This document shows, piece after piece, positions 1 to 64,000 of a DNA stretch of 64,000 bases. The notes under the pieces were generated by a model that saw only the letters and a list, made by a program, of their open reading frames with translations, ran no database searches and was not told the origin of the DNA. The position numbers and the translations under genes were made by a program. The stretch spans positions 246,953 through 310,952 of the forward strand of contig JAABSW010000001.1 of the NCBI GenBank assembly GCA_011390155.1. The letters run 5' to 3'. Numbering within the stretch: position 1 is the first letter of the stretch; every line of letters begins with the position of its first letter. This DNA comes from Clostridiaceae bacterium. Lineage in GTDB: Bacteria > Bacillota > Clostridia > Peptostreptococcales > Tindalliaceae.

Positions 1-1
1 A

Positions 2-610
2 CAATCAACTGAGTACGGCGTTGTGTATTCCCAGGAAGAAATCAGTAAACTTGCAGTTTTTGCCCACGACAATAACATGCATCTGCACATGGATGGAGCC
101 AGAATTTCTAACGCAGCAGCTGCACTAAATTTACCCTTAAGAGCCTTCACAAGTGAATGTGGAGTGGATTTACTGTCATTGGGAGCGACAAAAAATGGTC
201 TTATGTTTGGCGAAGCGGTAGTGTTTTTAAATGAAGCTTTAGATAAATGTTATCCTTATGTCAGAAAGCAAGGGATGCAATTGCATTCTAAAATGAGATT
301 TATCGCAGCACAATTTGAGGAAATGTTTGGAACAGATAGGTGGTTAAATAATGCCACGCACGCAAATAACATGGCCCAACGCCTGGTGAGGGGGATCGAA
401 AAACATCCTCAAATTACCATCACACAAAAGGTTCAATGTAATGCCATTTTTGCAATATTACCTGAAAGTATGATTCCTGATTTGCAGAGCTTATTTCATT
501 TTTATGTTTGGGATGAGTCAAAGGGAGAAGTAAGGTTAATGACTTCCTTTCAAACGACCCAGCAGGAAGTGGATCACTTTGTTGATGCTATAAACAGGCT
601 GATGCAATAG
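2..610 (+). CDS. ltaE: Low-specificity L-threonine aldolase (C-terminal part)
   Basis: The reading frame is open to the left edge, so the true start lies outside the window and only the last 200 or so residues are present. The family is PLP-dependent (beta-eliminating lyase fold, cytosolic) and cleaves L-threonine or L-allo-threonine to glycine and acetaldehyde. Visible hallmarks are the segment HLHMDGARISNAA, whose Asp contacts the PLP ring, and the PLP-lysine motif LGATKNGLMFGEAVVF. The C-terminal small domain (VWDESKGEVRLMTSFQTT) follows as in family members. The gene ends shortly before a small unrelated ORF. The family assignment is firm; substrate stereospecificity cannot be read from the sequence. 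Confidence 0.88.
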   Translation, partial: QSTEYGVVYSQEEISKLAVFAHDNNMHLHMDGARISNAAAALNLPLRAFTSECGVDLLSLGATKNGLMFGEAVVFLNEALDKCYPYVRKQGMQLHSKMRFIAAQFEEMFGTDRWLNNATHANNMAQRLVRGIEKHPQITITQKVQCNAIFAILPESMIPDLQSLFHFYVWDESKGEVRLMTSFQTTQQEVDHFVDAINRLMQ

Positions 611-694
611 TTGCAAAGCAGTCCTCTGATTATTTTCTTTCTTTCTTGGGTAAACATAAATACTCCCGTTGGTTGGAATGAAAGGATGGTTCCT

Positions 695-952
695 ATGAAC
701 ACTGAAGCATTTGAATCATATTTAAAGAAAGAAAAGCTCATGACTGACCATGAAGCCAGAGAAGTTATATCGAGAATCAGATGGATTGAAACAACTTTTA
801 ACATCAGTCTTGATAAAATGTTTAACGAAGGTGAAGATTTGGATGAGATAAAAATAACAATAATGGATGTTGTTGTAGCTGAAGATAAGGCAAATCTGTT
901 TTATGAAGCTATTTGTTTATACCAAACCTTCTCAAAAATACATTGTCAGTAA
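695..952 (+). CDS. Hypothetical protein, 85 aa
   Basis: This is a small acidic, probably helical protein of unknown function. The frame is open further upstream, but the AAAGG at 681-685 sits too close to the ATG at 686, so the ATG at 695 (MNTEAFESYLKK) is preferred. No signal peptide, membrane segment or metal-binding motif is visible. It lies between the threonine aldolase gene and a membrane-anchored protein with short gaps, so co-transcription is possible. I do not recognise a family. That it is a real gene is supported by the ribosome binding site and the lack of any competing frame. Confidence 0.6.
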   Translation: MNTEAFESYLKKEKLMTDHEAREVISRIRWIETTFNISLDKMFNEGEDLDEIKITIMDVVVAEDKANLFYEAICLYQTFSKIHCQ

Positions 953-967
953 AGGTGGACAGGATAC

Positions 968-1864
968 ATGGACATATTGACTATCGTGGGGTTTGCCATT
1001 GCAGGTTTTGTTTTGGTGCTCTCTATAATATTTATGGTAGGATTTAAAACTAAAGTACCTGATGCAGAAAGCGCGTTTGAGATAGAACCCATTAAATATG
1101 AACAATGGAAGGAAGACATTCCTACATTAATCATTAAACATTATGAATCCATCTATGAGATTGCTGGTATGCCTGTGATTAAAACCGTGATGTTTAAAGG
1201 AAAAGCAAAATATAAAATATCTAATCTTTGGATGCCGGTCATTTATCATACCTGGATCGAGAATGGAACGGGATTTCTTCGCGAACTTGATTTTTATTGG
1301 TATGGAAAAACCATCTTAAAAGGTGTAGATTTCTGGATTAATGGAGTTGGAGCCCTACAAGTAAATGGTGTTATTCGAATGAATGAAGCTGGAAATAATG
1401 TCACGAAAAGTCAATATATAAATTTTTTAGCCGAAAGTTTGCTTCTTGGCATTTTCGATTTTTCAAAAGAGCAGTTTACATGGAATACTCTAAATGAAAA
1501 TACTGTCCGTCTAACATGGCCCTCCCGTGATGATAAGACCCAAGATGTTCATACCATAGACATTCACTTCGATGATAGAACAGGACGAATTAATTATATT
1601 TCTTCACAGCGTTACCGGGGACAACAGGAAAACAAACAGATACAATGGACACTAGGAGTAAAAAAATGGGATAAAAAGCAGGGGATGTGGGTTCCTCAGT
1701 ACCATGCTAAGTGGGAAGATCAAAAGAAACCGTGGTGTCATTATTCAATACACAGTGTGTCTATAAATACAGCCCCAAGAGCAGTAGCAGAAGCTATTTC
1801 CAAAATTCATACCAGTAAATACAAAAAAGAAAAGGAGATAAAAAAACACAATAATAGAATTTGA
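968..1864 (+). CDS. Membrane-anchored hypothetical protein, DUF6544-like
   Basis: The 298-residue protein has one N-terminal membrane segment (about residues 4-24), then a soluble domain rich in Trp and beta-strand-like stretches, and a Lys-rich C-terminal tail. The ribosome binding site AAAGGTGG at 951-958 supports the ATG. The central arrangement (a region like FKGKAKYKISNLWMPV, then FYWYGKTILKGVDFWINGVGALQVNG, then a FLAESLLLGIF segment) resembles the DUF6544 layout as I remember it, in which a W-P motif follows a 'gRD-y-G-G' motif. That similarity is from memory and is only suggestive. Function is unknown, and neighbours (a small ORF and dcd) give no clue. Confidence 0.6.
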   Translation: MDILTIVGFAIAGFVLVLSIIFMVGFKTKVPDAESAFEIEPIKYEQWKEDIPTLIIKHYESIYEIAGMPVIKTVMFKGKAKYKISNLWMPVIYHTWIENGTGFLRELDFYWYGKTILKGVDFWINGVGALQVNGVIRMNEAGNNVTKSQYINFLAESLLLGIFDFSKEQFTWNTLNENTVRLTWPSRDDKTQDVHTIDIHFDDRTGRINYISSQRYRGQQENKQIQWTLGVKKWDKKQGMWVPQYHAKWEDQKKPWCHYSIHSVSINTAPRAVAEAISKIHTSKYKKEKEIKKHNNRI

Positions 1865-1942
1865 AAGTCAGAAATAATATGTTCTTCTATTAGTAGATAG
1901 ATTGATAAATAACAAACAAGGCGACGAAAAGAAGAAAAGGGG

Positions 1943-2467
1943 ATGCCTGTGATTTTATCAGGAAAGGAAATCAAGAACAGACTGGGTAAGGACATATTCA
2001 TTGAACCGTTTCAAGAAAGCAGATTAAACCCTAACAGTTATAACTTAACATTGAACAATGAACTGTTGGTTTATGATGCTCCTGAACTTGACATGAAAGT
2101 GAGCAATAAAACAAAGAAAATAACAATTCCTGAAGAAGGACTTGTTTTAGATCCTGGACAGTTATACCTTGGAAGGATTAATGAGCATACAAAAACCTAC
2201 AATCTTGTTCCCATGCTGGAAGGACGGTCCTCAATCGGCAGACTGGGGTTGTTTATACATGTCACCGCCGGTTTTGGCGATGTTGGTTTTTGTGGATATT
2301 GGACGCTGGAAATATTTTGTATACACCCAATTAAAATATACGCAGGTGTAGAGATATGCCAGATTTATTACCATACCATTGAAGGCGAGCATGAACCCTA
2401 TAACAATGGAAAGTATCAAAATAATCAGGGCATTCAATCCAGCATGTTGTTCAAAGATTTTAAGTAA
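1943..2467 (+). CDS. dcd: dCTP deaminase
   Basis: The 174-residue enzyme deaminates dCTP to dUTP (or directly to dUMP in bifunctional members) in pyrimidine deoxynucleotide synthesis and folds as a trimeric dUTPase-like beta barrel. Hallmarks seen are the N-terminal LNPNSYNLTL stretch, the motif LEGRSSIGRLGLFIH with the phosphate-binding Arg and Ser, and GFGDVGFCGYWTLE, whose final Glu corresponds to the catalytic general base. The start follows an AAAAGGGG ribosome binding site at about 1935-1942. Whether it is mono- or bifunctional cannot be decided from the sequence. The length fits the family. Confidence 0.92.
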   Translation: MPVILSGKEIKNRLGKDIFIEPFQESRLNPNSYNLTLNNELLVYDAPELDMKVSNKTKKITIPEEGLVLDPGQLYLGRINEHTKTYNLVPMLEGRSSIGRLGLFIHVTAGFGDVGFCGYWTLEIFCIHPIKIYAGVEICQIYYHTIEGEHEPYNNGKYQNNQGIQSSMLFKDFK

Positions 2468-2581
2468 AAATCCTTGAAGTGACTGGAAATTGTTGTCCCA
2501 ATAAGCTGGTTGATATTACGTAGGAAGGGTATGCATTTTATGTGGCAGGTTGATGTGCGAAAATAAATTGGAGGGATTGGT

Positions 2582-3049
2582 ATGGGAGAAGAACTGAGAG
2601 CTAAAGATATAATGACAAAAGATGTTATCACTGTAAAAAGAGATCATACGGTAAACCAGGTTATTGAAATATTAATGAATAAGAACATTAGCGGGGTTCC
2701 AGTCGTTAACGATGAAGATCAAGTAATAGGTATCGTTACGGAAGGCGACTTGATATACAGAAGTAAGAAATTGGAAATTCCGAGGTATTTTACCATACTG
2801 GATAGTTATATTTTTTTGGATAATACAAAAAAAATGGAAGAGCAAATACGTAAAATGGTCGGTTATCGAGTGGAAGACATCATGACGAAGGATGTTATTG
2901 TTGTCAACGAGGAAGATACGTTGGAAGAAATTGCAACAATTATGACAAAGAAAAGCGTTAACAGGGTACCTGTGGTTGCAGATGACAGACTGGTGGGAAT
3001 CGTAACCCGAAGGGATATCATACGTGCGTACGCATCAGGCATGGAATAA
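2582..3049 (+). CDS. Tandem CBS-domain protein
   Basis: The 155 residues consist almost wholly of two CBS motifs: residues about 8-62 (RAKDIMTKDVITV through GIVTEGDLIYR) and about 96-152 (RVEDIMTKDVIVV through GIVTRRDIIRA), joined by a helical linker. CBS pairs (Bateman modules) bind adenine nucleotides such as AMP, ATP or SAM and act as energy or ionic sensors. The protein has no catalytic domain, so it is probably a free-standing regulator of an unknown partner. The start follows TTGGAGGGATTGG at 2568-2580. A good terminator follows at 3070. Confidence 0.88.
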   Translation: MGEELRAKDIMTKDVITVKRDHTVNQVIEILMNKNISGVPVVNDEDQVIGIVTEGDLIYRSKKLEIPRYFTILDSYIFLDNTKKMEEQIRKMVGYRVEDIMTKDVIVVNEEDTLEEIATIMTKKSVNRVPVVADDRLVGIVTRRDIIRAYASGME

Positions 3050-3069
3050 TAAAAATACATTTAAAAAAT

Positions 3070-3108
3070 ATGGCTACTGGAATAGAATCTTTCCGGTAGC
3101 TATTTTGT
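3070..3108 (+). terminator. Intrinsic terminator after the CBS gene
   Basis: A 13-bp stem, 3070-3082 with 3091-3103 (two G-T wobbles), closes an 8-base loop and is followed by a T-rich tail at 3103-3110. It separates the dcd/CBS region from the membrane-protein cluster. Confidence 0.75.
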
Positions 3109-3177
3109 TTGCTTTAAAGTTAGAAAATTAACAATATAGATTCAATAAAATTAATGTAAATGAAATACAGAAATCAC

Positions 3178-3206
3178 TAGACAAAATTTTAACGAAGTAG
3201 TAAAAT
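3178..3206 (+). promoter_or_regulatory. Candidate sigma-A promoter for the membrane-protein trio
   Basis: TAGACA at 3178-3183 and TAAAAT at 3201-3206 are separated by 17 bases, 37 bases upstream of the small membrane ORF at 3243. Each box has one mismatch to consensus. Confidence 0.55.
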
Positions 3207-3242
3207 ATAAATAGATGAAAGTGTATGCGAGGAGGAGTAATG

Positions 3243-3407
3243 ATGAATAGAAAAGTTGGAGGATTTATTCTTTTTGCAGCTACAAGCATGTCGTTTCTTG
3301 GTGCAGCAATTATTAGACAGGATCATCTTTCATATACGGTCCTTGCAGTGATTTTGGTTTTTTTGGCTTTGGCAGGTTTGAAGAATCATTTTAAAGAATT
3401 AAGGTAA
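3243..3407 (+). CDS. Small membrane protein, 54 aa
   Basis: Two hydrophobic helices (about residues 6-22 and 31-46) end in a basic tail, KNHFKELR. The ATG at 3225 precedes the ribosome binding site GAGGAGGAG (3229-3237), so translation must start at 3240 or, with better spacing, at 3243. The gene is the first of three small membrane-protein genes with 13-15 base gaps, each with its own AGGAGG-type site, so it looks like the head of an operon. I do not recognise the family. It lies shortly upstream of the Mrp antiporter cluster but is separated from it by a terminator. Confidence 0.65.
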   Translation: MNRKVGGFILFAATSMSFLGAAIIRQDHLSYTVLAVILVFLALAGLKNHFKELR

Positions 3408-3420
3408 CAGGAGGGAAACG

Positions 3421-3777
3421 ATGGTAAACAAAGATAAGTTAAAAATGATGATATGTGCTATAGCTGGCGTAATGATCACCTGGTTTATTAACCATCAAAT
3501 GGGATATGGCCCAATCATTGCAAACGGAATGGTTGGTGTTGTGGCAGGAGCTTTATTACCAGGTCCGTTGGCAGGAGTAGTGTACACTGCATCTTTTGTA
3601 GGCATGTCAGGCCTGGGTGTTATTCCCTCTCTTCTAGCTTCACTAATGGGTGGAGTTGTGGTGGGCACTGTCATTATTTATACACCTGAAATATACGCTG
3701 GTATTGGTGGGAAGGGCGGAACAACAGCCGCGGTATCAGGTCAAATTACCCGTGCAATTATAAACATCATCACATAG
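3421..3777 (+). CDS. Uncharacterised membrane protein A (paralogue of the next gene)
   Basis: The protein has 118 residues and three to four predicted membrane segments with many small residues (Gly, Ala). A diagnostic C-terminal motif reads G-x-GG-[KR]-x-G-T-x-AA-[VI]-S (here GIGGKGGTTAAVSG). The start follows AACAGGAGGGAAACG. The next gene encodes a protein that aligns without gaps over about 47 residues ahead of this motif and shares the motif itself, so the two are ancient tandem duplicates. The glycine-rich composition recalls channel- or transporter-like helix packing, but no known family is recognised and no substrate can be inferred. Confidence 0.75.
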   Translation: MVNKDKLKMMICAIAGVMITWFINHQMGYGPIIANGMVGVVAGALLPGPLAGVVYTASFVGMSGLGVIPSLLASLMGGVVVGTVIIYTPEIYAGIGGKGGTTAAVSGQITRAIINIIT

Positions 3778-3792
3778 AACAGGAGGGGTAGA

Positions 3793-4200
3793 ATGGATCA
3801 GTTAACAATGGTTCTGGTAGCTGTTGTTGCAGCTGTTGCAGCTTATTCAATATCCATAGAAATGGGAAAAGGTGGCGTTTTTGGATCAGCGGTGGTTACG
3901 TTGATTGCAGGTGTGTTGTTTAGGTATCTGGAAACAGAAGGTATTATAACGATTACTGGATTAGCAGTTGTAGCAACAACTGCAGGGTATGCGGGAATGG
4001 CAGCCCAAAAGAACATAGCGAATGTGAAGGAAATGGCAATCGTAGGATTAATTACGGGTATTCTGTATATTGCAGGTGCCAATGCCTTTGTTGGTGTGGG
4101 TGGCAGATTGGGAACAATTGCAGCAATCTCTTGTTTTTCTTGGGTTGGGTTCAAATCTATCACTGGCTTTTCAATCCAATCTGCTAAAACCAGATACTAG
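3793..4200 (+). CDS. Uncharacterised membrane protein B (paralogue of the previous gene)
   Basis: The protein has 135 residues and about four hydrophobic helices. The motif GVGGRLGTIAAIS matches the C-terminal motif of the preceding protein, and an N-terminal MGKGGVFGS...IAGVLF stretch matches MGYGPIIAN...VAGALL there. It has an extra 20-residue C-terminal tail ending KTRY. The start follows CAGGAGGGGTAGA. The adjacent paralogous pair suggests a heteromeric membrane complex, possibly with the 54-residue protein upstream; this is inference. A terminator at 4241 ends the operon. Confidence 0.75.
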   Translation: MDQLTMVLVAVVAAVAAYSISIEMGKGGVFGSAVVTLIAGVLFRYLETEGIITITGLAVVATTAGYAGMAAQKNIANVKEMAIVGLITGILYIAGANAFVGVGGRLGTIAAISCFSWVGFKSITGFSIQSAKTRY

Positions 4201-4240
4201 GCAACTCGACATTAAGTAATAAAACAATCAGATTTTCTAT

Positions 4241-4274
4241 AGGTTTTCCTTTCATAGGGAGAACCTTTTTCTTT
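4241..4274 (+). terminator. Intrinsic terminator before the Mrp cluster
   Basis: A 10-bp stem (4241-4250 with 4257-4266, two G-T wobbles) with a 6-base loop is followed by a T-rich tract at 4266-4275. It ends the three-gene membrane operon. Confidence 0.75.
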
Positions 4275-4302
4275 TGTACAGAGGGATTTCGTATGTTATA
4301 CT
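4274..4302 (+). promoter_or_regulatory. Candidate sigma-A promoter of the Mrp cluster
   Basis: TTGTAC at 4274-4279 and TATACT at 4297-4302 are 17 bases apart, and a TG at 4294-4295 gives an extended -10. It overlaps the tail of the preceding terminator and lies about 55 bases before mrpE. Confidence 0.6.
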
Positions 4303-4357
4303 GTAGTGGTATAAATGGTTCGATCTATAACTTAGAAGATAGATAGAGGTGATACTT

Positions 4358-4864
4358 TTGAGAATGTATAAAAACATCACAAGTAAAAAGATGGCGATTC
4401 CGTTCCTGTTGTTGTTGTCTTTCTGGCTTGTTCTGACACCAAACATAACAGTGGAATCGATTATAATAGGTATGATTGTATCCGCACTGGTAGTGTTATA
4501 CTCCCAGAATTTGTTATTTGAAAAACAAGAGATTCCTATCTATAAGATGGCAAATTTTATCAATATGATCAAATTTATTGGAGTGCTCATTGTTGAAGTA
4601 TTCAAGGCAAATATTGACGTTGCCAAAATAGTCTTAAACCCTTCTTTGCCAATCCAGCCTCATTTCATAAAAGTGCCCATGATGTTGAAGAACGATTTCA
4701 ACAAAGTAATTTACGGTAATTCAGTCACGTTAACACCGGGTACATTGACTGTTGATATCACGGAGGATGCATTCATTATCCACGCCTTGACAAATGATGC
4801 GGCAGAGGCCATGGAGAACAGTTTTATTGAGCAATGGATTATCAAACAGGAGGACGAACAATGA
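4358..4864 (+). CDS. mrpE: Mrp antiporter subunit MrpE (MnhE)
   Basis: This is the small membrane subunit E of the cation/proton antiporter, equivalent to MbhA of archaeal membrane-bound hydrogenases. The hydrophobic N-terminal half (LLLSFWLVLTPNITVESIIIG) and the cytosolic C-terminal half with NSVTLTPGTLTVDI are typical of MrpE. Start choice is between TTG at 4358, well placed after AGAGGTGAT (4346-4354), and ATG at 4364; TTG is preferred. Its stop overlaps the mrpF start (ATGA), so translation of the two is likely coupled. It heads a continuous run of ten antiporter genes. Confidence 0.88.
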   Translation: MRMYKNITSKKMAIPFLLLLSFWLVLTPNITVESIIIGMIVSALVVLYSQNLLFEKQEIPIYKMANFINMIKFIGVLIVEVFKANIDVAKIVLNPSLPIQPHFIKVPMMLKNDFNKVIYGNSVTLTPGTLTVDITEDAFIIHALTNDAAEAMENSFIEQWIIKQEDEQ

Positions 4865-5127
4865 TGATAGCTGCATTTACGGCAACGTTAATTTTCTTGG
4901 CATTATTGACTTTTTTCTCTCTGTATCGAGCGTATTCGGGTCCCAGTGCTGCAGACAGGGTTGTTGCAATAAACGTGTTGACAACAAAAATTGCCATGCT
5001 TATTGTACTCTTATCCATGATTACCGGACAGGAAATATTTGTTGACGTTGCGTTGATCTATGCAATGATGGGCTTTATTGCCACAATATGTGTATCAAAG
5101 TACATAGAAAAAGGAAAGCTGTTTTAA
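4861..5127 (+). CDS. mrpF: Mrp antiporter subunit MrpF
   Basis: The 88-residue protein has three membrane helices. The family signature RAYSGPSAADRVVAINVLTT is clear, as is the C-terminal ALIYAMMGFIATICVSKY. MrpF belongs to the group of small subunits needed for assembly of the Mrp sodium/proton antiporter and matches MbhB of archaeal complexes. The start overlaps the mrpE stop in ATGA and follows AGGAGGACGAAC. A 39-base gap leads to mrpG. Confidence 0.92.
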   Translation: MMIAAFTATLIFLALLTFFSLYRAYSGPSAADRVVAINVLTTKIAMLIVLLSMITGQEIFVDVALIYAMMGFIATICVSKYIEKGKLF

Positions 5128-5166
5128 TGTTTCTGTCATTGCAAATGAATTTGAAGGAGAGATAAA

Positions 5167-5481
5167 ATGCTTATAAACGGCGTGGCAATTATTATGCTCA
5201 TTGGAGGTGCCTTTTTTTTCCTTGTTGGGACAATTGGGTTGATCAGATTGCCGGATGCTTTTACAAGAATGCACGCCACAACCAAGTGTGACACATTGGG
5301 TGCTGGTATGATTTTAGTTTCATTAATGATCAACCAAGGTTTTCACATGATTAGTGTGAAGCTTTTCATTATTTTATTGTTTATCTTGGTTACTAACCCG
5401 ACAGCAGCCCATATCATAGCGAAAGCCGCTTACAATTCACAACATATGCCCACCGACGTTGATTCATCAATTAAGGAGTGA
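5167..5481 (+). CDS. mrpG: Mrp antiporter subunit MrpG
   Basis: The 104-residue protein has three membrane helices and the conserved string GLIRLPDAFTRMHATTKCDTLG, diagnostic of the MrpG/PhaG/MbhC family. It is preceded by AAGGAGAGATAA. MrpG is a structural subunit of the antiporter. The C-terminal NPTAAHIIAKAAY is also typical. Four bases separate it from the next gene. Confidence 0.92.
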   Translation: MLINGVAIIMLIGGAFFFLVGTIGLIRLPDAFTRMHATTKCDTLGAGMILVSLMINQGFHMISVKLFIILLFILVTNPTAAHIIAKAAYNSQHMPTDVDSSIKE

Positions 5482-5485
5482 TTGT

Positions 5486-5725
5486 ATGCAGATACTCAAT
5501 GTTATCCTTATTCTATTCTTAATTCTCTGTGCCCTTGCAGTTGAAAGAACAAAAGACTTGTTAAGTGCAGTGATCATTTTTGCAGCTTATAGTCTGGTGA
5601 TGGCCGTGCTGTGGTTGTTGCTCAGATCTCCGGATGTGGCTATGACCGAAGCTGCAATCGGTGCAGGTGTAACAACAATTATGTTTGTTGCGGTAATCAG
5701 CAGAACCAGGAGGATGGAAAAATGA
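5486..5725 (+). CDS. MbhD-like (DUF4040) antiporter subunit
   Basis: The 79-residue hydrophobic protein corresponds to the MbhD/DUF4040 module. In Bacillus-type Mrp systems this module is fused to the C-terminus of MrpA; in archaeal Mbh complexes it is a separate subunit. The conserved core is RSPDVAMTEAAIGAGVTT, with a membrane-embedded Glu and Asp thought to lie on a proton path. ATG at 5486 follows AAGGAGTG (5473-5480). Its end overlaps the next start in ATGA. Standing alone here, it marks the split-MrpA organisation of the cluster. Confidence 0.85.
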   Translation: MQILNVILILFLILCALAVERTKDLLSAVIIFAAYSLVMAVLWLLLRSPDVAMTEAAIGAGVTTIMFVAVISRTRRMEK

Positions 5726-6030
5726 AAAACATCTTAGTTTTTATTGCTTTGGGGGGACTACTATTTGTTATGATATTCAGTTACGCTGAAATGCCTCCCA
5801 TGGGAGATGTGGGTAATCCTTCTTATAATGAGGTGGCACATCATTATTTAACACAAAGCTTAGAAGAAACAAAAGCACCAAATGTGATTGCTAATATCAT
5901 AACAGATTACCGTGCAATTGATACATTAGGCGAAGCCACAGTACTCTTTACATCGATTGCAGCAGTGCTGACAGTTCTGGCAGGTAAAGAAAAGAAGAAG
6001 CAAGAGGAGGGAGAGATGCGTCATGGATGA
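5722..6030 (+). CDS. MbhE-like antiporter subunit
   Basis: The 102-residue protein has two membrane helices. The motif NVIANIITDYRAIDTLGEATVLF matches (in pieces) the 'DyRgxDTlGE' signature of MbhE and of the extreme C-terminus of MrpA. The start ATG overlaps the previous stop and its own end overlaps mrpB by 8 bases. The tail KEKKKQEEGEMRHG carries the ribosome binding site of mrpB within its coding sequence. As with the preceding gene, the archaeal Mbh equivalent is separate while the Bacillus equivalent is fused to MrpA. Confidence 0.85.
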   Translation: MKNILVFIALGGLLFVMIFSYAEMPPMGDVGNPSYNEVAHHYLTQSLEETKAPNVIANIITDYRAIDTLGEATVLFTSIAAVLTVLAGKEKKKQEEGEMRHG

Positions 6031-6448
6031 TTTGATTGTTAAATACATCAGCCGATTGATCATTCCCTTCATTCAACTCTATGGTATTTTTGTTATCTTT
6101 CATGGCCACTTATCGCCAGGTGGCGGGTTTCCTGGTGGAGCAATATTGGGTGCCAGCATAATACTATACACCTTAGCTTTTGGTGCGGAGCGGGGACATG
6201 AAAAAATGCCTCATCGTGTTTCAGAAAAATTGGAGAGCGGGGCAATCATCTGGTACATTCTTTTGGGAATGGTAGGTATTTGGACCGGCAATCAATTCTT
6301 AACAAACCAAGCTGCGGGCTTTCCCATGGGAGAAATTGGCGCAATCCTAAGCGGTGGGTTTATTCCGCTAATCACCCTGGCTATCGGACTGAAAGTTGGT
6401 AGTACAATGATCACCTTATTTCATACAATGATCAAGGAGGAACAATGA
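6023..6448 (+). CDS. mrpB: Mrp antiporter subunit MrpB
   Basis: The 141-residue protein has four membrane helices. Conserved MrpB/MbhF features are the N-terminal PFIQLYGIFVIFHGHLSPGG followed by GFPGGAILG, and the C-terminal GGFIPLITLAIGLKVG. The ATG lies inside the preceding gene after AGGAGGGAGAGATGCG, showing tight translational coupling. It overlaps mrpC by four bases. It is part of the small-subunit half of the antiporter. Confidence 0.92.
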   Translation: MDDLIVKYISRLIIPFIQLYGIFVIFHGHLSPGGGFPGGAILGASIILYTLAFGAERGHEKMPHRVSEKLESGAIIWYILLGMVGIWTGNQFLTNQAAGFPMGEIGAILSGGFIPLITLAIGLKVGSTMITLFHTMIKEEQ

Positions 6449-6828
6449 ACTTGAATGCAGCGTTTATTTATCAAAACATCAATTACGTTGGATCTTCATT
6501 TTTATTTGTGATAGGTTTATACACAGTACTGACTCATCCTAACTTGATAAAAAAAATTATTGGAATTAACATAATGGAAACCTCTGTTTTTTTATTTTTT
6601 GTCTCCATTGGTTTTATTCAGGGAGGCCAGGCACCAATTCTAAACCTGGAGGGAAAGCCTGTGCTGTATGTTAATCCTCTGCCTTCAGCCCTTATACTTA
6701 CTGGAATAGTTGTTGCTGTAAGTATAACAGTATATGCATTAAGTATGATTGTGAAAATTTACGAGGCGTATGGAACAATTGAATTGGATGAGATTATGAA
6801 GCTAAGGAGTGAAGAGGCTAATGAGTAA
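6445..6828 (+). CDS. mrpC: Mrp antiporter subunit MrpC (NuoK-like)
   Basis: The 127-residue NuoK homologue has three membrane helices. Diagnostic strings are GLYTVLTHPNLIKKIIGINIM and NPLPSALILTGIVVAVSITV, the latter being the 'DPLPQALVLTAIVI' signature of MrpC with Ser in place of Gln. The start overlaps the mrpB stop (ATGA) after CAAGGAGGAAC. The C-terminal tail overlaps the mrpD start. Confidence 0.92.
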   Translation: MNLNAAFIYQNINYVGSSFLFVIGLYTVLTHPNLIKKIIGINIMETSVFLFFVSIGFIQGGQAPILNLEGKPVLYVNPLPSALILTGIVVAVSITVYALSMIVKIYEAYGTIELDEIMKLRSEEANE

Positions 6829-8311
6829 TATTCATATGCCTGTGTATCTCCTCGTGGTGTTACTTGGAACTGCACTGGTGATTCCCTTGATGGCTAAAAT
6901 GACCAACAGGATTGTTAACATCTTTTTGACCTATGCCATTATGATTGCTGCAATACTGAGTGTCTTTACCCTGGTCAACGTACTTTTAAACGGGGCCTTT
7001 ACATATCATTTTGGGTTATGGCATCCTAGTTATGGCATAGAGTTTGTCGTGGATGAGTTTTCCGCAGCGATGACAGTCCTGGTTACTGTTATGTCAGCCC
7101 TTGTCATTATTTATTCATTTAAAGACGTAGAGCATGAACTTGAGGGTCATGTGATACCAGGATATTATACACTTATCTTTTTAATGCTTTTTTCCATGGT
7201 TGGAATGACACTGACTAATGATTTGTTTAACATGTATGTGTTCATGGAAATTTTGTCGTTAACTTCCTGTGGGATAGTTTCCATTAAACGTAAAAGAGAA
7301 AATTTAATGGCTAGTTTAAAATATTTGATGTTGGGAGCCATTGGTTCTATTTCAATTCTTTTGGGAATTGCCTTTCTGTATATGGTAACCGGGTCGCTTA
7401 ACATGACTATTAGTTATGACTTGATTCAGAATGCATGGAGTATTTATCCTCGTAACATTCTTGTTGCATTAGGATTCATATTGACTGGTTTCGGCATCAA
7501 GGCAGCTGTATTTCCCTTACATACCTGGCTGCCGGATGCACATTCAACGGCTCCGACCCCATCAAGTGCCCTGCTATCAGGATTAGTTGTAAAGATATAT
7601 ATTTTTGGAGCGATCAAAATACTATTCCGAGTCATAGGGATAAACATCATTAGTGAAGTTGGTATACCACTTTTTATTACATATTTCGCCATCATTGGCA
7701 TGATCATGGGTTCGGTCTTTGCCATTGGTCAGAAAGACATAAAGCGTATATTGGCCTACTCCAGTGTTGCTCAAATAGGCTATATCATTCTGGGAATTGG
7801 GTTAGCCACTGAAAGTGGGTTGTCTGTTTCTCTGTTTCATGTTGTAACCCATGCACTGATGAAGTCGGCACTCTTTTTAAGCGCAGGTGCTGTGATATAT
7901 CAAACTGGTAAAAGAAATGTCAACGAACTAAACGGTATAGGGTATCAAATGCCGGTCACCATGACAGTTTTTTCAGTTGGAGCTCTGGGGATGATTGGCA
8001 TTCCTGGAATCAATGGGTTTATGAGTAAATGGTATTTAAGCTTTGCGGTGTTAGAAGCAGGCAGACCACTGATATTACTGGTAATTCTCCTTAGTAGTTT
8101 TTTAAATGCGATCTATTACCTGCCAATTATTATTAATGCTTTTTTACGCGAGAGTAAAGATAGAGAAAATATATTGGAAAGAGACCAGGTTCCCAAATCA
8201 ATGCTGATTCCCATGGGAATCATCGCTGGTCTATGTATTTTGTTTGGATTTTTCCCTCAGTTAATTATGGGTGTTATCGAAAGAGCAGTGCTCACCTTTT
8301 TTAACATTTAG
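6821..8311 (+). CDS. mrpD: Mrp antiporter subunit MrpD (NuoN/NuoM-like)
   Basis: The 496-residue protein of the proton-conducting membrane transporter family has about 14 helices. Key residues are the Glu of helix 5 in MYVFMEILSLTSCG, the lysine of GFGIKAAVFPLHTWLPDAHS followed by APTPSSALLSG, and the RILAYSSVAQIGYI helix. These mark the ion channel of antiporter-like subunits. The start is ATG at 6821; a GTG at 6809 lies inside the AAGGAG site. It is the last gene in MbhA-H order. Two larger relatives follow directly. Confidence 0.92.
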   Translation: MSNIHMPVYLLVVLLGTALVIPLMAKMTNRIVNIFLTYAIMIAAILSVFTLVNVLLNGAFTYHFGLWHPSYGIEFVVDEFSAAMTVLVTVMSALVIIYSFKDVEHELEGHVIPGYYTLIFLMLFSMVGMTLTNDLFNMYVFMEILSLTSCGIVSIKRKRENLMASLKYLMLGAIGSISILLGIAFLYMVTGSLNMTISYDLIQNAWSIYPRNILVALGFILTGFGIKAAVFPLHTWLPDAHSTAPTPSSALLSGLVVKIYIFGAIKILFRVIGINIISEVGIPLFITYFAIIGMIMGSVFAIGQKDIKRILAYSSVAQIGYIILGIGLATESGLSVSLFHVVTHALMKSALFLSAGAVIYQTGKRNVNELNGIGYQMPVTMTVFSVGALGMIGIPGINGFMSKWYLSFAVLEAGRPLILLVILLSSFLNAIYYLPIIINAFLRESKDRENILERDQVPKSMLIPMGIIAGLCILFGFFPQLIMGVIERAVLTFFNI

Positions 8312-8335
8312 ATTATCGTAATGGAGGCGTAGTTG

Positions 8336-10414
8336 ATGGTGCCAAGTGGTTCAAAGGAAGACAGGAATAAAACAGGCAAACAAGGAAAACCACTTAATAA
8401 GTGGTACTATAGAGTGCTTAATTATTTCTGCATTAGCTGCATTATTATGTTTATTATTACATTACTCCTGGTAGGAGCCTTTGTTGCTGTGGTTATAGGC
8501 AGAACGTCAGATGGTGCAAATGGTAACATCGGAGGATCCTTAACAGTGCTGTATAACTTATTGGATCCTTTGACCAACTACGCATACCTTCCATTATTGG
8601 CAGTTTTTGTTCCGCTCATTGGTGGACCGCTGGAAGCCTTTATTGGCAAACGTAATGAAGGTTTGCGGGATTTTACGGTGGTGTTTAGTACTTTCGGAAC
8701 TTTTATCATTATACTTGCCATGTTTCCTCAAGTGGCTGACGGTGGAATAACGAATTCCATTCCTGGTGTGTTTGGATATGGGCTTCATTTTAAGGTTGAT
8801 ATGCTTAGTTACATAATGGTCAGTACAGCAGGCGTTTTATGGTTAATGGTAAGCATATATGCCCATGAATACATGGGCATGGAACATCACAGAGATCGCT
8901 TTTATCTGTTTATGTCCATTACATTTGGTGGCGTTTTGGGAACCGTCATGGCTTCTGATATATTGACCATGTTTCTTTTTTTCGAATTAATGACATTTAG
9001 CTCATATTTGTTGGTGGCACATAATCAATCCCCTGATTCAATTCTCGCAGGCAACAACTACATTTACATGGGAGTGGGAGGGGGACTAGCAGTACTGGTA
9101 GGTATGATACTGCTTTTATTTAATACAAATCATTTAGATTTTGTATTTCTTGCCACTGAACTCAGTGAGTTGGGATGGATGCAATACCTGATATCTGGCC
9201 TTTTTATCATTGGGTTTGGAATAAAAGCTGGTATGTTGCCGTTGCATATCTGGCTTCCAAAAGCACATCCTGTGGCGCCTACACCTGCCAGTGCATTATT
9301 GTCAGGTTTGCTTATTAAAATAGGTGCCTATGGATTGCTAAGGGTTACAACCAGTTTCTATATGCCTTCGGCTGATTTGATCTCAGGCAAAACAGATCCA
9401 TTGTGGGCATTGTCAAAAAATATGGGGATTGTCGTCATTTGGATCGGCGTTATAACCATGGCCGTTGGTGTTTTTATGGCATTACAGCAGAGTAACATGA
9501 AAAAAATGCTTGCATATCACAGCATAAGCCAGATGGGATATATCGTCATGGGGATTGGTGCAGCCTCTTATCTAGGCTATATTGGAGCCATGGGATTTGC
9601 AGGCGCCATATATCACACCATCAACCATGCCTTCTTCAAGGCTTTGCTGTTTATGGTGGTAGGTGTGATTTACGTAAAAACTCATGAGATTGACATGTAT
9701 AAATTGGGAGGTTTGTGGCGTCAGATGCCATTTACTGCCTTTGTCTGCCTGATTGCAGCACTGGGAATTACAGGTATGCCTGGCTTTAATGGTTTTGCAA
9801 GTAAATCGATCCTTCACCACGCAATTGTTGAGTCATATGAATATGGCCATCCCTCATTCCGTTATGCCGAAATAATATTCACCATTGTCAGCGGAGGCAC
9901 AGTGTGTTCCTTTATTAAATTATTTTCGTATGCATTTCTCGGTAAATGTCCAGAAAAATTCCAAAATATATCCAAAGATGGTAATGGCATGATGCAGATG
10001 GCCATGGGTGGTTTGGCGCTACTGATCATCGGTATTGGACTGGCACCTGGCTTTATCATGGATCAATTTATCATACCGGCAGCTTCGAATTTTACTTATG
10101 ATCCGTATTTTATAAAGAAATATTTAGTGGATATGAACTTTTTTAACCAGAAGGATCTGTTGGCCATGGTACCCGTGTACATATTAGGAATTGGCATATT
10201 TCTGACGGGAAAGAAATTTGACCTGTTCCATTTGCATATGCCTAGATGGATGGATTTCGAGTTCATTTTATACAAACCCATCTATAAAAATGTTATGCGA
10301 ATTTCCCAGGGAGTCACAGAGCGGTATGAAACTAGAACAAACAATGCAGATGTTTATATCTATGCAATGATTCTGGTGGCAAGTTTGTTTTTCCTGGCAG
10401 CTTATTTAAGGTGA
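8336..10414 (+). CDS. Large NuoL/MrpA-type antiporter subunit, copy 1
   Basis: The 692-residue proton-conducting transporter family protein has an additional polar N-terminus (about 25 residues) and extra membrane helix ahead of the usual core. Channel motifs are intact: FLFFELMTFSSYLLVAH with the helix-5 Glu, GFGIKAGMLPLHIWLPKAHP then APTPASALLSG, and KKMLAYHSISQMGYIVMGIG. ATG at 8336 follows TGGAGGCG; a TTG at 8333 is less likely. It lacks the MbhD and MbhE regions that MrpA normally carries at its C-terminus, which are separate genes here. It is a paralogue of the next gene over nearly the full length, including the C-terminal LFHLHMPRWM. Confidence 0.85.
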   Translation: MVPSGSKEDRNKTGKQGKPLNKWYYRVLNYFCISCIIMFIITLLLVGAFVAVVIGRTSDGANGNIGGSLTVLYNLLDPLTNYAYLPLLAVFVPLIGGPLEAFIGKRNEGLRDFTVVFSTFGTFIIILAMFPQVADGGITNSIPGVFGYGLHFKVDMLSYIMVSTAGVLWLMVSIYAHEYMGMEHHRDRFYLFMSITFGGVLGTVMASDILTMFLFFELMTFSSYLLVAHNQSPDSILAGNNYIYMGVGGGLAVLVGMILLLFNTNHLDFVFLATELSELGWMQYLISGLFIIGFGIKAGMLPLHIWLPKAHPVAPTPASALLSGLLIKIGAYGLLRVTTSFYMPSADLISGKTDPLWALSKNMGIVVIWIGVITMAVGVFMALQQSNMKKMLAYHSISQMGYIVMGIGAASYLGYIGAMGFAGAIYHTINHAFFKALLFMVVGVIYVKTHEIDMYKLGGLWRQMPFTAFVCLIAALGITGMPGFNGFASKSILHHAIVESYEYGHPSFRYAEIIFTIVSGGTVCSFIKLFSYAFLGKCPEKFQNISKDGNGMMQMAMGGLALLIIGIGLAPGFIMDQFIIPAASNFTYDPYFIKKYLVDMNFFNQKDLLAMVPVYILGIGIFLTGKKFDLFHLHMPRWMDFEFILYKPIYKNVMRISQGVTERYETRTNNADVYIYAMILVASLFFLAAYLR

Positions 10415-10437
10415 TATAAGTAAAGGTGGAGATTCCA

Positions 10438-12276
10438 ATGAGCTTGGGGAGAATATGCATACAAATAGGATTGCCATTGTTGATGGTGTTGTATTTGTTA
10501 CTGGAAATAGCCGTGCTACCTTTTTTGCATAAAGGACATCGGAAAATTCGGCGCATCGTCGTACAAGTATTTATATCACTAACCACATTATTGTTTTTGC
10601 TTTCCTTTTCTGAAATACTTGAGGAACCCATTATCTACAGCATTGGTGGGGTCTTTGACTATGGTATTTTTTTCAAAGTTGATCTGTTGAATTTTCCACT
10701 CTTGATATTATCAGGTTTATTGTGGTTGCTTATCAGTTTTTACAGCAGGGAAGATATTCATTATCTTTTTTACAGCGTTACTTTCATCGCATCTATTGGA
10801 ACCCTCCTGGCAGGAGATTTGTTAACATTCTTTTTGTTTTTTGAAATCATGACATTTGCTTCTTATGCCCTCATGGTATATCACAGGGGTAATGAACAAT
10901 TGGAAGCTGGGTTCATGTATATTTATATGGGTATCATAGGCGGGCTCATGATCTTAAGCGGTATTTTAATGCTGTCAGCCTATACTGGCACTTTCGAATG
11001 GACTAATTTGGCAGTACGGTTCAGTGAATTAGGTTTGATTAAGTATTTTATAGGGTTCTTTTTTGTTGCTGGTTTTGGTTTGAAAGCCGGAATGGTACCT
11101 TTCCACTTTTGGGTTCCTCAAATCTATGAAGGTGCTCCCATAGCAGTAGCTGCTCTCTCATCAGGTGTTCTGATAAAAATCGGTGCTTATGGAATGCTAA
11201 AAATATTTTCTGTTACCTTCTCCGTTGACACCAGTCAGGGGCTTCAATTTTATCCTCTGTTATGGAGGATATCTGAACAAATAGGTTTTTTTGTCATCTG
11301 GTTGGGCATCATTACCATGGTAGTTGGCGTTTTTATGGCATTGCAGCAAGGAAGTACAAAAAAAATGCTAGCCTATCACAGTGTTAGCCAAATGGGTTAT
11401 ATAATAATGGGGATTGGTGTTGCTGCATATTTGGGATATATTGGTCCTATGGGATTTGTTGGAAGTATCTATCATATGATTAACCACTCTTTGTTCAAAG
11501 TGGTTTTGTTCATGTCTGCCGGAGCGGTTTTATACCAAACAGGTGAGACAAACATGTATAACATGGGCGGACTGTGGAAAAAAATGCCTGTTACTGCGTT
11601 ATTAACCTTTGTAGCAATTCTTGGTATCACTGGAATGCCAGGGTTTAATGGCTATGCAAGTAAAACTATATTACATCACGCCATAGATGAAGCTTTTCAA
11701 TATGGGCATCCTTCTTTTGAGTATGCAGAATGGATCTTTACAGTAGTGAGTGCAGGAACAGTCTGCTCCTTTATTAAATTTTTCTACTTTATATTTTTGC
11801 GACGGGAACCTGATAGCTTCAAAAACGATGCAAAAGACTCGAAAAATATGGTGATAACAATGGCTGTTTTGGCTGGATTAGTCCTTTTGATTGGTGTTTT
11901 TCCCAACTGGTTACCAGATAATGTATTAATCCCCGCAGCAATGTCTTTATCCTATGACCAGAGTTTTATAGGGTATTACTTAACAGAAATGAATTTTTGG
12001 AATTACAAAGATTTATGGGGTACGGTGATTGTTTATGTATTAGGTTTCATAATGTTTGCAGCAGGTTACCGATTCCATTTATTCCATTTAACATTACCTC
12101 GATGGATGAATGCGGAAAAATTCATTTATACACCTGTAACAACTGTGTGTGAAAAATTTCCTGACTTTTGCGTGGCAAAGTACGAAAAACCCATTATATT
12201 TGGCGATACATTGATATACGCCATTATTTTGATCATCATCACGGGCTCATTGATTATTACCAGGTTTATTTTCTAA
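10438..12276 (+). CDS. Large NuoL/MrpA-type antiporter subunit, copy 2 (divergent)
   Basis: The 612-residue paralogue of the preceding gene lacks its extra N-terminal part. It keeps the helix-5 Glu (FLFFEIMTFASYALM) and the channel lysine (GFGLKAGMVPFHFW). The loop that normally reads LPxAHxxAPTP is instead VPQIYEGAPIAVAALSSG, closer to the NuoN/NdhB pattern. The helix KKMLAYHSVSQMGYIIMGIG is nearly identical to copy 1. ATG at 10438 follows AAAGGTGGAGA. It ends the antiporter run. The altered loop suggests a different ion specificity or role; that is inference. Confidence 0.85.
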   Translation: MSLGRICIQIGLPLLMVLYLLLEIAVLPFLHKGHRKIRRIVVQVFISLTTLLFLLSFSEILEEPIIYSIGGVFDYGIFFKVDLLNFPLLILSGLLWLLISFYSREDIHYLFYSVTFIASIGTLLAGDLLTFFLFFEIMTFASYALMVYHRGNEQLEAGFMYIYMGIIGGLMILSGILMLSAYTGTFEWTNLAVRFSELGLIKYFIGFFFVAGFGLKAGMVPFHFWVPQIYEGAPIAVAALSSGVLIKIGAYGMLKIFSVTFSVDTSQGLQFYPLLWRISEQIGFFVIWLGIITMVVGVFMALQQGSTKKMLAYHSVSQMGYIIMGIGVAAYLGYIGPMGFVGSIYHMINHSLFKVVLFMSAGAVLYQTGETNMYNMGGLWKKMPVTALLTFVAILGITGMPGFNGYASKTILHHAIDEAFQYGHPSFEYAEWIFTVVSAGTVCSFIKFFYFIFLRREPDSFKNDAKDSKNMVITMAVLAGLVLLIGVFPNWLPDNVLIPAAMSLSYDQSFIGYYLTEMNFWNYKDLWGTVIVYVLGFIMFAAGYRFHLFHLTLPRWMNAEKFIYTPVTTVCEKFPDFCVAKYEKPIIFGDTLIYAIILIIITGSLIITRFIF

Positions 12277-12336
12277 AGAAAGCAATTACTGCAACGTATC
12301 ATCTATTTTGAAGCCAGGTGCGAGAAGGGTGAACAT

Positions 12337-12984
12337 ATGTTTTTTAAAAAAAGACCTCAGCTTACGATTAATCCTGATGTCGTAAAATCAGCCGATTTTC
12401 CTGTATTAGTTAAAGATAATGAATGGAAGAAAATGACATCAGGTATTCGTAACAGAAAAATGAATCATTTAATGGATGAAATTAGTCGACAGCTGGTTGA
12501 TCTTGAAAAAACCAAAAGAAATCTTCAGGCATTGAAAGCAGCTAAGAAAAAGCTGACAAAGGACATTTTAGCCTCATCATATTTGATAAACGAAGGTGAT
12601 GATAATTTGGAAAAATTAAACCGCCTGGAAGCTGAGAGAGACCTGTTGCGAAAAACATCTCAGGAAATGGAAGCTGAACAAAGTAAGGTTGAAGAGATTC
12701 CTTCAAAAATCAATGAGCTAAATCTTAAATTGCTGGAAGAAACATCTAGACAGGTATACGTTGCACTCATTGAATTTGATAAAAAAAACAAAAAGATTGA
12801 AGAGAAAGTGACATATCTACGGAATGAACTTAATGGTTTAAGAGAGGAAAAAGAAATTGTGGAAAAACAATTAGAATCCTGGTATTCATTTTTGCACCAT
12901 TTAGTAGGACCCCATGAAATGGAGAAACTGGATCAACAGATTTCTTTTCAGCCTAATATAGAAACAAAGGACTTGGTGAAATAA
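12337..12984 (+). CDS. Coiled-coil hypothetical protein, 215 aa
   Basis: The soluble, highly charged protein is predicted to be largely coiled coil (about residues 45-125 and 140-190, Leu/Glu/Lys heptads), without signal peptide or membrane helix. The start follows GAAGGGTGAAC. Its stop overlaps the acpS start by one base, so it is likely cotranscribed with acpS and alr rather than functionally tied to the antiporter. I do not recognise a family; coiled coils give false similarities, so homology should be judged on the N-terminal 40 residues. Confidence 0.65.
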   Translation: MFFKKRPQLTINPDVVKSADFPVLVKDNEWKKMTSGIRNRKMNHLMDEISRQLVDLEKTKRNLQALKAAKKKLTKDILASSYLINEGDDNLEKLNRLEAERDLLRKTSQEMEAEQSKVEEIPSKINELNLKLLEETSRQVYVALIEFDKKNKKIEEKVTYLRNELNGLREEKEIVEKQLESWYSFLHHLVGPHEMEKLDQQISFQPNIETKDLVK

Positions 12985-13358
12985 TGATCATTGCAATGGG
13001 AACAGATATTGTTGAGATCAATCGTATTAAAAAGGCTGCAAAAAAAAATCCCAAATTCATTGAGCGCATCTTAACGCCCCGTGAAATGGATGTTTTGGCA
13101 ACAAAAAGTTACCGCAGTTCATCATTAGCGGCAAGTTTTGCTGCGAAAGAAGCAGTTAGTAAGTTGCTTGGAACGGGAATCGGTGAAGTATCATGGCATG
13201 AAATCGAAATACTGAATAACAGTAAAGGAGCACCTTATGTTATTTTAAGCGGAAAAGCAAAAGAAATTTCTGCACAAATGGACATTAATGAAATATTAAT
13301 CAGTATTACGCATGACAAACGAACCGCATTTGCCAATGTGATTGGCCATAAGAGATAA
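12984..13358 (+). CDS. acpS: Holo-[acyl-carrier-protein] synthase
   Basis: The 124-residue AcpS transfers 4'-phosphopantetheine from CoA to acyl carrier protein (Mg-dependent, homotrimer). The magnesium ligands are seen in GTDIVEINRI (Asp) and in the SFAAKEAVSKLLGTG motif (Glu). The length is standard. It overlaps the upstream coiled-coil gene by one base and is followed after 15 bases by alr, a neighbour pair common in Firmicutes. Confidence 0.95.
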   Translation: MIIAMGTDIVEINRIKKAAKKNPKFIERILTPREMDVLATKSYRSSSLAASFAAKEAVSKLLGTGIGEVSWHEIEILNNSKGAPYVILSGKAKEISAQMDINEILISITHDKRTAFANVIGHKR

Positions 13359-13373
13359 GGGGGAGAGTTATCA

Positions 13374-14546
13374 ATGCAACCAAAAATGATAAACCGGCCC
13401 TTATGGGCAGAAATTCATCTCGATCATCTGGAACATAATTTTAAACAAATTCGTTCACACATCAGGTCAACAACTAAGATCTGTGCTGTGATAAAGGCAA
13501 ATGGATATGGTCATGGTGCTGTCAAACTGGCACTGGAATTGGAAAAAATCGGAGTCGATCACCTGGCTGTTGCCACATTGAATGAAGCCTTGGAACTCAG
13601 AAAACATGGTTGTAAAATGCCTGTGCTGATACTGGGTTATACACCGGATGAAAAAGCTGAAATAGTCATTGATAATAATCTCAAGCAGACGATTTACACA
13701 AAAAAACAGGCAAAAGTATTTTCAAAAGTTGCACAAAAAGCAGATAAATTAGTTTCTTTGCATGTAAAAATTGATACAGGCATGTCTCGACTAGGGTTTC
13801 AAACGACGCAGGAAAGCATTGAAGAAATCGTTGAACTAACTAACTATCCAAATATCAATGTAGAAGGAATATACACTCATTATGCGACAGCCGATGAACC
13901 GGACAAAAAAGAAGCTCTATTACAATTTGAAAAGTATCGTTGGGTGGTAGATCAAATTGCATCCAAAGGATGTAATATACCCTTATTACACACTGCAAAC
14001 AGTGCGGCCATTATTGACATGCCTGAAACACATTTAGATATGGTTCGGGCAGGCATTATGATGTATGGGTTGTATCCTTCAGCAGATGTTAATCACAAAG
14101 ATATTCAACTTAAACGAGTGATGTCTCTTAAAACAAGAGTTGCTCATGTGAAGGAAATTATGCCGGGGACGGGAGTAAGCTATGGGCTTACATTTCGTGC
14201 TGCGAAGAAAATGAAAATTGCCACATTACCAGTGGGTTATGCTGATGGTTATACACGGTTGCTGGGTGGTAAGGCTGAAGTCACTGTCAATGGAAAGAAG
14301 ACGCCAGTTATTGGTCGCATTTGTATGGATCAGTGCATGATTGATGTAACTGATATAGATGTAAAACAGGGTGATGAAGTGACTTTATATGCCCTGTTGC
14401 CTGAAATGGGTGATACTGTGGATGATGTGGCAAGAAAATTAGGGACCATTAACTATGAAATAACGTGCATGGTGAGTAGACGTGTACCCAGGGTTTATTT
14501 ACGGGATGAAAAAGTAATCGATACGTGGGATCCTTTGTTGGAATAG
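13374..14546 (+). CDS. alr: Alanine racemase
   Basis: The fold-type III PLP enzyme (390 aa) interconverts L- and D-alanine for peptidoglycan. The PLP lysine is in AVIKANGYGHG (about residue 41), and the second catalytic base, Tyr, is in GVSYGLTFRA (about residue 270). GRICMDQCMIDVTD is also conserved. ATG at 13374 follows AAGGGGGAGAG. Together with acpS and the downstream ndoAI/ndoA pair it forms the Bacillus-like arrangement. It is cytosolic. Confidence 0.95.
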   Translation: MQPKMINRPLWAEIHLDHLEHNFKQIRSHIRSTTKICAVIKANGYGHGAVKLALELEKIGVDHLAVATLNEALELRKHGCKMPVLILGYTPDEKAEIVIDNNLKQTIYTKKQAKVFSKVAQKADKLVSLHVKIDTGMSRLGFQTTQESIEEIVELTNYPNINVEGIYTHYATADEPDKKEALLQFEKYRWVVDQIASKGCNIPLLHTANSAAIIDMPETHLDMVRAGIMMYGLYPSADVNHKDIQLKRVMSLKTRVAHVKEIMPGTGVSYGLTFRAAKKMKIATLPVGYADGYTRLLGGKAEVTVNGKKTPVIGRICMDQCMIDVTDIDVKQGDEVTLYALLPEMGDTVDDVARKLGTINYEITCMVSRRVPRVYLRDEKVIDTWDPLLE

Positions 14547-14576
14547 TGAATATGGATAATGAAAAGGTGTCTACAA

Positions 14577-14606
14577 TTGACAGTTAGTTTGTTCTTCAGG
14601 TATAAT
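14577..14606 (+). promoter_or_regulatory. Strong sigma-A promoter for ndoAI-ndoA
   Basis: Consensus boxes TTGACA (14577-14582) and TATAAT (14601-14606) are separated by 18 bases. It lies 33 bases before the antitoxin start, so the toxin-antitoxin pair can be transcribed independently of alr. Confidence 0.85.
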
Positions 14607-14639
14607 AGCCTCAATAATCAGGTTACATGGAGGTGGCTT

Positions 14640-14930
14640 ATGAACAGAAATGATAAAGAAGTAACCATCAAACTTCCGGAAAAGTTGGTACGCGAACTGG
14701 ATGTTTACAGTCATCTGGAGAACAAGGACATTAATCAATTCATCAAAGAAGCTGTCCAGCAAATCTTATGCGAAAGAGACAAATGCCAGCTTCATGAAAC
14801 GATGCGTGTGGGTTATGAAGAAATGGGTGCCATTAACCTGGCTCTGGCTGAACTGGGTGTCTGTATTGAACAATCTTTGTTGGAAGATTATGAAATATGC
14901 TGTCCTGAGTGGAAAGAAGAAAAATGGTAA
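14640..14930 (+). CDS. ndoAI: Antitoxin EndoAI (MazE-like, ribbon-helix-helix)
   Basis: The 96-residue protein has an N-terminal ribbon-helix-helix domain ([19 protein letters not shown]), which binds DNA and dimerises, and an acidic C-terminus ([16 protein letters not shown]) of the kind that wraps around and blocks MazF. The frame is open further upstream, but the promoter at 14577-14606 and GGAGGTGG (14629-14636) fix the start at 14640. The 3' end overlaps the toxin start by seven bases, so both are made together. It probably autorepresses the promoter just upstream. Confidence 0.85.
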
Positions 14931-15271
14931 AACGTGGAGAAATTTACTACGCAGACCTGAGTCCTGCCGTTGGATCAGAGCAAGGGGGTATCAGGCCTGT
15001 TTTGATTGTACAAAATGATATTGGAAATAAATACAGCCCCACGGTGATTATTGCAGCTATTACCACTCAGATTAACAAGGCTAAACTCCCAACACATATT
15101 GAAGTGCAAGCCCCGGATTATGGGTTGATAAAAGATTCTGTCATACTGCTAGAACAGATCAGAACACTGGATAAAAAAAGATTGCAACAACGTTTAGGGC
15201 AGATAGATGATCAAAAGATGGAACAGATCAACCAAGCTTTGTTGATCAGTCTTGGATTGATAGATTTCTAA
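14924..15271 (+). CDS. ndoA: mRNA interferase EndoA (MazF-type toxin)
   Basis: The 115-residue MazF/PemK family endoribonuclease cleaves single-stranded mRNA at a short motif (UACAU in Bacillus EndoA). The family strings [20 protein letters not shown] and [12 protein letters not shown] are almost identical to Bacillus EndoA, including the catalytic Arg region and the later [11 protein letters not shown]. The GTG at 14909 is an alternative upstream start but 14924 matches the family. A terminator overlaps the stop codon. Confidence 0.93.
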
Positions 15272-15301
15272 GGCTTAAGTGACCCTTAAGCCTTTTTTTT
15301 A
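15271..15301 (+). terminator. Intrinsic terminator of ndoAI-ndoA
   Basis: Perfect 9-bp stem AGGCTTAAG (15271-15279) with CTTAAGCCT (15285-15293), a 5-base loop, and a T8 run to 15300. Confidence 0.93.
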
Positions 15302-15331
15302 AGAGAAAATAATGCACAGAGGCGTGGTTTA

Positions 15332-17509
15332 ATGAAGACTCGTTTAGAAAAAATATTCGTTGTTTTTATAGTTATTAGTCTACTGTCAGGTGCAGTAGCA
15401 ATCAGTAACAGGATTGAAATTGAAAATTCTCATAACCAAGTAGAAATATTTATTGATTATTTTGAAGTAAATGAACTTGCTCGACAATCAGATCAAAGCA
15501 TGGAATGGTGGCTGGATTATTTCAAAAAATTAGGTGTTACACATGTTGTTCTGGAAGAAGAAAGTGTTGGATTAATGAGGCAGGCACTTATGCCTTTGAG
15601 AGTGGAAGTTGGTCAGGATTTGCTTAAAGAATGGAACTGGCAACAATTTGTGCCACCCGTTTTAAGCGAGTATCACGAAACACAAGGCATAAATGATTAT
15701 GATTTTATTTTAATGACGAAAGATGAAAAGATATATAATCAAATAGCGAGTGGTCTAATAAGTCGCTATCAAGAGGACCGCTACAAATTGTATCCTGACG
15801 TTGAAGGCAATGTGATTGTTATTCACGGAACCATTGAAGATGCAGTTTATAGTCCCCCTGCCGATTTAATGGATTTTGAAGGGGAAAATTATTATCGGGA
15901 AGTACGACTTCATTCATCACAACTAACACGATTGGGCCTTGGTTTTGACGAAGAAAAAATCAATAGAATTCAAAAGACGGGCCTTGGTATTATGCCGCGA
16001 CCTTATAGTTATTCTGATTGGGGTGGAACTAAATACCTAAAAGGATACTTAAACGATCTTGAAAAATGGGACATGATCCCCAGCGTTTTATTTTTTGGTG
16101 GTAAGCAATTGCCGGGTTATGATGATAATAGTTTATCCTTGTTAGGTCAGTTTATGTTGAAAAATGACGTTAAGGTTGGATTAGTAGAATCTTCGTTTCA
16201 ACGAGAACATCTGGAGCAAGATGGCTTGGAGGAACTTACTGAAATGCTTGATTTTAAAGCGGTGAGGGTCTTTAATGTCTGGCCTTTTGTTCAGGAAAGA
16301 TACCAGTACTATCACTACGAAGGTGCAGAAGAAATTGAAAACACTCTATACCGTGCAGTAACCGAACGTAATATCAGGATGATATATTTTAAACCCTTTA
16401 AAGAAACTTCCATGGTTTATGTGACAGATCCTAATGAGTACCAAAACATATTTCAGAGATTTGAGACGCGAATTGATAGCCATGGTTTGACCATAGGGGA
16501 AGCATCTGTTTTCCCGGACACTACACCGGGATTGCTATTACAAATGATGATGAGCATTGGCATTGCAGCAGCAGCTATATGGTTATTGAAAATCTTATTC
16601 CCTTTTTCAGATAGAGTGTTAACAGTTCTGTTGATACTGTGTGTCATGCTTATAATAAGTATTTTACTCATAAGTCAGGATTGGGGAGAAAAATTGTCAG
16701 CACTTTCAGCAGCCATATTATTCCCAAGCTTGTCTATGTGGTTGTTTTGCAACCAGACATACAGATGGATGATGTCTTCCCAGCGCATGTCCTATACAGA
16801 AGCACTTAAAAATGGCGTTCTGCTTTTACTTAAGATGTCATTGATTTCTGGCATTGGCGCTTTATTAGTAGCAGCCATGCTATCCGACGTACGCTACTTG
16901 CTGGAAATTGATATATTTAGAGGGGTTAAAGCAGGACAGTTGGTTCCAATTGGATTGTTTGGGGTGGTATTTTTACACTTTTTTGGTTATCGACGAAATG
17001 AAGAAGTGATAAAAAAACCGGGTATTCGCCCTTCAGAAATTAAGTTGTTACTATTGGAAAACATACGAGTACTTTATGTTGCGATACTGGGATTTTTAAT
17101 GATTGCAGGATATATTTACATTGCCAGAACAGGCCATGAAGGCAGCTTGCAGCCAACAGAAATTGAGATGATTATACGTAATATTCTTGAAGAGAAACTA
17201 CTTGTTCGACCACGTACAAAAGAATTTACAGTGGCATTTCCAGCACTGATCATGGGAGCATATATCGCTTCTCTTAAGTTTAAATCTTTGATCTTCATCA
17301 GTGGGCTTGCGGCCGTTATTGGGCAGACATCCATTGTGAATACCTTTAGTCACTTAAGAACGCCTGTTGTTGTTTCAGTTATCAGAACACTGTATTCACT
17401 GGCTGCAGGGACATTCTTTGCTGCGTTATATTTAGGGATATTCATTTTGTTTGTTTGGATTTTGGAAAAATGGGGGCCAAGGCTATGGCGGGCCTTGGAG
17501 AAGAAATAA
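15332..17509 (+). CDS. DUF5693 family membrane protein
   Basis: The 725-residue protein starts with a signal-anchor helix (about residues 7-26). An extracytoplasmic domain of about 370 residues follows (containing FFKKLGVTHVVLEEESVGLM when read across positions 15520-15580), then about nine C-terminal membrane helices from residue 400 on. The arrangement and the position immediately before csaB match the DUF5693 family found in Firmicutes. Function is not established; the neighbouring csaB and tagA-like genes suggest a role in building or exporting a pyruvylated cell-wall polymer. ATG at 15332 is preceded only by a weak GAGG. The 3' end is close to csaB. Confidence 0.78.
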   Translation: MKTRLEKIFVVFIVISLLSGAVAISNRIEIENSHNQVEIFIDYFEVNELARQSDQSMEWWLDYFKKLGVTHVVLEEESVGLMRQALMPLRVEVGQDLLKEWNWQQFVPPVLSEYHETQGINDYDFILMTKDEKIYNQIASGLISRYQEDRYKLYPDVEGNVIVIHGTIEDAVYSPPADLMDFEGENYYREVRLHSSQLTRLGLGFDEEKINRIQKTGLGIMPRPYSYSDWGGTKYLKGYLNDLEKWDMIPSVLFFGGKQLPGYDDNSLSLLGQFMLKNDVKVGLVESSFQREHLEQDGLEELTEMLDFKAVRVFNVWPFVQERYQYYHYEGAEEIENTLYRAVTERNIRMIYFKPFKETSMVYVTDPNEYQNIFQRFETRIDSHGLTIGEASVFPDTTPGLLLQMMMSIGIAAAAIWLLKILFPFSDRVLTVLLILCVMLIISILLISQDWGEKLSALSAAILFPSLSMWLFCNQTYRWMMSSQRMSYTEALKNGVLLLLKMSLISGIGALLVAAMLSDVRYLLEIDIFRGVKAGQLVPIGLFGVVFLHFFGYRRNEEVIKKPGIRPSEIKLLLLENIRVLYVAILGFLMIAGYIYIARTGHEGSLQPTEIEMIIRNILEEKLLVRPRTKEFTVAFPALIMGAYIASLKFKSLIFISGLAAVIGQTSIVNTFSHLRTPVVVSVIRTLYSLAAGTFFAALYLGIFILFVWILEKWGPRLWRALEKK

Positions 17510-17532
17510 TGTTTTCAGGAAAGGATAGACCC

Positions 17533-18618
17533 ATGAAAAGAGTGTTCATTTTTGGATATTATGGTTTTCATAACATTGGCGATGAGGCTATTTTGGAAGC
17601 GATCGTAGAAGAATTTCGCGAAATACTTCCTGACGTCAACATTACAGTGTTAAGCTATAATGCGTCGGAAACCTCAAATCGCTACCAAATAGCTGCAGTT
17701 AGTAGGAACAGGTTTTGGGAAGTTATAAAATCAATCAAAAATGCTAATTTGGTCATGAGTGGCGGCGGTTCAATATTGCAGGACGTAACAAGCAGCAGAA
17801 GTCTTATGTACTATTTAGGAATCATTTTTCTGGCTAAGTTGATGGGTAAGAAAGTAGCTTTTTATGGAAATGGTTTTGGTCCCATCTTGCGCCCATCAAA
17901 CCAGTGGCTTGTTAAACACATTATTAATTATGTTGATTTAATAACAGTGAGAGATGTTGAATCGCGAGAAGTGATGCAACAACTTGGCATAAAACAGCCG
18001 ATTCATGTAACTGCTGATGCTGCTTTCATGCTGAAAACACTAAATATGGATTTATCAGAAAGCCATAGGGATTTACACAGCAGAAAAGTGGCAATTTCGG
18101 TAAGACAATGGAAAAACAAAGAGCAGTATGTGCCAATTCTCGCTGCTTGTGCTGACGAACTGGTGCAAAAAGGATACGAAATTTTCATGATACCGATGCA
18201 GACGCCTTCAGATAGAATCATATCCGAAGAAATAATTCTACAAATGCAGTCTCCGGCCAAAATCATTAACTCTAAACCTACACCCAAAGAGATGATTGGT
18301 TTGATCGCTGGTATGGATTTTGTTATTGGTATGAGATTGCATTCATTAATTTTTTCCACCATTGCCTGTGTTCCTATGATTGGATTAGCATATGAAACAA
18401 AAATAACGAGTTTTTTAAAAATGGTGGAACAGCCATGTGCAGGGAATGTAGAAACGTTAACACTTGATGATATGATGATGACAACCAGTGAGTTTCTGGA
18501 AAACATGGATAATTATAGAGCGAAGATATCACATTATAATCATGAACTAAAGATGAAATCAGCGAAAAATACATTGTTGATCAAGTCTTTTCTAATGGAA
18601 GGAGATTCGTCGGTATGA
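17533..18618 (+). CDS. csaB: Polysaccharide pyruvyl transferase CsaB
   Basis: The 361-residue member of the polysaccharide pyruvyl transferase family adds a pyruvate ketal to the secondary cell-wall polymer so that SLH-domain proteins can bind it. Characteristic are GYYGFHNIGDEAILEAIVE at the N-terminus, MSGGGSILQDVTS, a GNGFGPI segment and the late GMRLHSLIFS. The frame is open from 17455, but the AGGAAAGG at 17517-17524 points to the ATG at 17533. The stop overlaps the next gene by four bases. Confidence 0.9.
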   Translation: MKRVFIFGYYGFHNIGDEAILEAIVEEFREILPDVNITVLSYNASETSNRYQIAAVSRNRFWEVIKSIKNANLVMSGGGSILQDVTSSRSLMYYLGIIFLAKLMGKKVAFYGNGFGPILRPSNQWLVKHIINYVDLITVRDVESREVMQQLGIKQPIHVTADAAFMLKTLNMDLSESHRDLHSRKVAISVRQWKNKEQYVPILAACADELVQKGYEIFMIPMQTPSDRIISEEIILQMQSPAKIINSKPTPKEMIGLIAGMDFVIGMRLHSLIFSTIACVPMIGLAYETKITSFLKMVEQPCAGNVETLTLDDMMMTTSEFLENMDNYRAKISHYNHELKMKSAKNTLLIKSFLMEGDSSV

Positions 18619-19358
18619 AGCCAGTTATCATTATGGATGTTCCGGTTCATCCGGTGACAAATGATGAGATCATTGATCGGTTGAAGGATATGATGAAAGA
18701 ACCTAAAATTCACTCCATCATGACTCCGAACCCAGAAATGGTTATGTTGGCAAACAAACACCCAGAATTAATGATGGCACTTACTAATGCTGACCTGGTT
18801 TTACCAGATGGAATTGGTCTTATTATAGCTTCCAAGATGAAGAAAATCGGTTTAAAGGAACGGGTAACAGGAATCGACACCATGGCCAAAGTGCTTCAAA
18901 TTTGTCATGAGAATCACATGAGAATATTCTTGCTGGGAGGGAAACCAGGACGAGCAGAAAAAGCTATCTCAAATATGCTGGAGAAATATTCTGGGATTGA
19001 AGCTGCTGGATGTCATCATGGTTATTACAATGACGATGAAAATGATAAAGTAGTCAGCCTAATTAATGAATATCAGCCACATGTTCTTTTTGTCTGTCTG
19101 GGATCCCCGCGGCAGGAGGTTTGGATTCATAAAAACAGTGATCAATTAAACTGCAGAATTACCATGGGGGTGGGCGGAAGTGTTGATGTGTATGCAGGGG
19201 AAGTAAAGCGTGCCCCCGCTATATATCAGCAATTAGGAATAGAATGGTTTTACAGATTGATTCAGGAGCCAACAAGAATACGGAGAATGTCTGTTTTACC
19301 TCTTTTTTTATGGAGATCTTTATGGATGCCAAAAAGGGTATACAGGAAAGAAAGGTGA
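18615..19358 (+). CDS. tagA: WecG/TagA/CpsF family glycosyltransferase (ManNAc transferase type)
   Basis: The 247-residue GT26 family enzyme in characterised cases transfers ManNAc from UDP-ManNAc to GlcNAc-PP-undecaprenol, the committed step in wall teichoic acid or secondary polymer synthesis. Motifs seen are TPNPEMVMLAN (18721-18755, with the catalytic Thr/Asn region), LVLPDGIGLIIAS, GGKPGRAEKA, GSPRQEVWI and GVGGSVDVYAGEVKRAP. It overlaps csaB by four bases, so the two form one operon. The acceptor here is inferred from the family and csaB context. Confidence 0.9.
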   Translation: MKPVIIMDVPVHPVTNDEIIDRLKDMMKEPKIHSIMTPNPEMVMLANKHPELMMALTNADLVLPDGIGLIIASKMKKIGLKERVTGIDTMAKVLQICHENHMRIFLLGGKPGRAEKAISNMLEKYSGIEAAGCHHGYYNDDENDKVVSLINEYQPHVLFVCLGSPRQEVWIHKNSDQLNCRITMGVGGSVDVYAGEVKRAPAIYQQLGIEWFYRLIQEPTRIRRMSVLPLFLWRSLWMPKRVYRKER

Positions 19359-19362
19359 TTAT

Positions 19363-20223
19363 ATGAAAAAAACAACGCTGCTTCTTGAATATGCTGGGAT
19401 GGCATTAGGAAGCGCTCTAATGGCCTTTGCGCTACATTTTTTTCTGGAGCCAAACACCATAGCACCTGGTGGTGTAACAGGGCTTGCCGTTGTTATTCAA
19501 CGAATCACAGCTGTTCCCATGGATGTAACAAACTTGCTCATTAACATTCCTTTGTTCATTATTGGAATTCTCATATTGGGAAAAGCCTTTGGAGCAAAAA
19601 CAGCCTATGCAACACTTATGTTATCTGTTTTTCTTAGGCTTTTCATCATTGTATTCGGCACAGAAGGCACCTTGACATCTGATATTTTATTGGCAGCAGT
19701 ATACGGCGGTGTTTCAATGGGTGTTGGTCTGGGATTAATATTTCGCCTTGGAGGCACGACTGGTGGCACCGATTTGGCAGGGGCTATTTTAAATAAGTTT
19801 TTCCCTGCTCTAAGCATCGCTAAACTCATGATGATTTTAGACCTTATCATTGTTGCAATTGCCGGATTGGTCGAGCGGAGAATTGAAGCTGCATTATATT
19901 CAGTGATTGCCTTATACATCACAGTAAAGCTGACAGATTTTATTGTTGAAGACCTCAGTTATTCCAAAGCGGTCTATATTATTTCTCAAAAACCGGTACA
20001 GATTAGTAATCGAATCATGCAAGAATTGGAAAGAGGTGTAACCGCTCTTGAGGCCAAGGGGATGTACACTGGAGCCCATCGCAATGTATTACTCTGTGTA
20101 GTGAATCGAGCAGAAGTGGCTAAGCTTAAAAAACTTGTTTATGAAGAAGACCATACCGCTTTTATTATGGTAACCACAGCGCATGAAGTGCTGGGGGAAG
20201 GATTCAAAGAAATAAAGAAATAA
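19363..20223 (+). CDS. YitT family membrane protein (DUF161/DUF2179)
   Basis: The 286-residue protein has about five to six N-terminal membrane helices (ending near residue 200) and a C-terminal cytosolic DUF2179 domain (residues about 215-285, with RGVTALEAKGMYTGAHRNVLLCVVN). The EPNTIAPGGVTGLA and GGTTGGTDLAGAILNKFFP strings are the repeated family motifs. Function is unknown; some members are thought to be transporters. It begins four bases after the glycosyltransferase and ends at a terminator. Confidence 0.9.
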   Translation: MKKTTLLLEYAGMALGSALMAFALHFFLEPNTIAPGGVTGLAVVIQRITAVPMDVTNLLINIPLFIIGILILGKAFGAKTAYATLMLSVFLRLFIIVFGTEGTLTSDILLAAVYGGVSMGVGLGLIFRLGGTTGGTDLAGAILNKFFPALSIAKLMMILDLIIVAIAGLVERRIEAALYSVIALYITVKLTDFIVEDLSYSKAVYIISQKPVQISNRIMQELERGVTALEAKGMYTGAHRNVLLCVVNRAEVAKLKKLVYEEDHTAFIMVTTAHEVLGEGFKEIKK

Positions 20224-20248
20224 CACTGAATAAGAGGTTAAAACTAAT

Positions 20249-20269
20249 ACCGCCCAAGGGCGGTTTTTC
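20249..20269 (+). terminator. Intrinsic terminator of the csaB operon
   Basis: GC-rich stem ACCGCC/GGCGGT (20249-20254 with 20259-20264), CAAG loop and a T5 tail (20264-20268). The stretch up to 20397 shows no further gene; no convincing promoter for the next gene was seen in it. Confidence 0.88.
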
Positions 20270-20397
20270 TGTTGTAAGTCGAAAGACCTGAATGTAATGG
20301 CTTAAGAAATTGTCATTATTCTGTAACCCAATCATCCATTTTATCGTCTATGATATAAAGGGAAAGAATAACTTATGACAGGAGTGGAACATTAGAA

Positions 20398-23300
20398 ATG
20401 AAATACTTAAATAAAAAGTTTGGAGTTTTCACCAGCATGTTCATCGTGCTGATTATATTATTTAGTTCTAATATAGTATTCGCCCAATCTTGGATCTATA
20501 CCGAGAGTTCAGAAACTAATATCGCAAGCGGTGTAACTCATCAGCATATTCTTCGTTTTGGTGAACAGGGATGGCAACAGATTAATGTGGTAAGAGTCAA
20601 TTTGGAAGATGAAAATAATAAACTGGAGCTTATAAAAAGCAGTAATGGTGTGAGCAGTAGAGAAACCTTGAGTAATATGATGAACCAACTGGAATCTCCC
20701 ATTGCGGGTATAAACGCTGACTATTTTTATTTAACACAACCGGATTCACCTTTAGGTATAATGGTAAAAAATAGTGAAATGATCAGCAGCCCTGTTTTTG
20801 ATCGACCATTCAGCAGCCTTACCGTCACGTATGATGGAAAAGCTGACTTGGCAAATTGGAAAAACTACTCATATATTTCTACTAAAAGTGGGAATCTTTT
20901 CAGTATTGAAGCGTATAATAAAATTTCATGGAACTACCATAAAATTACTTTACTGGACAGTCAATGGGGGAAGTTATCGCCTGGAGCATCAGCTGATTAT
21001 TTGGATTTAGTGGAAATTGTGGTTGAAGGGGATACTGTGAAAGAAATCAGACGTGGTCTACCGGGCACCGAAATACCTGAAAATGGATATATTCTGCTTG
21101 CATCAGGTCAACAAGGGGCTTCACTATACAAAGGCATACAGCTGGGAGAAGTAATCACATTCTATCCACATATGACGCCGAAACTTGATGATATAGAACT
21201 TGCGGTTGGTGGAGGCACTGTGTTGGTTCAAAATGGCCGACCTGTTCCTTTAAGTGAGTCAGTAAATGGTAACCATCCGCGGACTGCCGTAGGAATAAAT
21301 AGAACCGGCAATGTACTATTATTTGTTACCGTTGATGGAAGACATCGTTCTTTTACAGGTGTGGATGGGACCAGGCTTTCAGACATCATGATTGAGCTGG
21401 GTAGCGAAAAGGCGATAGTGATGGATGGTGGAGGCTCCACCACCATGGCCACGAAACCCATAGGTTCAAATGATGTTACCATTGCAAACAGGCCATCTGA
21501 TGGGAGTGAAAGAAGAATCATTAATGGGTTGGCAGTGGTTTCAACTGCGCCGAAAGGAAACTTACAGGGGTTGTTGTTTAAGAGTGACCAAAACCAGGGA
21601 TTTGTGAATCACACCATCGACCTAAGTGTCACTGGGTATGATGCCTATTATCAATTATACCCACTTAATCAACAGCAAATATCTTACCGGTTGGTCGAAG
21701 GAAATGGTAAAATTGATGGCAGCACATTAATACCTGAATCAAAAGGAAATATCATTGTTGAAGCCGTTGTTGGCGGTATTTCAGCTCGAAAAGAAATAAA
21801 TGTGCTAGGTGATGTTGCTGCACTTCAAATTCATGTGCCGAAGTATACCGTCAATTCTGGTGAAAGATTACCTCTTACTGTTGAAGGAATTGATCAAAAT
21901 GGATTTCGGGCACCACTTGGCTTTGATCGTATTCAATTATCTGATTCCAGTGGACTGGGAGAGTTTCAGGAAGGCGTTTATCAAACTGGACAAGGATCGG
22001 GAACGACAATTATTAAAGCAACCTACAATGGATTCCACGCTGCAGTGCCCATTAGCGTTGGTTTGAATAAAGCGACGGCAGGTAACCTGGGTCAATATCT
22101 GCCGACATTTCTAGGCTATCCGTCTATAGTTCAAGGACAAGTACGATTAACATCCGATGGTCCTGAGCATCACAATGCGATTCAATTGGATTATGACTTA
22201 ACGAGTGTTATGGAGACAGCAGCGGCCTATGCCGTATTTGATGAAGGCGGCATAGTTATTCCCAATAACACAACTCGTATTACAATGGATGTAAAAGCTG
22301 AAAACACAGCGCCTCACTGGATCCGAGGGCAGGTAAGAGGTGGTGATGGAAATATGCATACTATTGACTTTAAACAAGGGATTGACTGGACAGGTTGGCG
22401 AACACTTGAAGGCAATCTTCCGCTGGGAATTAAATTCCCGTTAACACTGGAACGTGTATATGTGGTAGAAACTGATCCTTCATACAAAACAAAAGGTACA
22501 TTATTGTTTAGCAACATTGCATTTCAAGTGCCTTACACACTTCCTACACTGACACAAGAGGAAAGTGGCGGCCAGGTTACTGATAACCTCAACAGAACTC
22601 CTGAGCAAATAAATCAACAATGGTTAGTATACGGAGGCACTTCTAATGAGGAAAAAGCTTTAGAGATTTTAACACATCTAAATCAATCAGGGATACAGGG
22701 ACTGATTACTGGTAACATGCCTTCACCTGTACGCAACCAAAGTGAATCAACTTTTTTCGGAGGTAATGGTGGTTATGGTGCTACAAATGTGAACAATGTG
22801 ATGATAATATCCCTGAACAACGGTTTGGATGGAATCAGAAGAACCAACTATCAGCAGTGGCCATGGCTTACTAACACGTTAAAAGGTTCACTTCCAAATA
22901 ATATCGTGATTCTGATGCCAAAACCTGTTTCTGGTCCATCGGGCTTTACCGATGAACTAGAAGCTGATTTGTTTGTTGATACGCTTATAGAATTAAATCA
23001 ACAGGGAAAAAATATTTTCGTGTTACATGGCAGTGAAGCTGAAGATGAGGTATTAATCAATGGAATAAGGTTTATTGGTACTGGTAAAAATGAGAATAAT
23101 GGGATTCAGCTCATGTTATCAGATGGGAAGCTCTTTTATGAAAGAACGAGCATTGGCAGTAGTACACCTGCGGCTCAACCGCCCCAGAGTAATATTACGA
23201 ACAACGTTATTAGTTTCAAGGTAGGCCAGCGATTCTATACATTAAACGGTAAACAAGTTCAACTGGACACAGCGCCATACATTAAAGATAGCAGGCTAAT

Positions 23301-23580
23301 GGTCCCTGTAGCACACGCATCAAATGCCCTTGGTATTCCCAAAGATGCGGTTGAGTGGGACGCAGAAAGTGAAACTGTAATAATTAGAGCAGGAGAAGGA
23401 AAAACATTGCTTCTCACCATTGGCAGCAATCAACTTTGGTTGGAAAACGAACAACTTGAAATGGACACAGTAGCAGAGATCACAGATAATAGAACGTACA
23501 TTCCAATTTCCTGGTTTGCAAAAGCCTTAAGCATCGATTTTTCATGGGATCCCAATACAGAAACAGTAATATTTAGATAG
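20398..23580 (+). CDS. Secreted phosphodiester glycosidase (NAGPA) multidomain protein with C-terminal stalk domain
   Basis: The 1060-residue exported protein has a signal peptide at residues 1-30 (hydrophobic MFIVLIILFSSNIVFAQ). An NAGPA domain follows at about 80-380 with AGINADYF, HPRTAVGINRTG, a DGR and MDGGGSTTMA; this family removes or cleaves GlcNAc-type phosphodiesters. Ig-like repeats span about 390-555, a jelly-roll carbohydrate-binding-like region about 560-720, and a region about 735-920 that looks like a degenerate calcineurin phosphoesterase. A copper-amine-oxidase N-terminal-like domain (LDTAPYIKDSRLMVPV) covers about 935-1060. It likely acts on cell-wall polymer, matching the neighbouring csaB/tagA genes. 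ATG at 20398 follows CAGGAGTGG. Confidence 0.85.
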   Translation: MKYLNKKFGVFTSMFIVLIILFSSNIVFAQSWIYTESSETNIASGVTHQHILRFGEQGWQQINVVRVNLEDENNKLELIKSSNGVSSRETLSNMMNQLESPIAGINADYFYLTQPDSPLGIMVKNSEMISSPVFDRPFSSLTVTYDGKADLANWKNYSYISTKSGNLFSIEAYNKISWNYHKITLLDSQWGKLSPGASADYLDLVEIVVEGDTVKEIRRGLPGTEIPENGYILLASGQQGASLYKGIQLGEVITFYPHMTPKLDDIELAVGGGTVLVQNGRPVPLSESVNGNHPRTAVGINRTGNVLLFVTVDGRHRSFTGVDGTRLSDIMIELGSEKAIVMDGGGSTTMATKPIGSNDVTIANRPSDGSERRIINGLAVVSTAPKGNLQGLLFKSDQNQGFVNHTIDLSVTGYDAYYQLYPLNQQQISYRLVEGNGKIDGSTLIPESKGNIIVEAVVGGISARKEINVLGDVAALQIHVPKYTVNSGERLPLTVEGIDQNGFRAPLGFDRIQLSDSSGLGEFQEGVYQTGQGSGTTIIKATYNGFHAAVPISVGLNKATAGNLGQYLPTFLGYPSIVQGQVRLTSDGPEHHNAIQLDYDLTSVMETAAAYAVFDEGGIVIPNNTTRITMDVKAENTAPHWIRGQVRGGDGNMHTIDFKQGIDWTGWRTLEGNLPLGIKFPLTLERVYVVETDPSYKTKGTLLFSNIAFQVPYTLPTLTQEESGGQVTDNLNRTPEQINQQWLVYGGTSNEEKALEILTHLNQSGIQGLITGNMPSPVRNQSESTFFGGNGGYGATNVNNVMIISLNNGLDGIRRTNYQQWPWLTNTLKGSLPNNIVILMPKPVSGPSGFTDELEADLFVDTLIELNQQGKNIFVLHGSEAEDEVLINGIRFIGTGKNENNGIQLMLSDGKLFYERTSIGSSTPAAQPPQSNITNNVISFKVGQRFYTLNGKQVQLDTAPYIKDSRLMVPVAHASNALGIPKDAVEWDAESETVIIRAGEGKTLLLTIGSNQLWLENEQLEMDTVAEITDNRTYIPISWFAKALSIDFSWDPNTETVIFR

Positions 23581-23588
23581 TTGAAAAG

Positions 23589-23617
23589 ACAGCGACGCAT
23601 TATTGTCGCTGTTTTTT
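23589..23617 (+). terminator. Intrinsic terminator after the glycosidase gene
   Basis: Perfect 8-bp stem ACAGCGAC (23589-23596) with GTCGCTGT (23605-23612), 8-base loop, T6 tail. Confidence 0.92.
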
Positions 23618-23698
23618 ATGAATGAATATCCTTTGAAAAGGTATATAGACTATAAACATGAGTGTTCACTGTGAAAGCAACATAAGGGGGAAATCAAA

Positions 23699-26101
23699 AT
23701 GAATGAACATCGATTAAACTGGCAACATCTGAACCATTTTTGTTCAACAACTACCTTTCACTTTGAGACTACAGAAGAGCTGGAACCACTTACAGGAATC
23801 ATTGGGCAGGATCGTGCGGCTAAAGCTTTGCAGTTTGGTCTTAAAATGAATAAGAAAGGTTACAGTATTTATATTTCTGGTATAAGTGGCACTGGTCGTA
23901 GCAGCTACAGCAAATCAATTGTCCAGGAACACGCAGAAAAAATGTCGCCGCCACATGACTGGGTGTATGTTTATAATTTCAAAAATCCGGATAAGCCAAA
24001 AACACTGGCGATGGAAGCAGGCGTGGGGAAACAGTTTAAGAAAGACATTGAAAACATGATAGAGCTTATAAGAAAAGAAATCATCACGGCGTTTCGCAGT
24101 AATGAGTATGAAACGAAGAAGAATGAATTAATCAAGGAGTACCAACAAAAAAACCAGGAATTGATTAAATCTCTCAATGAAAAAGCTCAGGATTATGGAT
24201 TTGTTTTCAAAGAGACAGAACATGGCCTCATGACCATTCCTTTGGTCGACCAGAGACCAATGACCCAAGATGAATATGAAGAGTTGTCAATGGATGAAAT
24301 TGAAAGTATACGGGAAAGATCTAATGAATTAAGTATGCAAACATTTGATTTGTTCTCTGATATCAGGGAGCTCGAGGAAAAACTAAGAAAGAACATGAAA
24401 AAATTAGATGAAAAAACTGGCTATAATGTTATCAACTATTATATAAAAAAGTTGTTGATACGTTATAATCATCGAAACGAGATCAGAGAATACATTAATG
24501 ATTTGGAAAAAGACATTGTCGATCACATTCAACGTTTTCGAAAAGCAGAAGATGGACAGGATAAAACAACTGCTTTACTGTTAAGAAAATCAAGTGATGA
24601 CAGTTTTCAAATAAGGTACAAAGTCAATTTGTTTGTCAATAACAGTGAAGCAAAAAATGCACCAATTGTAAATGAAACAAATCCAACATTCTATAATTTA
24701 ATTGGTGCAACGGAATATAAAAATGAGATGGGCGTTTTAAAAACAGATTTCACCCAAATTAAGCCAGGGGCTCTTCATATGGCAAATGGGGGTTTTCTAT
24801 TACTCCATGCCAAAGAAATATTGACACAACCTTATGCCTGGGATGCTTTGAAAAGGGCATTAAAAACAGGAGAGATCAACATTGAAAATTTATCACAACA
24901 AATGGGTTTAGCTGTTACTTCGACGCTGAAACCAGAGCCCATCCCGCTTGATATCAAAGTAATCTTAATCGGCGATTCATACACGTATGGTTTGTTGTTT
25001 CACTATGATGAGGATTTTAAAAAACTTTTTAAAGTAATGGCAGATTTTGACATTGAAATGGAACGAAATGATGAAAACACAAACAAAATGGCTCAGTTTA
25101 TTGCAACTCATTGCAAAAAAGAGAATTTAATACCCTTCGACTCAAGCGCTGTTTGTAGGATTATTCAATACAGTTCCCGATTGGCAGACAGCCAGAAAAA
25201 GCTTACATCCCGGTTTAGTCAAGTGGTTGAAATCCTATACGAGGCTGACGCCTGGGCTCATATAGAAGGTTCAGACATTGTAACTGTGGAATATGTCGAG
25301 AAAGCCATTCAGGAAAAGATATATCGTAATAACATGTATGAAGAAAAGTTAAATGAACTGTTCGAAGAAGGAACTCTTTTGATGGATGTGACAGGTGAAG
25401 CTGTGGGACAAATCAATGGGTTGGTGGTTATGGGGACAGGGGAGCATTCCTTTGGAAAACCAACCAGAATAACTGTCTCTACTTACCAGGGTAAAGCCGG
25501 CATCATTAACATTGAAAGAGAAGTCGCAAAAAGTGGACCGATCCACTCTAAAGGTGTTTATGTTTTAAGTGGTTATCTTGGATCAAAGTACGCCCAGGAA
25601 CATCCTATTTCATTAACGGTGAGCATAAGTTTTGAACAAAACTATTCGATGATAGACGGAGACAGTGCATCGAGCACAGAATTATACGGTATTTTATCAA
25701 GCATTGCTCAGGTGCCTATAAAACAGGGTATTGCAGTGACTGGTTCAGTAAACCAGAAAGGAAATATTCAGCCCATAGGGGGCGTGAATGAAAAAATCGA
25801 AGGCTACTATGATATTTGTAAAATTATGGGGTTTACAGGTAATCAGGGAGTTATTATTCCAAAGCAGAATGTACAGAATCTGATGCTGAAAGATGAAATC
25901 ATCAAAGCGGTTAAAGACAAAAAATTTCACATCTATGCGATCAGTCATGTGGAAGAAGGCATTGAAATATTAACTGGAATCCCAGCAGGTAGACGTAACG
26001 ATGACGGTGAATATCCAAAGGGAACAATTAATGAACTCGTATCAAATCGACTAAAGGAGACATATGAACGCATGAAAGACAAAAACAAAAAAGATGAATA
26101 G
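23699..26101 (+). CDS. Lon-like ATP-dependent protease (S16 family, LonB/YcbZ type)
   Basis: The 800-residue protein has an N-terminal AAA-type region containing a P-loop-like GISGTGRSSY (about residue 62), with Arg where Lys is usual. A long coiled-coil insert follows (about 115-290), then an AAA region with a Walker B-like GGFLLLHAKEI, a LID, and the S16 protease domain (about 575-775). The Ser-Lys dyad is visible: Ser about 656 in MIDGDSASSTELYG and Lys about 699 in GGVNEKIEGYYD, 43 residues apart as in Lon. It is probably cytosolic and ATP-linked. It is monocistronic, with a terminator before it and an inverted repeat after it. It is not canonical Lon: it lacks the LAN domain. Confidence 0.87.
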   Translation: MNEHRLNWQHLNHFCSTTTFHFETTEELEPLTGIIGQDRAAKALQFGLKMNKKGYSIYISGISGTGRSSYSKSIVQEHAEKMSPPHDWVYVYNFKNPDKPKTLAMEAGVGKQFKKDIENMIELIRKEIITAFRSNEYETKKNELIKEYQQKNQELIKSLNEKAQDYGFVFKETEHGLMTIPLVDQRPMTQDEYEELSMDEIESIRERSNELSMQTFDLFSDIRELEEKLRKNMKKLDEKTGYNVINYYIKKLLIRYNHRNEIREYINDLEKDIVDHIQRFRKAEDGQDKTTALLLRKSSDDSFQIRYKVNLFVNNSEAKNAPIVNETNPTFYNLIGATEYKNEMGVLKTDFTQIKPGALHMANGGFLLLHAKEILTQPYAWDALKRALKTGEINIENLSQQMGLAVTSTLKPEPIPLDIKVILIGDSYTYGLLFHYDEDFKKLFKVMADFDIEMERNDENTNKMAQFIATHCKKENLIPFDSSAVCRIIQYSSRLADSQKKLTSRFSQVVEILYEADAWAHIEGSDIVTVEYVEKAIQEKIYRNNMYEEKLNELFEEGTLLMDVTGEAVGQINGLVVMGTGEHSFGKPTRITVSTYQGKAGIINIEREVAKSGPIHSKGVYVLSGYLGSKYAQEHPISLTVSISFEQNYSMIDGDSASSTELYGILSSIAQVPIKQGIAVTGSVNQKGNIQPIGGVNEKIEGYYDICKIMGFTGNQGVIIPKQNVQNLMLKDEIIKAVKDKKFHIYAISHVEEGIEILTGIPAGRRNDDGEYPKGTINELVSNRLKETYERMKDKNKKDE

Positions 26102-26111
26102 ACAATAAATA

Positions 26112-26147
26112 GCACCCCTGATATCCTGGTGAGATAAGCAGGGGTGC
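26112..26147. terminator. Inverted repeat between convergent genes, probable bidirectional terminator
   Basis: 9-bp perfect arms GCACCCCTG (26112-26120) and CAGGGGTGC (26139-26147) around an 18-base loop. The T-tails on either strand are short, so efficiency is uncertain. Confidence 0.55.
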
Positions 26148-26167
26148 CATTTAACTTGGTTTATAAT

Positions 26168-26737
26168 CTATCTGCACTGAATGATTCGTTGTTCCGTTAC
26201 GATCATATGCACTGGCACATCATGGGGTTCTTTTGGAACAACATCTACAATTTGCAGTTCATATGCCAGCGAAACCAAGGGCACATGAGGGTCAAGTGTG
26301 GGTAAAAAACGGTCATAATAACCGGCGCCAAAACCGATGCGGTATCCATTTTTATCAAACACCAGACCTGGCACCAGTACTAAATCAATGATGTTAGGGT
26401 CCACAGGTCGCAAAGTGTCTTTGTTTGGCTCCATCATACCAAACTTACTGGGAAAGAGATCTTTCTGTGGATCTATTAATTCAGAAACAATCAGTGAATA
26501 ATCCGAAGGATCAGTTACAGGAATTAGTACCTGTTTTTTATCCTGGAGCATTTTTTCAATTAAAGGGCCCGTTTTCACCTCATTACGAAAATCTAGATAT
26601 AGCATAACATTTCCAGCCTGTTGATAAGTTTTAAGCGCCGTAAATTTACTAACAATCCCTTGTGACAAACGGTCAACCTCATCTGATTCAAGTTGATTTC
26701 TTTTTAAAAGTATTTTTTTGCGCAATTCTTCTTTCAT
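26168..26737 (-). CDS. 5-formyltetrahydrofolate cyclo-ligase
   Basis: The 189-residue enzyme converts 5-formyl-THF to 5,10-methenyl-THF using ATP, returning folate to the one-carbon pool. Family marks are the N-terminal KEELRKKILLKRNQL, DLVLVPGLVFDKNGYRIGFG and the catalytic/ATP region GAGYYDRFL. The frame is open upstream to 26782, but GGGAGGAT on the minus strand (near 26745-26752) sets the start at 26737. It is the only complete minus-strand gene in the window. It is divergent from ftsE with about 120 bases between them. Confidence 0.93.
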   Translation of the reverse strand: MKEELRKKILLKRNQLESDEVDRLSQGIVSKFTALKTYQQAGNVMLYLDFRNEVKTGPLIEKMLQDKKQVLIPVTDPSDYSLIVSELIDPQKDLFPSKFGMMEPNKDTLRPVDPNIIDLVLVPGLVFDKNGYRIGFGAGYYDRFLPTLDPHVPLVSLAYELQIVDVVPKEPHDVPVHMIVTEQRIIQCR

Positions 26738-26781
26738 TTTTATCCTCCCTTTCCCACTTATCTCTATTTTACCAGATTTCA

Positions 26782-26810
26782 TTGCATTTTAAAGGCTTTG
26801 ACGTTATAAT
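26782..26810 (+). promoter_or_regulatory. Candidate sigma-A promoter of the ftsEX operon
   Basis: TTGCAT (26782-26787) and a perfect TATAAT (26805-26810) are separated by 17 bases. It lies 51 bases before ftsE in the divergent intergenic region. Confidence 0.65.
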
Positions 26811-26861
26811 GAGATGAGAATCGAAAGATTCCAACGTATTCAGCTTGGGAGTGAAATCAAT

Positions 26862-27548
26862 TTGATAGAATTTCGTAACATTCATAAAACTTATGATAAT
26901 GGGGTTCATGCACTTGAGGGCATAAATTTAAAAATAAATAAAGGAGAATTCTTATTCCTAGTTGGCCCAAGTGGTGCTGGAAAATCAACATTTATAAAAT
27001 TGTTATTGAAAGAAGAAGAACCTACCAGTGGCAGTATTATCGTCGATGATGAAGATATCACCATTTACTCAAAAAGAAAAACACCGTATTTAAGGCGGAA
27101 AATCAGTGTGGTGTTTCAGGATTTCAGATTGCTTGAAGAAAAGACACTTTACGAGAATGTGGCCTTTGCAATGCAGGTTGTTGGAGCATCTCCCAAAGAA
27201 ATCAGGCGACAGGTTCCCATGGTTTTGGGAATGGTGGGGTTAAGTGATCGGGCAAAGCAGTACCCTCACCAACTATCTGGAGGTGAAAAGCAAAGAGTTT
27301 CCATCGCCAGGGCCATTGTTAATCGTCCCATTATCCTTATTGCCGATGAACCAACTGGGAATTTGGATCCGGACACTGCATGGGAAGTTATGAAAGTACT
27401 ACGACACATCAGTCGTCGTGGCACAACGATTTTAATGGCCACACATGCTAAGGATATTGTTGATGTTATGCAACAACGCGTAGTTGCCCTTGAAAAAGGC
27501 CGCATCGTTAGAGATGTGCAAAGGGGGATCTACGGATATGAAACTTAG
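26862..27548 (+). CDS. ftsE: Cell division ATP-binding protein FtsE
   Basis: The ABC ATPase works with FtsX to activate peptidoglycan hydrolases at division or elongation sites. Walker A GPSGAGKST, Q-loop VFQDFRLL, signature LSGGEKQR, Walker B ILIADEPTGNLD and an H-loop ATHAKD are all present. A longer frame starts at 26814, but the TTG at 26862 (IEFRNIHKTYDNG) follows GGGAGTGA and yields 228 residues, the standard FtsE length. The end overlaps ftsX by 11 bases. Confidence 0.93.
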   Translation: MIEFRNIHKTYDNGVHALEGINLKINKGEFLFLVGPSGAGKSTFIKLLLKEEEPTSGSIIVDDEDITIYSKRKTPYLRRKISVVFQDFRLLEEKTLYENVAFAMQVVGASPKEIRRQVPMVLGMVGLSDRAKQYPHQLSGGEKQRVSIARAIVNRPIILIADEPTGNLDPDTAWEVMKVLRHISRRGTTILMATHAKDIVDVMQQRVVALEKGRIVRDVQRGIYGYET

Positions 27549-28434
27549 AAGTATTCAGTATGTCTTACAACAAAGCTTTCGAGGAATATGGCGTAATAAG
27601 GGTATGAGTGTTGCTTCAATCAGTTCGGTGGCGGCTTCCTTGACAATACTAGGGCTTATCATGATACTAATATTAAACATGAGCCATCTTGCTGGACTTG
27701 CACAGTCTCAATTCGACAGTGTCCAGGCATTCTTGGTTGATGACCTTGAACCTGCGGATATAGAAGTTTTAGGGAAGCAAATTGCAGACATTTCTGGTGT
27801 GGCGTATGTCCAGTATGAATCGAAGGAAGCTGCGTTGGCCAACATGAAAGAACGTTGGGGACAACAGGGATATTTGCTGGATACTCTTGAAGAAAACCCA
27901 TTGCCTAATTCCTACATTGTCCATGTGGGGCATATCAGTGAATCGGATCATGTGGTGGAGCAACTAAACAGTTTCACAGAAATTGACGAAGTCAAGTATT
28001 ACCGTGATATCATAGACAATCTCATCAGGGCAGCAGAATTAATACGTTCCGTAGGTCTGCTTGTTATTGTTACACTGGTGTTTATTACCATTTTTATCAT
28101 TTCAAATACCATTAAACTAACCATTAATGCCAGGAAAAGAGAAATTAATATCATGAAATATGTTGGCGCCACGAACTGGTTTGTCCGATGGCCATTTATG
28201 ATAGAAGGCACACTACTTGGCTTTATTGGAGCCTGCATAGCGTTGATCTTGGTGTATTTTGGGTATCATACTGTTTTTGACATGGTTACCACCAGGTTTT
28301 TTGTCATCTTTAGTGCCTACCTTCTAACAGTGCAAGAAATGATGAGTCGTACGGTGATGATGTTTATTGTACTGGGAGCAGGTGTTGGGGCTCTGGGCAG
28401 TATCATTTCTTTAAGACGGTACCTTGAAGTATAG
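27538..28434 (+). CDS. ftsX: Cell division protein FtsX
   Basis: The 298-residue FtsX is the membrane partner of FtsE. There are four membrane helices: one at about residues 22-45 after the YVLQQSFRGIWRNKGM entry, and three in the C-terminal half. A large extracytoplasmic loop (about 50-165) is the part that contacts hydrolases in other species. ATG at 27538 follows AAGGGGGATC inside ftsE. The next gene encodes a coiled-coil M23 hydrolase, the expected partner of this loop. Confidence 0.93.
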   Translation: MKLRSIQYVLQQSFRGIWRNKGMSVASISSVAASLTILGLIMILILNMSHLAGLAQSQFDSVQAFLVDDLEPADIEVLGKQIADISGVAYVQYESKEAALANMKERWGQQGYLLDTLEENPLPNSYIVHVGHISESDHVVEQLNSFTEIDEVKYYRDIIDNLIRAAELIRSVGLLVIVTLVFITIFIISNTIKLTINARKREINIMKYVGATNWFVRWPFMIEGTLLGFIGACIALILVYFGYHTVFDMVTTRFFVIFSAYLLTVQEMMSRTVMMFIVLGAGVGALGSIISLRRYLEV

Positions 28435-28466
28435 TAAATGATAGAACTCCAAAAGGAGGATTGAGG

Positions 28467-29600
28467 ATGCGAAAAACAAATAAAATAGTTATTCTGATAT
28501 TACTGCTTGCTCTATTAGCCTCAACAACCGCAACTTTTGGGAACGAAATTGATCAGATAAACCACCAGCTTCAGGAACTCCAGGAACAGCGGAAAGATCT
28601 TTCCACTGAACTGAAACAAATAGGCAGCCAACAACGTGATGTCAGTGCTGAGTTGGAAAAAATTAGTACGGCCATCACCAATACTGCGAATGAAATTGAT
28701 ACACTTCTTACATTGATACAGGAAGCAGAAAAAAACATTGCTCGCACAGAAGACGAGCTGATCATGGCAGCCATGCAGATAGATGAGAAGAAAGATTTGC
28801 TCGCCAGGCGACTGGATGCTATGTATCGTAATGGCAACATAGCCTATGCTGAGGTGCTTTTTAATTCCGAAGATTTTTCAGAATTAATGAGTAACTTAGA
28901 TATGGTTCAAATGATTGTTGAATATGATGTTGAATTGCTCCAGTTTCTTGAAGAACAGAGGCTTATTGTAGAAGACCGTAAAATTGAGCTTGAGGCTGGA
29001 AAAGAATTGTTGGGTAAATTAAGAGTTGAAGAAGAAAACAGACAGGAAATATTGCTTGTATCCAGAGGAGAGCAGACACGCCTGCAACAGGAATTAAGTC
29101 AGGATGCGGCTGAAGTAAAAAAACGGTTAGATCAATTTGAAAAGGAAGCAAAAGACCTTGAACAAGTCTTGGTAAAATTGCAATCTGAAGGTGACTACAT
29201 AGGCGGTGCTATGAAATGGCCTGTGATGGGACACACCAGAATATCATCTCCTTACGGTAATAGAATTCACCCAATTTTGAAAACAAAACGTTTCCACTCA
29301 GGCATCGACATTCCGGCACCAACTGGAACGAGCATTGTTGCTGCAGCACCAGGAATAATTGCTTTTGCTGGGACACAGGGAGGTTATGGTAGAACGGTGA
29401 TAGTGGACCATGGTGGTGGAATTATGACACTTTACGCCCATAACAGTCAGCTGGTGGTGAAAAAAGGCGATCAGGTAACCCAGGGAAGTGTGATTGCCAA
29501 AGCTGGAAGCACAGGTATGTCCACGGGACCTCACTTGCATTTTGAAGTACGTAAAAATGGTAAATACATTGATCCAATGCCTTGGCTAAAAGGTCAGTAG
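28467..29600 (+). CDS. Coiled-coil M23 family murein hydrolase (EnvC/PcsB-like partner of FtsEX)
   Basis: The 377-residue exported protein has a signal peptide (about 1-25), a long coiled coil (about 27-245), and a C-terminal M23/LytM peptidase domain. Zinc-binding motifs are visible: FHSGIDIPAPTGT (H and D, about residue 277) and GPHLHFEVRKNG (HxH, about residue 359), so it should be catalytically active, unlike degenerate EnvC. ATG at 28467 follows AAGGAGGA. It likely cleaves peptide cross-links when activated by FtsEX. The gene order ftsE-ftsX-M23-ctp is common in Firmicutes. Confidence 0.9.
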   Translation: MRKTNKIVILILLLALLASTTATFGNEIDQINHQLQELQEQRKDLSTELKQIGSQQRDVSAELEKISTAITNTANEIDTLLTLIQEAEKNIARTEDELIMAAMQIDEKKDLLARRLDAMYRNGNIAYAEVLFNSEDFSELMSNLDMVQMIVEYDVELLQFLEEQRLIVEDRKIELEAGKELLGKLRVEEENRQEILLVSRGEQTRLQQELSQDAAEVKKRLDQFEKEAKDLEQVLVKLQSEGDYIGGAMKWPVMGHTRISSPYGNRIHPILKTKRFHSGIDIPAPTGTSIVAAAPGIIAFAGTQGGYGRTVIVDHGGGIMTLYAHNSQLVVKKGDQVTQGSVIAKAGSTGMSTGPHLHFEVRKNGKYIDPMPWLKGQ

Positions 29601-29626
29601 TTATAGACAATGTTAAAAATTTGAAG

Positions 29627-29660
29627 ATAAACCCGATTTTTCCGGGTTTATTTGTGTTTT
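29627..29660 (+). terminator. Intrinsic terminator after the M23 gene
   Basis: 9-bp perfect stem ATAAACCCG (29627-29635) with CGGGTTTAT (29643-29651), 7-base loop, T-rich tail. A TACAAT at 29702-29707 could be a -10 box for the next gene but has no clear -35. Confidence 0.85.
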
Positions 29661-29759
29661 CTAAACATATTATTCTGGTGGTTTTATCCATTGATTTGAG
29701 GTACAATGAACGTACAGGTTTTGAAGCAATATTAATCAATCATAAGGGGAGCGTGAAAA

Positions 29760-30971
29760 ATGATACGAAAACGTACTGCGGTTATTGGGGCCATCGTTTT
29801 AATAATCGTAACGTCAATGATAACTTTCACTTTCGGCAACATTAATGCACTTAGGGCAGGAGACAAGGTCATTGTCAGCAGTCAAATGTTTGACCAGATG
29901 CAGGAAGAAAGCGACGGACTAAACAAACTTGTTTATTTGAAGGAATTTTTATTGCAGGAGTATTACATTGAGTTAGATGAAAATGATCTAATGGATGGCG
30001 CTTTAAGAGGCATGTTTGAGGCCGTTGATGATCCCTACACAACCTATTTGGATGAAAAAGATTATTCAGACATGATGATTAGCACACAGGGAACCTACGG
30101 AGGAATAGGCATTATTATAACAGCAGATGATGAAGGCTTTGTCAGTGTAATATCTCCGATAGAAGGTACTCCGGGCGAGAGGGCTGGTTTGTCAACGGGA
30201 GACAGGATACTTCAGGTGGATCATCAGACAGTTACTGGCAACCGACTTGATGATGCAGTTGCCTTGATGAGAGGGGAACCTGATACAGAGGTTGTTGTTG
30301 AGGTGATAAAAAAGAATCAGCAAGAAAGTTTGGAAATAGGTATCATAAGAGAAATCATAAAAATACAATCAGTTAGATCAGAAATAATTGAAGAGAAAAT
30401 AGGATACCTTCGGATCAGTTCCTTTGATGAACAAACAGGTCAGGATTTCAAAAAACACATGGATGAACTTGTGGATCAGGGAATAGAAAAACTGGTGCTT
30501 GATTTGAGAAACAACCCGGGTGGTTTGTTGAACCAGGCAAACTATATTGCTGATCTGCTCTTGGATGAAGGTATTATTGTTTATACAGAAAATCGACATG
30601 GATACAGAAGAGAAGAAAAATCGGATAAGAATATGTACGATGTCGAGATGGTTGTTTTAATCAATGAAGGAAGTGCCAGTGCTTCAGAAATTTTGGCTGG
30701 GGCTATTCAGGATCACCAGCGGGGACTCATTGTTGGGACAACAAGCTTTGGCAAAGGGTTGGTCCAGGAGTTGCAACGCATGCCGGACGGCACGGGTTTT
30801 AAATATACCGTTTCTCAGTATTTCACTCCATCGGGCAGGAACATTCATGAGGTAGGCATTGAACCTGATGTTGTTGTAGAAATACCGGAAGAAATGCTGG
30901 AGAATTCCCAGGAACTGACAGACGAAGAGGATATCCAGTTACAAAAAGGGATAGAGCTTTTGAAACAATAA
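29760..30971 (+). CDS. ctpA: Carboxy-terminal processing protease (S41 family)
   Basis: The 403-residue Ctp protease has an N-terminal membrane anchor (about 7-27), a PDZ domain (about 100-190, GGIGIIITADDEG to GDRILQVD) and an S41 domain with LDLRNNPGGLL. The catalytic Ser is in NEGSASASEIL (about residue 306) and the Lys in TSFGKGLVQ (about 331). It sits on the outer side of the membrane and degrades or processes exported proteins, including cell-wall hydrolases in several bacteria; the adjacent M23 enzyme is a plausible substrate (inference). ATG at 29760 follows AAGGGGAGCG. Confidence 0.93.
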   Translation: MIRKRTAVIGAIVLIIVTSMITFTFGNINALRAGDKVIVSSQMFDQMQEESDGLNKLVYLKEFLLQEYYIELDENDLMDGALRGMFEAVDDPYTTYLDEKDYSDMMISTQGTYGGIGIIITADDEGFVSVISPIEGTPGERAGLSTGDRILQVDHQTVTGNRLDDAVALMRGEPDTEVVVEVIKKNQQESLEIGIIREIIKIQSVRSEIIEEKIGYLRISSFDEQTGQDFKKHMDELVDQGIEKLVLDLRNNPGGLLNQANYIADLLLDEGIIVYTENRHGYRREEKSDKNMYDVEMVVLINEGSASASEILAGAIQDHQRGLIVGTTSFGKGLVQELQRMPDGTGFKYTVSQYFTPSGRNIHEVGIEPDVVVEIPEEMLENSQELTDEEDIQLQKGIELLKQ

Positions 30972-30991
30972 TAGGATGAGCTGTGTTGATG

Positions 30992-31020
30992 AAAAATCCT
31001 CATCTCATGGGGATTTTTTC
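30992..31020 (+). terminator. Hairpin with T-run between ctpA and uvrB
   Basis: 8-bp stem AAAAATCC (30992-30999) with GGATTTTT (31011-31018) and T6. Its tail nearly touches the uvrB ribosome binding site at 31025-31035, so it is either the ctpA terminator or an attenuator in the uvrB leader. Confidence 0.65.
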
Positions 31021-31045
31021 TTATAGGAGGAGGAGAACCACCACC

Positions 31046-33079
31046 ATGAAACGATTCAGTGTTGTGTCTGATTACGAACCCATGGGAGACCAACCTCAGG
31101 CGATTAAAAGTTTGAGTCAGGGCATTCAAACAGGGTTAAAACATCAAACTTTGTTAGGGGTAACGGGATCAGGTAAAACATATACCATGGCAAAGGTAAT
31201 TGAACAGATTCAAAAACCAACCCTGGTAATTGCCCATAACAAAACCCTGGCAGCCCAATTATGCAGTGAATTCAGAGATTTTTTCCCTGATAATGCAGTG
31301 GAATACTTTGTAAGTTATTATGACTACTATCAGCCAGAAGCCTACGTGGCTCACAGGGATTTATACATTGAGAAAGACTCCTCAATTAATGATGAAATTG
31401 ATAAATTAAGACATTCGGCCACAGCGGCATTGTTTGAACGGCGTGATGTGTTAATTGTGGCCAGTGTGTCATGCATTTATGGGTTAGGAGATCCTGAAGA
31501 TTATCAGGATCTGATGGTGTCACTGCGAGTTGGAATGGAACGAAACAGAGACGAAATTATGCGTAGGCTTATAGACATTCAATACCAGCGTAATGATGTG
31601 AGCTTTACCAGGGGAACTTTTCGGGTAAGAGGGGATGTGCTGGAAGTATTTCCTTCGTCATCCTCTGAGAATGCCCAAAGAATTGAATTCTTTGGGGATG
31701 AAATTGAACGAATCATGGAAATAAATACCATAACAGGGGAAATAATTGGTACGCGCCAACATTTGGCGGTATTTCCGGCTTCTCACTATGCCACTCATCA
31801 GGAAAAAATAAAAAAGGCAGTTATTACCATAGAAGAAGAATTAATGGAGCGCATTCAATGGTTCAAAAGTAGGGATGAACTGCTGGAAGCTCAACGCATT
31901 GAACAAAGAACAAAATATGATATAGAAATGTTAAGAGAAATGGGTTTTTGTTCGGGTATTGAAAACTATTCAAGACATCTTTCTGGTCGAACACCAGGAA
32001 GTCGCCCATTCACGCTGATTGACTATTTTCCAAATGATTTTTTGTTGATGGTAGACGAGTCACATGTGACACTGCCTCAGATCAGAGGAATGTACGGAGG
32101 GGATCGATCTCGAAAAGAATCTTTAGTGGAATATGGATTTAGACTGCCATCTGCGATGGACAATCGACCATTGAATTTTTCTGAATTTGAATCATTGATT
32201 AACCAGGCAGTGTATGTAAGCGCTACCCCGGGTCCCTACGAAGCAGATCATGCTGAAAAAGTAACAGAACAGATTATCAGACCTACTGGGTTAATAGACC
32301 CTGAAATAGAAGTGAAACCAATAAAAGGTCAAATTGATGATTTGATGGGTGAAATCAATAAAAGAGTTGACAAGAAGCAGCGTGTGTTAATAACCACACT
32401 CACCAAAAAAATGGCTGAGGATTTAACAAATTATTTGTCAGATGAAGGAATAAAAGTAAGGTACCTGCATTCTGATATTGATACCATGGAGAGAATGGAA
32501 ATTATTAGGGAGTTGCGTTTAGGGGTTTTCGATGTTCTTGTGGGTATCAATCTGCTCAGAGAAGGTCTGGATTTACCTGAAGTCGCACTGGTGGCTATTT
32601 TGGATGCAGATAAGGAAGGATTCCTCAGATCAGCGACCTCCTTAATACAAACTGTTGGAAGAGCAGCCAGAAATGTTGAAGGTAAAGTAATTATGTACGC
32701 AGATCGTATCACAGACTCAATGGAACGAGCCCTTGATGAGACTGAACGAAGGAGAAACATTCAAAGGGAACACAACGAATCACATGGAATAACACCTAAA
32801 AGTATTTTCAAAAAAGTGCGTGATGTTATTGAAGCCACAAAAGTAATTGAGGATGAATCTGACTATACAACATCGACTAAACCTAAAGATAAAAATGTCT
32901 CCACGGGTAAATCTGTTGATAAATTTATAAAAAGCCTCGAAAAAGAGATGCATGAAGCAGCTCAAAACCTTGAATTTGAGAAAGCTGCAGCGCTGAGGGA
33001 TGAAATAATGTTGATCAAAAGCCTTCAGCCTGATACAATGATCAGACCAAAAAGTATAAACAAGTCAAAAGAGGTGTGA
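31046..33079 (+). CDS. uvrB: Excinuclease ABC subunit UvrB
   Basis: The 677-residue DNA damage-recognition helicase-like subunit takes part in nucleotide excision repair. Walker [11 protein letters not shown], the beta-hairpin region ([17 protein letters not shown]), the DESH Walker B ([11 protein letters not shown]), helicase motifs [16 protein letters not shown] and QTVGRAARN, and a C-terminal UVR domain ([19 protein letters not shown]) that binds UvrA/UvrC are all seen. The ORF opens at 30983, but AGGAGGAGGAG at 31025-31035 fixes the start at 31046 ([12 protein letters not shown]). uvrA begins two bases after its stop. No SOS-type operator was visible upstream. Confidence 0.96.
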
Positions 33080-33081
33080 AA

Positions 33082-35949
33082 GTGTCAAGAAATGAAATAA
33101 CAATAAAAGGTGCCAGAGAACATAACCTTAACAATATTGACGTGGTTATTCCAAGAGATAAATTGGTGGTTCTGACTGGCCTGTCTGGTTCAGGAAAAAC
33201 CTCTTTAGCTTTTGATACCATCTACGCAGAGGGGCAACGACGCTATATTGAGAGTTTATCATCCTATGCCAGACAATTTTTGGGACAAATGGAAAAACCC
33301 GACGTAGATGATATTCAGGGCTTGAGTCCTGCCATTTCCATAGACCAAAAAACAACTAGCAAAAACCCCAGGTCCACTGTGGGAACGGTCACAGAAATAT
33401 ATGATTATTTACGATTACTGTATGCCAGGGCAGGGATTCCCCATTGTCCTGTTTGTCACGAAGAAATCAAACAAATGACCATCCAAGAGATCGTAGACCA
33501 GGTTATGGAACTTAAGGAAAGTTCGCGTATCCAGATTCTAGCACCAGTTGTGCGGGGCAAAAAAGGAGAGCATCAAAAACTCCTGGAACGTGTGAAGCAG
33601 GAGGGTTTCGTACGCATACGGATTAATGGAGAAATCCGGGAAATATATGAAGAAATTAAATTAGATAAGAATAAGAAACATGACATTGCCATCGTTGTTG
33701 ACCGAATTGTTATCAAAGAAGGCATCGAACAACGATTATCAGATTCTATTGGCACAGCCCTGCGATTTACAGACGGACTAATACTTGTGGATGTCCTGGA
33801 CAGCGAAGAAATCGTGTTTTCCACTAAATTGGCATGTCCTGATCATCAAATAGGTATGGATGAATTGGCACCACGTATGTTTTCTTTCAACAACCCCTAT
33901 GGCGCCTGTGATGCATGCAAGGGAATTGGACACATGAAAGAAGTGGATCCTGAATTGGTGATACCAAATCCTGACCTGAGCATTAGAGAAGGTGGAGTTG
34001 CGCCGTGGACAAACAGCAGTGGACAATCAGAAGATTCGTATTATTTTAGGATGTTGGAAGAATTAGCGAAGAAGCATAAAGTCAGTCTTGATGCACCTAT
34101 AAAGAAATTACCAAAAGAATTTGTCAACACGATGCTTTATGGTTCGGGTACTGTGAAGGTTTCATTTACATTTGAATCAAAATTTGGTGGAGAAAGGACT
34201 TACTCATCGACCTTTGAAGGAGTCATACCTAATCTTGCACGAAGATATGAAGAAACACACTCAGACTACATGAGGGAAAAAATTGAATCCTTCATGAGTG
34301 AGAACCCGTGTCCCGTGTGCCATGGAGCAAGACTTAAAGAAATTTCATTAGCTGTTACGGTTGATGACAAAAACATACATCAAATTACCCAGATGTCCAT
34401 AAAAGAAGCTGTTGAATTTTTCAATAATATTACGCTAAGTCAACGCCAACAACTAATTGGCAGTCAGATTCTAAAAGAAATCTGTGAAAGATTGAACTTT
34501 TTGAAAAATGTTGGTTTAGATTACTTAACACTGGCAAGAAGCGCAGGCACATTATCGGGGGGAGAGTCTCAAAGAATCAGGCTGGCAACACAAATCGGAT
34601 CAAGCCTAGTGGGAGTGTTATATATTTTGGATGAACCCAGCATAGGCTTACATCAAAGAGACAACGATAGACTCCTGAAAACATTACGAAACTTAACAGA
34701 TCTTGGTAATACCGTTATTGTTGTTGAACATGATGAAGATACCATGCTTCATGCCGATCACATTATTGATATCGGTCCGGGAGCAGGAATTCATGGAGGA
34801 AACGTTGTTGCCCAGGGAACTTACAAAGATATCATGGCGTCACCAGAATCAATCACAGGACAATTTCTCCGAGGTGAACGTTATATTGATATCCCTGAAA
34901 CCAGAAGAAATCCAAATGGTAGTTGGGTTACAGTTAAGGGCGCAAAAGAGAATAACTTAAAAAACATCGATGTGAACTTTCCCCTAGGTGTATTTACCTG
35001 TATTACTGGGGTATCAGGTTCTGGAAAAAGCACACTCGTTAATGAAATACTCTATAAAAGATCTTCGCAGGAATTCTATCGAAGCAGAGACAAACCTGGG
35101 GCACATGATAGCATTTTAGGATTAGAAAACCTTGACAAAGTGATAAAAATAAGTCAAGATCCAATAGGAAGGACTCCACGATCCAACCCTGCCACGTACA
35201 CGGGTTTATTTGACCCAATAAGGGATTTATTTGCACAAACACCTACAGCCCGCATGAGAGGATATAAAAAAGGGCGGTTCAGCTTCAATGTAAAAGGAGG
35301 GCGTTGCGAAGCGTGCAAGGGTGATGGTATCATTAAAATAGAAATGCATTTTTTACCGGATGTGTATATTCCGTGTGAAGTATGCAAAGGAAAACGATAC
35401 AATCGAGAAACCCTGGAAATTAAATATAAAGGTAAAACCATCGCTGATATTCTGGAGATGAACGTGGAAGAGGCTTTGGCCTTTTTCGAACATTTGCCAT
35501 CTATTAAAAGAAAACTTCAAACAATGATGGATGTTGGGCTTGGGTATATTTCCCTTGGGCAACCATCCACACAATTATCAGGAGGTGAAGCACAAAGAAT
35601 CAAATTAGCCACCGAGTTGAGTAAAAGGAGTACAGGTAAAACATTATACATTCTGGATGAACCAACCACAGGACTTCATATTGCTGACATTGAAAAATTG
35701 ATTGAAGTGTTGCAGAGATTGGTTGAAGGTGGCAATACCGTGGTGGTCATTGAGCATAACCTTGAAGTAATTAAAACAGCTGATTATTTGATTGATTTAG
35801 GGCCGGAGGGTGGTTTTGAAGGAGGAACTGTGATCGCCACAGGCACACCGGAAGAAATTTCGGCAACAATAAGTTCATATACCGGCCAGTTTTTAAAAAA
35901 ATACCTGGATGATAAAAAAGATATTGGAAAACATGAGGAGGAAAAGTAA
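33082..35949 (+). CDS. uvrA: Excinuclease ABC subunit UvrA
   Basis: The 955-residue ABC-family DNA damage sensor has two ATPase modules. First Walker [11 protein letters not shown] and signature [12 protein letters not shown]; second Walker [11 protein letters not shown] and signature [12 protein letters not shown]. Zinc modules show CPVCHEEI and, near residue 740, CEACKGDG with [10 protein letters not shown]. The GTG at 33082 is placed well after AGAGGTG; the GTG at 33076 is too close. The uvrBA order is classic, and tatA follows immediately after its stop. Confidence 0.96.
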
Positions 35950-36138
35950 ATGGGAAGAATTGGTTTTCAAGAATTACTAATTGTGTTTGGTTTGGCCCTG
36001 TTAATATTCGGCCCTTCAAAACTGCCGGAAATCGGAAAATCATTGGGAAGAGGTATTCGTGAGTTCAAGCAAACTTCTAAGGAAATTAAAGATAGTGTTA
36101 GTTTAGAAGACAACGACGAAGATAAAAAAAACTCGTAG
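35950..36138 (+). CDS. tatA: Twin-arginine translocase subunit TatA (copy 1)
   Basis: The 62-residue TatA has one N-terminal membrane helix ([14 protein letters not shown]), the [15 protein letters not shown] hinge and amphipathic helix, and a charged acidic tail. It oligomerises to form the Tat translocation pathway for folded proteins. ATG follows GAGGAGGAAAAG at the very end of uvrA. tatC lies 213 bases downstream, after a second, shorter TatA. Confidence 0.93.
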
Positions 36139-36159
36139 TAAATGAAAGCAGGTGAAATA

Positions 36160-36318
36160 ATGAGGTTTGGATGGATGGAATTGTTGTTGATAGCAGGATT
36201 AGCCCTGATCATCATTGGACCAAAAAGATTTGGGCTTGTTGGAAAATCAGCTAAACAGGGAATAAAAGAATTCAAGGAAATTGCCAAAGATGAAAAAGAG
36301 AAGCAAAAAGAGGAATGA
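36160..36318 (+). CDS. Second, short TatA/E-like protein (52 aa)
   Basis: A 52-residue ORF starts at ATG 36160 (after GCAGGTGAAA) with MRFGWMELLLIAGLALIIIG, then PKRFGLVGKSAKQGIKEFKE and a Lys/Glu tail. The helix, GP hinge and amphipathic helix identify it as TatA-like, but the usual LPELG is replaced by RFGLVG, so it has diverged from the copy just upstream. It sits between tatA and tatC, so it may be TatA, TatB-like, or a modulator. An in-frame ATG at 36142 is less well placed. Confidence 0.82.
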   Translation: MRFGWMELLLIAGLALIIIGPKRFGLVGKSAKQGIKEFKEIAKDEKEKQKEE

Positions 36319-36351
36319 GACAATTTTAATCGTTAAAGGCGAGGTGTGCAG

Positions 36352-37083
36352 ATGGCGTCAGTGGAAGAATCAAAGTCAATGACAATTATTCACCATTTGG
36401 AAGAACTTAGGAAGAGGTTGATCGTATGCTTTGTTGCATTGGTGATCACAGCGAGCTTCAGTTTCTCTTATGTTGATGAAATAAGGCAACTGTTGGTAAA
36501 ACCTGCAGGAAAACTTGAACTAATCTATATTTCACCACCCGAAGCGCTGATGGTGAATATTCGGTTAGCTATTATATCGGGGATCATGATTGCAATGCCA
36601 ATCTTTGTGTACCATTTCCTTGCCTTTATGATGCCTGCGCTGTACAAAAATGAAAAAAAAATGATCATCCCAGTGGTTTTTGCTATGATCATCATGTTTT
36701 CCATAGGCATCATGTTTGCTTATCGCATCGCGTTTCCTTTTGCGATTGCATTTTTTCTACAGTTTGCATCAGAAGACTTGGTGGCGATGTTTTCAATCAC
36801 TCAATACACTACTTTCGTGACCCAGTTTTTACTCACTTTTGGATTGGTGTTTCAACTACCCATTGTGTTTTTATTCCTCGGAGTCTTAAACATCGTAACA
36901 GCTCCTTTTTTACGAAAAATCCGAAAATATATGGTGCTTGTGATTGTGATTGTTTCAGCGATCATCACACCACCGGACGTGGTGTCTCAAGTAATGGTAG
37001 CGGGTCCATTGTTAGTGCTTTATGAAATTGGTATAATATTAGTGATGATTGTACAGTTTAAAAAGAGGAAAAACGAACTATAA
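36352..37083 (+). CDS. tatC: Twin-arginine translocase subunit TatC
   Basis: The 243-residue TatC has six membrane helices. The conserved N-terminal HHLEELRKRL (signal-peptide recognition) and the later FLFLGVLN, RKIRKYMVLVIVIVSAIITPPD strings are typical. ATG at 36352 follows AAAGGCGAGGTG; a GTG at 36346 is within that site. Together with two TatA-type genes it makes a minimal Tat system. No obvious Tat substrate is encoded in the window. Confidence 0.94.
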   Translation: MASVEESKSMTIIHHLEELRKRLIVCFVALVITASFSFSYVDEIRQLLVKPAGKLELIYISPPEALMVNIRLAIISGIMIAMPIFVYHFLAFMMPALYKNEKKMIIPVVFAMIIMFSIGIMFAYRIAFPFAIAFFLQFASEDLVAMFSITQYTTFVTQFLLTFGLVFQLPIVFLFLGVLNIVTAPFLRKIRKYMVLVIVIVSAIITPPDVVSQVMVAGPLLVLYEIGIILVMIVQFKKRKNEL

Positions 37084-37092
37084 ACGGCAGAG

Positions 37093-37123
37093 ACCTTGCA
37101 AAGTGAAACTTGCAAGGTTTTTT
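37093..37123 (+). terminator. Intrinsic terminator of the uvrBA-tat region
   Basis: Perfect 9-bp stem ACCTTGCAA (37093-37101) with TTGCAAGGT (37110-37118), 8-base loop and T6 tail. Confidence 0.92.
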
Positions 37124-37243
37124 CCTATGCACAGTTATATACATGCCGGACATATTTAGCAATCTGTGATGAAGCTGGAAATCCACCAAAGAAAAAGGTA
37201 CAATAATAGGGTAAACGAACGACTGATGAAGAGAGATGATTTT

Positions 37244-39118
37244 ATGTTACTGGAAGATAAACTGGCCAATTTATCTGATCAGCCAGGCGTTTATCAAATG
37301 CTGAATGATCAGAATGAAATTATTTATGTGGGAAAAGCAAGAAATCTGAGAAGCCGTGTGCGGCAGTATTTTCATGCCGAGTCTAACCACTCACCAAAAG
37401 TACGTGTAATGATGCAGCATGTTTCTGATATTAATACAATTGTTACAGACTCGGAGGTTGAAGCCCTCATTTTGGAATGCAATTTAATCAAGGAGTACAG
37501 ACCAAAATACAATATTTTATTAAGGGATGACAAGAGCTATCCCTATATAAAAATCACTTTGCATGAAAAGTTTCCAAGAGTTATTAAAACAAGACAAATG
37601 ATTAAAGATGGCTCAAAATATTTCGGACCTTATACCGATGCAGGAGCAGTTAATGAAACACTTGAATTAATTCGAAAAATATACCCCATTCGCAATTGTA
37701 ACAAGAAGGTTGACCCCGGCTCAGGTAAAATTGAAAGACCTTGCTTAAACTACCACATAAGAAAATGCTTCGGACCATGCAAAGGAGATATTTATCATGA
37801 TGAATACTTGGACATGATTCGTCAAATTGATTTATTATTGCAAGGAAAAGAAACAGACGTAAAAAAGCTTTTAATTAACAAGATGAAGGAGGCATCAGAG
37901 CAGCTTCAATATGAAACAGCAGCTATCGTGAGAGATCAGTTGGAAGCTTTGGCCAAAATTACCGAAAAACAGAAGATGGATACTGGAAAGGAACAGGACC
38001 AGGATGTTATTGCAGCAGCCATAGGTGAAGTAGAAATATATGTACAGGTGTTTACAGTTAGAACAGGAAAAATAGTTCAACAGCATTATCATGTCATGAA
38101 AACCGATGGAGACGTTAACGACAACCAAACCTATACAGCTTTCCTTAAACAGTTTTATGGAAATGCACCATCAATTCCGAAGGAGATTTTGCTGCCATTT
38201 GAAATAGATGATAAAAAAACCATCGAAGCATGGCTTTCTGATATAAAGGGCCGCATGGTAACAATCAAAACACCTAAAAGAGGTGATAAAAAGAATTTGG
38301 TGGAATTGGTTAAGAAGAATGCCAACATTCATTTAGAACAGAGAGAAAAACTAAGAATTGCAAAAGAAGAAAATGATATTAATCTAATGGTGGAACTTCA
38401 GAATTTAATGAAATTGGAAAACACACCACACCGAATTGAAGCAATTGACATTTCCCATACTGCTGGGGTTGAGTCTGTTGGAGCATTAACGGTGTTTGAA
38501 AATGGAAGTCCAAATAAAAAACGATACCGTAAATATAAAATTCGATCCATTCAGGGTCCTGATGATACGGGAAGTATTACCGAATTACTGACGCGTCGGC
38601 TTAAGAGAGCTCAAATAGAAGCAAATGAGGTGTTGGAGGGATCTAAGAAACCTATTAAAGTAAACAGCGAATTGCCAGATCTATTTTTGATTGATGGCGG
38701 AAAAGGGCAGGTTTCAGTGATGGAGTCCGTCCTGTCTGTTCATAAGACATATATCCCAGTGGCAGGAATGGTAAAAGACTCAAAGCATAGAACCAGGTGG
38801 CTTTTATGTAATGGAATCCAATATGATTTGAAGAATATGCCCAGACTATGGAGGTTAATAACTGGGATACAGGATGAAACACATCGGTTTGCCATCAGTT
38901 ATCATCGTCAGAGGAGAAGCCAGCAGTTGACGAAATCTGCTTTAATGGAGATTCCAGGTATTGGCGAAAAACGCCGCCGGCACTTGATGGCACATTTTAA
39001 AACAATTGAAAGATTACGCCAGGCCAATTGGGAAGAAATCGAAGAAGTGCCGGGGTTTTCAGAGCGCTTGGCAAAAGCAGTGGCACAATACTTTAAAGGG
39101 AGCATTGCTGTAGACTGA
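37244..39118 (+). CDS. uvrC: Excinuclease ABC subunit UvrC
   Basis: The 624-residue dual-incision nuclease of nucleotide excision repair carries a GIY-YIG domain (about 12-92, GVYQMLNDQNEIIYVGKARNL in the split form of the family), a UVR domain (about 200-240), the RNase H-like C-terminal nuclease (IEAIDISHTAGVESVGA..., DLFLIDGGKGQV), and helix-hairpin-helix motifs at the end (LMEIPGIGEKRRRHLM, EVPGFSERLAKAV). The frame starts at 37166, but MLLEDKLANLSDQ at 37244 matches the family and follows AAGAGAGATGA. It is separated from uvrBA by the tat genes. Confidence 0.94.
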   Translation: MLLEDKLANLSDQPGVYQMLNDQNEIIYVGKARNLRSRVRQYFHAESNHSPKVRVMMQHVSDINTIVTDSEVEALILECNLIKEYRPKYNILLRDDKSYPYIKITLHEKFPRVIKTRQMIKDGSKYFGPYTDAGAVNETLELIRKIYPIRNCNKKVDPGSGKIERPCLNYHIRKCFGPCKGDIYHDEYLDMIRQIDLLLQGKETDVKKLLINKMKEASEQLQYETAAIVRDQLEALAKITEKQKMDTGKEQDQDVIAAAIGEVEIYVQVFTVRTGKIVQQHYHVMKTDGDVNDNQTYTAFLKQFYGNAPSIPKEILLPFEIDDKKTIEAWLSDIKGRMVTIKTPKRGDKKNLVELVKKNANIHLEQREKLRIAKEENDINLMVELQNLMKLENTPHRIEAIDISHTAGVESVGALTVFENGSPNKKRYRKYKIRSIQGPDDTGSITELLTRRLKRAQIEANEVLEGSKKPIKVNSELPDLFLIDGGKGQVSVMESVLSVHKTYIPVAGMVKDSKHRTRWLLCNGIQYDLKNMPRLWRLITGIQDETHRFAISYHRQRRSQQLTKSALMEIPGIGEKRRRHLMAHFKTIERLRQANWEEIEEVPGFSERLAKAVAQYFKGSIAVD

Positions 39119-39128
39119 GGAGGATCAT

Positions 39129-40064
39129 ATGGATCATATAAGCGTTGACCAAGTTATTCGAGATCATCAACTTGTTGATTTAACACCAGAAATACCAGGA
39201 ACAGCATTAATTACTACAAATGATATCAATCGTCCCGGTATACAACTTGCAGGATTTTTCGATATTTTTGCTTTTGAACGTATCCAAATTCTCGGGAAAG
39301 TTGAACTTTATTATCTTCAGACACTGGATAAAGAAACCTGCACGAAACGATTTGAGAAACTATTATCGTACCCCATTCCCTGTCTGATTATATCGCGAAA
39401 CCTGGCATTGTCTCCGGAAATGGTAGATGTCGCGCGTCGACATCAGGTTAAATTATTGGGAAGTTCTATGAACACGACGAAGTTAATCACAAGATTGTCA
39501 AATTATCTGGAATATCATCTAGCAGAGACAGCTCGGGTTCACGGTGTCTTAATGGACATTTATGGTGTCGGGGTGTTGATCACGGGAAAAAGCGGCATAG
39601 GAAAAAGTGAGACGGCGGTGGAGCTGATAAAAAGAAACCACTTGCTTGTAGCAGATGACACTGTTGAAATCAAAAAAGTGGGGCATGAACTGTTGCTTGG
39701 TTATGCGCCGGAGCTGACACGTCATATGATTGAAGTACGCGGGATTGGTATTATGGATGTGAAAAGTCTTTTTGGCGTTGGTGCAATTAAAAACAGAACT
39801 GAAATTGATTTGGTGATTCACCTGGAAGAATGGGATAATGATAAAGATTATGATCGATTAGGCCTTGATGAAAACTATCGAACAATATTAGAGGTAAAAA
39901 TTGAAGAAGTCAAGGTACCTGTAAAACCGGCAAGGAACATTGCCCTGATCATCGAGGTTGCAGCACGCAACCACCGTCAAAAAATGATGGGATATAATGC
40001 TGCACAGGCTTTTAATGACCGGTTAATCGACTATTTGGACGAAGAATACAGAGATCTACGTTAG
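39129..40064 (+). CDS. hprK: HPr kinase/phosphorylase
   Basis: The 311-residue HprK phosphorylates and dephosphorylates Ser46 of HPr, controlling carbon catabolite repression. The P-loop is ITGKSGIGKSETAVEL; upstream ARVHGVLMDIYG contains the conserved His; the C-terminal signature EVRGIGIMDVKSLFGVGA is the family hallmark. The start follows GAGGAGGATCAT. A sugar kinase follows directly, so the two form a regulatory/catabolic unit. The presence of hprK fits a Gram-positive host. Confidence 0.95.
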   Translation: MDHISVDQVIRDHQLVDLTPEIPGTALITTNDINRPGIQLAGFFDIFAFERIQILGKVELYYLQTLDKETCTKRFEKLLSYPIPCLIISRNLALSPEMVDVARRHQVKLLGSSMNTTKLITRLSNYLEYHLAETARVHGVLMDIYGVGVLITGKSGIGKSETAVELIKRNHLLVADDTVEIKKVGHELLLGYAPELTRHMIEVRGIGIMDVKSLFGVGAIKNRTEIDLVIHLEEWDNDKDYDRLGLDENYRTILEVKIEEVKVPVKPARNIALIIEVAARNHRQKMMGYNAAQAFNDRLIDYLDEEYRDLR

Positions 40065-40076
40065 GGAGTGAGAGTA

Positions 40077-41024
40077 ATGGTTCTAGTTGGTATAGATGTT
40101 GGGGGAACCCAGATAAAAGCTGGGTTAGTGACGAGGGATGGTAGATTGATTAGTCATATTATTGAAAACACAAAAACTAAGTTAGGCTATAAGGCTGTCT
40201 TGGAACAAATGAATGAAATAATTCTAGCGCTTGCAAAAGAGAATCTGGTTGATGTAAAAGACATATCCGCTGTAGGTATTGGTGTGCCTGGAACGACAAG
40301 TCCCGACGGAGTTGTTTATTTTGCCAATAACCTGGGTTGGGAAAACAAAGCACTCGTTAACGATTTTGGAAAGTTATGCCAGTTACCTGTGTTTATTGAA
40401 AATGATGCCAGCATGGCAGCTATGGGAGAATTGATGGTAGGCAGCTTAAAAGGCGTTAAGAATGGTATTCTCATTACGTTGGGAACCGGATTAGGATCGG
40501 GTATTTTGTTGGACGGGAAAATTTTCAGCGGTAGTCATGGTATCGGAAGACAGGCCGGACACATGAAAGTGGGAGAAAATTTTTATGAATGCACATGTGG
40601 TGCCAATGGGTGTCTTGAAACCTTTGCATCTGCCACTGCCTTGGTTAAGTACTATAAACATATTAAAAATAAACAACAAGCCACTAAGGATATACAAGTG
40701 AACACAGCAGAGATAACGGCAAAGGAGATCATGAAGTTAGCAAGATTAGGAGATGCTATTGCTGAAAAATCAGTTGAAAGGTTGATACATTACCTTGGAA
40801 TAGGAATTGCAAACTTAATAAATATATTGGATCCAGAAATTATTTCTCTGGGAGGTGGTTTAGCGAAAGCTGGGGACCAGTTGATGATCCCGCTAAGAGA
40901 ATCTGTCTATAACCAGTTATATGATAAGAAGAGATTTTTTACCCGTCTAAGCATTGCGAAACTCGAAAATGATGCAGGTATGATTGGAAGTGCCATGTTT
41001 GCATGTGAAAATAATAACAAATAA
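40077..41024 (+). CDS. glcK: ROK family glucokinase
   Basis: The 315-residue ROK kinase phosphorylates glucose with ATP. The ATP-binding GIDVGGTQIKAGLV is at the N-terminus; GVPGTTSPDGVVYFANNLGW, the catalytic EIND-like IENDAS and the zinc-binding motif CTCGANGCLE (about residue 180) identify the family. The frame begins at GTG 40068, but AGGGAG at 40063-40068 supports ATG 40077. It overlaps no neighbour; 12 bases separate it from hprK. The next 217 bases are very AT-rich and contain only a promoter. Confidence 0.9.
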   Translation: MVLVGIDVGGTQIKAGLVTRDGRLISHIIENTKTKLGYKAVLEQMNEIILALAKENLVDVKDISAVGIGVPGTTSPDGVVYFANNLGWENKALVNDFGKLCQLPVFIENDASMAAMGELMVGSLKGVKNGILITLGTGLGSGILLDGKIFSGSHGIGRQAGHMKVGENFYECTCGANGCLETFASATALVKYYKHIKNKQQATKDIQVNTAEITAKEIMKLARLGDAIAEKSVERLIHYLGIGIANLINILDPEIISLGGGLAKAGDQLMIPLRESVYNQLYDKKRFFTRLSIAKLENDAGMIGSAMFACENNNK

Positions 41025-41148
41025 AAAATAAAAAACACAATATATATTTAAAAAAAGTATACACGAATAGAAATAGACAAATAAGTGAGGATATTTGATT
41101 GTAAAACTTATATAAACACAAATAAATAAGAAAATAAATGATAAAATA

Positions 41149-41179
41149 TTAACAATCATACAAACCGATGTGGTATAAT
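41149..41179 (+). promoter_or_regulatory. Candidate extended -10 promoter of the formate dehydrogenase operon
   Basis: TATAAT at 41174-41179 is preceded by TGG (extended -10), with TTAACA at 41149-41154 at a long 19-base spacing. The intergenic stretch 41025-41241 is extremely AT-rich and holds no ORF; no clear Rex or other palindrome was found. Confidence 0.5.
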
Positions 41180-41241
41180 AATGTAAATTCCAAAATTTCA
41201 TACATGCCAATACATCAATGTAATATTAAGGAGGGTCATCA

Positions 41242-41730
41242 ATGGCAAAAGAATATTTGACGGAAGAAAATTTTAAAAAGCTTGATGAAGTGATTGAACA
41301 TCATCAACATCAGCAGGGAGCGCTAATGCCTGTACTTCAGGAAGCCCAGGAAATATTTGGGTGCTTACCTATTGAAGTTCAGCAGAGAATTTCAGAAGGT
41401 ATACAAATTCCCATGAGCGACATATATGGAGTGGTAACGTTTTACTCCCAATTTTCATTGGAACCAAAGGGTGAATATACCATCTCTGTTTGCATGGGGA
41501 CAGCTTGTTACGTGCGTGGCGCAAAGCCTATTGTTGAGAAAATAGCAGAGATGTTAGGAATTGCTCCTGGCGAAACCTCTGCTGATGCAAAATTCAGCCT
41601 GGTAGCTACTCGTTGTATAGGTGCCTGTGGATTGGCACCAATTATGACAGTGAATGAAAATGTGTATGGAAGACTAGTATTGGAAGATATACCTGAAATT
41701 GTTGAGAAATATCAAAAGGAGGGTTCCTGA
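41242..41730 (+). CDS. NuoE/HndA-like [2Fe-2S] diaphorase subunit
   Basis: The 162-residue thioredoxin-like ferredoxin subunit is like NuoE of complex I and HndA of [FeFe]-hydrogenases. Four cysteines that hold a [2Fe-2S] cluster lie in VCMGTACYVRGA (about residues 84 and 89) and ATRCIGACGLAP (about 125 and 129). It passes electrons between NuoF-type flavin subunit and the catalytic partner. ATG follows AAGGAGGGTCATCA. The next gene starts at the last base of its stop codon. Confidence 0.93.
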   Translation: MAKEYLTEENFKKLDEVIEHHQHQQGALMPVLQEAQEIFGCLPIEVQQRISEGIQIPMSDIYGVVTFYSQFSLEPKGEYTISVCMGTACYVRGAKPIVEKIAEMLGIAPGETSADAKFSLVATRCIGACGLAPIMTVNENVYGRLVLEDIPEIVEKYQKEGS

Positions 41731-42095
41731 TGAAATCCATTGCTGAATTAGAAGCTATCCGAAAAAGGGCGCAGGAAGGGGTTAAACTAAGGTCTGAAAA
41801 AGGTGGCGTTCGTGTGGTTGTTGGAATGGCAACCTGTGGTATAGCAGCAGGAGCGAGACCAGTTATGATGGCTTTTGTTGAGGAGATTAATAAGAGAGAA
41901 TTAAAAAATGTGGTTATTACACAAACAGGATGCATCGGAGCCTGTAGATTGGAGCCAATGGTAGAGGTTTATCAGGGAGAGGAAAAAATTACGTATGTTA
42001 AATTAACAGCTGAAGATGCAAGAAAGATTGTGGCTGAACATCTGGTAAACGGACGTGTTGTGAAAGAATGTACCATTGGCGCGTACGAGAAATAA
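41730..42095 (+). CDS. HndB-like [2Fe-2S] ferredoxin-domain protein
   Basis: The 121-residue protein of the thioredoxin-like ferredoxin family matches HndB of the NADP-reducing hydrogenase of Desulfovibrio and equivalents in bifurcating complexes. Cysteines are in GMATCGIAAG and in TQTGCIGACRLEP, so a [2Fe-2S] cluster is likely. The N-terminal helix carries Arg/Lys/Glu. The start is directly coupled to the previous gene. Its partner is the NuoF-like subunit downstream. Confidence 0.88.
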   Translation: MKSIAELEAIRKRAQEGVKLRSEKGGVRVVVGMATCGIAAGARPVMMAFVEEINKRELKNVVITQTGCIGACRLEPMVEVYQGEEKITYVKLTAEDARKIVAEHLVNGRVVKECTIGAYEK

Positions 42096-42134
42096 TGAGA
42101 TACATTATCATAAAAATAGTAAGGAGGGTCAACT

Positions 42135-43931
42135 ATGGATTTGTATCGATCCCACGTGCTTGTGTGCGGCGGTACTGGTTGTGCATCTTCAGAATCAGGG
42201 AGAATAATAGACAATTTTAACGAACTACTAATTGAACACGGTCTTGATAAAGAAGTTAAAATCGTTAAAACTGGATGCTTCGGATTGTGCGAAGCGGGTC
42301 CGGTTGTCGTTGTATACCCTGAGGGTGCATTCTACAGTATGATAAAAGTTTCAGATGTTCCAACGATTGTGGAGGAACACCTGTTGAAAGGACGTATTGT
42401 GACAGATTTGTTGTATAAAGACCATACAACGTCTGAAACAATGAATTCTATTGATGAAGTTGGATTTTATAAGAAACAGAGACGTGTAGCACTTCGAAAT
42501 TGTGGTGTGATTAATCCTGAATCAATTGAAGAATACATAGCCTTTGACGGTTATCAAGCGTTGGGCAATGTTCTTACTGAAATGTCACCGAATCAAGTCA
42601 TCGATATCGTTAAGCGTTCAGGACTTAGAGGAAGAGGCGGTGGAGGATTTCCAACAGGCACGAAATGGGAATTTACCCAAAAGGCAGTAGGCGATCTGAA
42701 GTATGTTGCCTGTAATGCAGATGAAGGTGACCCGGGTGCCTTTATGGATCGGTCGGTATTAGAAGGTGACCCACATGCCATTGTGGAAGCAATGGCCATC
42801 GCAGGTTATGCTGTAGGGGCAAGTAAGGGGTTTGTTTATGTGCGTGCAGAATACCCCATCGCTGTTAAAAGGCTTCAGATTGCCATTGACCAGGCGAAAG
42901 AAAACGGGTTGTTGGGAGAAGATATTTTTGGCACTGGCTTTAATTTTGATATGGAAATAAGGTTGGGTGCGGGAGCGTTTGTGTGTGGCGAAGAAACTGC
43001 TTTGATTGCCTCTATTGAAGGTAAGAGAGGAATGCCAAGGGTTCGCCCGCCATTCCCTGCAGTAAAAGGAATTTTTGACAAACCAACCCTCTTAAACAAT
43101 GTGGAAACCTTTGCTAACATTCCACAAATAATTTTAAAAGGCGCTGAATGGTTTGCAAGTATCGGTACTGAAAAATCCAAGGGAACCAAGGTGTTTGCCC
43201 TTGCAGGAAAAATAAATAATACTGGGTTGCTGGAAATACCAATGGGGACAACCTTGAGAGAAGCTATTTATGATGTTGGAGGTGGCATTCCAAACGGGAA
43301 GGCTTTTAAAGCAGTCCAGACGGGGGGACCTTCCGGTGGTTGCATTCCAGCGGAATATTTGGATACACCGATTGACTATGACAATCTGATTGCTTTGGGC
43401 TCAATGATGGGTTCCGGAGGGATGATTGTATTGGACGAAGATAACTGTATGGTTGATGTTGCCAGGTTCTTTTTGGACTTCACTGAAGAAGAATCCTGCG
43501 GAAAGTGCACTCCCTGTAGAGAAGGCACTAAGCGTATGCACGAATTGCTTGATAAAATTGTTGATGGTAAAGGGACAATGGATGATGTAGCAAAACTGGA
43601 AACCCTGGCGAAAACCATTAAGGGAGCCTCTCTTTGTGGATTAGGCCAGACAGCACCGAATCCTGTATTATCCACTCTCAAGTACTTCAGACATGAATAC
43701 GAGGCACATGTTCTTGATCATAAATGCCCTGCCGGTGTGTGTTCGGCCTTGTTACAATACCTGGTGGTACCCGACTTGTGCAAGAAATGTGGTATTTGTG
43801 CAGCAAAATGTCCTGTAAACTGTATCAGTGGAGTTAAAGGAAAAGAAGTTTATTTAATCGATCAGGACAAATGCATAAAATGTGGTGCTTGTATGGATGC
43901 TTGTCCCTTTAAAGCTATTAAGAAGGGATAA
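42135..43931 (+). CDS. NuoF/HndC-like NAD(P)H-binding flavoprotein subunit
   Basis: The 598-residue subunit has an N-terminal [2Fe-2S] thioredoxin-like domain (Cys 11, Cys 16 and the TGCFGLCEAGP pair), the FMN/NADH NuoF core with GRGGGGFPTGTKWE and GAGAFVCGEETALI, and a [4Fe-4S] SLBB-following domain (ESCGKCTPCREGT about 454-466, LCGLGQTAPNP about 500). Two C-terminal [4Fe-4S] ferredoxin motifs follow (CKKCGICAAKCPVNC, CIKCGACMDACPFKA). It oxidises or reduces NAD(P) and in related complexes bifurcates electrons at FMN. ATG follows AAGGAGGGTCAAC. Confidence 0.94.
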   Translation: MDLYRSHVLVCGGTGCASSESGRIIDNFNELLIEHGLDKEVKIVKTGCFGLCEAGPVVVVYPEGAFYSMIKVSDVPTIVEEHLLKGRIVTDLLYKDHTTSETMNSIDEVGFYKKQRRVALRNCGVINPESIEEYIAFDGYQALGNVLTEMSPNQVIDIVKRSGLRGRGGGGFPTGTKWEFTQKAVGDLKYVACNADEGDPGAFMDRSVLEGDPHAIVEAMAIAGYAVGASKGFVYVRAEYPIAVKRLQIAIDQAKENGLLGEDIFGTGFNFDMEIRLGAGAFVCGEETALIASIEGKRGMPRVRPPFPAVKGIFDKPTLLNNVETFANIPQIILKGAEWFASIGTEKSKGTKVFALAGKINNTGLLEIPMGTTLREAIYDVGGGIPNGKAFKAVQTGGPSGGCIPAEYLDTPIDYDNLIALGSMMGSGGMIVLDEDNCMVDVARFFLDFTEEESCGKCTPCREGTKRMHELLDKIVDGKGTMDDVAKLETLAKTIKGASLCGLGQTAPNPVLSTLKYFRHEYEAHVLDHKCPAGVCSALLQYLVVPDLCKKCGICAAKCPVNCISGVKGKEVYLIDQDKCIKCGACMDACPFKAIKKG

Positions 43932-43965
43932 GTGAAATTATATTTATTAGCAAAGGAGGATTAGA

Positions 43966-46638
43966 ATGATCACTTTGAATATAAATGGTTTCGAAGTTGA
44001 AATCAAAGAAGGCAGCACCATTTATCAGGCTGCATCGAGCATTGGGGTTAAAATTCCAACGCTATGTCATGACGAAAGGCTTAAACCCCATGGATCATGT
44101 CGCATCTGCGTTGTAGAGGTGGAAGGAGCCAGGTCTTTGGTTGCATCATGCAGCACTCCTGCTTCCAATGGTATGGTTGTCCACACGGAAAGTGAATCTG
44201 TTATTACAGCAAGAAGGGAAATACTGGACCTCATGCTGGCCAATCATCCATTAGATTGTTTGACATGTGAAAAAGCTGGACGTTGTACATTGCAAGACCT
44301 TTGTTATCAGTATGATATCGAAGAAAGTTCTTTTGATGGAAAGAAAAAGAAATATGAGAAAGACACATCCAACGAGTTCTACTATGCTGATCAGACCAAG
44401 TGCATTCTTTGTGGAAAATGTGTATACGTTTGTTCTCAGGTGCAAAATACTGATGCCATTTGTTTTGTTGACAGGGGGTTTGAAACACACGTTGGAACAC
44501 CTTTTGACCTGGGTTTGGCTAAATCAACATGTGTATCTTGTGGAAACTGCGTCGCAGCATGTCCTGTAGGCGCGTTGATGCCTAAACGAAAGGAAAAATT
44601 TCGTTATTGGGAAATAGATAAGGTGAAAACAACCTGTTCCTATTGTGGCGTTGGTTGTCAAATGGAATTGCTTGTTAAGGATAATAAAGTTGTGGAGGTT
44701 GAACCGGTCAAAGGACATTCCAATGATGGAATGCTATGTGTAAAGGGCCGTTTTTCCTACGACTTTATAAACCATTCATCAAGATTGAAAAAACCAATGG
44801 TAAGAAAAAATGGTGTGTTGGAAGAAGTTTCCTGGGATGAAGCCTATGATGTTATCGCCAATAAAATCACAGAAGTAAAAGAAAGTGACGGTGCCGATGC
44901 CATCACGGGATTTTCATCTGCCAGGGCCTTAACAGAAGAAAATTATTTGATGACCAAGTTAATGCGTGCTGTGATTGGAACAAATAACATTGATCATTGT
45001 GCGCGTCTCTGACATTCCTCTACAGTTGCAGGTCTTGCAACTACACTGGGAAGCGGAGCAATGACCAATGGTATTGCAGATATACAAAAAGCAGATGCTT
45101 TATTTGTGACAGGATCAAACACAACAGAATCTCATCCCGTAATTGGTGCTCAGATAAAAAGAGCAGCCAGAAATGGTGCAAAACTTATTGTAGCCGATCC
45201 GAGAAAAATTCCATTGGCAGAAGAAGCGGATATTTTCCTGAAAATCAAGCCTGGTACGAGTATTGCACTACACAATGCCATGATGAATGTTATTATAAAC
45301 GAAGGCCTGCAAGACGATAAATACATTAGAGAAAACACAGAAAATTACGAAGAACTGGTTGAGAGCCTTAAAAAATACTCGCTGGAATATGCGGCAGAAA
45401 TTACTGGCGTTGAAGCATACCTCATTCGAGAAGCAGCTATCATGTATGCAAGTGCTGAAGCAGCTTCAATCCTTTATTGCATGGGAATTACCCAGCACAC
45501 AAATGGAACAGAAACAGTTATGAGTCTGTCAAACCTTGCTTTGATAACGGGTAATATCGGTAAAGTGGGGACTGGTGTTAATCCGTTAAGGGGTCAAAAC
45601 AATGTGCAAGGTGCCTGTGATATGGGAGCTCTTCCCAACGTCTATACAGGGTATCAGCCCGTTACCAATACAGGAGCTCGAGAAAAATTTGAACAGGCTT
45701 GGGGTGTCAAGCTTTCTGATAAAATTGGACTTACTGTCACTGAGACTTTTAAAGCAATCGATGAAGATCGCGTTAAAATGCTTTATATTTGCGGAGAGAA
45801 CCCTATGATTTCTGATCCCGATACACATCATGCAGAAAGAGCACTGGATAAAGTGTTTTTAGTAGTACAGGACTTGTTCCTGACGGAAACAGCAGAATTG
45901 GCAGATGTGGTATTGCCAGCAGCTTCTTTTGCAGAAAAAGATGGAACATTTGTAAATACTGAAAGACGCATACAAAGGGTGAGAAAGGCTGTTGAAGCTC
46001 CTGGTGAAGCTAAACCTGATTGGATCATCTTTATGGAATTGATGAATCGCCTGGGATACGAAGAGCATTTTAACAGTGCTGAAGAAATATTTGAGGAAAT
46101 CCGTCAACTAACACCGCAGTACGCAGGGGTCACGTATGAACGGATCAAAAATAAAGGTATTCAATGGCCATGCCCAACATTGGATCACCCAGGAACTAAT
46201 GTGCTTCATGCAGGTAAACCTGCAAGAGGTGCAGGATTCTTAAAACCTGTTGAACACCTTGAATCTCTGGAAATAGGAGAGGATAAGTATCCGTTGGTGA
46301 TGACGACAGGCAGGATGCTTTACCAATACCATACAAGAACGATGACGGGTAAAACCGAAGGTATTAATCTAATAGCACCAGAGCTTTATGCAGAAATCAA
46401 TCCATCCTTGGCTCAAGAGAAAGGAATAACTGATGGAGAAGTGGTAAAGGTAACATCAAGAAGAGGTTCTGTGACCATGAAAGCTAAGGTGACTGACCGC
46501 GTTAATAAAGAAGTTGTTTTTGTTCCTTTCCACTGGGACAGTGGAGCCAATGTACTTACCAATGGGGATGAGTTGGATAAATACTGTAAAATTCCAGGAC
46601 TTAAAGTAACCGGGGTTAATATTGAAAAAGCAGATTAA
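43966..46638 (+). CDS. fdhA: Formate dehydrogenase catalytic subunit, selenocysteine-containing (NuoG-type N-terminus)
   Basis: One continuous 890-residue reading frame interrupted only by an in-frame TGA at 45010-45012 (residue 349). The context HCARL-U-HSSTVAGL matches the selenocysteine site of formate dehydrogenase H family proteins, and a SECIS hairpin follows. Domains: [2Fe-2S] (CHDERLKPHGSCRICVV, residues about 34-62), His-Cys [4Fe-4S] (HPLDCLTCEKAGRC), two [4Fe-4S] ferredoxin motifs (CILCGKCVYVCS, CVSCGNCVAACP), the molybdopterin-domain [4Fe-4S] (CSYCGVGC), then the Mo/W bis-MGD domains to the C-terminal dinucleotide-binding domain (FVPFHWDSGANVLT). It lacks a Tat signal, so it is cytosolic. 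It oxidises formate or reduces CO2 with the three upstream diaphorase subunits. Confidence 0.95.
45013..45052 (+). promoter_or_regulatory. Bacterial SECIS element in fdhA
   Basis: Twelve bases after the TGA, GTTGCA (45025-45030) pairs with TGCAAC (45036-45041) around a GGTCT loop, the same apical loop sequence as in E. coli fdhF, which binds SelB. A TTCC (45015-45018) can pair with GGAA (45049-45052) as a lower helix. The element directs Sec insertion at 45010-45012. Confidence 0.9.
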
Positions 46639-46708
46639 TTGTATGTAAGTATAGGTAGTAACATAAATGGGTATGATGGTTATAAGTTGATATTAAGGAG
46701 GTGCTTTT

Positions 46709-47209
46709 GTGAATCAAAACTACAAGAATATTATTCGTTATGCCATGGAGAGAGAGTTGCAAGGTGTTGATTTTTTTCGTCAGCAGGCAGAGAAAGTGAA
46801 TTTAGCCAGTGCAAAAGACATGTTATTGAGGTTATCTGAAATTGAAATGGACCACTATGAATACCTGAAAGAGCAGTTGGATCACTTTGAACAATACAAA
46901 ATATTTAAGGAAGTTGATTTTGATCTTGACCGGGAAAAAAATATTTTTGAAGACCGGGCTGAGTCTGAGCAATTAGGTCAACAGATGACTGAGTCAATGA
47001 TTCCGGATATGAGCGTGCTGCGAACAGCCTATTTGATGGAAAAGGATTTTGCTGAATTTTATCAGGACACTGCTGATCAATCTGATGATCAAAATGCCAA
47101 AAAGCTGTTTAGTACCTTGGCTCTCTGGGAAAGAGGACATGAAAGAATGTTCAAGCAAGAATACCAACGATTAATGGATGACTATATGACCCAACCATGG
47201 GGAGGATGA
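46709..47209 (+). CDS. Rubrerythrin-like ferritin-fold protein
   Basis: The 166-residue four-helix protein has diiron-type ligands visible: Glu in AMERELQGVDFF, E..H in EIEMDHYEYL, Glu in LMEKDFAEFYQ, and E..H in LWERGHERMF. There is no C-terminal rubredoxin domain. It is probably a peroxide or oxygen-protective or iron-handling protein. GTG at 46709 follows a perfect TTAAGGAGGTG. It sits between fdhA and fdhD, which suggests protection of the oxygen-sensitive enzyme; that is inference. Confidence 0.85.
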   Translation: MNQNYKNIIRYAMERELQGVDFFRQQAEKVNLASAKDMLLRLSEIEMDHYEYLKEQLDHFEQYKIFKEVDFDLDREKNIFEDRAESEQLGQQMTESMIPDMSVLRTAYLMEKDFAEFYQDTADQSDDQNAKKLFSTLALWERGHERMFKQEYQRLMDDYMTQPWGG

Positions 47210-47234
47210 ATAACCGTGGCATGAATAGACTACG

Positions 47235-47270
47235 TCCGATATCTACTATGATATCGGGCATAGTTTTATG
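47235..47270 (+). terminator. Inverted repeat, possible terminator before fdhD
   Basis: 8-bp stem CCGATATC (47235-47242) with GATATCGG (47249-47256), 6-base loop, then GCATAG and only T4. The T-run is short, so termination may be partial and fdhD could still be read from the fdh promoter. Confidence 0.5.
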
Positions 47271-47297
47271 CATAAGAGATGTTGAGTGGAGGATATC

Positions 47298-48107
47298 ATG
47301 ACTCAAAAACCAGAGAAAATTACTAAAAAAGTGCCAATCATTAAATATTCAGCATTAGGAGTTATGAAAGAGGAAGACACAGTTATTGTTGAATACCCAC
47401 TTACAATATATCTAAATGACACTGAATGGATTACACTTTTGTGTTCTGGAGAAAACCAATACTACCTGGCCGTTGGATTCATGTATTCGGAAAGTATCAT
47501 AAAAACCATTAATGATATTGACAGATGGCATTTGAAAGAAGAAGAAGGAAAAATATTTTTATATGTTAACGAAAATGTTGTGTTGAGGGATAAGATGAAA
47601 GGAAAACGAACGATTACCACTGGTTGTGGCAAAGGTACAGTTTTTTATGACGTACTTGACTCGCTGACCACCAAACCATCTACGAGTAGTGCAACGATTA
47701 AAGCTGAAACCATCATCAAAAAAGCTTCTGAATTTCAAAAGAGGTCAAAATTATTCATTGATACTGGTGGGGTTCATGCATGTGCATTATATTTAAATGA
47801 AGATTTGGTTTGTTTTCACGAAGATATTGGAAGACACAATGCTCTCGATAAAATCATTGGACAGGTTTTAACTTCTCAACAAACAATAACAGAAGAGTGG
47901 TTATTGGTAAGCGGACGAATCTCTTCAGAGATAGTTCTAAAAGCATCAAGGATTAATATTGGTGTCCTTGTATCAAGATCTGCACCTACAGACTTAGCTA
48001 TTGAAATTGCAACAAATATTAATTTGACAATTATTGGATTTGCCAGAGGAAATCGATTTAATCTATATACTGGCAATGAAAGGGTTTTATTTGAAAGAAA
48101 TGAATGA
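47298..48107 (+). CDS. fdhD: Formate dehydrogenase accessory sulfurtransferase FdhD
   Basis: The 269-residue FdhD transfers sulfur from a cysteine desulfurase to the molybdenum or tungsten cofactor, which is required for formate dehydrogenase activity. The motif TTGCGKGTVFYDVL holds the conserved cysteine (first Cys of the E. coli CxxC); the second Cys is absent. SKLFIDTGGVHACAL (47755-47800), EDIGRHNALDKIIG and SGRISSEIVLKASR are family hallmarks. The frame opens at 47286, but GTGGAGGATATC favours ATG 47298. It is downstream of fdhA and upstream of moaA. Confidence 0.93.
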   Translation: MTQKPEKITKKVPIIKYSALGVMKEEDTVIVEYPLTIYLNDTEWITLLCSGENQYYLAVGFMYSESIIKTINDIDRWHLKEEEGKIFLYVNENVVLRDKMKGKRTITTGCGKGTVFYDVLDSLTTKPSTSSATIKAETIIKKASEFQKRSKLFIDTGGVHACALYLNEDLVCFHEDIGRHNALDKIIGQVLTSQQTITEEWLLVSGRISSEIVLKASRINIGVLVSRSAPTDLAIEIATNINLTIIGFARGNRFNLYTGNERVLFERNE

Positions 48108-48126
48108 TATAATCAAACGTATATAA

Positions 48127-48226
48127 GTTTTCCGAGTTAATGAATCTAAGGGAACTCGTTCCTATGGTCATTAACCAATGGGTATAAAAAGAAATTTTTA
48201 TGCCTCCCGTGATGGAAAGGAAAAAC
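48127..48226 (+). ncRNA. Molybdenum cofactor (Moco) riboswitch aptamer
   Basis: Structure seen in the leader of moaA: P1 TTTTCC (48128-48133) with GGAAAA (48219-48224); P2 GTTAATGA (48136-48143) with TCATTAAC (48168-48175). Inside P2 is the 11-nucleotide tetraloop receptor (TCTAAG 48145-48150, TATGG 48163-48167) around a GGAA/TTCC hairpin. P3, 48181-48190 with 48195-48204, is capped by a GAAA tetraloop (48191-48194) that would dock into that receptor. This matches the Moco RNA motif, in which a GNRA loop and receptor occur. The conserved GCCTCCC segment starts at 48202. The family binds molybdopterin cofactor or its tungsten form. Confidence 0.85.
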
Positions 48227-48233
48227 CCGTTGG

Positions 48234-48258
48234 GGATCCTTTCTGGATTCTTTTTTTT
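48234..48258 (+). terminator. Intrinsic terminator, expression platform of the Moco riboswitch
   Basis: Stem GGATCC (48234-48239) with GGATTC (48245-48250, one G-T pair), loop TTTCT, then T8. GAAAGGA at 48215-48221 can pair with TCCTTTC at 48237-48243 instead, an antiterminator that excludes the stem. Confidence 0.85.
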
Positions 48259-48300
48259 ATGAAAAATAATATGAATGATTCTGAGTCAGGAGGATAACCC

Positions 48301-49260
48301 ATGGCTGATCGTTATCATAGAAACATAACTTATATGCGCATATCTGTCACTGATTTATGCAACATGAGGTGCCAGTATTGCATGCCTGAGTATGGAGTTG
48401 AGAAAAAACCTCATGAAGAACTGTTAAGTTTCGAGGAAATTGTAGCAATCGTAAAAGCGAGTGTGCCTTTGGGCATAGAAAAGATTAGAATCACTGGCGG
48501 CGAACCGCTGGTACGTAATGGAATCATAGGATTGGTTGAACAGATAAAACAGGTGGATGGCATAAAAGAAATAGCCATGACTACAAATGGCTCGCTTTTG
48601 AAAAAAATGGCAAAACCACTTAAAGAAGCAGGGTTAACCAGGTTCAACATAAGCATCGATTCTTTGGATCCTGCGCGGTATAAAGAAATCACCAGAGGCG
48701 GTAATTTGTCTGATGTACTTGAAGGTATTGATACTGTTTTGGATCTGGGAATGACTCCTCTGAAACTCAATACCGTGGTCATAGGAGGCTTGAATGACCA
48801 TGAAGTGTCGGATTTTGCTGCTATGACAATTGATCGGCCCATTGATGTCAGATTTATTGAATTAATGCCTGTTGGGCAGGCAAGTCAATGGGCAAAAGAG
48901 CGATTCATTTCCAACGAAACATTGCTTGATCGCTTGGGCCTCATGGTGACAGAAGTCGCTGAAAAAGGAAGCCCTGCAAAATATTTCCGTTTACCGGGGG
49001 CAAAAGGACGCATTGGTTTTATCAATCCAATCAGCCATCATTTTTGTCATGAATGCAACCGTTTAAGACTGACAAGCGATGGAAAGCTCAAACCATGCTT
49101 GCATAGCAACGAAGAAATTGACTTAAGAACCGTTTTGAATAAACCAGAGCAGCAAATCACTCGCGTTATTGCTCAGGCCATCGACCATAAGCCTGAGAAG
49201 CATCAATTGGATCAGGAAAATATTTGTACTACGCGTAATATGTGTCAAATAGGAGGTTGA
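48301..49260 (+). CDS. moaA: GTP 3',8-cyclase MoaA
   Basis: The 319-residue radical-SAM enzyme makes the first intermediate of molybdopterin synthesis from GTP. The SAM [4Fe-4S] cysteines are in DLCNMRCQYCMP; ITGGEPLVRNG is the SAM-binding GGE motif; the second [4Fe-4S] is bound by HECNRLRLTSDGKLKPCL (C-x2-C-x13-C, first Cys at HFCHEC). The C-terminus ends in GG, required for activity in MoaA proteins. ATG follows CAGGAGGATAACCC. The Moco riboswitch controls it. Confidence 0.95.
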   Translation: MADRYHRNITYMRISVTDLCNMRCQYCMPEYGVEKKPHEELLSFEEIVAIVKASVPLGIEKIRITGGEPLVRNGIIGLVEQIKQVDGIKEIAMTTNGSLLKKMAKPLKEAGLTRFNISIDSLDPARYKEITRGGNLSDVLEGIDTVLDLGMTPLKLNTVVIGGLNDHEVSDFAAMTIDRPIDVRFIELMPVGQASQWAKERFISNETLLDRLGLMVTEVAEKGSPAKYFRLPGAKGRIGFINPISHHFCHECNRLRLTSDGKLKPCLHSNEEIDLRTVLNKPEQQITRVIAQAIDHKPEKHQLDQENICTTRNMCQIGG

Positions 49261-49272
49261 TTCACCATCAAA

Positions 49273-49689
49273 GTGGAGATGATACAATCTAAAAACGATA
49301 ACAATGAATGGACTAAAAATGATGAGATGGTTTTTAAATCTGAGGTTGATTCCAGTCATGATAAAAATGATGTGAGTCTAATAAGTAATAAGGCATACTT
49401 GGAAGCCAGACAGAGTATTCATAAAGGATTTTGCCACAACCGCTTTGAACCGAACCTTATTATTTCAATGAACAGTGACGAAGAAAACCAGATGAAAGTG
49501 GGTGTTGAGCTTGACATAGATGGTGTCAAGCTTTTTGTATTACGTAAAAAACATCGATGTCACCAACATTGTCCTTTGTTTATGATGAACAACCAGTCTT
49601 GCCAATGGATCAAATACATTTACTATGCTGGTATAAAAAAAGGGGGCAGGCTAAAAAAAGGTTCTTCAGTGGTCATTCGAACCCCTTGA
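49273..49689 (+). CDS. Shortened MOSC-like domain protein
   Basis: The 138-residue protein (GTG start, after AGGAGGTTGA with a 12-base gap; the start is uncertain) has a polar, low-complexity N-terminus. Its segments NRFEPNLII and, later, RCHQHCPLFMMNNQSCQW plus KKGGRLKKGSSVVI match the C-terminal half of MOSC domains (FRPNI, then the CH..C and GG-IK-GD signature). The N-terminal MOSC part with the GD-AHAG type motif is missing. MOSC domains deliver or handle sulfurated Mo cofactor. Its place directly after moaA under the riboswitch supports a Mo-cofactor role. It may be a remnant. Confidence 0.65.
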   Translation: MEMIQSKNDNNEWTKNDEMVFKSEVDSSHDKNDVSLISNKAYLEARQSIHKGFCHNRFEPNLIISMNSDEENQMKVGVELDIDGVKLFVLRKKHRCHQHCPLFMMNNQSCQWIKYIYYAGIKKGGRLKKGSSVVIRTP

Positions 49690-49690
49690 A

Positions 49691-49719
49691 TTGACTCAAA
49701 CTGAACAAACGGATATAAT
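49691..49719 (+). promoter_or_regulatory. Strong sigma-A promoter for the murB-rapZ-yvcK region
   Basis: TTGACT (49691-49696) and TATAAT (49714-49719) are 17 bases apart, 42 bases before the murB ATG. Confidence 0.82.
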
Positions 49720-49760
49720 ATTATCAGATGACAATCATAAAACAATGAGGTGAAATCCCG

Positions 49761-50672
49761 ATGTTAGAAAGCATCATTAGATCAGTTTACAGTGTTATTC
49801 ATTCCGAGAGAGTTTTTATTGATGAACCCATGAGTAAGCACACTTCCTTTCAGATAGGGGGGCCGGCAGACGTGTTGGTGGTTCCCAAGAATGAAGATGA
49901 ACTTCAACAAATTATCCAATTGTGTGAACGTCAGGCTATTCCTGTTTTGATTATGGGTAAAGGCAGTAATATGTTAGTGTCTGACATCGGTATAAGGGGT
50001 GTGGTTGTTAAACTTGGACGGGGTTTTAACAAGGTATATTTGCATCAAGAATATATATTTGTACAATCGGGGGTAACACTGAGAAGTCTTTCTCAGACAC
50101 TGTTGCAGCATTCATTAGCTGGTTTTGAATTTGCCGCAGGCATTCCCGGCACCTTAGGTGGTGCATTGGCCATGAATGCCGGTGCGTATGGCGGGGAAAT
50201 GAAAGATATTCTGGTTTCATGCAGAGTGATGAACCACGAAGGACTGGTTAAGGAGTTGTCCCGGGAGGAGTTGGAATTGGGTTACAGGAGCAGTCGGGTG
50301 CAAAAAACGAAAGAAATTATACTATCTGCAAAATTACAGTTTAAGAAAGGCAGTTATAAGCAGATTAAATTCATCATGGACGATTATTGGCAACGACGGA
50401 TCACCAAACAACCTTACTATATGCCCAGCGGAGGAAGTGTGTTTAAACGACCTGAAGGATACTTTGCCGGGAAATTGATTGAAGATTGCCAGTTAAAAGG
50501 AGCCTCTATAGGTGGCGCTATGGTTTCAGAGTTGCATGCAGGTTTTATTGTTAATACTGGAAACGCCACAGCTGAGGATGTTGTTCGGTTAATGGAGCTG
50601 ATACAAAAAAAGGTTAAAGAAAGATTTAATGTCGATTTAGAAGCTGAATTACGGGTTGTTGGCGTATCATGA
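49761..50672 (+). CDS. murB: UDP-N-acetylenolpyruvoylglucosamine reductase MurB
   Basis: The 303-residue FAD enzyme reduces UDP-GlcNAc-enolpyruvate to UDP-MurNAc in peptidoglycan synthesis. FAD-binding motifs are TSFQIGGPADVLVVP and GKGSNMLVSDIGIRG, with AGIPGTLGGALAMNAGAYGGEM; the catalytic Ser lies in MPSGGSVFKRP, and GYRSSRVQ is conserved. The start follows GAGGTGAAATCCCG. The gene leads into rapZ and yvcK, an order seen in many clostridia. It is cytosolic. Confidence 0.95.
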   Translation: MLESIIRSVYSVIHSERVFIDEPMSKHTSFQIGGPADVLVVPKNEDELQQIIQLCERQAIPVLIMGKGSNMLVSDIGIRGVVVKLGRGFNKVYLHQEYIFVQSGVTLRSLSQTLLQHSLAGFEFAAGIPGTLGGALAMNAGAYGGEMKDILVSCRVMNHEGLVKELSREELELGYRSSRVQKTKEIILSAKLQFKKGSYKQIKFIMDDYWQRRITKQPYYMPSGGSVFKRPEGYFAGKLIEDCQLKGASIGGAMVSELHAGFIVNTGNATAEDVVRLMELIQKKVKERFNVDLEAELRVVGVS

Positions 50673-50685
50673 AAGTGGTGAATAA

Positions 50686-51537
50686 ATGAAGTTTGTTATT
50701 ATTACAGGTTTATCCGGAGCCGGTAAAAGCTTGACAGTCAAATGTATGGAAGATTTGGGATACTACTGCATCGACAATCTTCCGCCTGCACTGATTCCTA
50801 AATTTGGTGAATTATGCGAAAAAACAAAAGGTAGTATAGATAAAATCGCATTGGTAATGGATATCAGAGGCGGTTTGTTTTTTGATGAACTTTTCACTAG
50901 TTTAGAGGATTTCAAAGAACTGGGTTATGATTATGAAATCTTATTTCTAGATGCAAGTGATGAGGTATTAATAAAACGTTTTAAAGAAACCCGAAGAAGT
51001 CATCCTTTGTCCCGGGAAGGGTCAATTGGTGAAGGTATTAGAATAGAACGGAACAAGTTAGCACGTGTAAAATCGATGGCAGAAATCATTCTTGACACAA
51101 GCCGGCTTAATCCAACCCAGTTAAAAGAAGAACTACGACATCTTTTTCTGGAGGGCGGAGAACGCAAACATTTTATTATATCCTTGTCATCCTTTGGTTT
51201 TAAACATGGGTTGCCGCTGGACTCTGATATCGTAATGGATGTACGGTTTTTACCAAATCCGCATTACGATGATGAATTAAAAAGTTATACCGGTTTGGAA
51301 GAAAAAGTCAGAAATTATGTGATGAACAATCAGTTAGCTGAAGAATTTTTAAATAAATTGCAAGACTTAATGCTTTTCTTAATTCCACAATATATAAAAG
51401 AGGGAAAGCACCAGGTTGTTGTTGCAATTGGTTGTACTGGAGGTAGACACCGATCAGTTACCATAGTGATCGAATTAGCCAAACGATTAAGGGCTAAAGA
51501 TTATCGAATCATCGTTGAACACAGGGACATTGAATAA
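50686..51537 (+). CDS. rapZ: RNase adapter protein RapZ (YvcJ)
   Basis: The 283-residue P-loop nucleotide-binding protein shows [30 protein letters not shown] (Walker B region), and the C-terminal [23 protein letters not shown] that is conserved across the family. In E. coli it links glucosamine-6-phosphate sensing to RNase E; in Bacillus the homologue hydrolyses nucleotides and is linked to competence. The gene is followed after 9 bases by yvcK. Confidence 0.94.
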
Positions 51538-51546
51538 GGTGATAAA

Positions 51547-52845
51547 ATGAAACTGATCTATTGGCTAAAACCTGGTTTGAATATGAAAAGATGGCTGATT
51601 TTAGGATCGGTTGGAATTATTATGGTGGCTATCGCCTTCGGGCTATCTATGAGAAACATTCCGATCATGATGAATCTATCGGCTGAGTCTATATACCCTT
51701 TGGCGTTAGTGCTGGCTCTGATGGGCATATCAATTTTGATTATTTCTGTTAAGCAGGGGACCGTGTCATTGATGAAAAACCTTGACAAGACACCTAAAAC
51801 GGACCATGTTCAAACTGAAGGAGCGCGTCTCGCCCAAATGGTGTATGATCGACAGGTGCTCTCAAAAGGGCCAAAATTTGTTGTTATAGGAGGAGGCACA
51901 GGGCTTTCAGTTCTTTTAAGAGGAATGAAACAGATCACAAGCAACATTTCCGCAGTAGTGACTGTGGCCGATGACGGTGGGGGATCGGGTGTTCTCAGAG
52001 AAGACCTGGGCATGTTACCGCCGGGAGATATTCGGAGTTGCTTGCTGGCGTTAGCCGAAATGGAACCAACCATGGAGGCATTGCTTCAATATCGTTTTAC
52101 AGAAGGCGCTCTTAAAGGACAAAGCTTTGGAAATCTTTTTGTTGCATCAATGAATGGAATTAGTGAAAACTTTGAAGAGGCTGTAAAAAAAATGGGGGAA
52201 GTGTTAGCTGTAAAAGGACGCGTTTATCCTGTGACGTTGGAGGATATCACACTCTTCGCTCAGCTAGTGAATGGTAAAGTTATCAAAGGAGAATCGAAGA
52301 TTCCCATTAAATCAATAGAGGAGAATAGTCCCATCGATTTTGTTTTTTTACGACCCCGGAGACCATCACCTTTGCCGGAAGTGATCGCAGCAATCGAAAC
52401 AGCAGAAGTGATTATTCTTGGCCCTGGAAGTTTGTTTACCAGTATCATTCCCAATTTATTGATAAATCAGGTAACAGATAAGATCAATAAATCAAAAGGT
52501 TTGGTTGTATACCTTCCAAATTTAATGACGCAGCCTGGTGAGACAGATCACTTCTCAGTTCATCAACACGTTGAAGAACTGATGAAAAATACAGGTCTTG
52601 AAAAGTTGGACCTGGTACTAGCAAATTCTCAGAAGGTTTCAGAAGATGTCATGAAAAAATACCAGGATGAAGGAGCAGAAATGGTATTGCCAGGCGATGA
52701 GGATAGAAGCTACTTTAAGAAAAAAAATATTAAGTTCCTGGAAGTTGAAGCCGTTGAAGTAAAAAGTAATTATGTGCGTCATGACGCACTAAAAGTATCA
52801 AGATTAATTCACAGCCAACTAATCGACTCAATGAAAAATGTATAA
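51547..52845 (+). CDS. yvcK: Gluconeogenesis factor YvcK (CofD/UPF0052 family)
   Basis: The 432-residue protein has two N-terminal membrane helices (about 15-35 and 48-68), then the YvcK domain: VIGGGTGLSVLLRGMK, VTVADDGGGSGVLREDLGMLPPGD (split at the Gly run), GNLFVASM and GPGSLFTSIIPN. YvcK is required for growth on gluconeogenic carbon sources and for morphology in Bacillus, and binds UDP-sugars. The N-terminal membrane part is an extension relative to Bacillus YvcK, seen in clostridia. ATG follows AAGGTGATAAA. Confidence 0.92.
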   Translation: MKLIYWLKPGLNMKRWLILGSVGIIMVAIAFGLSMRNIPIMMNLSAESIYPLALVLALMGISILIISVKQGTVSLMKNLDKTPKTDHVQTEGARLAQMVYDRQVLSKGPKFVVIGGGTGLSVLLRGMKQITSNISAVVTVADDGGGSGVLREDLGMLPPGDIRSCLLALAEMEPTMEALLQYRFTEGALKGQSFGNLFVASMNGISENFEEAVKKMGEVLAVKGRVYPVTLEDITLFAQLVNGKVIKGESKIPIKSIEENSPIDFVFLRPRRPSPLPEVIAAIETAEVIILGPGSLFTSIIPNLLINQVTDKINKSKGLVVYLPNLMTQPGETDHFSVHQHVEELMKNTGLEKLDLVLANSQKVSEDVMKKYQDEGAEMVLPGDEDRSYFKKKNIKFLEVEAVEVKSNYVRHDALKVSRLIHSQLIDSMKNV

Positions 52846-52940
52846 GTCTTAAATGATTTGATGAGTGACTGTTTCAGAAAATAATGATTTTGTATTTTAA
52901 ACGCGCTGATGTATGTTGGTGTGGGATAAAGGATGATTTG

Positions 52941-53387
52941 ATGAGATATGAAACCAGCGCTGGTGGAGTCGTTGTTTTCGGCAACGCAGTACTATTGCTT
53001 AGAAAATACAACGGCGACTGGGTTCTACCAAAAGGCAAGGTGGAGCCAAATGAAACAATTCGGGACACGGCACTGAGAGAGGTATCAGAAGAGTCAGGTG
53101 TGAAAGCCGAAGTTATTCATTACCTTGGTGCAATTCACTATGTCTATCAGGCTAGTTGGGCAAAAAATGAAAGTATTTATAAAACAGTCCACTGGTTTTT
53201 TATGAGGTCCAGAACAATGAAATGTTTTCCTCAAAAAAACGAAGGATTTGTAGAAGCAAGATTTGTTCATATGGGAAGAGTACTGGAAATGATCAAATAC
53301 CCGGATGAACGTCGGATGGTTCAAAAAGGCATTGATAGAGTTGAGAAAAAAGATAATGAGAAGGATCAAGAAAGGGAATACATCTGA
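52941..53387 (+). CDS. Nudix hydrolase
   Basis: The 148-residue protein has the canonical Nudix box GKVEPNETIRDTALREVSEE with SGV following (Mg-binding REVSEE). It probably hydrolyses a nucleoside diphosphate linked to another moiety; substrate unknown. The frame starts earlier at 52884, but AAAGGATGATT favours ATG 52941 (MRYETSAGGVV). It is inserted between yvcK and whiA, which are directly adjacent in many Firmicutes, and it overlaps whiA by one base, so it is cotranscribed. Confidence 0.9.
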   Translation: MRYETSAGGVVVFGNAVLLLRKYNGDWVLPKGKVEPNETIRDTALREVSEESGVKAEVIHYLGAIHYVYQASWAKNESIYKTVHWFFMRSRTMKCFPQKNEGFVEARFVHMGRVLEMIKYPDERRMVQKGIDRVEKKDNEKDQEREYI

Positions 53388-54343
53388 TGTCATTTTCTAC
53401 AGACACAAAAGAAGAGTTAGCCAGAATTATACCAGAAAAAAACTGTTGTATGATAGCTGAATTATCAGCTCTCATAAGGATGTCTGGAACATTGGAATTT
53501 GCAGGTCGAAATGAATTAAGAATTCAACTGAGCACAGAAAATCCTTCCACAGCCAGAAAAATATTTAAACTTGTAAAAAAGGCTTACGGATTTAGTGCAG
53601 AAATTCAAATCAGACAAACGCCCAGGTTCAATAAAGGTAAGCAATATGTTCTTTTGATTCATGATGCGAAAGGAAGTTTGCATCTTCTTAAAGAAACAGA
53701 AATACTGGAAAAAACCTCAGAAGGCCATCGTTTATCTGATGAATGGCCAAACAGGATACTGAAAAATCGTTGTTGTAAAAGAGCGTTTTTAAGGGGTGCA
53801 TTTTTAGGAGGCGGTTCCATTAGTTCGCCAGAAAAGAACTACCACCTTGAATTTGTCTCGTCAAAAGAGCAGCATATCGACACGATTCACAAACTACTAA
53901 AACACTTTAGTTTGATGGGAAAAATGATAGAAAGAAAAGGACATTTCGTATTGTACCTGAAAGAAGGCGAACAGATTGTTGATCTATTGAATATCATGGG
54001 TGCACATCATGCACTGCTTGCACTGGAAAATATCAGGATTCTTAAGCAGATGCGAAATAACGTAAATCGCATCGTTAATTGTGAAACAGCTAATCTAAGT
54101 AAAACAGTAAAAGCCTCAATGAGACAGGTGGAAATGATTAATTTTATTGACAAACGTATTGGTATTCAATATTTGCCGGAGAGACTTAGAGATATCGCAA
54201 TCGCCCGCTTAAAATACCCTGAGGCCAGTCTGAAAGAGCTTGGAGAACATCTGAACCCTCAAGTTGGAAAATCTGGTATTAATCACCGATTTCGGAAGCT
54301 GGAACAGATAGAAAAGAAACTTAAAATGAAAAAAAAACTATAA
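53387..54343 (+). CDS. whiA: DNA-binding protein WhiA
   Basis: The 318-residue WhiA has an N-terminal homing-endonuclease-like fold (GAFLGGGSISSPEKNYHLEF, about residues 137-165) and a C-terminal helix-turn-helix (LKELGEHLNPQVGKSGINHR, about 278-300). It is conserved through Gram-positive bacteria next to yvcK; it affects sporulation in Streptomyces and cell division in Bacillus. The start follows AAGAAAGGGAATACATCTG at the end of the Nudix gene. It ends the operon. Confidence 0.95.
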   Translation: MSFSTDTKEELARIIPEKNCCMIAELSALIRMSGTLEFAGRNELRIQLSTENPSTARKIFKLVKKAYGFSAEIQIRQTPRFNKGKQYVLLIHDAKGSLHLLKETEILEKTSEGHRLSDEWPNRILKNRCCKRAFLRGAFLGGGSISSPEKNYHLEFVSSKEQHIDTIHKLLKHFSLMGKMIERKGHFVLYLKEGEQIVDLLNIMGAHHALLALENIRILKQMRNNVNRIVNCETANLSKTVKASMRQVEMINFIDKRIGIQYLPERLRDIAIARLKYPEASLKELGEHLNPQVGKSGINHRFRKLEQIEKKLKMKKKL

Positions 54344-54369
54344 AATAATGTTTAAACATGAAAAATGGC

Positions 54370-54398
54370 TGTTCATAAGCGTTCTAAAAGGTTATAAT
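54370..54398 (+). promoter_or_regulatory. Possible promoter for the HD-GYP gene
   Basis: A perfect TATAAT at 54393-54398 has only a weak -35 (TGTTCA at 54370-54375, 17-base spacing), about 68 bases before the start codon. Confidence 0.42.
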
Positions 54399-54465
54399 GT
54401 AAATTGGAATATTTAATTAATACTAACAACAATATGAAAATTCCCTTCAGGCAAGGAGGTTGTCC

Positions 54466-55515
54466 ATGCTAGAGGTCAGTTGTGACATACTAAAACCAGG
54501 AATGAAGTTGGCAAAGCCTGTTTATAATCTCAGCGGATTGTTGCTTATGAAGGACGGCGACATGATCTATTCACAAAACATTGATCAATTGAAAACAAAT
54601 CGTGTCGATAAAATTTTCATACAATGGCCTAATTTGGAGTCTGTTGAAGTGGTTTCCGTCATTAAGGATGAAACGCGGAATAAGGCAATCGATTTTGTCA
54701 GAACTTCAATGACCAATACATATCAATCGCATATTCTAGAAATCGAATCAATGCGAACTCAAGTTGAGACTATTCTTAATGAAATATTATCACATGATGA
54801 TATGCTGTTAAACTTGACGAATTTAAGAGCTATCGATGATTATACTTTTGGTCATTCAGTTAATGTTTGTGTGTTAACCCTTATCTTAGGAACAACGATG
54901 GGGATAGAAGAAAAATCATTAAAAGACCTGGGCCTGGGAGCCATCATTCATGACATTGGTAAATTATTTGTTAACCAGGAAGTGTTAAATAAAAAAGGCA
55001 CTTTGGAGCAGAAAGAATATGACGAAATGAAACAGCATGCAACTTTGGGTGCAGCATTGGTTAATAATTTGAATGAAGTATCTGAACAGGTACTGGATGT
55101 CATTCGCTATCATCATGAGTGGTATAATGGTGCTGGTTATCCATCAGGACTTGCTGGAGAAGAAATACCGATGGCAGCAAGAATGGTAGCAATATGTGAT
55201 GTTTATGATGCATTAACATCAGACAGGGTGTATAAGAAGAAAATATCTCCACAGCAAGCACTTGAATATTTAATTTGTATGGGTGACCGACAATTTGATT
55301 TTAGACTGCTAAAACAATTCATTAAGCATATTAGAATTTATTCATCAGGGATGATGGTGAGGTTATCAACAGGCGAAGAAGCCAGTGTATTATCCAACAA
55401 TGCAAACTGGCCAACAAGGCCATTGGTGCAGGTCACAACAGACTCTTGGGGAAAGCCTGTAAAGGAGTATAAGGTGGTTGATCTCTCTCGAAATCTAGGT
55501 GTGGAAATTATTTAA
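54466..55515 (+). CDS. HD-GYP domain protein, probable c-di-GMP phosphodiesterase
   Basis: The 349-residue protein has an N-terminal region (about 1-65, EVSCDILKPGMKLAKPVYN) that often precedes HD-GYP domains, a helical linker, and an HD-GYP domain (about 115-285). Residues seen: HSVNVCVLTLI, HDIGKLFVNQ (HD pair), HATLGA, and YHHEWYNGAGYPSGL (HH and GYP), enough for a di- or trinuclear metal site. A C-terminal region of about 70 residues is unassigned. It may degrade cyclic di-GMP or a related signal. ATG 54466 follows CAAGGAGGT. Confidence 0.88.
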   Translation: MLEVSCDILKPGMKLAKPVYNLSGLLLMKDGDMIYSQNIDQLKTNRVDKIFIQWPNLESVEVVSVIKDETRNKAIDFVRTSMTNTYQSHILEIESMRTQVETILNEILSHDDMLLNLTNLRAIDDYTFGHSVNVCVLTLILGTTMGIEEKSLKDLGLGAIIHDIGKLFVNQEVLNKKGTLEQKEYDEMKQHATLGAALVNNLNEVSEQVLDVIRYHHEWYNGAGYPSGLAGEEIPMAARMVAICDVYDALTSDRVYKKKISPQQALEYLICMGDRQFDFRLLKQFIKHIRIYSSGMMVRLSTGEEASVLSNNANWPTRPLVQVTTDSWGKPVKEYKVVDLSRNLGVEII

Positions 55516-55546
55516 CGTCTTTCAAATCGATGAAAGACGTTTTCTT
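55514..55546 (+). terminator. Intrinsic terminator of the HD-GYP gene
   Basis: 10-bp stem AACGTCTTTC (55514-55523) with GAAAGACGTT (55532-55541), 8-base loop, T-rich tail with one C. It overlaps the stop codon. Confidence 0.9.
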
Positions 55547-55632
55547 CATTTATTTTGTTGGCTGAATAGCGTATAATAATAGTGACTATAAAAACGCCGC
55601 AGCGCATTAATAAAGAAAAGGGAGTTGATTTC

Positions 55633-56445
55633 ATGTTGCGGGATATCGTGGCCATCCGCGGAGGTGGAGAAGTTGGGACTGCTATTGCGCATAAGATGCA
55701 ACGTAGTGGTTTTAAAGTATTTATTATTGAGAATGACACGCCGATTTCCATCCGTCGAACAGTTGCTTATGCCCAGGCAGTTTTTCAAGGGGAAATGACT
55801 GTACAGGGAATTAAAGGGATAAAGGTGAACGAAGCTGAAGAAATTATGGAAGCATGGGAAAGAAAAGAAATACCAGTGATTATTGATTCAGAATGTAATA
55901 TATTAAGAGAAATCCCAGTGGATGTTCTGGTTGATGCCATCATGGCACGAAAGAACATTGGAACGAATCGCGATATGGCTGCTATAACCATAGCTACAGG
56001 ACCTGGGTTTACTGCTGGGGTAGATGTTGATATTGTGATAGAAACAAGAAAAGGACATGACCTTGGCAGACTTATATTCGAAGGAACAGCTGAACCAGAA
56101 ACTGAAATTCCTGGTGAAAGTGAAGGTGTTGACAGCAATAAGGTGATAAATACCCCTGTGGAAGGAAACATTAAAACATATGCTGACATTGGTGACATGG
56201 TTAAAAAAGGTCAAATTGTAGCCGAAATTAATGGACATAAAATATTGGCACAAAACAGTGGCATTGTAAGAGGAATCATTCAAAATGGATCTTCCGTATG
56301 GAAAGGCTTAAAGGTTGTGGAAATTGATTCAGAAGTTTCGCCGGAACAGTGCTATCGTTTATCCCAAAGGTCGAGGGATATTGCTGGAGGCGTTTTGGAA
56401 GCAGTCATGTATTTGAAGCATGAGAAAGATTTAAACAATGACTAA
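55633..56445 (+). CDS. yqeB: YqeB-type selenium-dependent molybdenum hydroxylase system protein
   Basis: The 270-residue protein of the EF2563/YqeB family has an N-terminal Rossmann-like nucleotide fold (IVAIRGGGEVGTAIAHKMQ), a region DVLVDAIMARKN, and ATGPGFTAGVDVDIVIETRKGHDLGRLI, all family motifs. Known context for the family is maturation of Se-dependent Mo hydroxylases such as xanthine or purine dehydrogenase. A frame opens at 55582, but AAAGGGAG at 55616-55623 favours ATG 55633. No Mo hydroxylase is in the window. A TATAAT at 55572-55577 may be its promoter but lacks a good -35. Confidence 0.87.
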   Translation: MLRDIVAIRGGGEVGTAIAHKMQRSGFKVFIIENDTPISIRRTVAYAQAVFQGEMTVQGIKGIKVNEAEEIMEAWERKEIPVIIDSECNILREIPVDVLVDAIMARKNIGTNRDMAAITIATGPGFTAGVDVDIVIETRKGHDLGRLIFEGTAEPETEIPGESEGVDSNKVINTPVEGNIKTYADIGDMVKKGQIVAEINGHKILAQNSGIVRGIIQNGSSVWKGLKVVEIDSEVSPEQCYRLSQRSRDIAGGVLEAVMYLKHEKDLNND

Positions 56446-56480
56446 TCTTTCGACAATAATCTAATGTTATGGGTGATACT

Positions 56481-59400
56481 ATGTTTGTGCACCTTCATGT
56501 TCACACAGAGTTCAGTTTGTTAGACGGCTTTACAACCATGGGCTCAGCAATGAATTACGCCTCATCAATTGGTATGAAAGCAATGGCCATCACCGATCAC
56601 GGGACTATGTTTGGTGTTGTTGATTTTTACAAGGAAGCTAAAAAAAGAAATATTAAACCAATCATTGGTTGTGAAGTATATACATCATCAAGATTAATGA
56701 AAGACAAAGACCCTGCTCGTGATAAGGATCAGGGTCATTTGGTGTTGTTGGCAAAAAATCAGGTTGGTTATCAAAATCTTATTAAGCTTGTTTCACTTGG
56801 ATTTATTGAAGGATTCTACTACAAACCAAGAATTGATTATCATATATTAGAAACATACTCCGAAGGCATCATATGTCTTAGTGCATGTCTTGCTGGTGAT
56901 ATTCAACAATTAATTTTAAACAGTCAATATAATGAAGCAAAAGATCTCGCTATAAAACTTGACAAAATATTCGGGAGAAATAACTTTTATCTGGAACTTC
57001 AGGACCATGGCATAGAAGATCAGAAGCTTGTAAATAAAGAACTTATTCGCTTGAGCAGTGAAACGGATATCCCTTTGGTTGCGACAAATGATGTACACTA
57101 CATTAAACAGGAAGATGCAGAGGCACACGATATTTTGCTGTGTATACAAACTGGAAAAACCCAAAACAATGACGATCGTATGAAGTTTCCAAGTGATTCA
57201 TTCTATTTAAAAACTGAAGATGAAATGCGTCAACTTTTTTATGCTGTACCTGAGGCAATTGATAATACCTGGGACATTGCCCAGCGGTGCAATGTTGACT
57301 TTGATTTTGACACAATTCATTTGCCCGAGTACAAGGTTTCCAACGATATTACTGCAAATGAATACTTAAAAGAGATCTGCATTAATGGATTGAAGGAAAG
57401 ATACTCAGAATTAAACAATGAAATTAATGAACGCCTTATGATGGAACTGGATGTCATTTTTCAAATGGGGTATGCTGAATATTTTCTGATTGTATGGGAC
57501 TTTATCAAATATGCCCGTGACCATGGAATACCCGTTGGACCAGGAAGAGGAAGTGCAGCGGGCAGTCTGGTAGCATACGCTCTAAAAATAACGGATATTG
57601 ATCCTCTTAAATATAAGCTTATTTTTGAGAGGTTCTTAAACCCTGAGAGAATCTCCATGCCAGACATCGACATCGATTTTTGTTATGAGAGACGAGAAGA
57701 AGTGATCGAATATGTCAAGGAAAAATATGGGCACGACCATGTGGCTCAAATTATCACCTTTGGAACAATGGCAGCGCGAGCAGCGATACGTGACGTTGGA
57801 CGAGTGATTCATATGCCTTATGGTGAAGTGGACCAGATAGCAAAAATGATACCAATGGTTTTAGGCATGACTATTAATAAAGCGTTGGAAGTGAACTCCC
57901 AACTACAGCAGTTAACGATTGAGAATGAACGAGCTAAATACCTGATTGACATGGCAAGAAAATTGGAAGGAACACCGAGGCATGCTTCAACACATGCAGC
58001 TGGAGTCGTTATATCAAAAAAACAATTAAGCGAGCATGTCCCTTTGTATATGCATGAAAACAGTATTACCACTCAGTTTTCCATGGGAATACTGGAAGAA
58101 CTTGGACTGTTAAAAATGGATTTTTTAGGGCTAAGAACCTTAACTGTGATTCAACAATCCTTGGAAATTATTAAAGCTACTGAAAGAATAACGATTGATT
58201 TTTCAAGCTGTGAATATGATGATGCCAGTGTCTATGAACTAATTGGAAAAGGAGATACCCTGGGTGTTTTTCAGCTGGAAAGCAACGGGATGATCCAATT
58301 CATGAAGGAATTGAAGCCCAGTGGATTTGAAGATATTGTGGCAGGGATATCGTTATTTAGACCAGGTCCAATGGAGTCGATTCCTAAGTATATACGAAAC
58401 AAAAATAATCCCAAACAAGTCAAATACCTTCACAGAGCTTTGGAACCAATTTTAAACGTTACTTATGGTTGTCTTGTCTATCAAGAGCAGGTCATGCAAG
58501 TGGTGAGGGATTTGGCTGGTTATAGCTATGGACGAAGTGATTTGGTAAGACGTGCCATGAGTAAAAAGAAAATGGATGTGATGGAAGAGGAAAGACAGTT
58601 CTTTATCTATGGAAAGCATCATCAAGATGGATCGCCAGAAATTGAAGGTTGTGTGGCACGAGGAATACCTGCTGACATTGCTAACATGATATATGACGAC
58701 ATGATAGATTTTGCAAAATATGCCTTCAACAAATCACATGCTGCGGCCTACGCGGTGCTTGCTTATCAAACTGCCTATTTAAAAGTTCGTCATCCAGTCG
58801 CATTCATGGCAGCGTTAATGACCAGTGTGATGAGTCAATCAACGAAAGTTGCTGAGTATATTTATGATTGCCGCAGGCAGGATATCCAGGTATTGCCACC
58901 TGATTTAAACAAAAGCATCAGTGGTTTTTCTGTCGAAGATGGATCAATTAGATTTGGCATGGCTGCGGTTAAAAATGTGGGTGGTTCAATGATTGATCAA
59001 ATGGTTTCTGAAAGGAACGCCAATGGTTTTTTCAAAGGACTTACAGATTTTTGTGAACGGATGAATGCAAAAGATTTGAATAAAAGAGCCATCGAAAGCA
59101 TGATAAAGGCTGGTGTTTTCGACAGCATAGGGGCCAATAGAGCACAACTTATGTCTATCTATGAAAATGTGCTTGAGAGTGCTGTTAGAAATAGAAAAAA
59201 TAACCTTGCTGGACAACTGGATCTTTTTGGGATAACTGATGGATTCAATAGTCAGGCAGATATTATTTATCCTGATATTGAAGACTTTTCTGAGAGCATC
59301 AGACTAAAAATGGAGAAAGAGGTATTGGGACTGTATTTAAGCGGGCACCCATTATTTGCTTATCAGGAAGTGTTGAAAAATTTGATTACCGCTGACAGCA

Positions 59401-60014
59401 GAGATTTTATTGATATGCTTGAATCACCAGAGTCAAGCCCTTTTAAAGACCGTCAATCTCTGATTGTTGGCGGCATTATCATGACGAAAAATATGAAGAC
59501 AACTCGTAACAATCAAATGATGGCTATTATACAACTGGAAGATGTTTTTGGAAGCATAGAGTGTATTATTTTCCCCAAAACACTGGAAACCTACCTCTCC
59601 CTGGTTCAGTTGGATGAGATTGTTATTGTTGAGGGGTTACTAGACTATAAAGATGAAGAAGCTCCCAAATTGTTAATAAATCATATGTCTGGTATTGATG
59701 AAATCTCTTCATGGAAAAAAAGCCAAATGAGTAACAAGTTTCGACCCAACCTCGTTCATAATAACAAAATAATATCAACTGATCGTCAATTATCTAAATT
59801 ATGGATTAAAATTTCAAATCCGGAAGACGTTCATTTAATAGAACAGGTTAAACCTCTCTTAGAGCAATATCATGGAAGCATACCTGTAATAATATACATC
59901 GAATCAACCAGGCAGCGACTTGTGGCAGAGAAAAAGCTGTGGATCAGGCATAATAATGAACTGATCAACGCTTTAAAAAATGTATTTGGAGATGCAGCCA
60001 TAAAAATGGTATAA
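56481..60014 (+). CDS. dnaE: DNA polymerase III alpha subunit DnaE
   Basis: The 1177-residue C-family polymerase has a PHP domain (FVHLHVHTEFSLLDGF at the N-terminus, TDHGTMFG), the catalytic core with PVGPGRGSAAGSLVAYAL and the acidic MPDIDIDFCYE, FAKYAFNKSHAAAYA, tandem HhH, and a C-terminal OB-fold (SLIVGGIIMTKNMKTTRNN, FGSIECIIFP). An earlier ATG at 56469 exists; ATG 56481 (MFVHLHVHTE) matches the family. In Firmicutes DnaE works with PolC, extending primers. It directly precedes pfkA and pyk. Confidence 0.93.
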   Translation: MFVHLHVHTEFSLLDGFTTMGSAMNYASSIGMKAMAITDHGTMFGVVDFYKEAKKRNIKPIIGCEVYTSSRLMKDKDPARDKDQGHLVLLAKNQVGYQNLIKLVSLGFIEGFYYKPRIDYHILETYSEGIICLSACLAGDIQQLILNSQYNEAKDLAIKLDKIFGRNNFYLELQDHGIEDQKLVNKELIRLSSETDIPLVATNDVHYIKQEDAEAHDILLCIQTGKTQNNDDRMKFPSDSFYLKTEDEMRQLFYAVPEAIDNTWDIAQRCNVDFDFDTIHLPEYKVSNDITANEYLKEICINGLKERYSELNNEINERLMMELDVIFQMGYAEYFLIVWDFIKYARDHGIPVGPGRGSAAGSLVAYALKITDIDPLKYKLIFERFLNPERISMPDIDIDFCYERREEVIEYVKEKYGHDHVAQIITFGTMAARAAIRDVGRVIHMPYGEVDQIAKMIPMVLGMTINKALEVNSQLQQLTIENERAKYLIDMARKLEGTPRHASTHAAGVVISKKQLSEHVPLYMHENSITTQFSMGILEELGLLKMDFLGLRTLTVIQQSLEIIKATERITIDFSSCEYDDASVYELIGKGDTLGVFQLESNGMIQFMKELKPSGFEDIVAGISLFRPGPMESIPKYIRNKNNPKQVKYLHRALEPILNVTYGCLVYQEQVMQVVRDLAGYSYGRSDLVRRAMSKKKMDVMEEERQFFIYGKHHQDGSPEIEGCVARGIPADIANMIYDDMIDFAKYAFNKSHAAAYAVLAYQTAYLKVRHPVAFMAALMTSVMSQSTKVAEYIYDCRRQDIQVLPPDLNKSISGFSVEDGSIRFGMAAVKNVGGSMIDQMVSERNANGFFKGLTDFCERMNAKDLNKRAIESMIKAGVFDSIGANRAQLMSIYENVLESAVRNRKNNLAGQLDLFGITDGFNSQADIIYPDIEDFSESIRLKMEKEVLGLYLSGHPLFAYQEVLKNLITADSRDFIDMLESPESSPFKDRQSLIVGGIIMTKNMKTTRNNQMMAIIQLEDVFGSIECIIFPKTLETYLSLVQLDEIVIVEGLLDYKDEEAPKLLINHMSGIDEISSWKKSQMSNKFRPNLVHNNKIISTDRQLSKLWIKISNPEDVHLIEQVKPLLEQYHGSIPVIIYIESTRQRLVAEKKLWIRHNNELINALKNVFGDAAIKMV

Positions 60015-60015
60015 T
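59986..60015 (+). promoter_or_regulatory. Candidate promoter for pfkA-pyk inside the end of dnaE
   Basis: TTGGAG (59986-59991), 18 bases, then TATAAT (60010-60015) preceded by TGG (extended -10). It overlaps the dnaE stop codon. Confidence 0.5.
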
Positions 60016-60097
60016 GACACCATAACCTGGTCAAAAAATGATCATGCGGGACATAATTAGACCAACAACTTAAGTTGCTAACATTGGAGGGAAAATA

Positions 60098-61057
60098 ATG
60101 AAAACAATTGGAGTACTAACAAGCGGTGGAGATGCGCCGGGCATGAATGCAGCCATTAGAGCCGTTGTTCGAACCGCCATTTATAATGAATGCAAGGTCT
60201 ATGGCATTAGAAGAGGTTTTGATGGATTAATTAATGCCAAACTTGAAGAAATGACACTTTCTTCAGTGGCAGATATAATCCACCGAGGTGGGACAATGCT
60301 CCAAACAGCACGGAGTGATGAATTTATGACAGAAGCTGGACGTAAAAAGGCTTTGAATGTATTAAATGTATTTAATGTTGATGGACTAATTGTTATAGGT
60401 GGAGATGGGTCAATGACTGGTGCAAGTAAGCTGAACGATCTCGGTATCCCATGTATCGGTGTACCGGGAACCATCGATAATGATTTGGAATATACTGACT
60501 TCACCATAGGTTTTGACACAGCTATTAATACTGTCGTCGATGCTATTAGTAAAATTCGTGACACGTCAAGCTCCCATGGCAGAGTAAATATTGTGGAGGT
60601 AATGGGGAGAAGGTGCGGCGACATTGCACTTTACTGTGGATTGGCCGGAGGTGCAGAGAGCATAGTGCTTCCAGAAATGCCCCATGATATTGACAAGATT
60701 TGTCGGAAGATAATTCGGGGCAAAAATAGAGGGAAGCTTCATAGCCTGATACTATTGGCAGAAGGCGCTGGTAGTGCCGTTGAAATGGCTAAGATTATAG
60801 AAGAAAAAACAGGTATGGAAACCCGGGCTACTATCTTGGGACATATTCAAAGAGGTGGCAGCCCTACAGCTTCTGACCGCATCTTAGCAAGTCATTTGGC
60901 TGCCCGGGCTGTCGAATTGCTCCTTGAGGGTAAAAACAACCGGGCTGTTGGTATAAAATGCAACGAGATGGTTGACATTGACATAACTGAAGCATTATCC
61001 ATGGAAAAGAAGTTAGACATGGCTACTTACAAGTTAGCGGACATTCTTTCCATATAA
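60098..61057 (+). CDS. pfkA: ATP-dependent 6-phosphofructokinase
   Basis: The 319-residue PfkA converts fructose 6-phosphate plus ATP to fructose 1,6-bisphosphate, the committed step of glycolysis. Motifs: [30 protein letters not shown] (Gly in the position after GGDGS favours ATP), the catalytic [19 protein letters not shown], and [14 protein letters not shown]. The length is standard for the bacterial ATP enzyme. ATG follows TTGGAGGGAAAATA. pyk follows 39 bases later. Confidence 0.95.
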
Positions 61058-61096
61058 GGGTTATATTATAAGGGTTGTAGTAAAGGAGTGGTTGTT

Positions 61097-62854
61097 ATGA
61101 AAAAAACTAAAATTGTATGCACATTGGGACCTGCAAGTGAATCGAAGGAAATATTCCAGCAACTTGTCATTCATGGTTTGAATGTTGCCAGGCTTAATTT
61201 TTCCCATGGTACACATGATGAACATCAATCAAGGATCGACATCATTAAAGAAGTAAGACGTGAAATGAAAATTCCAGTGGCAATTTTGTTAGACACAAAA
61301 GGACCTGAAATCAGAACAGGCAAGTTCGATGAACCAGAAGTGTTATTGGAAGAAAACCAGTCTTTTACAATTACATCTAGGGAAGTGATGGGTAATAAGC
61401 ATATCTGCAGTGTTAGCTATGAAGGACTACCAAGAGATGTCGAGCCTGGAGATACAATACTCATCGATGATGGACTTGTGGCCATGGAAGTTGTGGAAAT
61501 AAAAGATAAGACGGATATCATATGTCGTGTTCTGAATGGGGGTACTATTAAAAACCACAAAGGTGTCAACGTACCAAACGTAAAAATAAATTTACCGGCG
61601 ATCACGCCTAAAGATCGCGCAGACATAGAATTTGGTATACGTAATGGCATCGACTTTATTGCAGCATCTTTTGTGAGAAAATCGGAAGATGTCTTAGCCA
61701 TAAGAGAAATTTTGGAAGATCATAATGCTGGATATATCCAAATCATTTCTAAAATTGAAAATCAACAGGGAATGGACAATCTGGATGAAATAATTGAAGC
61801 TTCTGACGGTATAATGGTTGCAAGAGGAGATCTGGGTGTAGAAATACCCACAGAGGAAGTTCCCCTTGCACAAAAATCCATGATCAGAAAGTGTAACAAA
61901 GTGGGTAAGCCTGTCATAACTGCCACACAAATGCTTGATTCGATGATCAGAAACCCGAGACCAACCCGCGCTGAGGTCACTGACGTGGCCAATGCCATTT
62001 TCGATGGAACAGATGCAATTATGTTGTCTGGTGAAACGGCTGCCGGCAAATATCCTGTAGAAGCTGTAAAAACCATGTCATCAATTGCAACACGTACAGA
62101 ATCTGCAATTGATTACCGCACATTGCTTCAAAGCAAAGATTTGCATAAAGAAACAAGTATTACCGACGCAATAAGCAATGCAACCTGCAACATAGCCATG
62201 GATTTAGGTGCAACTGCCATCGTAACTGCCACATCATCAGGGCATACAGCCCGCATGGTATCAAAATTCAAACCATCTCAAGTGATTGTGGCAGCGACAA
62301 CAGATAAGAGGGTTACCAGACAGTTATCGTTGTCCTGGGGTGTGTATTCAGTACTAACCACCCATTTGACTTCCACCGATGATATAATTGACAGTTCAAT
62401 AAAAAAAGCGTTAGAGTGCGATTTGATTCATAATGGTGACCTGGTGGTAATAACAGCAGGGGTACCAGTAGGAGTTGCAGGAACAACCAATTTGATTAAA
62501 GCTCATATTGTTGGTGAAGTATTGGTGTCAGGAATGGGTATCGGAAAGAAAGCTGCAACAGGTAAAGTCAGAATTATTACCAATGATCCCGAAACCTGGA
62601 AGAGTTTCAGTGAAGGTGATATTTTGGTGGCAGACTCAACAGAGTCGGATTTGGTGCCATTAATGAACGTTGCAGCAGCCATTGTCACGGTAACTGGAGG
62701 ACTGACAAGTCATGCTGCTATTGTTGGTCTTAATTTATATAAGCCCACAGTGGTTGGCGTAAAGGATGCACTTACAAGTCTAAAAGATGGTGACCTGGTG
62801 ACCGTTGATGCAGCTAGTGGACAGATTTATAGTGGTCGCACACAGGTACTATAG
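61097..62854 (+). CDS. pyk: Pyruvate kinase with C-terminal PEP-utiliser-like domain
   Basis: The 585-residue pyruvate kinase makes ATP and pyruvate from PEP and ADP. TKIVCTLGPAS, NFSHGTHDEH, LLDTKGPEIRTG, ISKIENQQGMDNLDEI (catalytic Lys), MVARGDLGVEIP and ATQMLDSMI are intact. Beyond the usual end (about residue 475) it has the extra C-terminal domain found in Bacillus enzymes, with TGGLTSHAAIVGLNLYKPTV like the histidine domain of PEP-utilising enzymes. A GTG at 61088 is within the AAAGGAGTG site, so ATG 61097 is the start. A hairpin follows. Confidence 0.95.
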   Translation: MKKTKIVCTLGPASESKEIFQQLVIHGLNVARLNFSHGTHDEHQSRIDIIKEVRREMKIPVAILLDTKGPEIRTGKFDEPEVLLEENQSFTITSREVMGNKHICSVSYEGLPRDVEPGDTILIDDGLVAMEVVEIKDKTDIICRVLNGGTIKNHKGVNVPNVKINLPAITPKDRADIEFGIRNGIDFIAASFVRKSEDVLAIREILEDHNAGYIQIISKIENQQGMDNLDEIIEASDGIMVARGDLGVEIPTEEVPLAQKSMIRKCNKVGKPVITATQMLDSMIRNPRPTRAEVTDVANAIFDGTDAIMLSGETAAGKYPVEAVKTMSSIATRTESAIDYRTLLQSKDLHKETSITDAISNATCNIAMDLGATAIVTATSSGHTARMVSKFKPSQVIVAATTDKRVTRQLSLSWGVYSVLTTHLTSTDDIIDSSIKKALECDLIHNGDLVVITAGVPVGVAGTTNLIKAHIVGEVLVSGMGIGKKAATGKVRIITNDPETWKSFSEGDILVADSTESDLVPLMNVAAAIVTVTGGLTSHAAIVGLNLYKPTVVGVKDALTSLKDGDLVTVDAASGQIYSGRTQVL

Positions 62855-62874
62855 TTAACGAAGCCACAACATAA

Positions 62875-62931
62875 ATACCGGCAAATAAATTGGACTTGTC
62901 TTCAGACAAGTCCAATTTGAATTTCCGGTAT
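62875..62931. terminator. Long inverted repeat between convergent pyk and GerMN genes
   Basis: A 14-bp inner stem (62887-62900 with 62905-62918, TTCA loop) sits inside an outer 7-bp stem ATACCGG/CCGGTAT (62875-62881 with 62925-62931). It probably terminates both genes, although the T-runs are poor. Confidence 0.65.
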
Positions 62932-62988
62932 GTCATGATGCTGATTGTTGTGCGTACTAATGGTATGATATTGATAGAGATAGATTGG

Positions 62989-64000
62989 TTATACTTCTGG
63001 GTTTATATAGGCAGGTGCTTCCAGTGGATCAATAAAGGAAATGTCTGTGTCTAATTCCGGCAACTCACCGTTAACACGGATTAAAACATCATTGACATCT
63101 TCAACTGAAGTTAAAGTTAAGAGTATGGAATCTAACATTATGCGTCCTTGAAGAAGATTTTTAGCAAACACATTAGTAAAGGCTTGATTAAAATCTACCA
63201 TAAGCGTGCCTTCTGCTAATGAATAACTGATGAGTTTTACCTCTTCTGGTATAGTTGGTTGAATTTCGGTGCTGTAAAATTCAGGATTATAGTCAAATGT
63301 AAGCAATTGTAGTATTTCATTTATTGAAACAACGGTTTCATCAATGATGGATGGCACTAAAAAAGCACGACCGTTGGGAGCACGGTAGATTACATACAAA
63401 AATGGTGGTTTTTCTGGCTCAATAATGGTATTAGTTGGCACTCCGGTGAGTCCTTCATCCACAATTCGGTTATCAAAATAAAACTGAATACGCTGAACTT
63501 CAGGTATGCTACCAAGGGATTCAACCAGGCTGCGGGCTGCCATTTTTGCTACATTTGGATACTCATTATAAAAACCTAACTGACTAGATAAATACAAACT
63601 GGCAGTTCCCCCGGAAAGCTGAATACGAGGTACAGGTGGAATAGGAGAACGGTCAAATAAGGCTAGGTTGGCAGAGGGGCCACTTTCCAGCTGAGTGACG
63701 GTTTCTCGTAAAGTAGTATTTGTTTGTGGCACAAACCTGGTAATAGGCACTAAATAGTTTGATGACTCATCAGGAAAATACAGAGTCAATCCGATGTTGT
63801 TGGGCGAAGGGGTTTCATTGATGGCATACTGGTAATCAGTTATTGACGTATATTGTATTGGAATACTAATTGCCTCTATATACTCAGATAATGCATGCCC
63901 TGTCCTTGGGGTAACAGTCAGTTCATATGTTCCATCAGGAAGATCAAGTAGATTTTGGTCAAGAACAATTTGGTTTGTGACTTTATCCACAGAACCAGTA
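62989..64000 (-). CDS. gerM: GerMN-domain protein (partial, N-terminus beyond the right edge)
   Basis: The frame stays open to the end of the window (T-G-S before the GTG at 63990), so the start is outside. The 336 residues seen include two GerMN domains: one with LTLYFPDESSNYLVPITRFV and ETVTQLESGPS (about 100 residues in), and one with RAFLVPSIIDETVVS and LTFDYNPEFY..., ending in ASLYLSSQLGF- and LMVDFNQAF-type strands. GerM of Bacillus is a membrane-anchored sporulation and germination protein; the domain is also found in other exported proteins. Its presence supports an endospore-forming host, though not conclusively. A preceding beta-sandwich-like region has no clear family. Confidence 0.8.
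   Translation of the reverse strand, partial: TGSVDKVTNQIVLDQNLLDLPDGTYELTVTPRTGHALSEYIEAISIPIQYTSITDYQYAINETPSPNNIGLTLYFPDESSNYLVPITRFVPQTNTTLRETVTQLESGPSANLALFDRSPIPPVPRIQLSGGTASLYLSSQLGFYNEYPNVAKMAARSLVESLGSIPEVQRIQFYFDNRIVDEGLTGVPTNTIIEPEKPPFLYVIYRAPNGRAFLVPSIIDETVVSINEILQLLTFDYNPEFYSTEIQPTIPEEVKLISYSLAEGTLMVDFNQAFTNVFAKNLLQGRIMLDSILLTLTSVEDVNDVLIRVNGELPELDTDISFIDPLEAPAYINPEV

Follow-up and report, generated by a model that had tools for sequence, protein, structure and literature searches.

A Moco-family riboswitch without P3 that probably turns off moaA by transcription termination in a clostridial genome

The moaA gene in the stretch of DNA analysed here (64,000 nucleotides, referred to as the window) is preceded by a riboswitch of the Moco family that lacks the P3 stem. 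This RNA probably switches moaA off by transcription termination, and its ligand is more likely to be the tungsten cofactor than the molybdenum cofactor. Taken alone, it is one well-formed addition to a known family and no new kind of RNA. The analysis contributes a P3-less example from a tungsten setting, an antiterminator made from the conserved core that recurs in other leaders, and a variant with a GCAAAG core in relatives.

The family assignment comes from a covariance model, the check that the preliminary description of this DNA had named for its proposal of a Moco riboswitch. RF01055 matches positions 48118-48238 on the + strand, which also carries the promoter-like element, the terminator, moaA and the MOSC-like gene described below, with 70.0 bits (E 7.7e-15; gathering score 36), and the model is covered in full (1-135). 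This is the sole gathering-level match in the 64 kb window (cmscan, 4227 Rfam families), and no second copy was found in the organism's own genome (2.72 Mb, 125 contigs, 97% complete). The Rfam alignment contains the conserved junction core CCGAG ... CCUCCCG ... UGGAAAGG, and the RNA stands 5' of a molybdopterin synthesis gene, moaA (48301-49260), as is typical of RF01055. P1 is formed by GTTTTCC (48127-48133) and GGAAAAAC (48219-48226), and P2 with the tetraloop receptor extends over 48136-48175 (strands 48136-48143 and 48168-48175). P4, with 11 bp (48180-48205), carries a GNRA loop, GAAA (48191-48194), and P5 pairs CC with GG (48206-48215). The loop and the receptor halves UCUAAG (48145-48150) and UAUGG (48163-48167) lie exactly where they had been read from the letters. 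The first receptor pair is U-G here, while the usual receptor, CCUAAG/UAUGG, has C-G at this pair. P1 and P2 of the preliminary scheme can be kept as drawn; the GAAA-capped stem, labelled P3 there, corresponds to P4 of the published numbering. P3 itself is absent: its model positions are deleted in the alignment and a four-base junction, CAAU (48176-48179), stands in its place. The fold of 48118-48265 has an energy of -40.1 kcal/mol, compared to -30.7 (sd 3.9) for shuffled sequences (z -2.4; 5 of 200 shuffles equally good). Support for the structure is modest from energy alone and strong from the covariance model.

The absence of P3 bears on the ligand. Moco RNAs were split by P3 in the study of Regulski et al. 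(2008, PMC2408646), where the tungsten cofactor is proposed as the ligand of those without this stem, tungsten genes (counted as tupA, tupB or wtpA) being present in 17 of 19 organisms with such RNAs. Enzymes of the AOR family use tungsten virtually always, according to an excerpt of PMC11980592. The genome carrying the window encodes six AOR-family genes (L136-L141) and a tupB-like gene, which is 83% identical to that of Anoxynatronum buryatiense and is followed by an ABC ATPase gene (assigned by eye; the pair at L143, 3307-4726). Neither modA (TIGR01256, E <= 1e-10) nor a tupA-like gene (NF041772, E <= 1e-20) was found in the 97% complete assembly, and the tupBC-like pair has no tupA beside it. 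PF13531, which covers WtpA, gave a sub-threshold match only, in a MoeA-like protein. With AOR and tupB-like genes and without modA, but also without tupA, the genome fits the tungsten reading in part. Six AOR-family genes within one 2.7 Mb genome are an observation in their own right, as is the MoeA-like protein (641 aa; L003, 1351-3276), the C-terminal part of which is similar to a substrate-binding domain (22.9 bits to PF13531, under the cut-off). PF12849 matched one gene only, which was set aside as PstS-like by the permease gene following it (by eye). No riboswitch core was recognised on inspection of the sequences before the six AOR genes, to which one of the patterns used adds little as a test.

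The same question was put to 121 RF01055 RNAs, which are all matches listed across 98 genomes comprising the own genome and relatives that belong for the most part to its order. The family was found in 46 of the 98 genomes, and one of the 121 matches (L135) is under the family cut-off. Two genomes stand out by number, with eleven (G047) and ten (G030) Moco RNAs each, some of them near each other (255 bases between G047:C1:2808776 and 2809031). Genes scored as tupA-like (NF041772 at E <= 1e-20, with no score above the curated cut-off) occur in 42 of the 98 genomes, namely in 39/46 with and 3/52 without RF01055 (Fisher p 1e-16), while modA occurs in 33, namely in 20/46 with and 13/52 without (p 0.06). 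RF01055 thus tracks tupA-like genes better than modA, where the p values are a guide only because the compared genomes are related.

The main alternative is that the same OFF riboswitch senses the molybdenum cofactor, or the cofactor with either metal, and that P3 was lost by lineage drift, which we regard as rather unlikely. It draws support from the prevalence of P3-less RNAs in the order: by eye, without a script, P3 was read as lacking in 116 of the 121 RNAs, whatever gene follows, and as present in five (L016, L017, L019, L052 and L134). P3-less RNAs also occur in genomes with modA (20 of the 46 RNA-bearing genomes have it), and no tupA-like gene accompanies the window RNA in its own genome. 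Genome G066 breaks the P3 rule, its P3-bearing RNAs (L017, L052) standing before tupA-like and tupB-like genes with no modA present. Against this alternative stand the closer association of RF01055 with tupA-like genes, the lack of modA next to six AOR genes in the own genome, and genome G072, where the only RNA (L019) bears P3, modA is present and no tupA-like gene is found, as the P3 rule predicts. Since P3 is missing, genes for tungsten enzymes and a tungstate-type permease are present and modA is not found, the tungsten cofactor is put ahead as the probable ligand, with doubt remaining. As a single copy with one plain target, in a genome that has tungsten-enzyme genes and in which modA was not found, the window RNA offers a compact test case for the 2008 proposal on P3-less RNAs and tungsten.

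The aptamer is followed by an intrinsic terminator, as previously noted, with an 8-pair stem, a 5-base loop and a T run (48232-48258, terminator scan). Its sequence is GGGGATCC-TTTCT-GGATTCTT at 48232-48252, with T's at 48251-48258. The conserved core GGAAAGGA (48214-48221) can pair with UCCUUUC inside this terminator. In the predicted minimum-energy structure it pairs with 48237-48244, which contains a 7-nt perfect complement, and draws on bases of both P1 and the terminator stem, so that the two pairings exclude each other. The antiterminator is contained in the predicted unbound fold of 48118-48265, and the evaluated energies of both states are close (-29.5 kcal/mol for aptamer plus terminator, -30.7 for the antiterminated form). 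This arrangement, with a complement inside the terminator whose pairing with the core prevents the terminator, is that of an OFF switch. In the proposed mechanism, the core would pair with its complement in the absence of ligand, the antiterminator would form and RNA polymerase would pass; with cofactor bound, P1 and the core would be held, the terminator would form and moaA would be off. The preliminary description had likewise expected excess cofactor to switch off moaA and the gene behind it; its direction agrees with what we infer from the pairing and the conservation of this pairing.

Wired the other way, the ligand-bound aptamer would prevent termination. In favour of this, little separates the terminator from P1, and it is possible to draw short A/U-rich helices joining the 3' strand of P1 to the T run (8 A/U-type pairs). 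An ON switch is nevertheless very unlikely, considering that the terminator stem begins at 48232, six bases past the end of P1, that the core complement inside the terminator makes an antiterminator, and that repression is reported for the E. coli RNA in the consulted part of PMC2408646.

The antiterminator pairing recurs in the leaders of other moaA genes. Fifteen RNAs, including the window RNA, have moaA as the first gene on the + strand, and the 110 nt following the core were searched for a perfect core complement and compared to 200 rounds of shuffling. A complement of at least 6 nt is found in 13/15 moaA leaders (shuffles: mean 1.8, maximum 4 in 200 rounds), and nine moaA leaders have one at 7 nt (0.24 expected); the 15 leaders are not independent, because near-identical genomes, such as those of L032 and L033, are in the set. 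Two of the 15 are without a core complement, which counts against the explanation favoured here. Across all RNAs the complement was counted in 56/121 (18.8 expected), with little enrichment in moeA leaders (4/14, 1.2 expected) and little or none in AOR leaders (1/9, 0.8 expected). In the 14 moaA leaders that were folded, the complement lies, by eye, in or beside a terminator hairpin, the stem of which varies by genus. The occurrence of the same layout in other genera also speaks against a relic that has lost its regulation, a reading that is hardly credible given 70 bits over the full model and an intact core, loop, receptor and terminator, even if copies do differ between close relatives: no RF01055 was found before the tupBC-like pair here, but one precedes its A. 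buryatiense counterpart (L103).

The gene order around the RNA is formate dehydrogenase-type genes (Nuo51-type, molybdopterin subunit), a rubrerythrin-like gene, fdhD, the RNA, moaA, a MOSC-like gene and murB. That moaA is the gene controlled, as first proposed, agrees with the matches to Radical_SAM (PF04055) and Mob_synth_C (PF06463) in 48301-49260; AGGAGG (48288-48293) is its probable ribosome binding site. The MOSC-like gene (49273-49689) is probably cotranscribed with moaA, and the same termination control would probably extend to it. Its naming stood less well for the window protein than for its relatives: PF03473 matches the former below the cut-off (E 0.0025, 18.2 bits; cut-off 22.7), whereas 16 of 21 aligned family members match at E <= 0.01 (best 1.1e-14), so that assignment to MOSC is good for the family as a whole and weak for this one protein. 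In the formate dehydrogenase alpha-type gene (43966-46638), an in-frame TGA was observed at 45010-45012. With this codon taken as one residue, the frame encodes 890 aa and the Molybdopterin domain spans the TGA, which is therefore probably a selenocysteine codon.

The aptamer model starts 11 bases past the last base of fdhD. A possible extended -10 element, TGATATAAT (48105-48113), shares bases with the stop codon of fdhD. It would place the 5' end of the RNA near 48120; no good -35 was seen with it. An exact TATAAT at, or up to 25 bases before, the aptamer start is found in 11/15 moaA leaders (1.5 expected by shuffling). It occurs in 28/121 leaders overall, where the moaA leaders alone stand out, and a looser -10 search over all leaders gave a weak excess (five or six matching positions in 77/121, 56.3 expected). 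The consensus promoter scan of 46600-49900 yielded 11 promoter-like sites, no excess over the 11.6 in shuffled sequences. As the best of these sites (49691-49719, 11/12 matches) precedes murB, the switch may govern moaA and the MOSC-like gene only.

In five of the 121 RNAs (L126, L127, L128, L132 and L133), GCAAAG and CCUGCC replace the GGAAAG and CCUCCC of the others, which swaps a pair of P5. The CUAAG/UAUGG receptor was not seen in these five by eye. A sixth GCAAAG RNA (L134) keeps P3 and differs from them. When 391 genomes of the class were searched for the GCAAAG core, 12 matches resulted, eight of them (L148-L155) with an aptamer upstream; these eight share the core by construction. The other four (L146, L147, L156 and L157) all carry one identical matched word, lack an aptamer upstream and were dropped. 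Of the 13 RNAs made up of the first five and these eight, 12 precede AOR genes, in eight cases separated from them by a small gene that belongs to a single family (ferredoxin-like by eye); the 13th (L148) precedes an ORF resembling a sigma-54 activator by eye. The loop is GAAA in three of the 13 (L152, L153 and L154) and another tetraloop in ten. A helix running from within the 3' strand of P1 up to a U-rich stretch reaches at least 10 pairs in 12/14 GCAAAG RNAs (all except L134 and L148), compared to 13/115 of the others (p 1e-8). With 8 pairs, the numbers are 12/14 and 40/115, the window RNA being among the latter by way of its A/U run.

If this P1-overlapping helix is a terminator, ligand binding would favour read-through, and a tungsten enzyme would be under the control of an ON switch; the arrangement suggests that the GCAAAG RNAs before AOR genes are such ON switches. 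The GCAAAG RNAs may, in addition, favour a different cofactor form. A tungsten-cofactor regulon with opposite wiring in Clostridia, with OFF switches (GGAAAG, antiterminator) before synthesis genes and ON switches (GCAAAG, no receptor, P1-overlapping terminator) before AOR genes, is put forward tentatively, with somewhat more doubt than confidence. Were it true, one signal would stop cofactor synthesis and start production of the cofactor-using enzyme. If the ON wiring of the AOR variant holds, this variant is a natural partner of opposite sign for the window RNA, and the two could be set side by side in one experiment for ligand and direction. In the genome carrying the window, GCAAAG RNAs were not seen. 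No description of the GCAAAG/AOR variant was found in the passages of the literature examined, to which few subscription journals contribute, and no claim of novelty is made.

Among known systems, the Moco RNA motif RF01055 (PMC2408646, here and below in the parts drawn on) agrees with the window RNA in consensus structure and core, in the GAAA loop with its receptor, in the position before moaA and in having a terminator-type expression platform. The commonest form of that motif has P3, whereas the window RNA is without it. For the E. coli Moco RNA, a ribosome binding site is drawn in P1, in contrast to the terminator found here; a reporter showed repression dependent on cofactor production, and direct cofactor binding could not be shown (PMC2408646). 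The same E. coli RNA modulates termination according to an excerpt of a transcriptomic paper (PMC12121620). Moco-II (RF01713), as far as described in the consulted part of PMC2864571, has the name alone in common with the window RNA, and the window contains no gathering-level match to it. The proposed P3-less class for the tungsten cofactor (Tuco, PMC2408646) shares with it the short junction in place of P3 and the molybdopterin synthesis gene downstream; it differs in that the own genome is without tupA, and the ligand of the class is itself a proposal in the sections of that paper considered. A close counterpart is the leader of moaA in A. buryatiense (L004, NZ_FXUF01000002.1). Its terminator stem has another sequence and no MOSC-like gene lies between moaA and murB, but it likewise matches RF01055 (63.8 bits), lacks P3 and has a terminator with a core complement, and the MoaA encoded behind it is 80% identical to that of the window.
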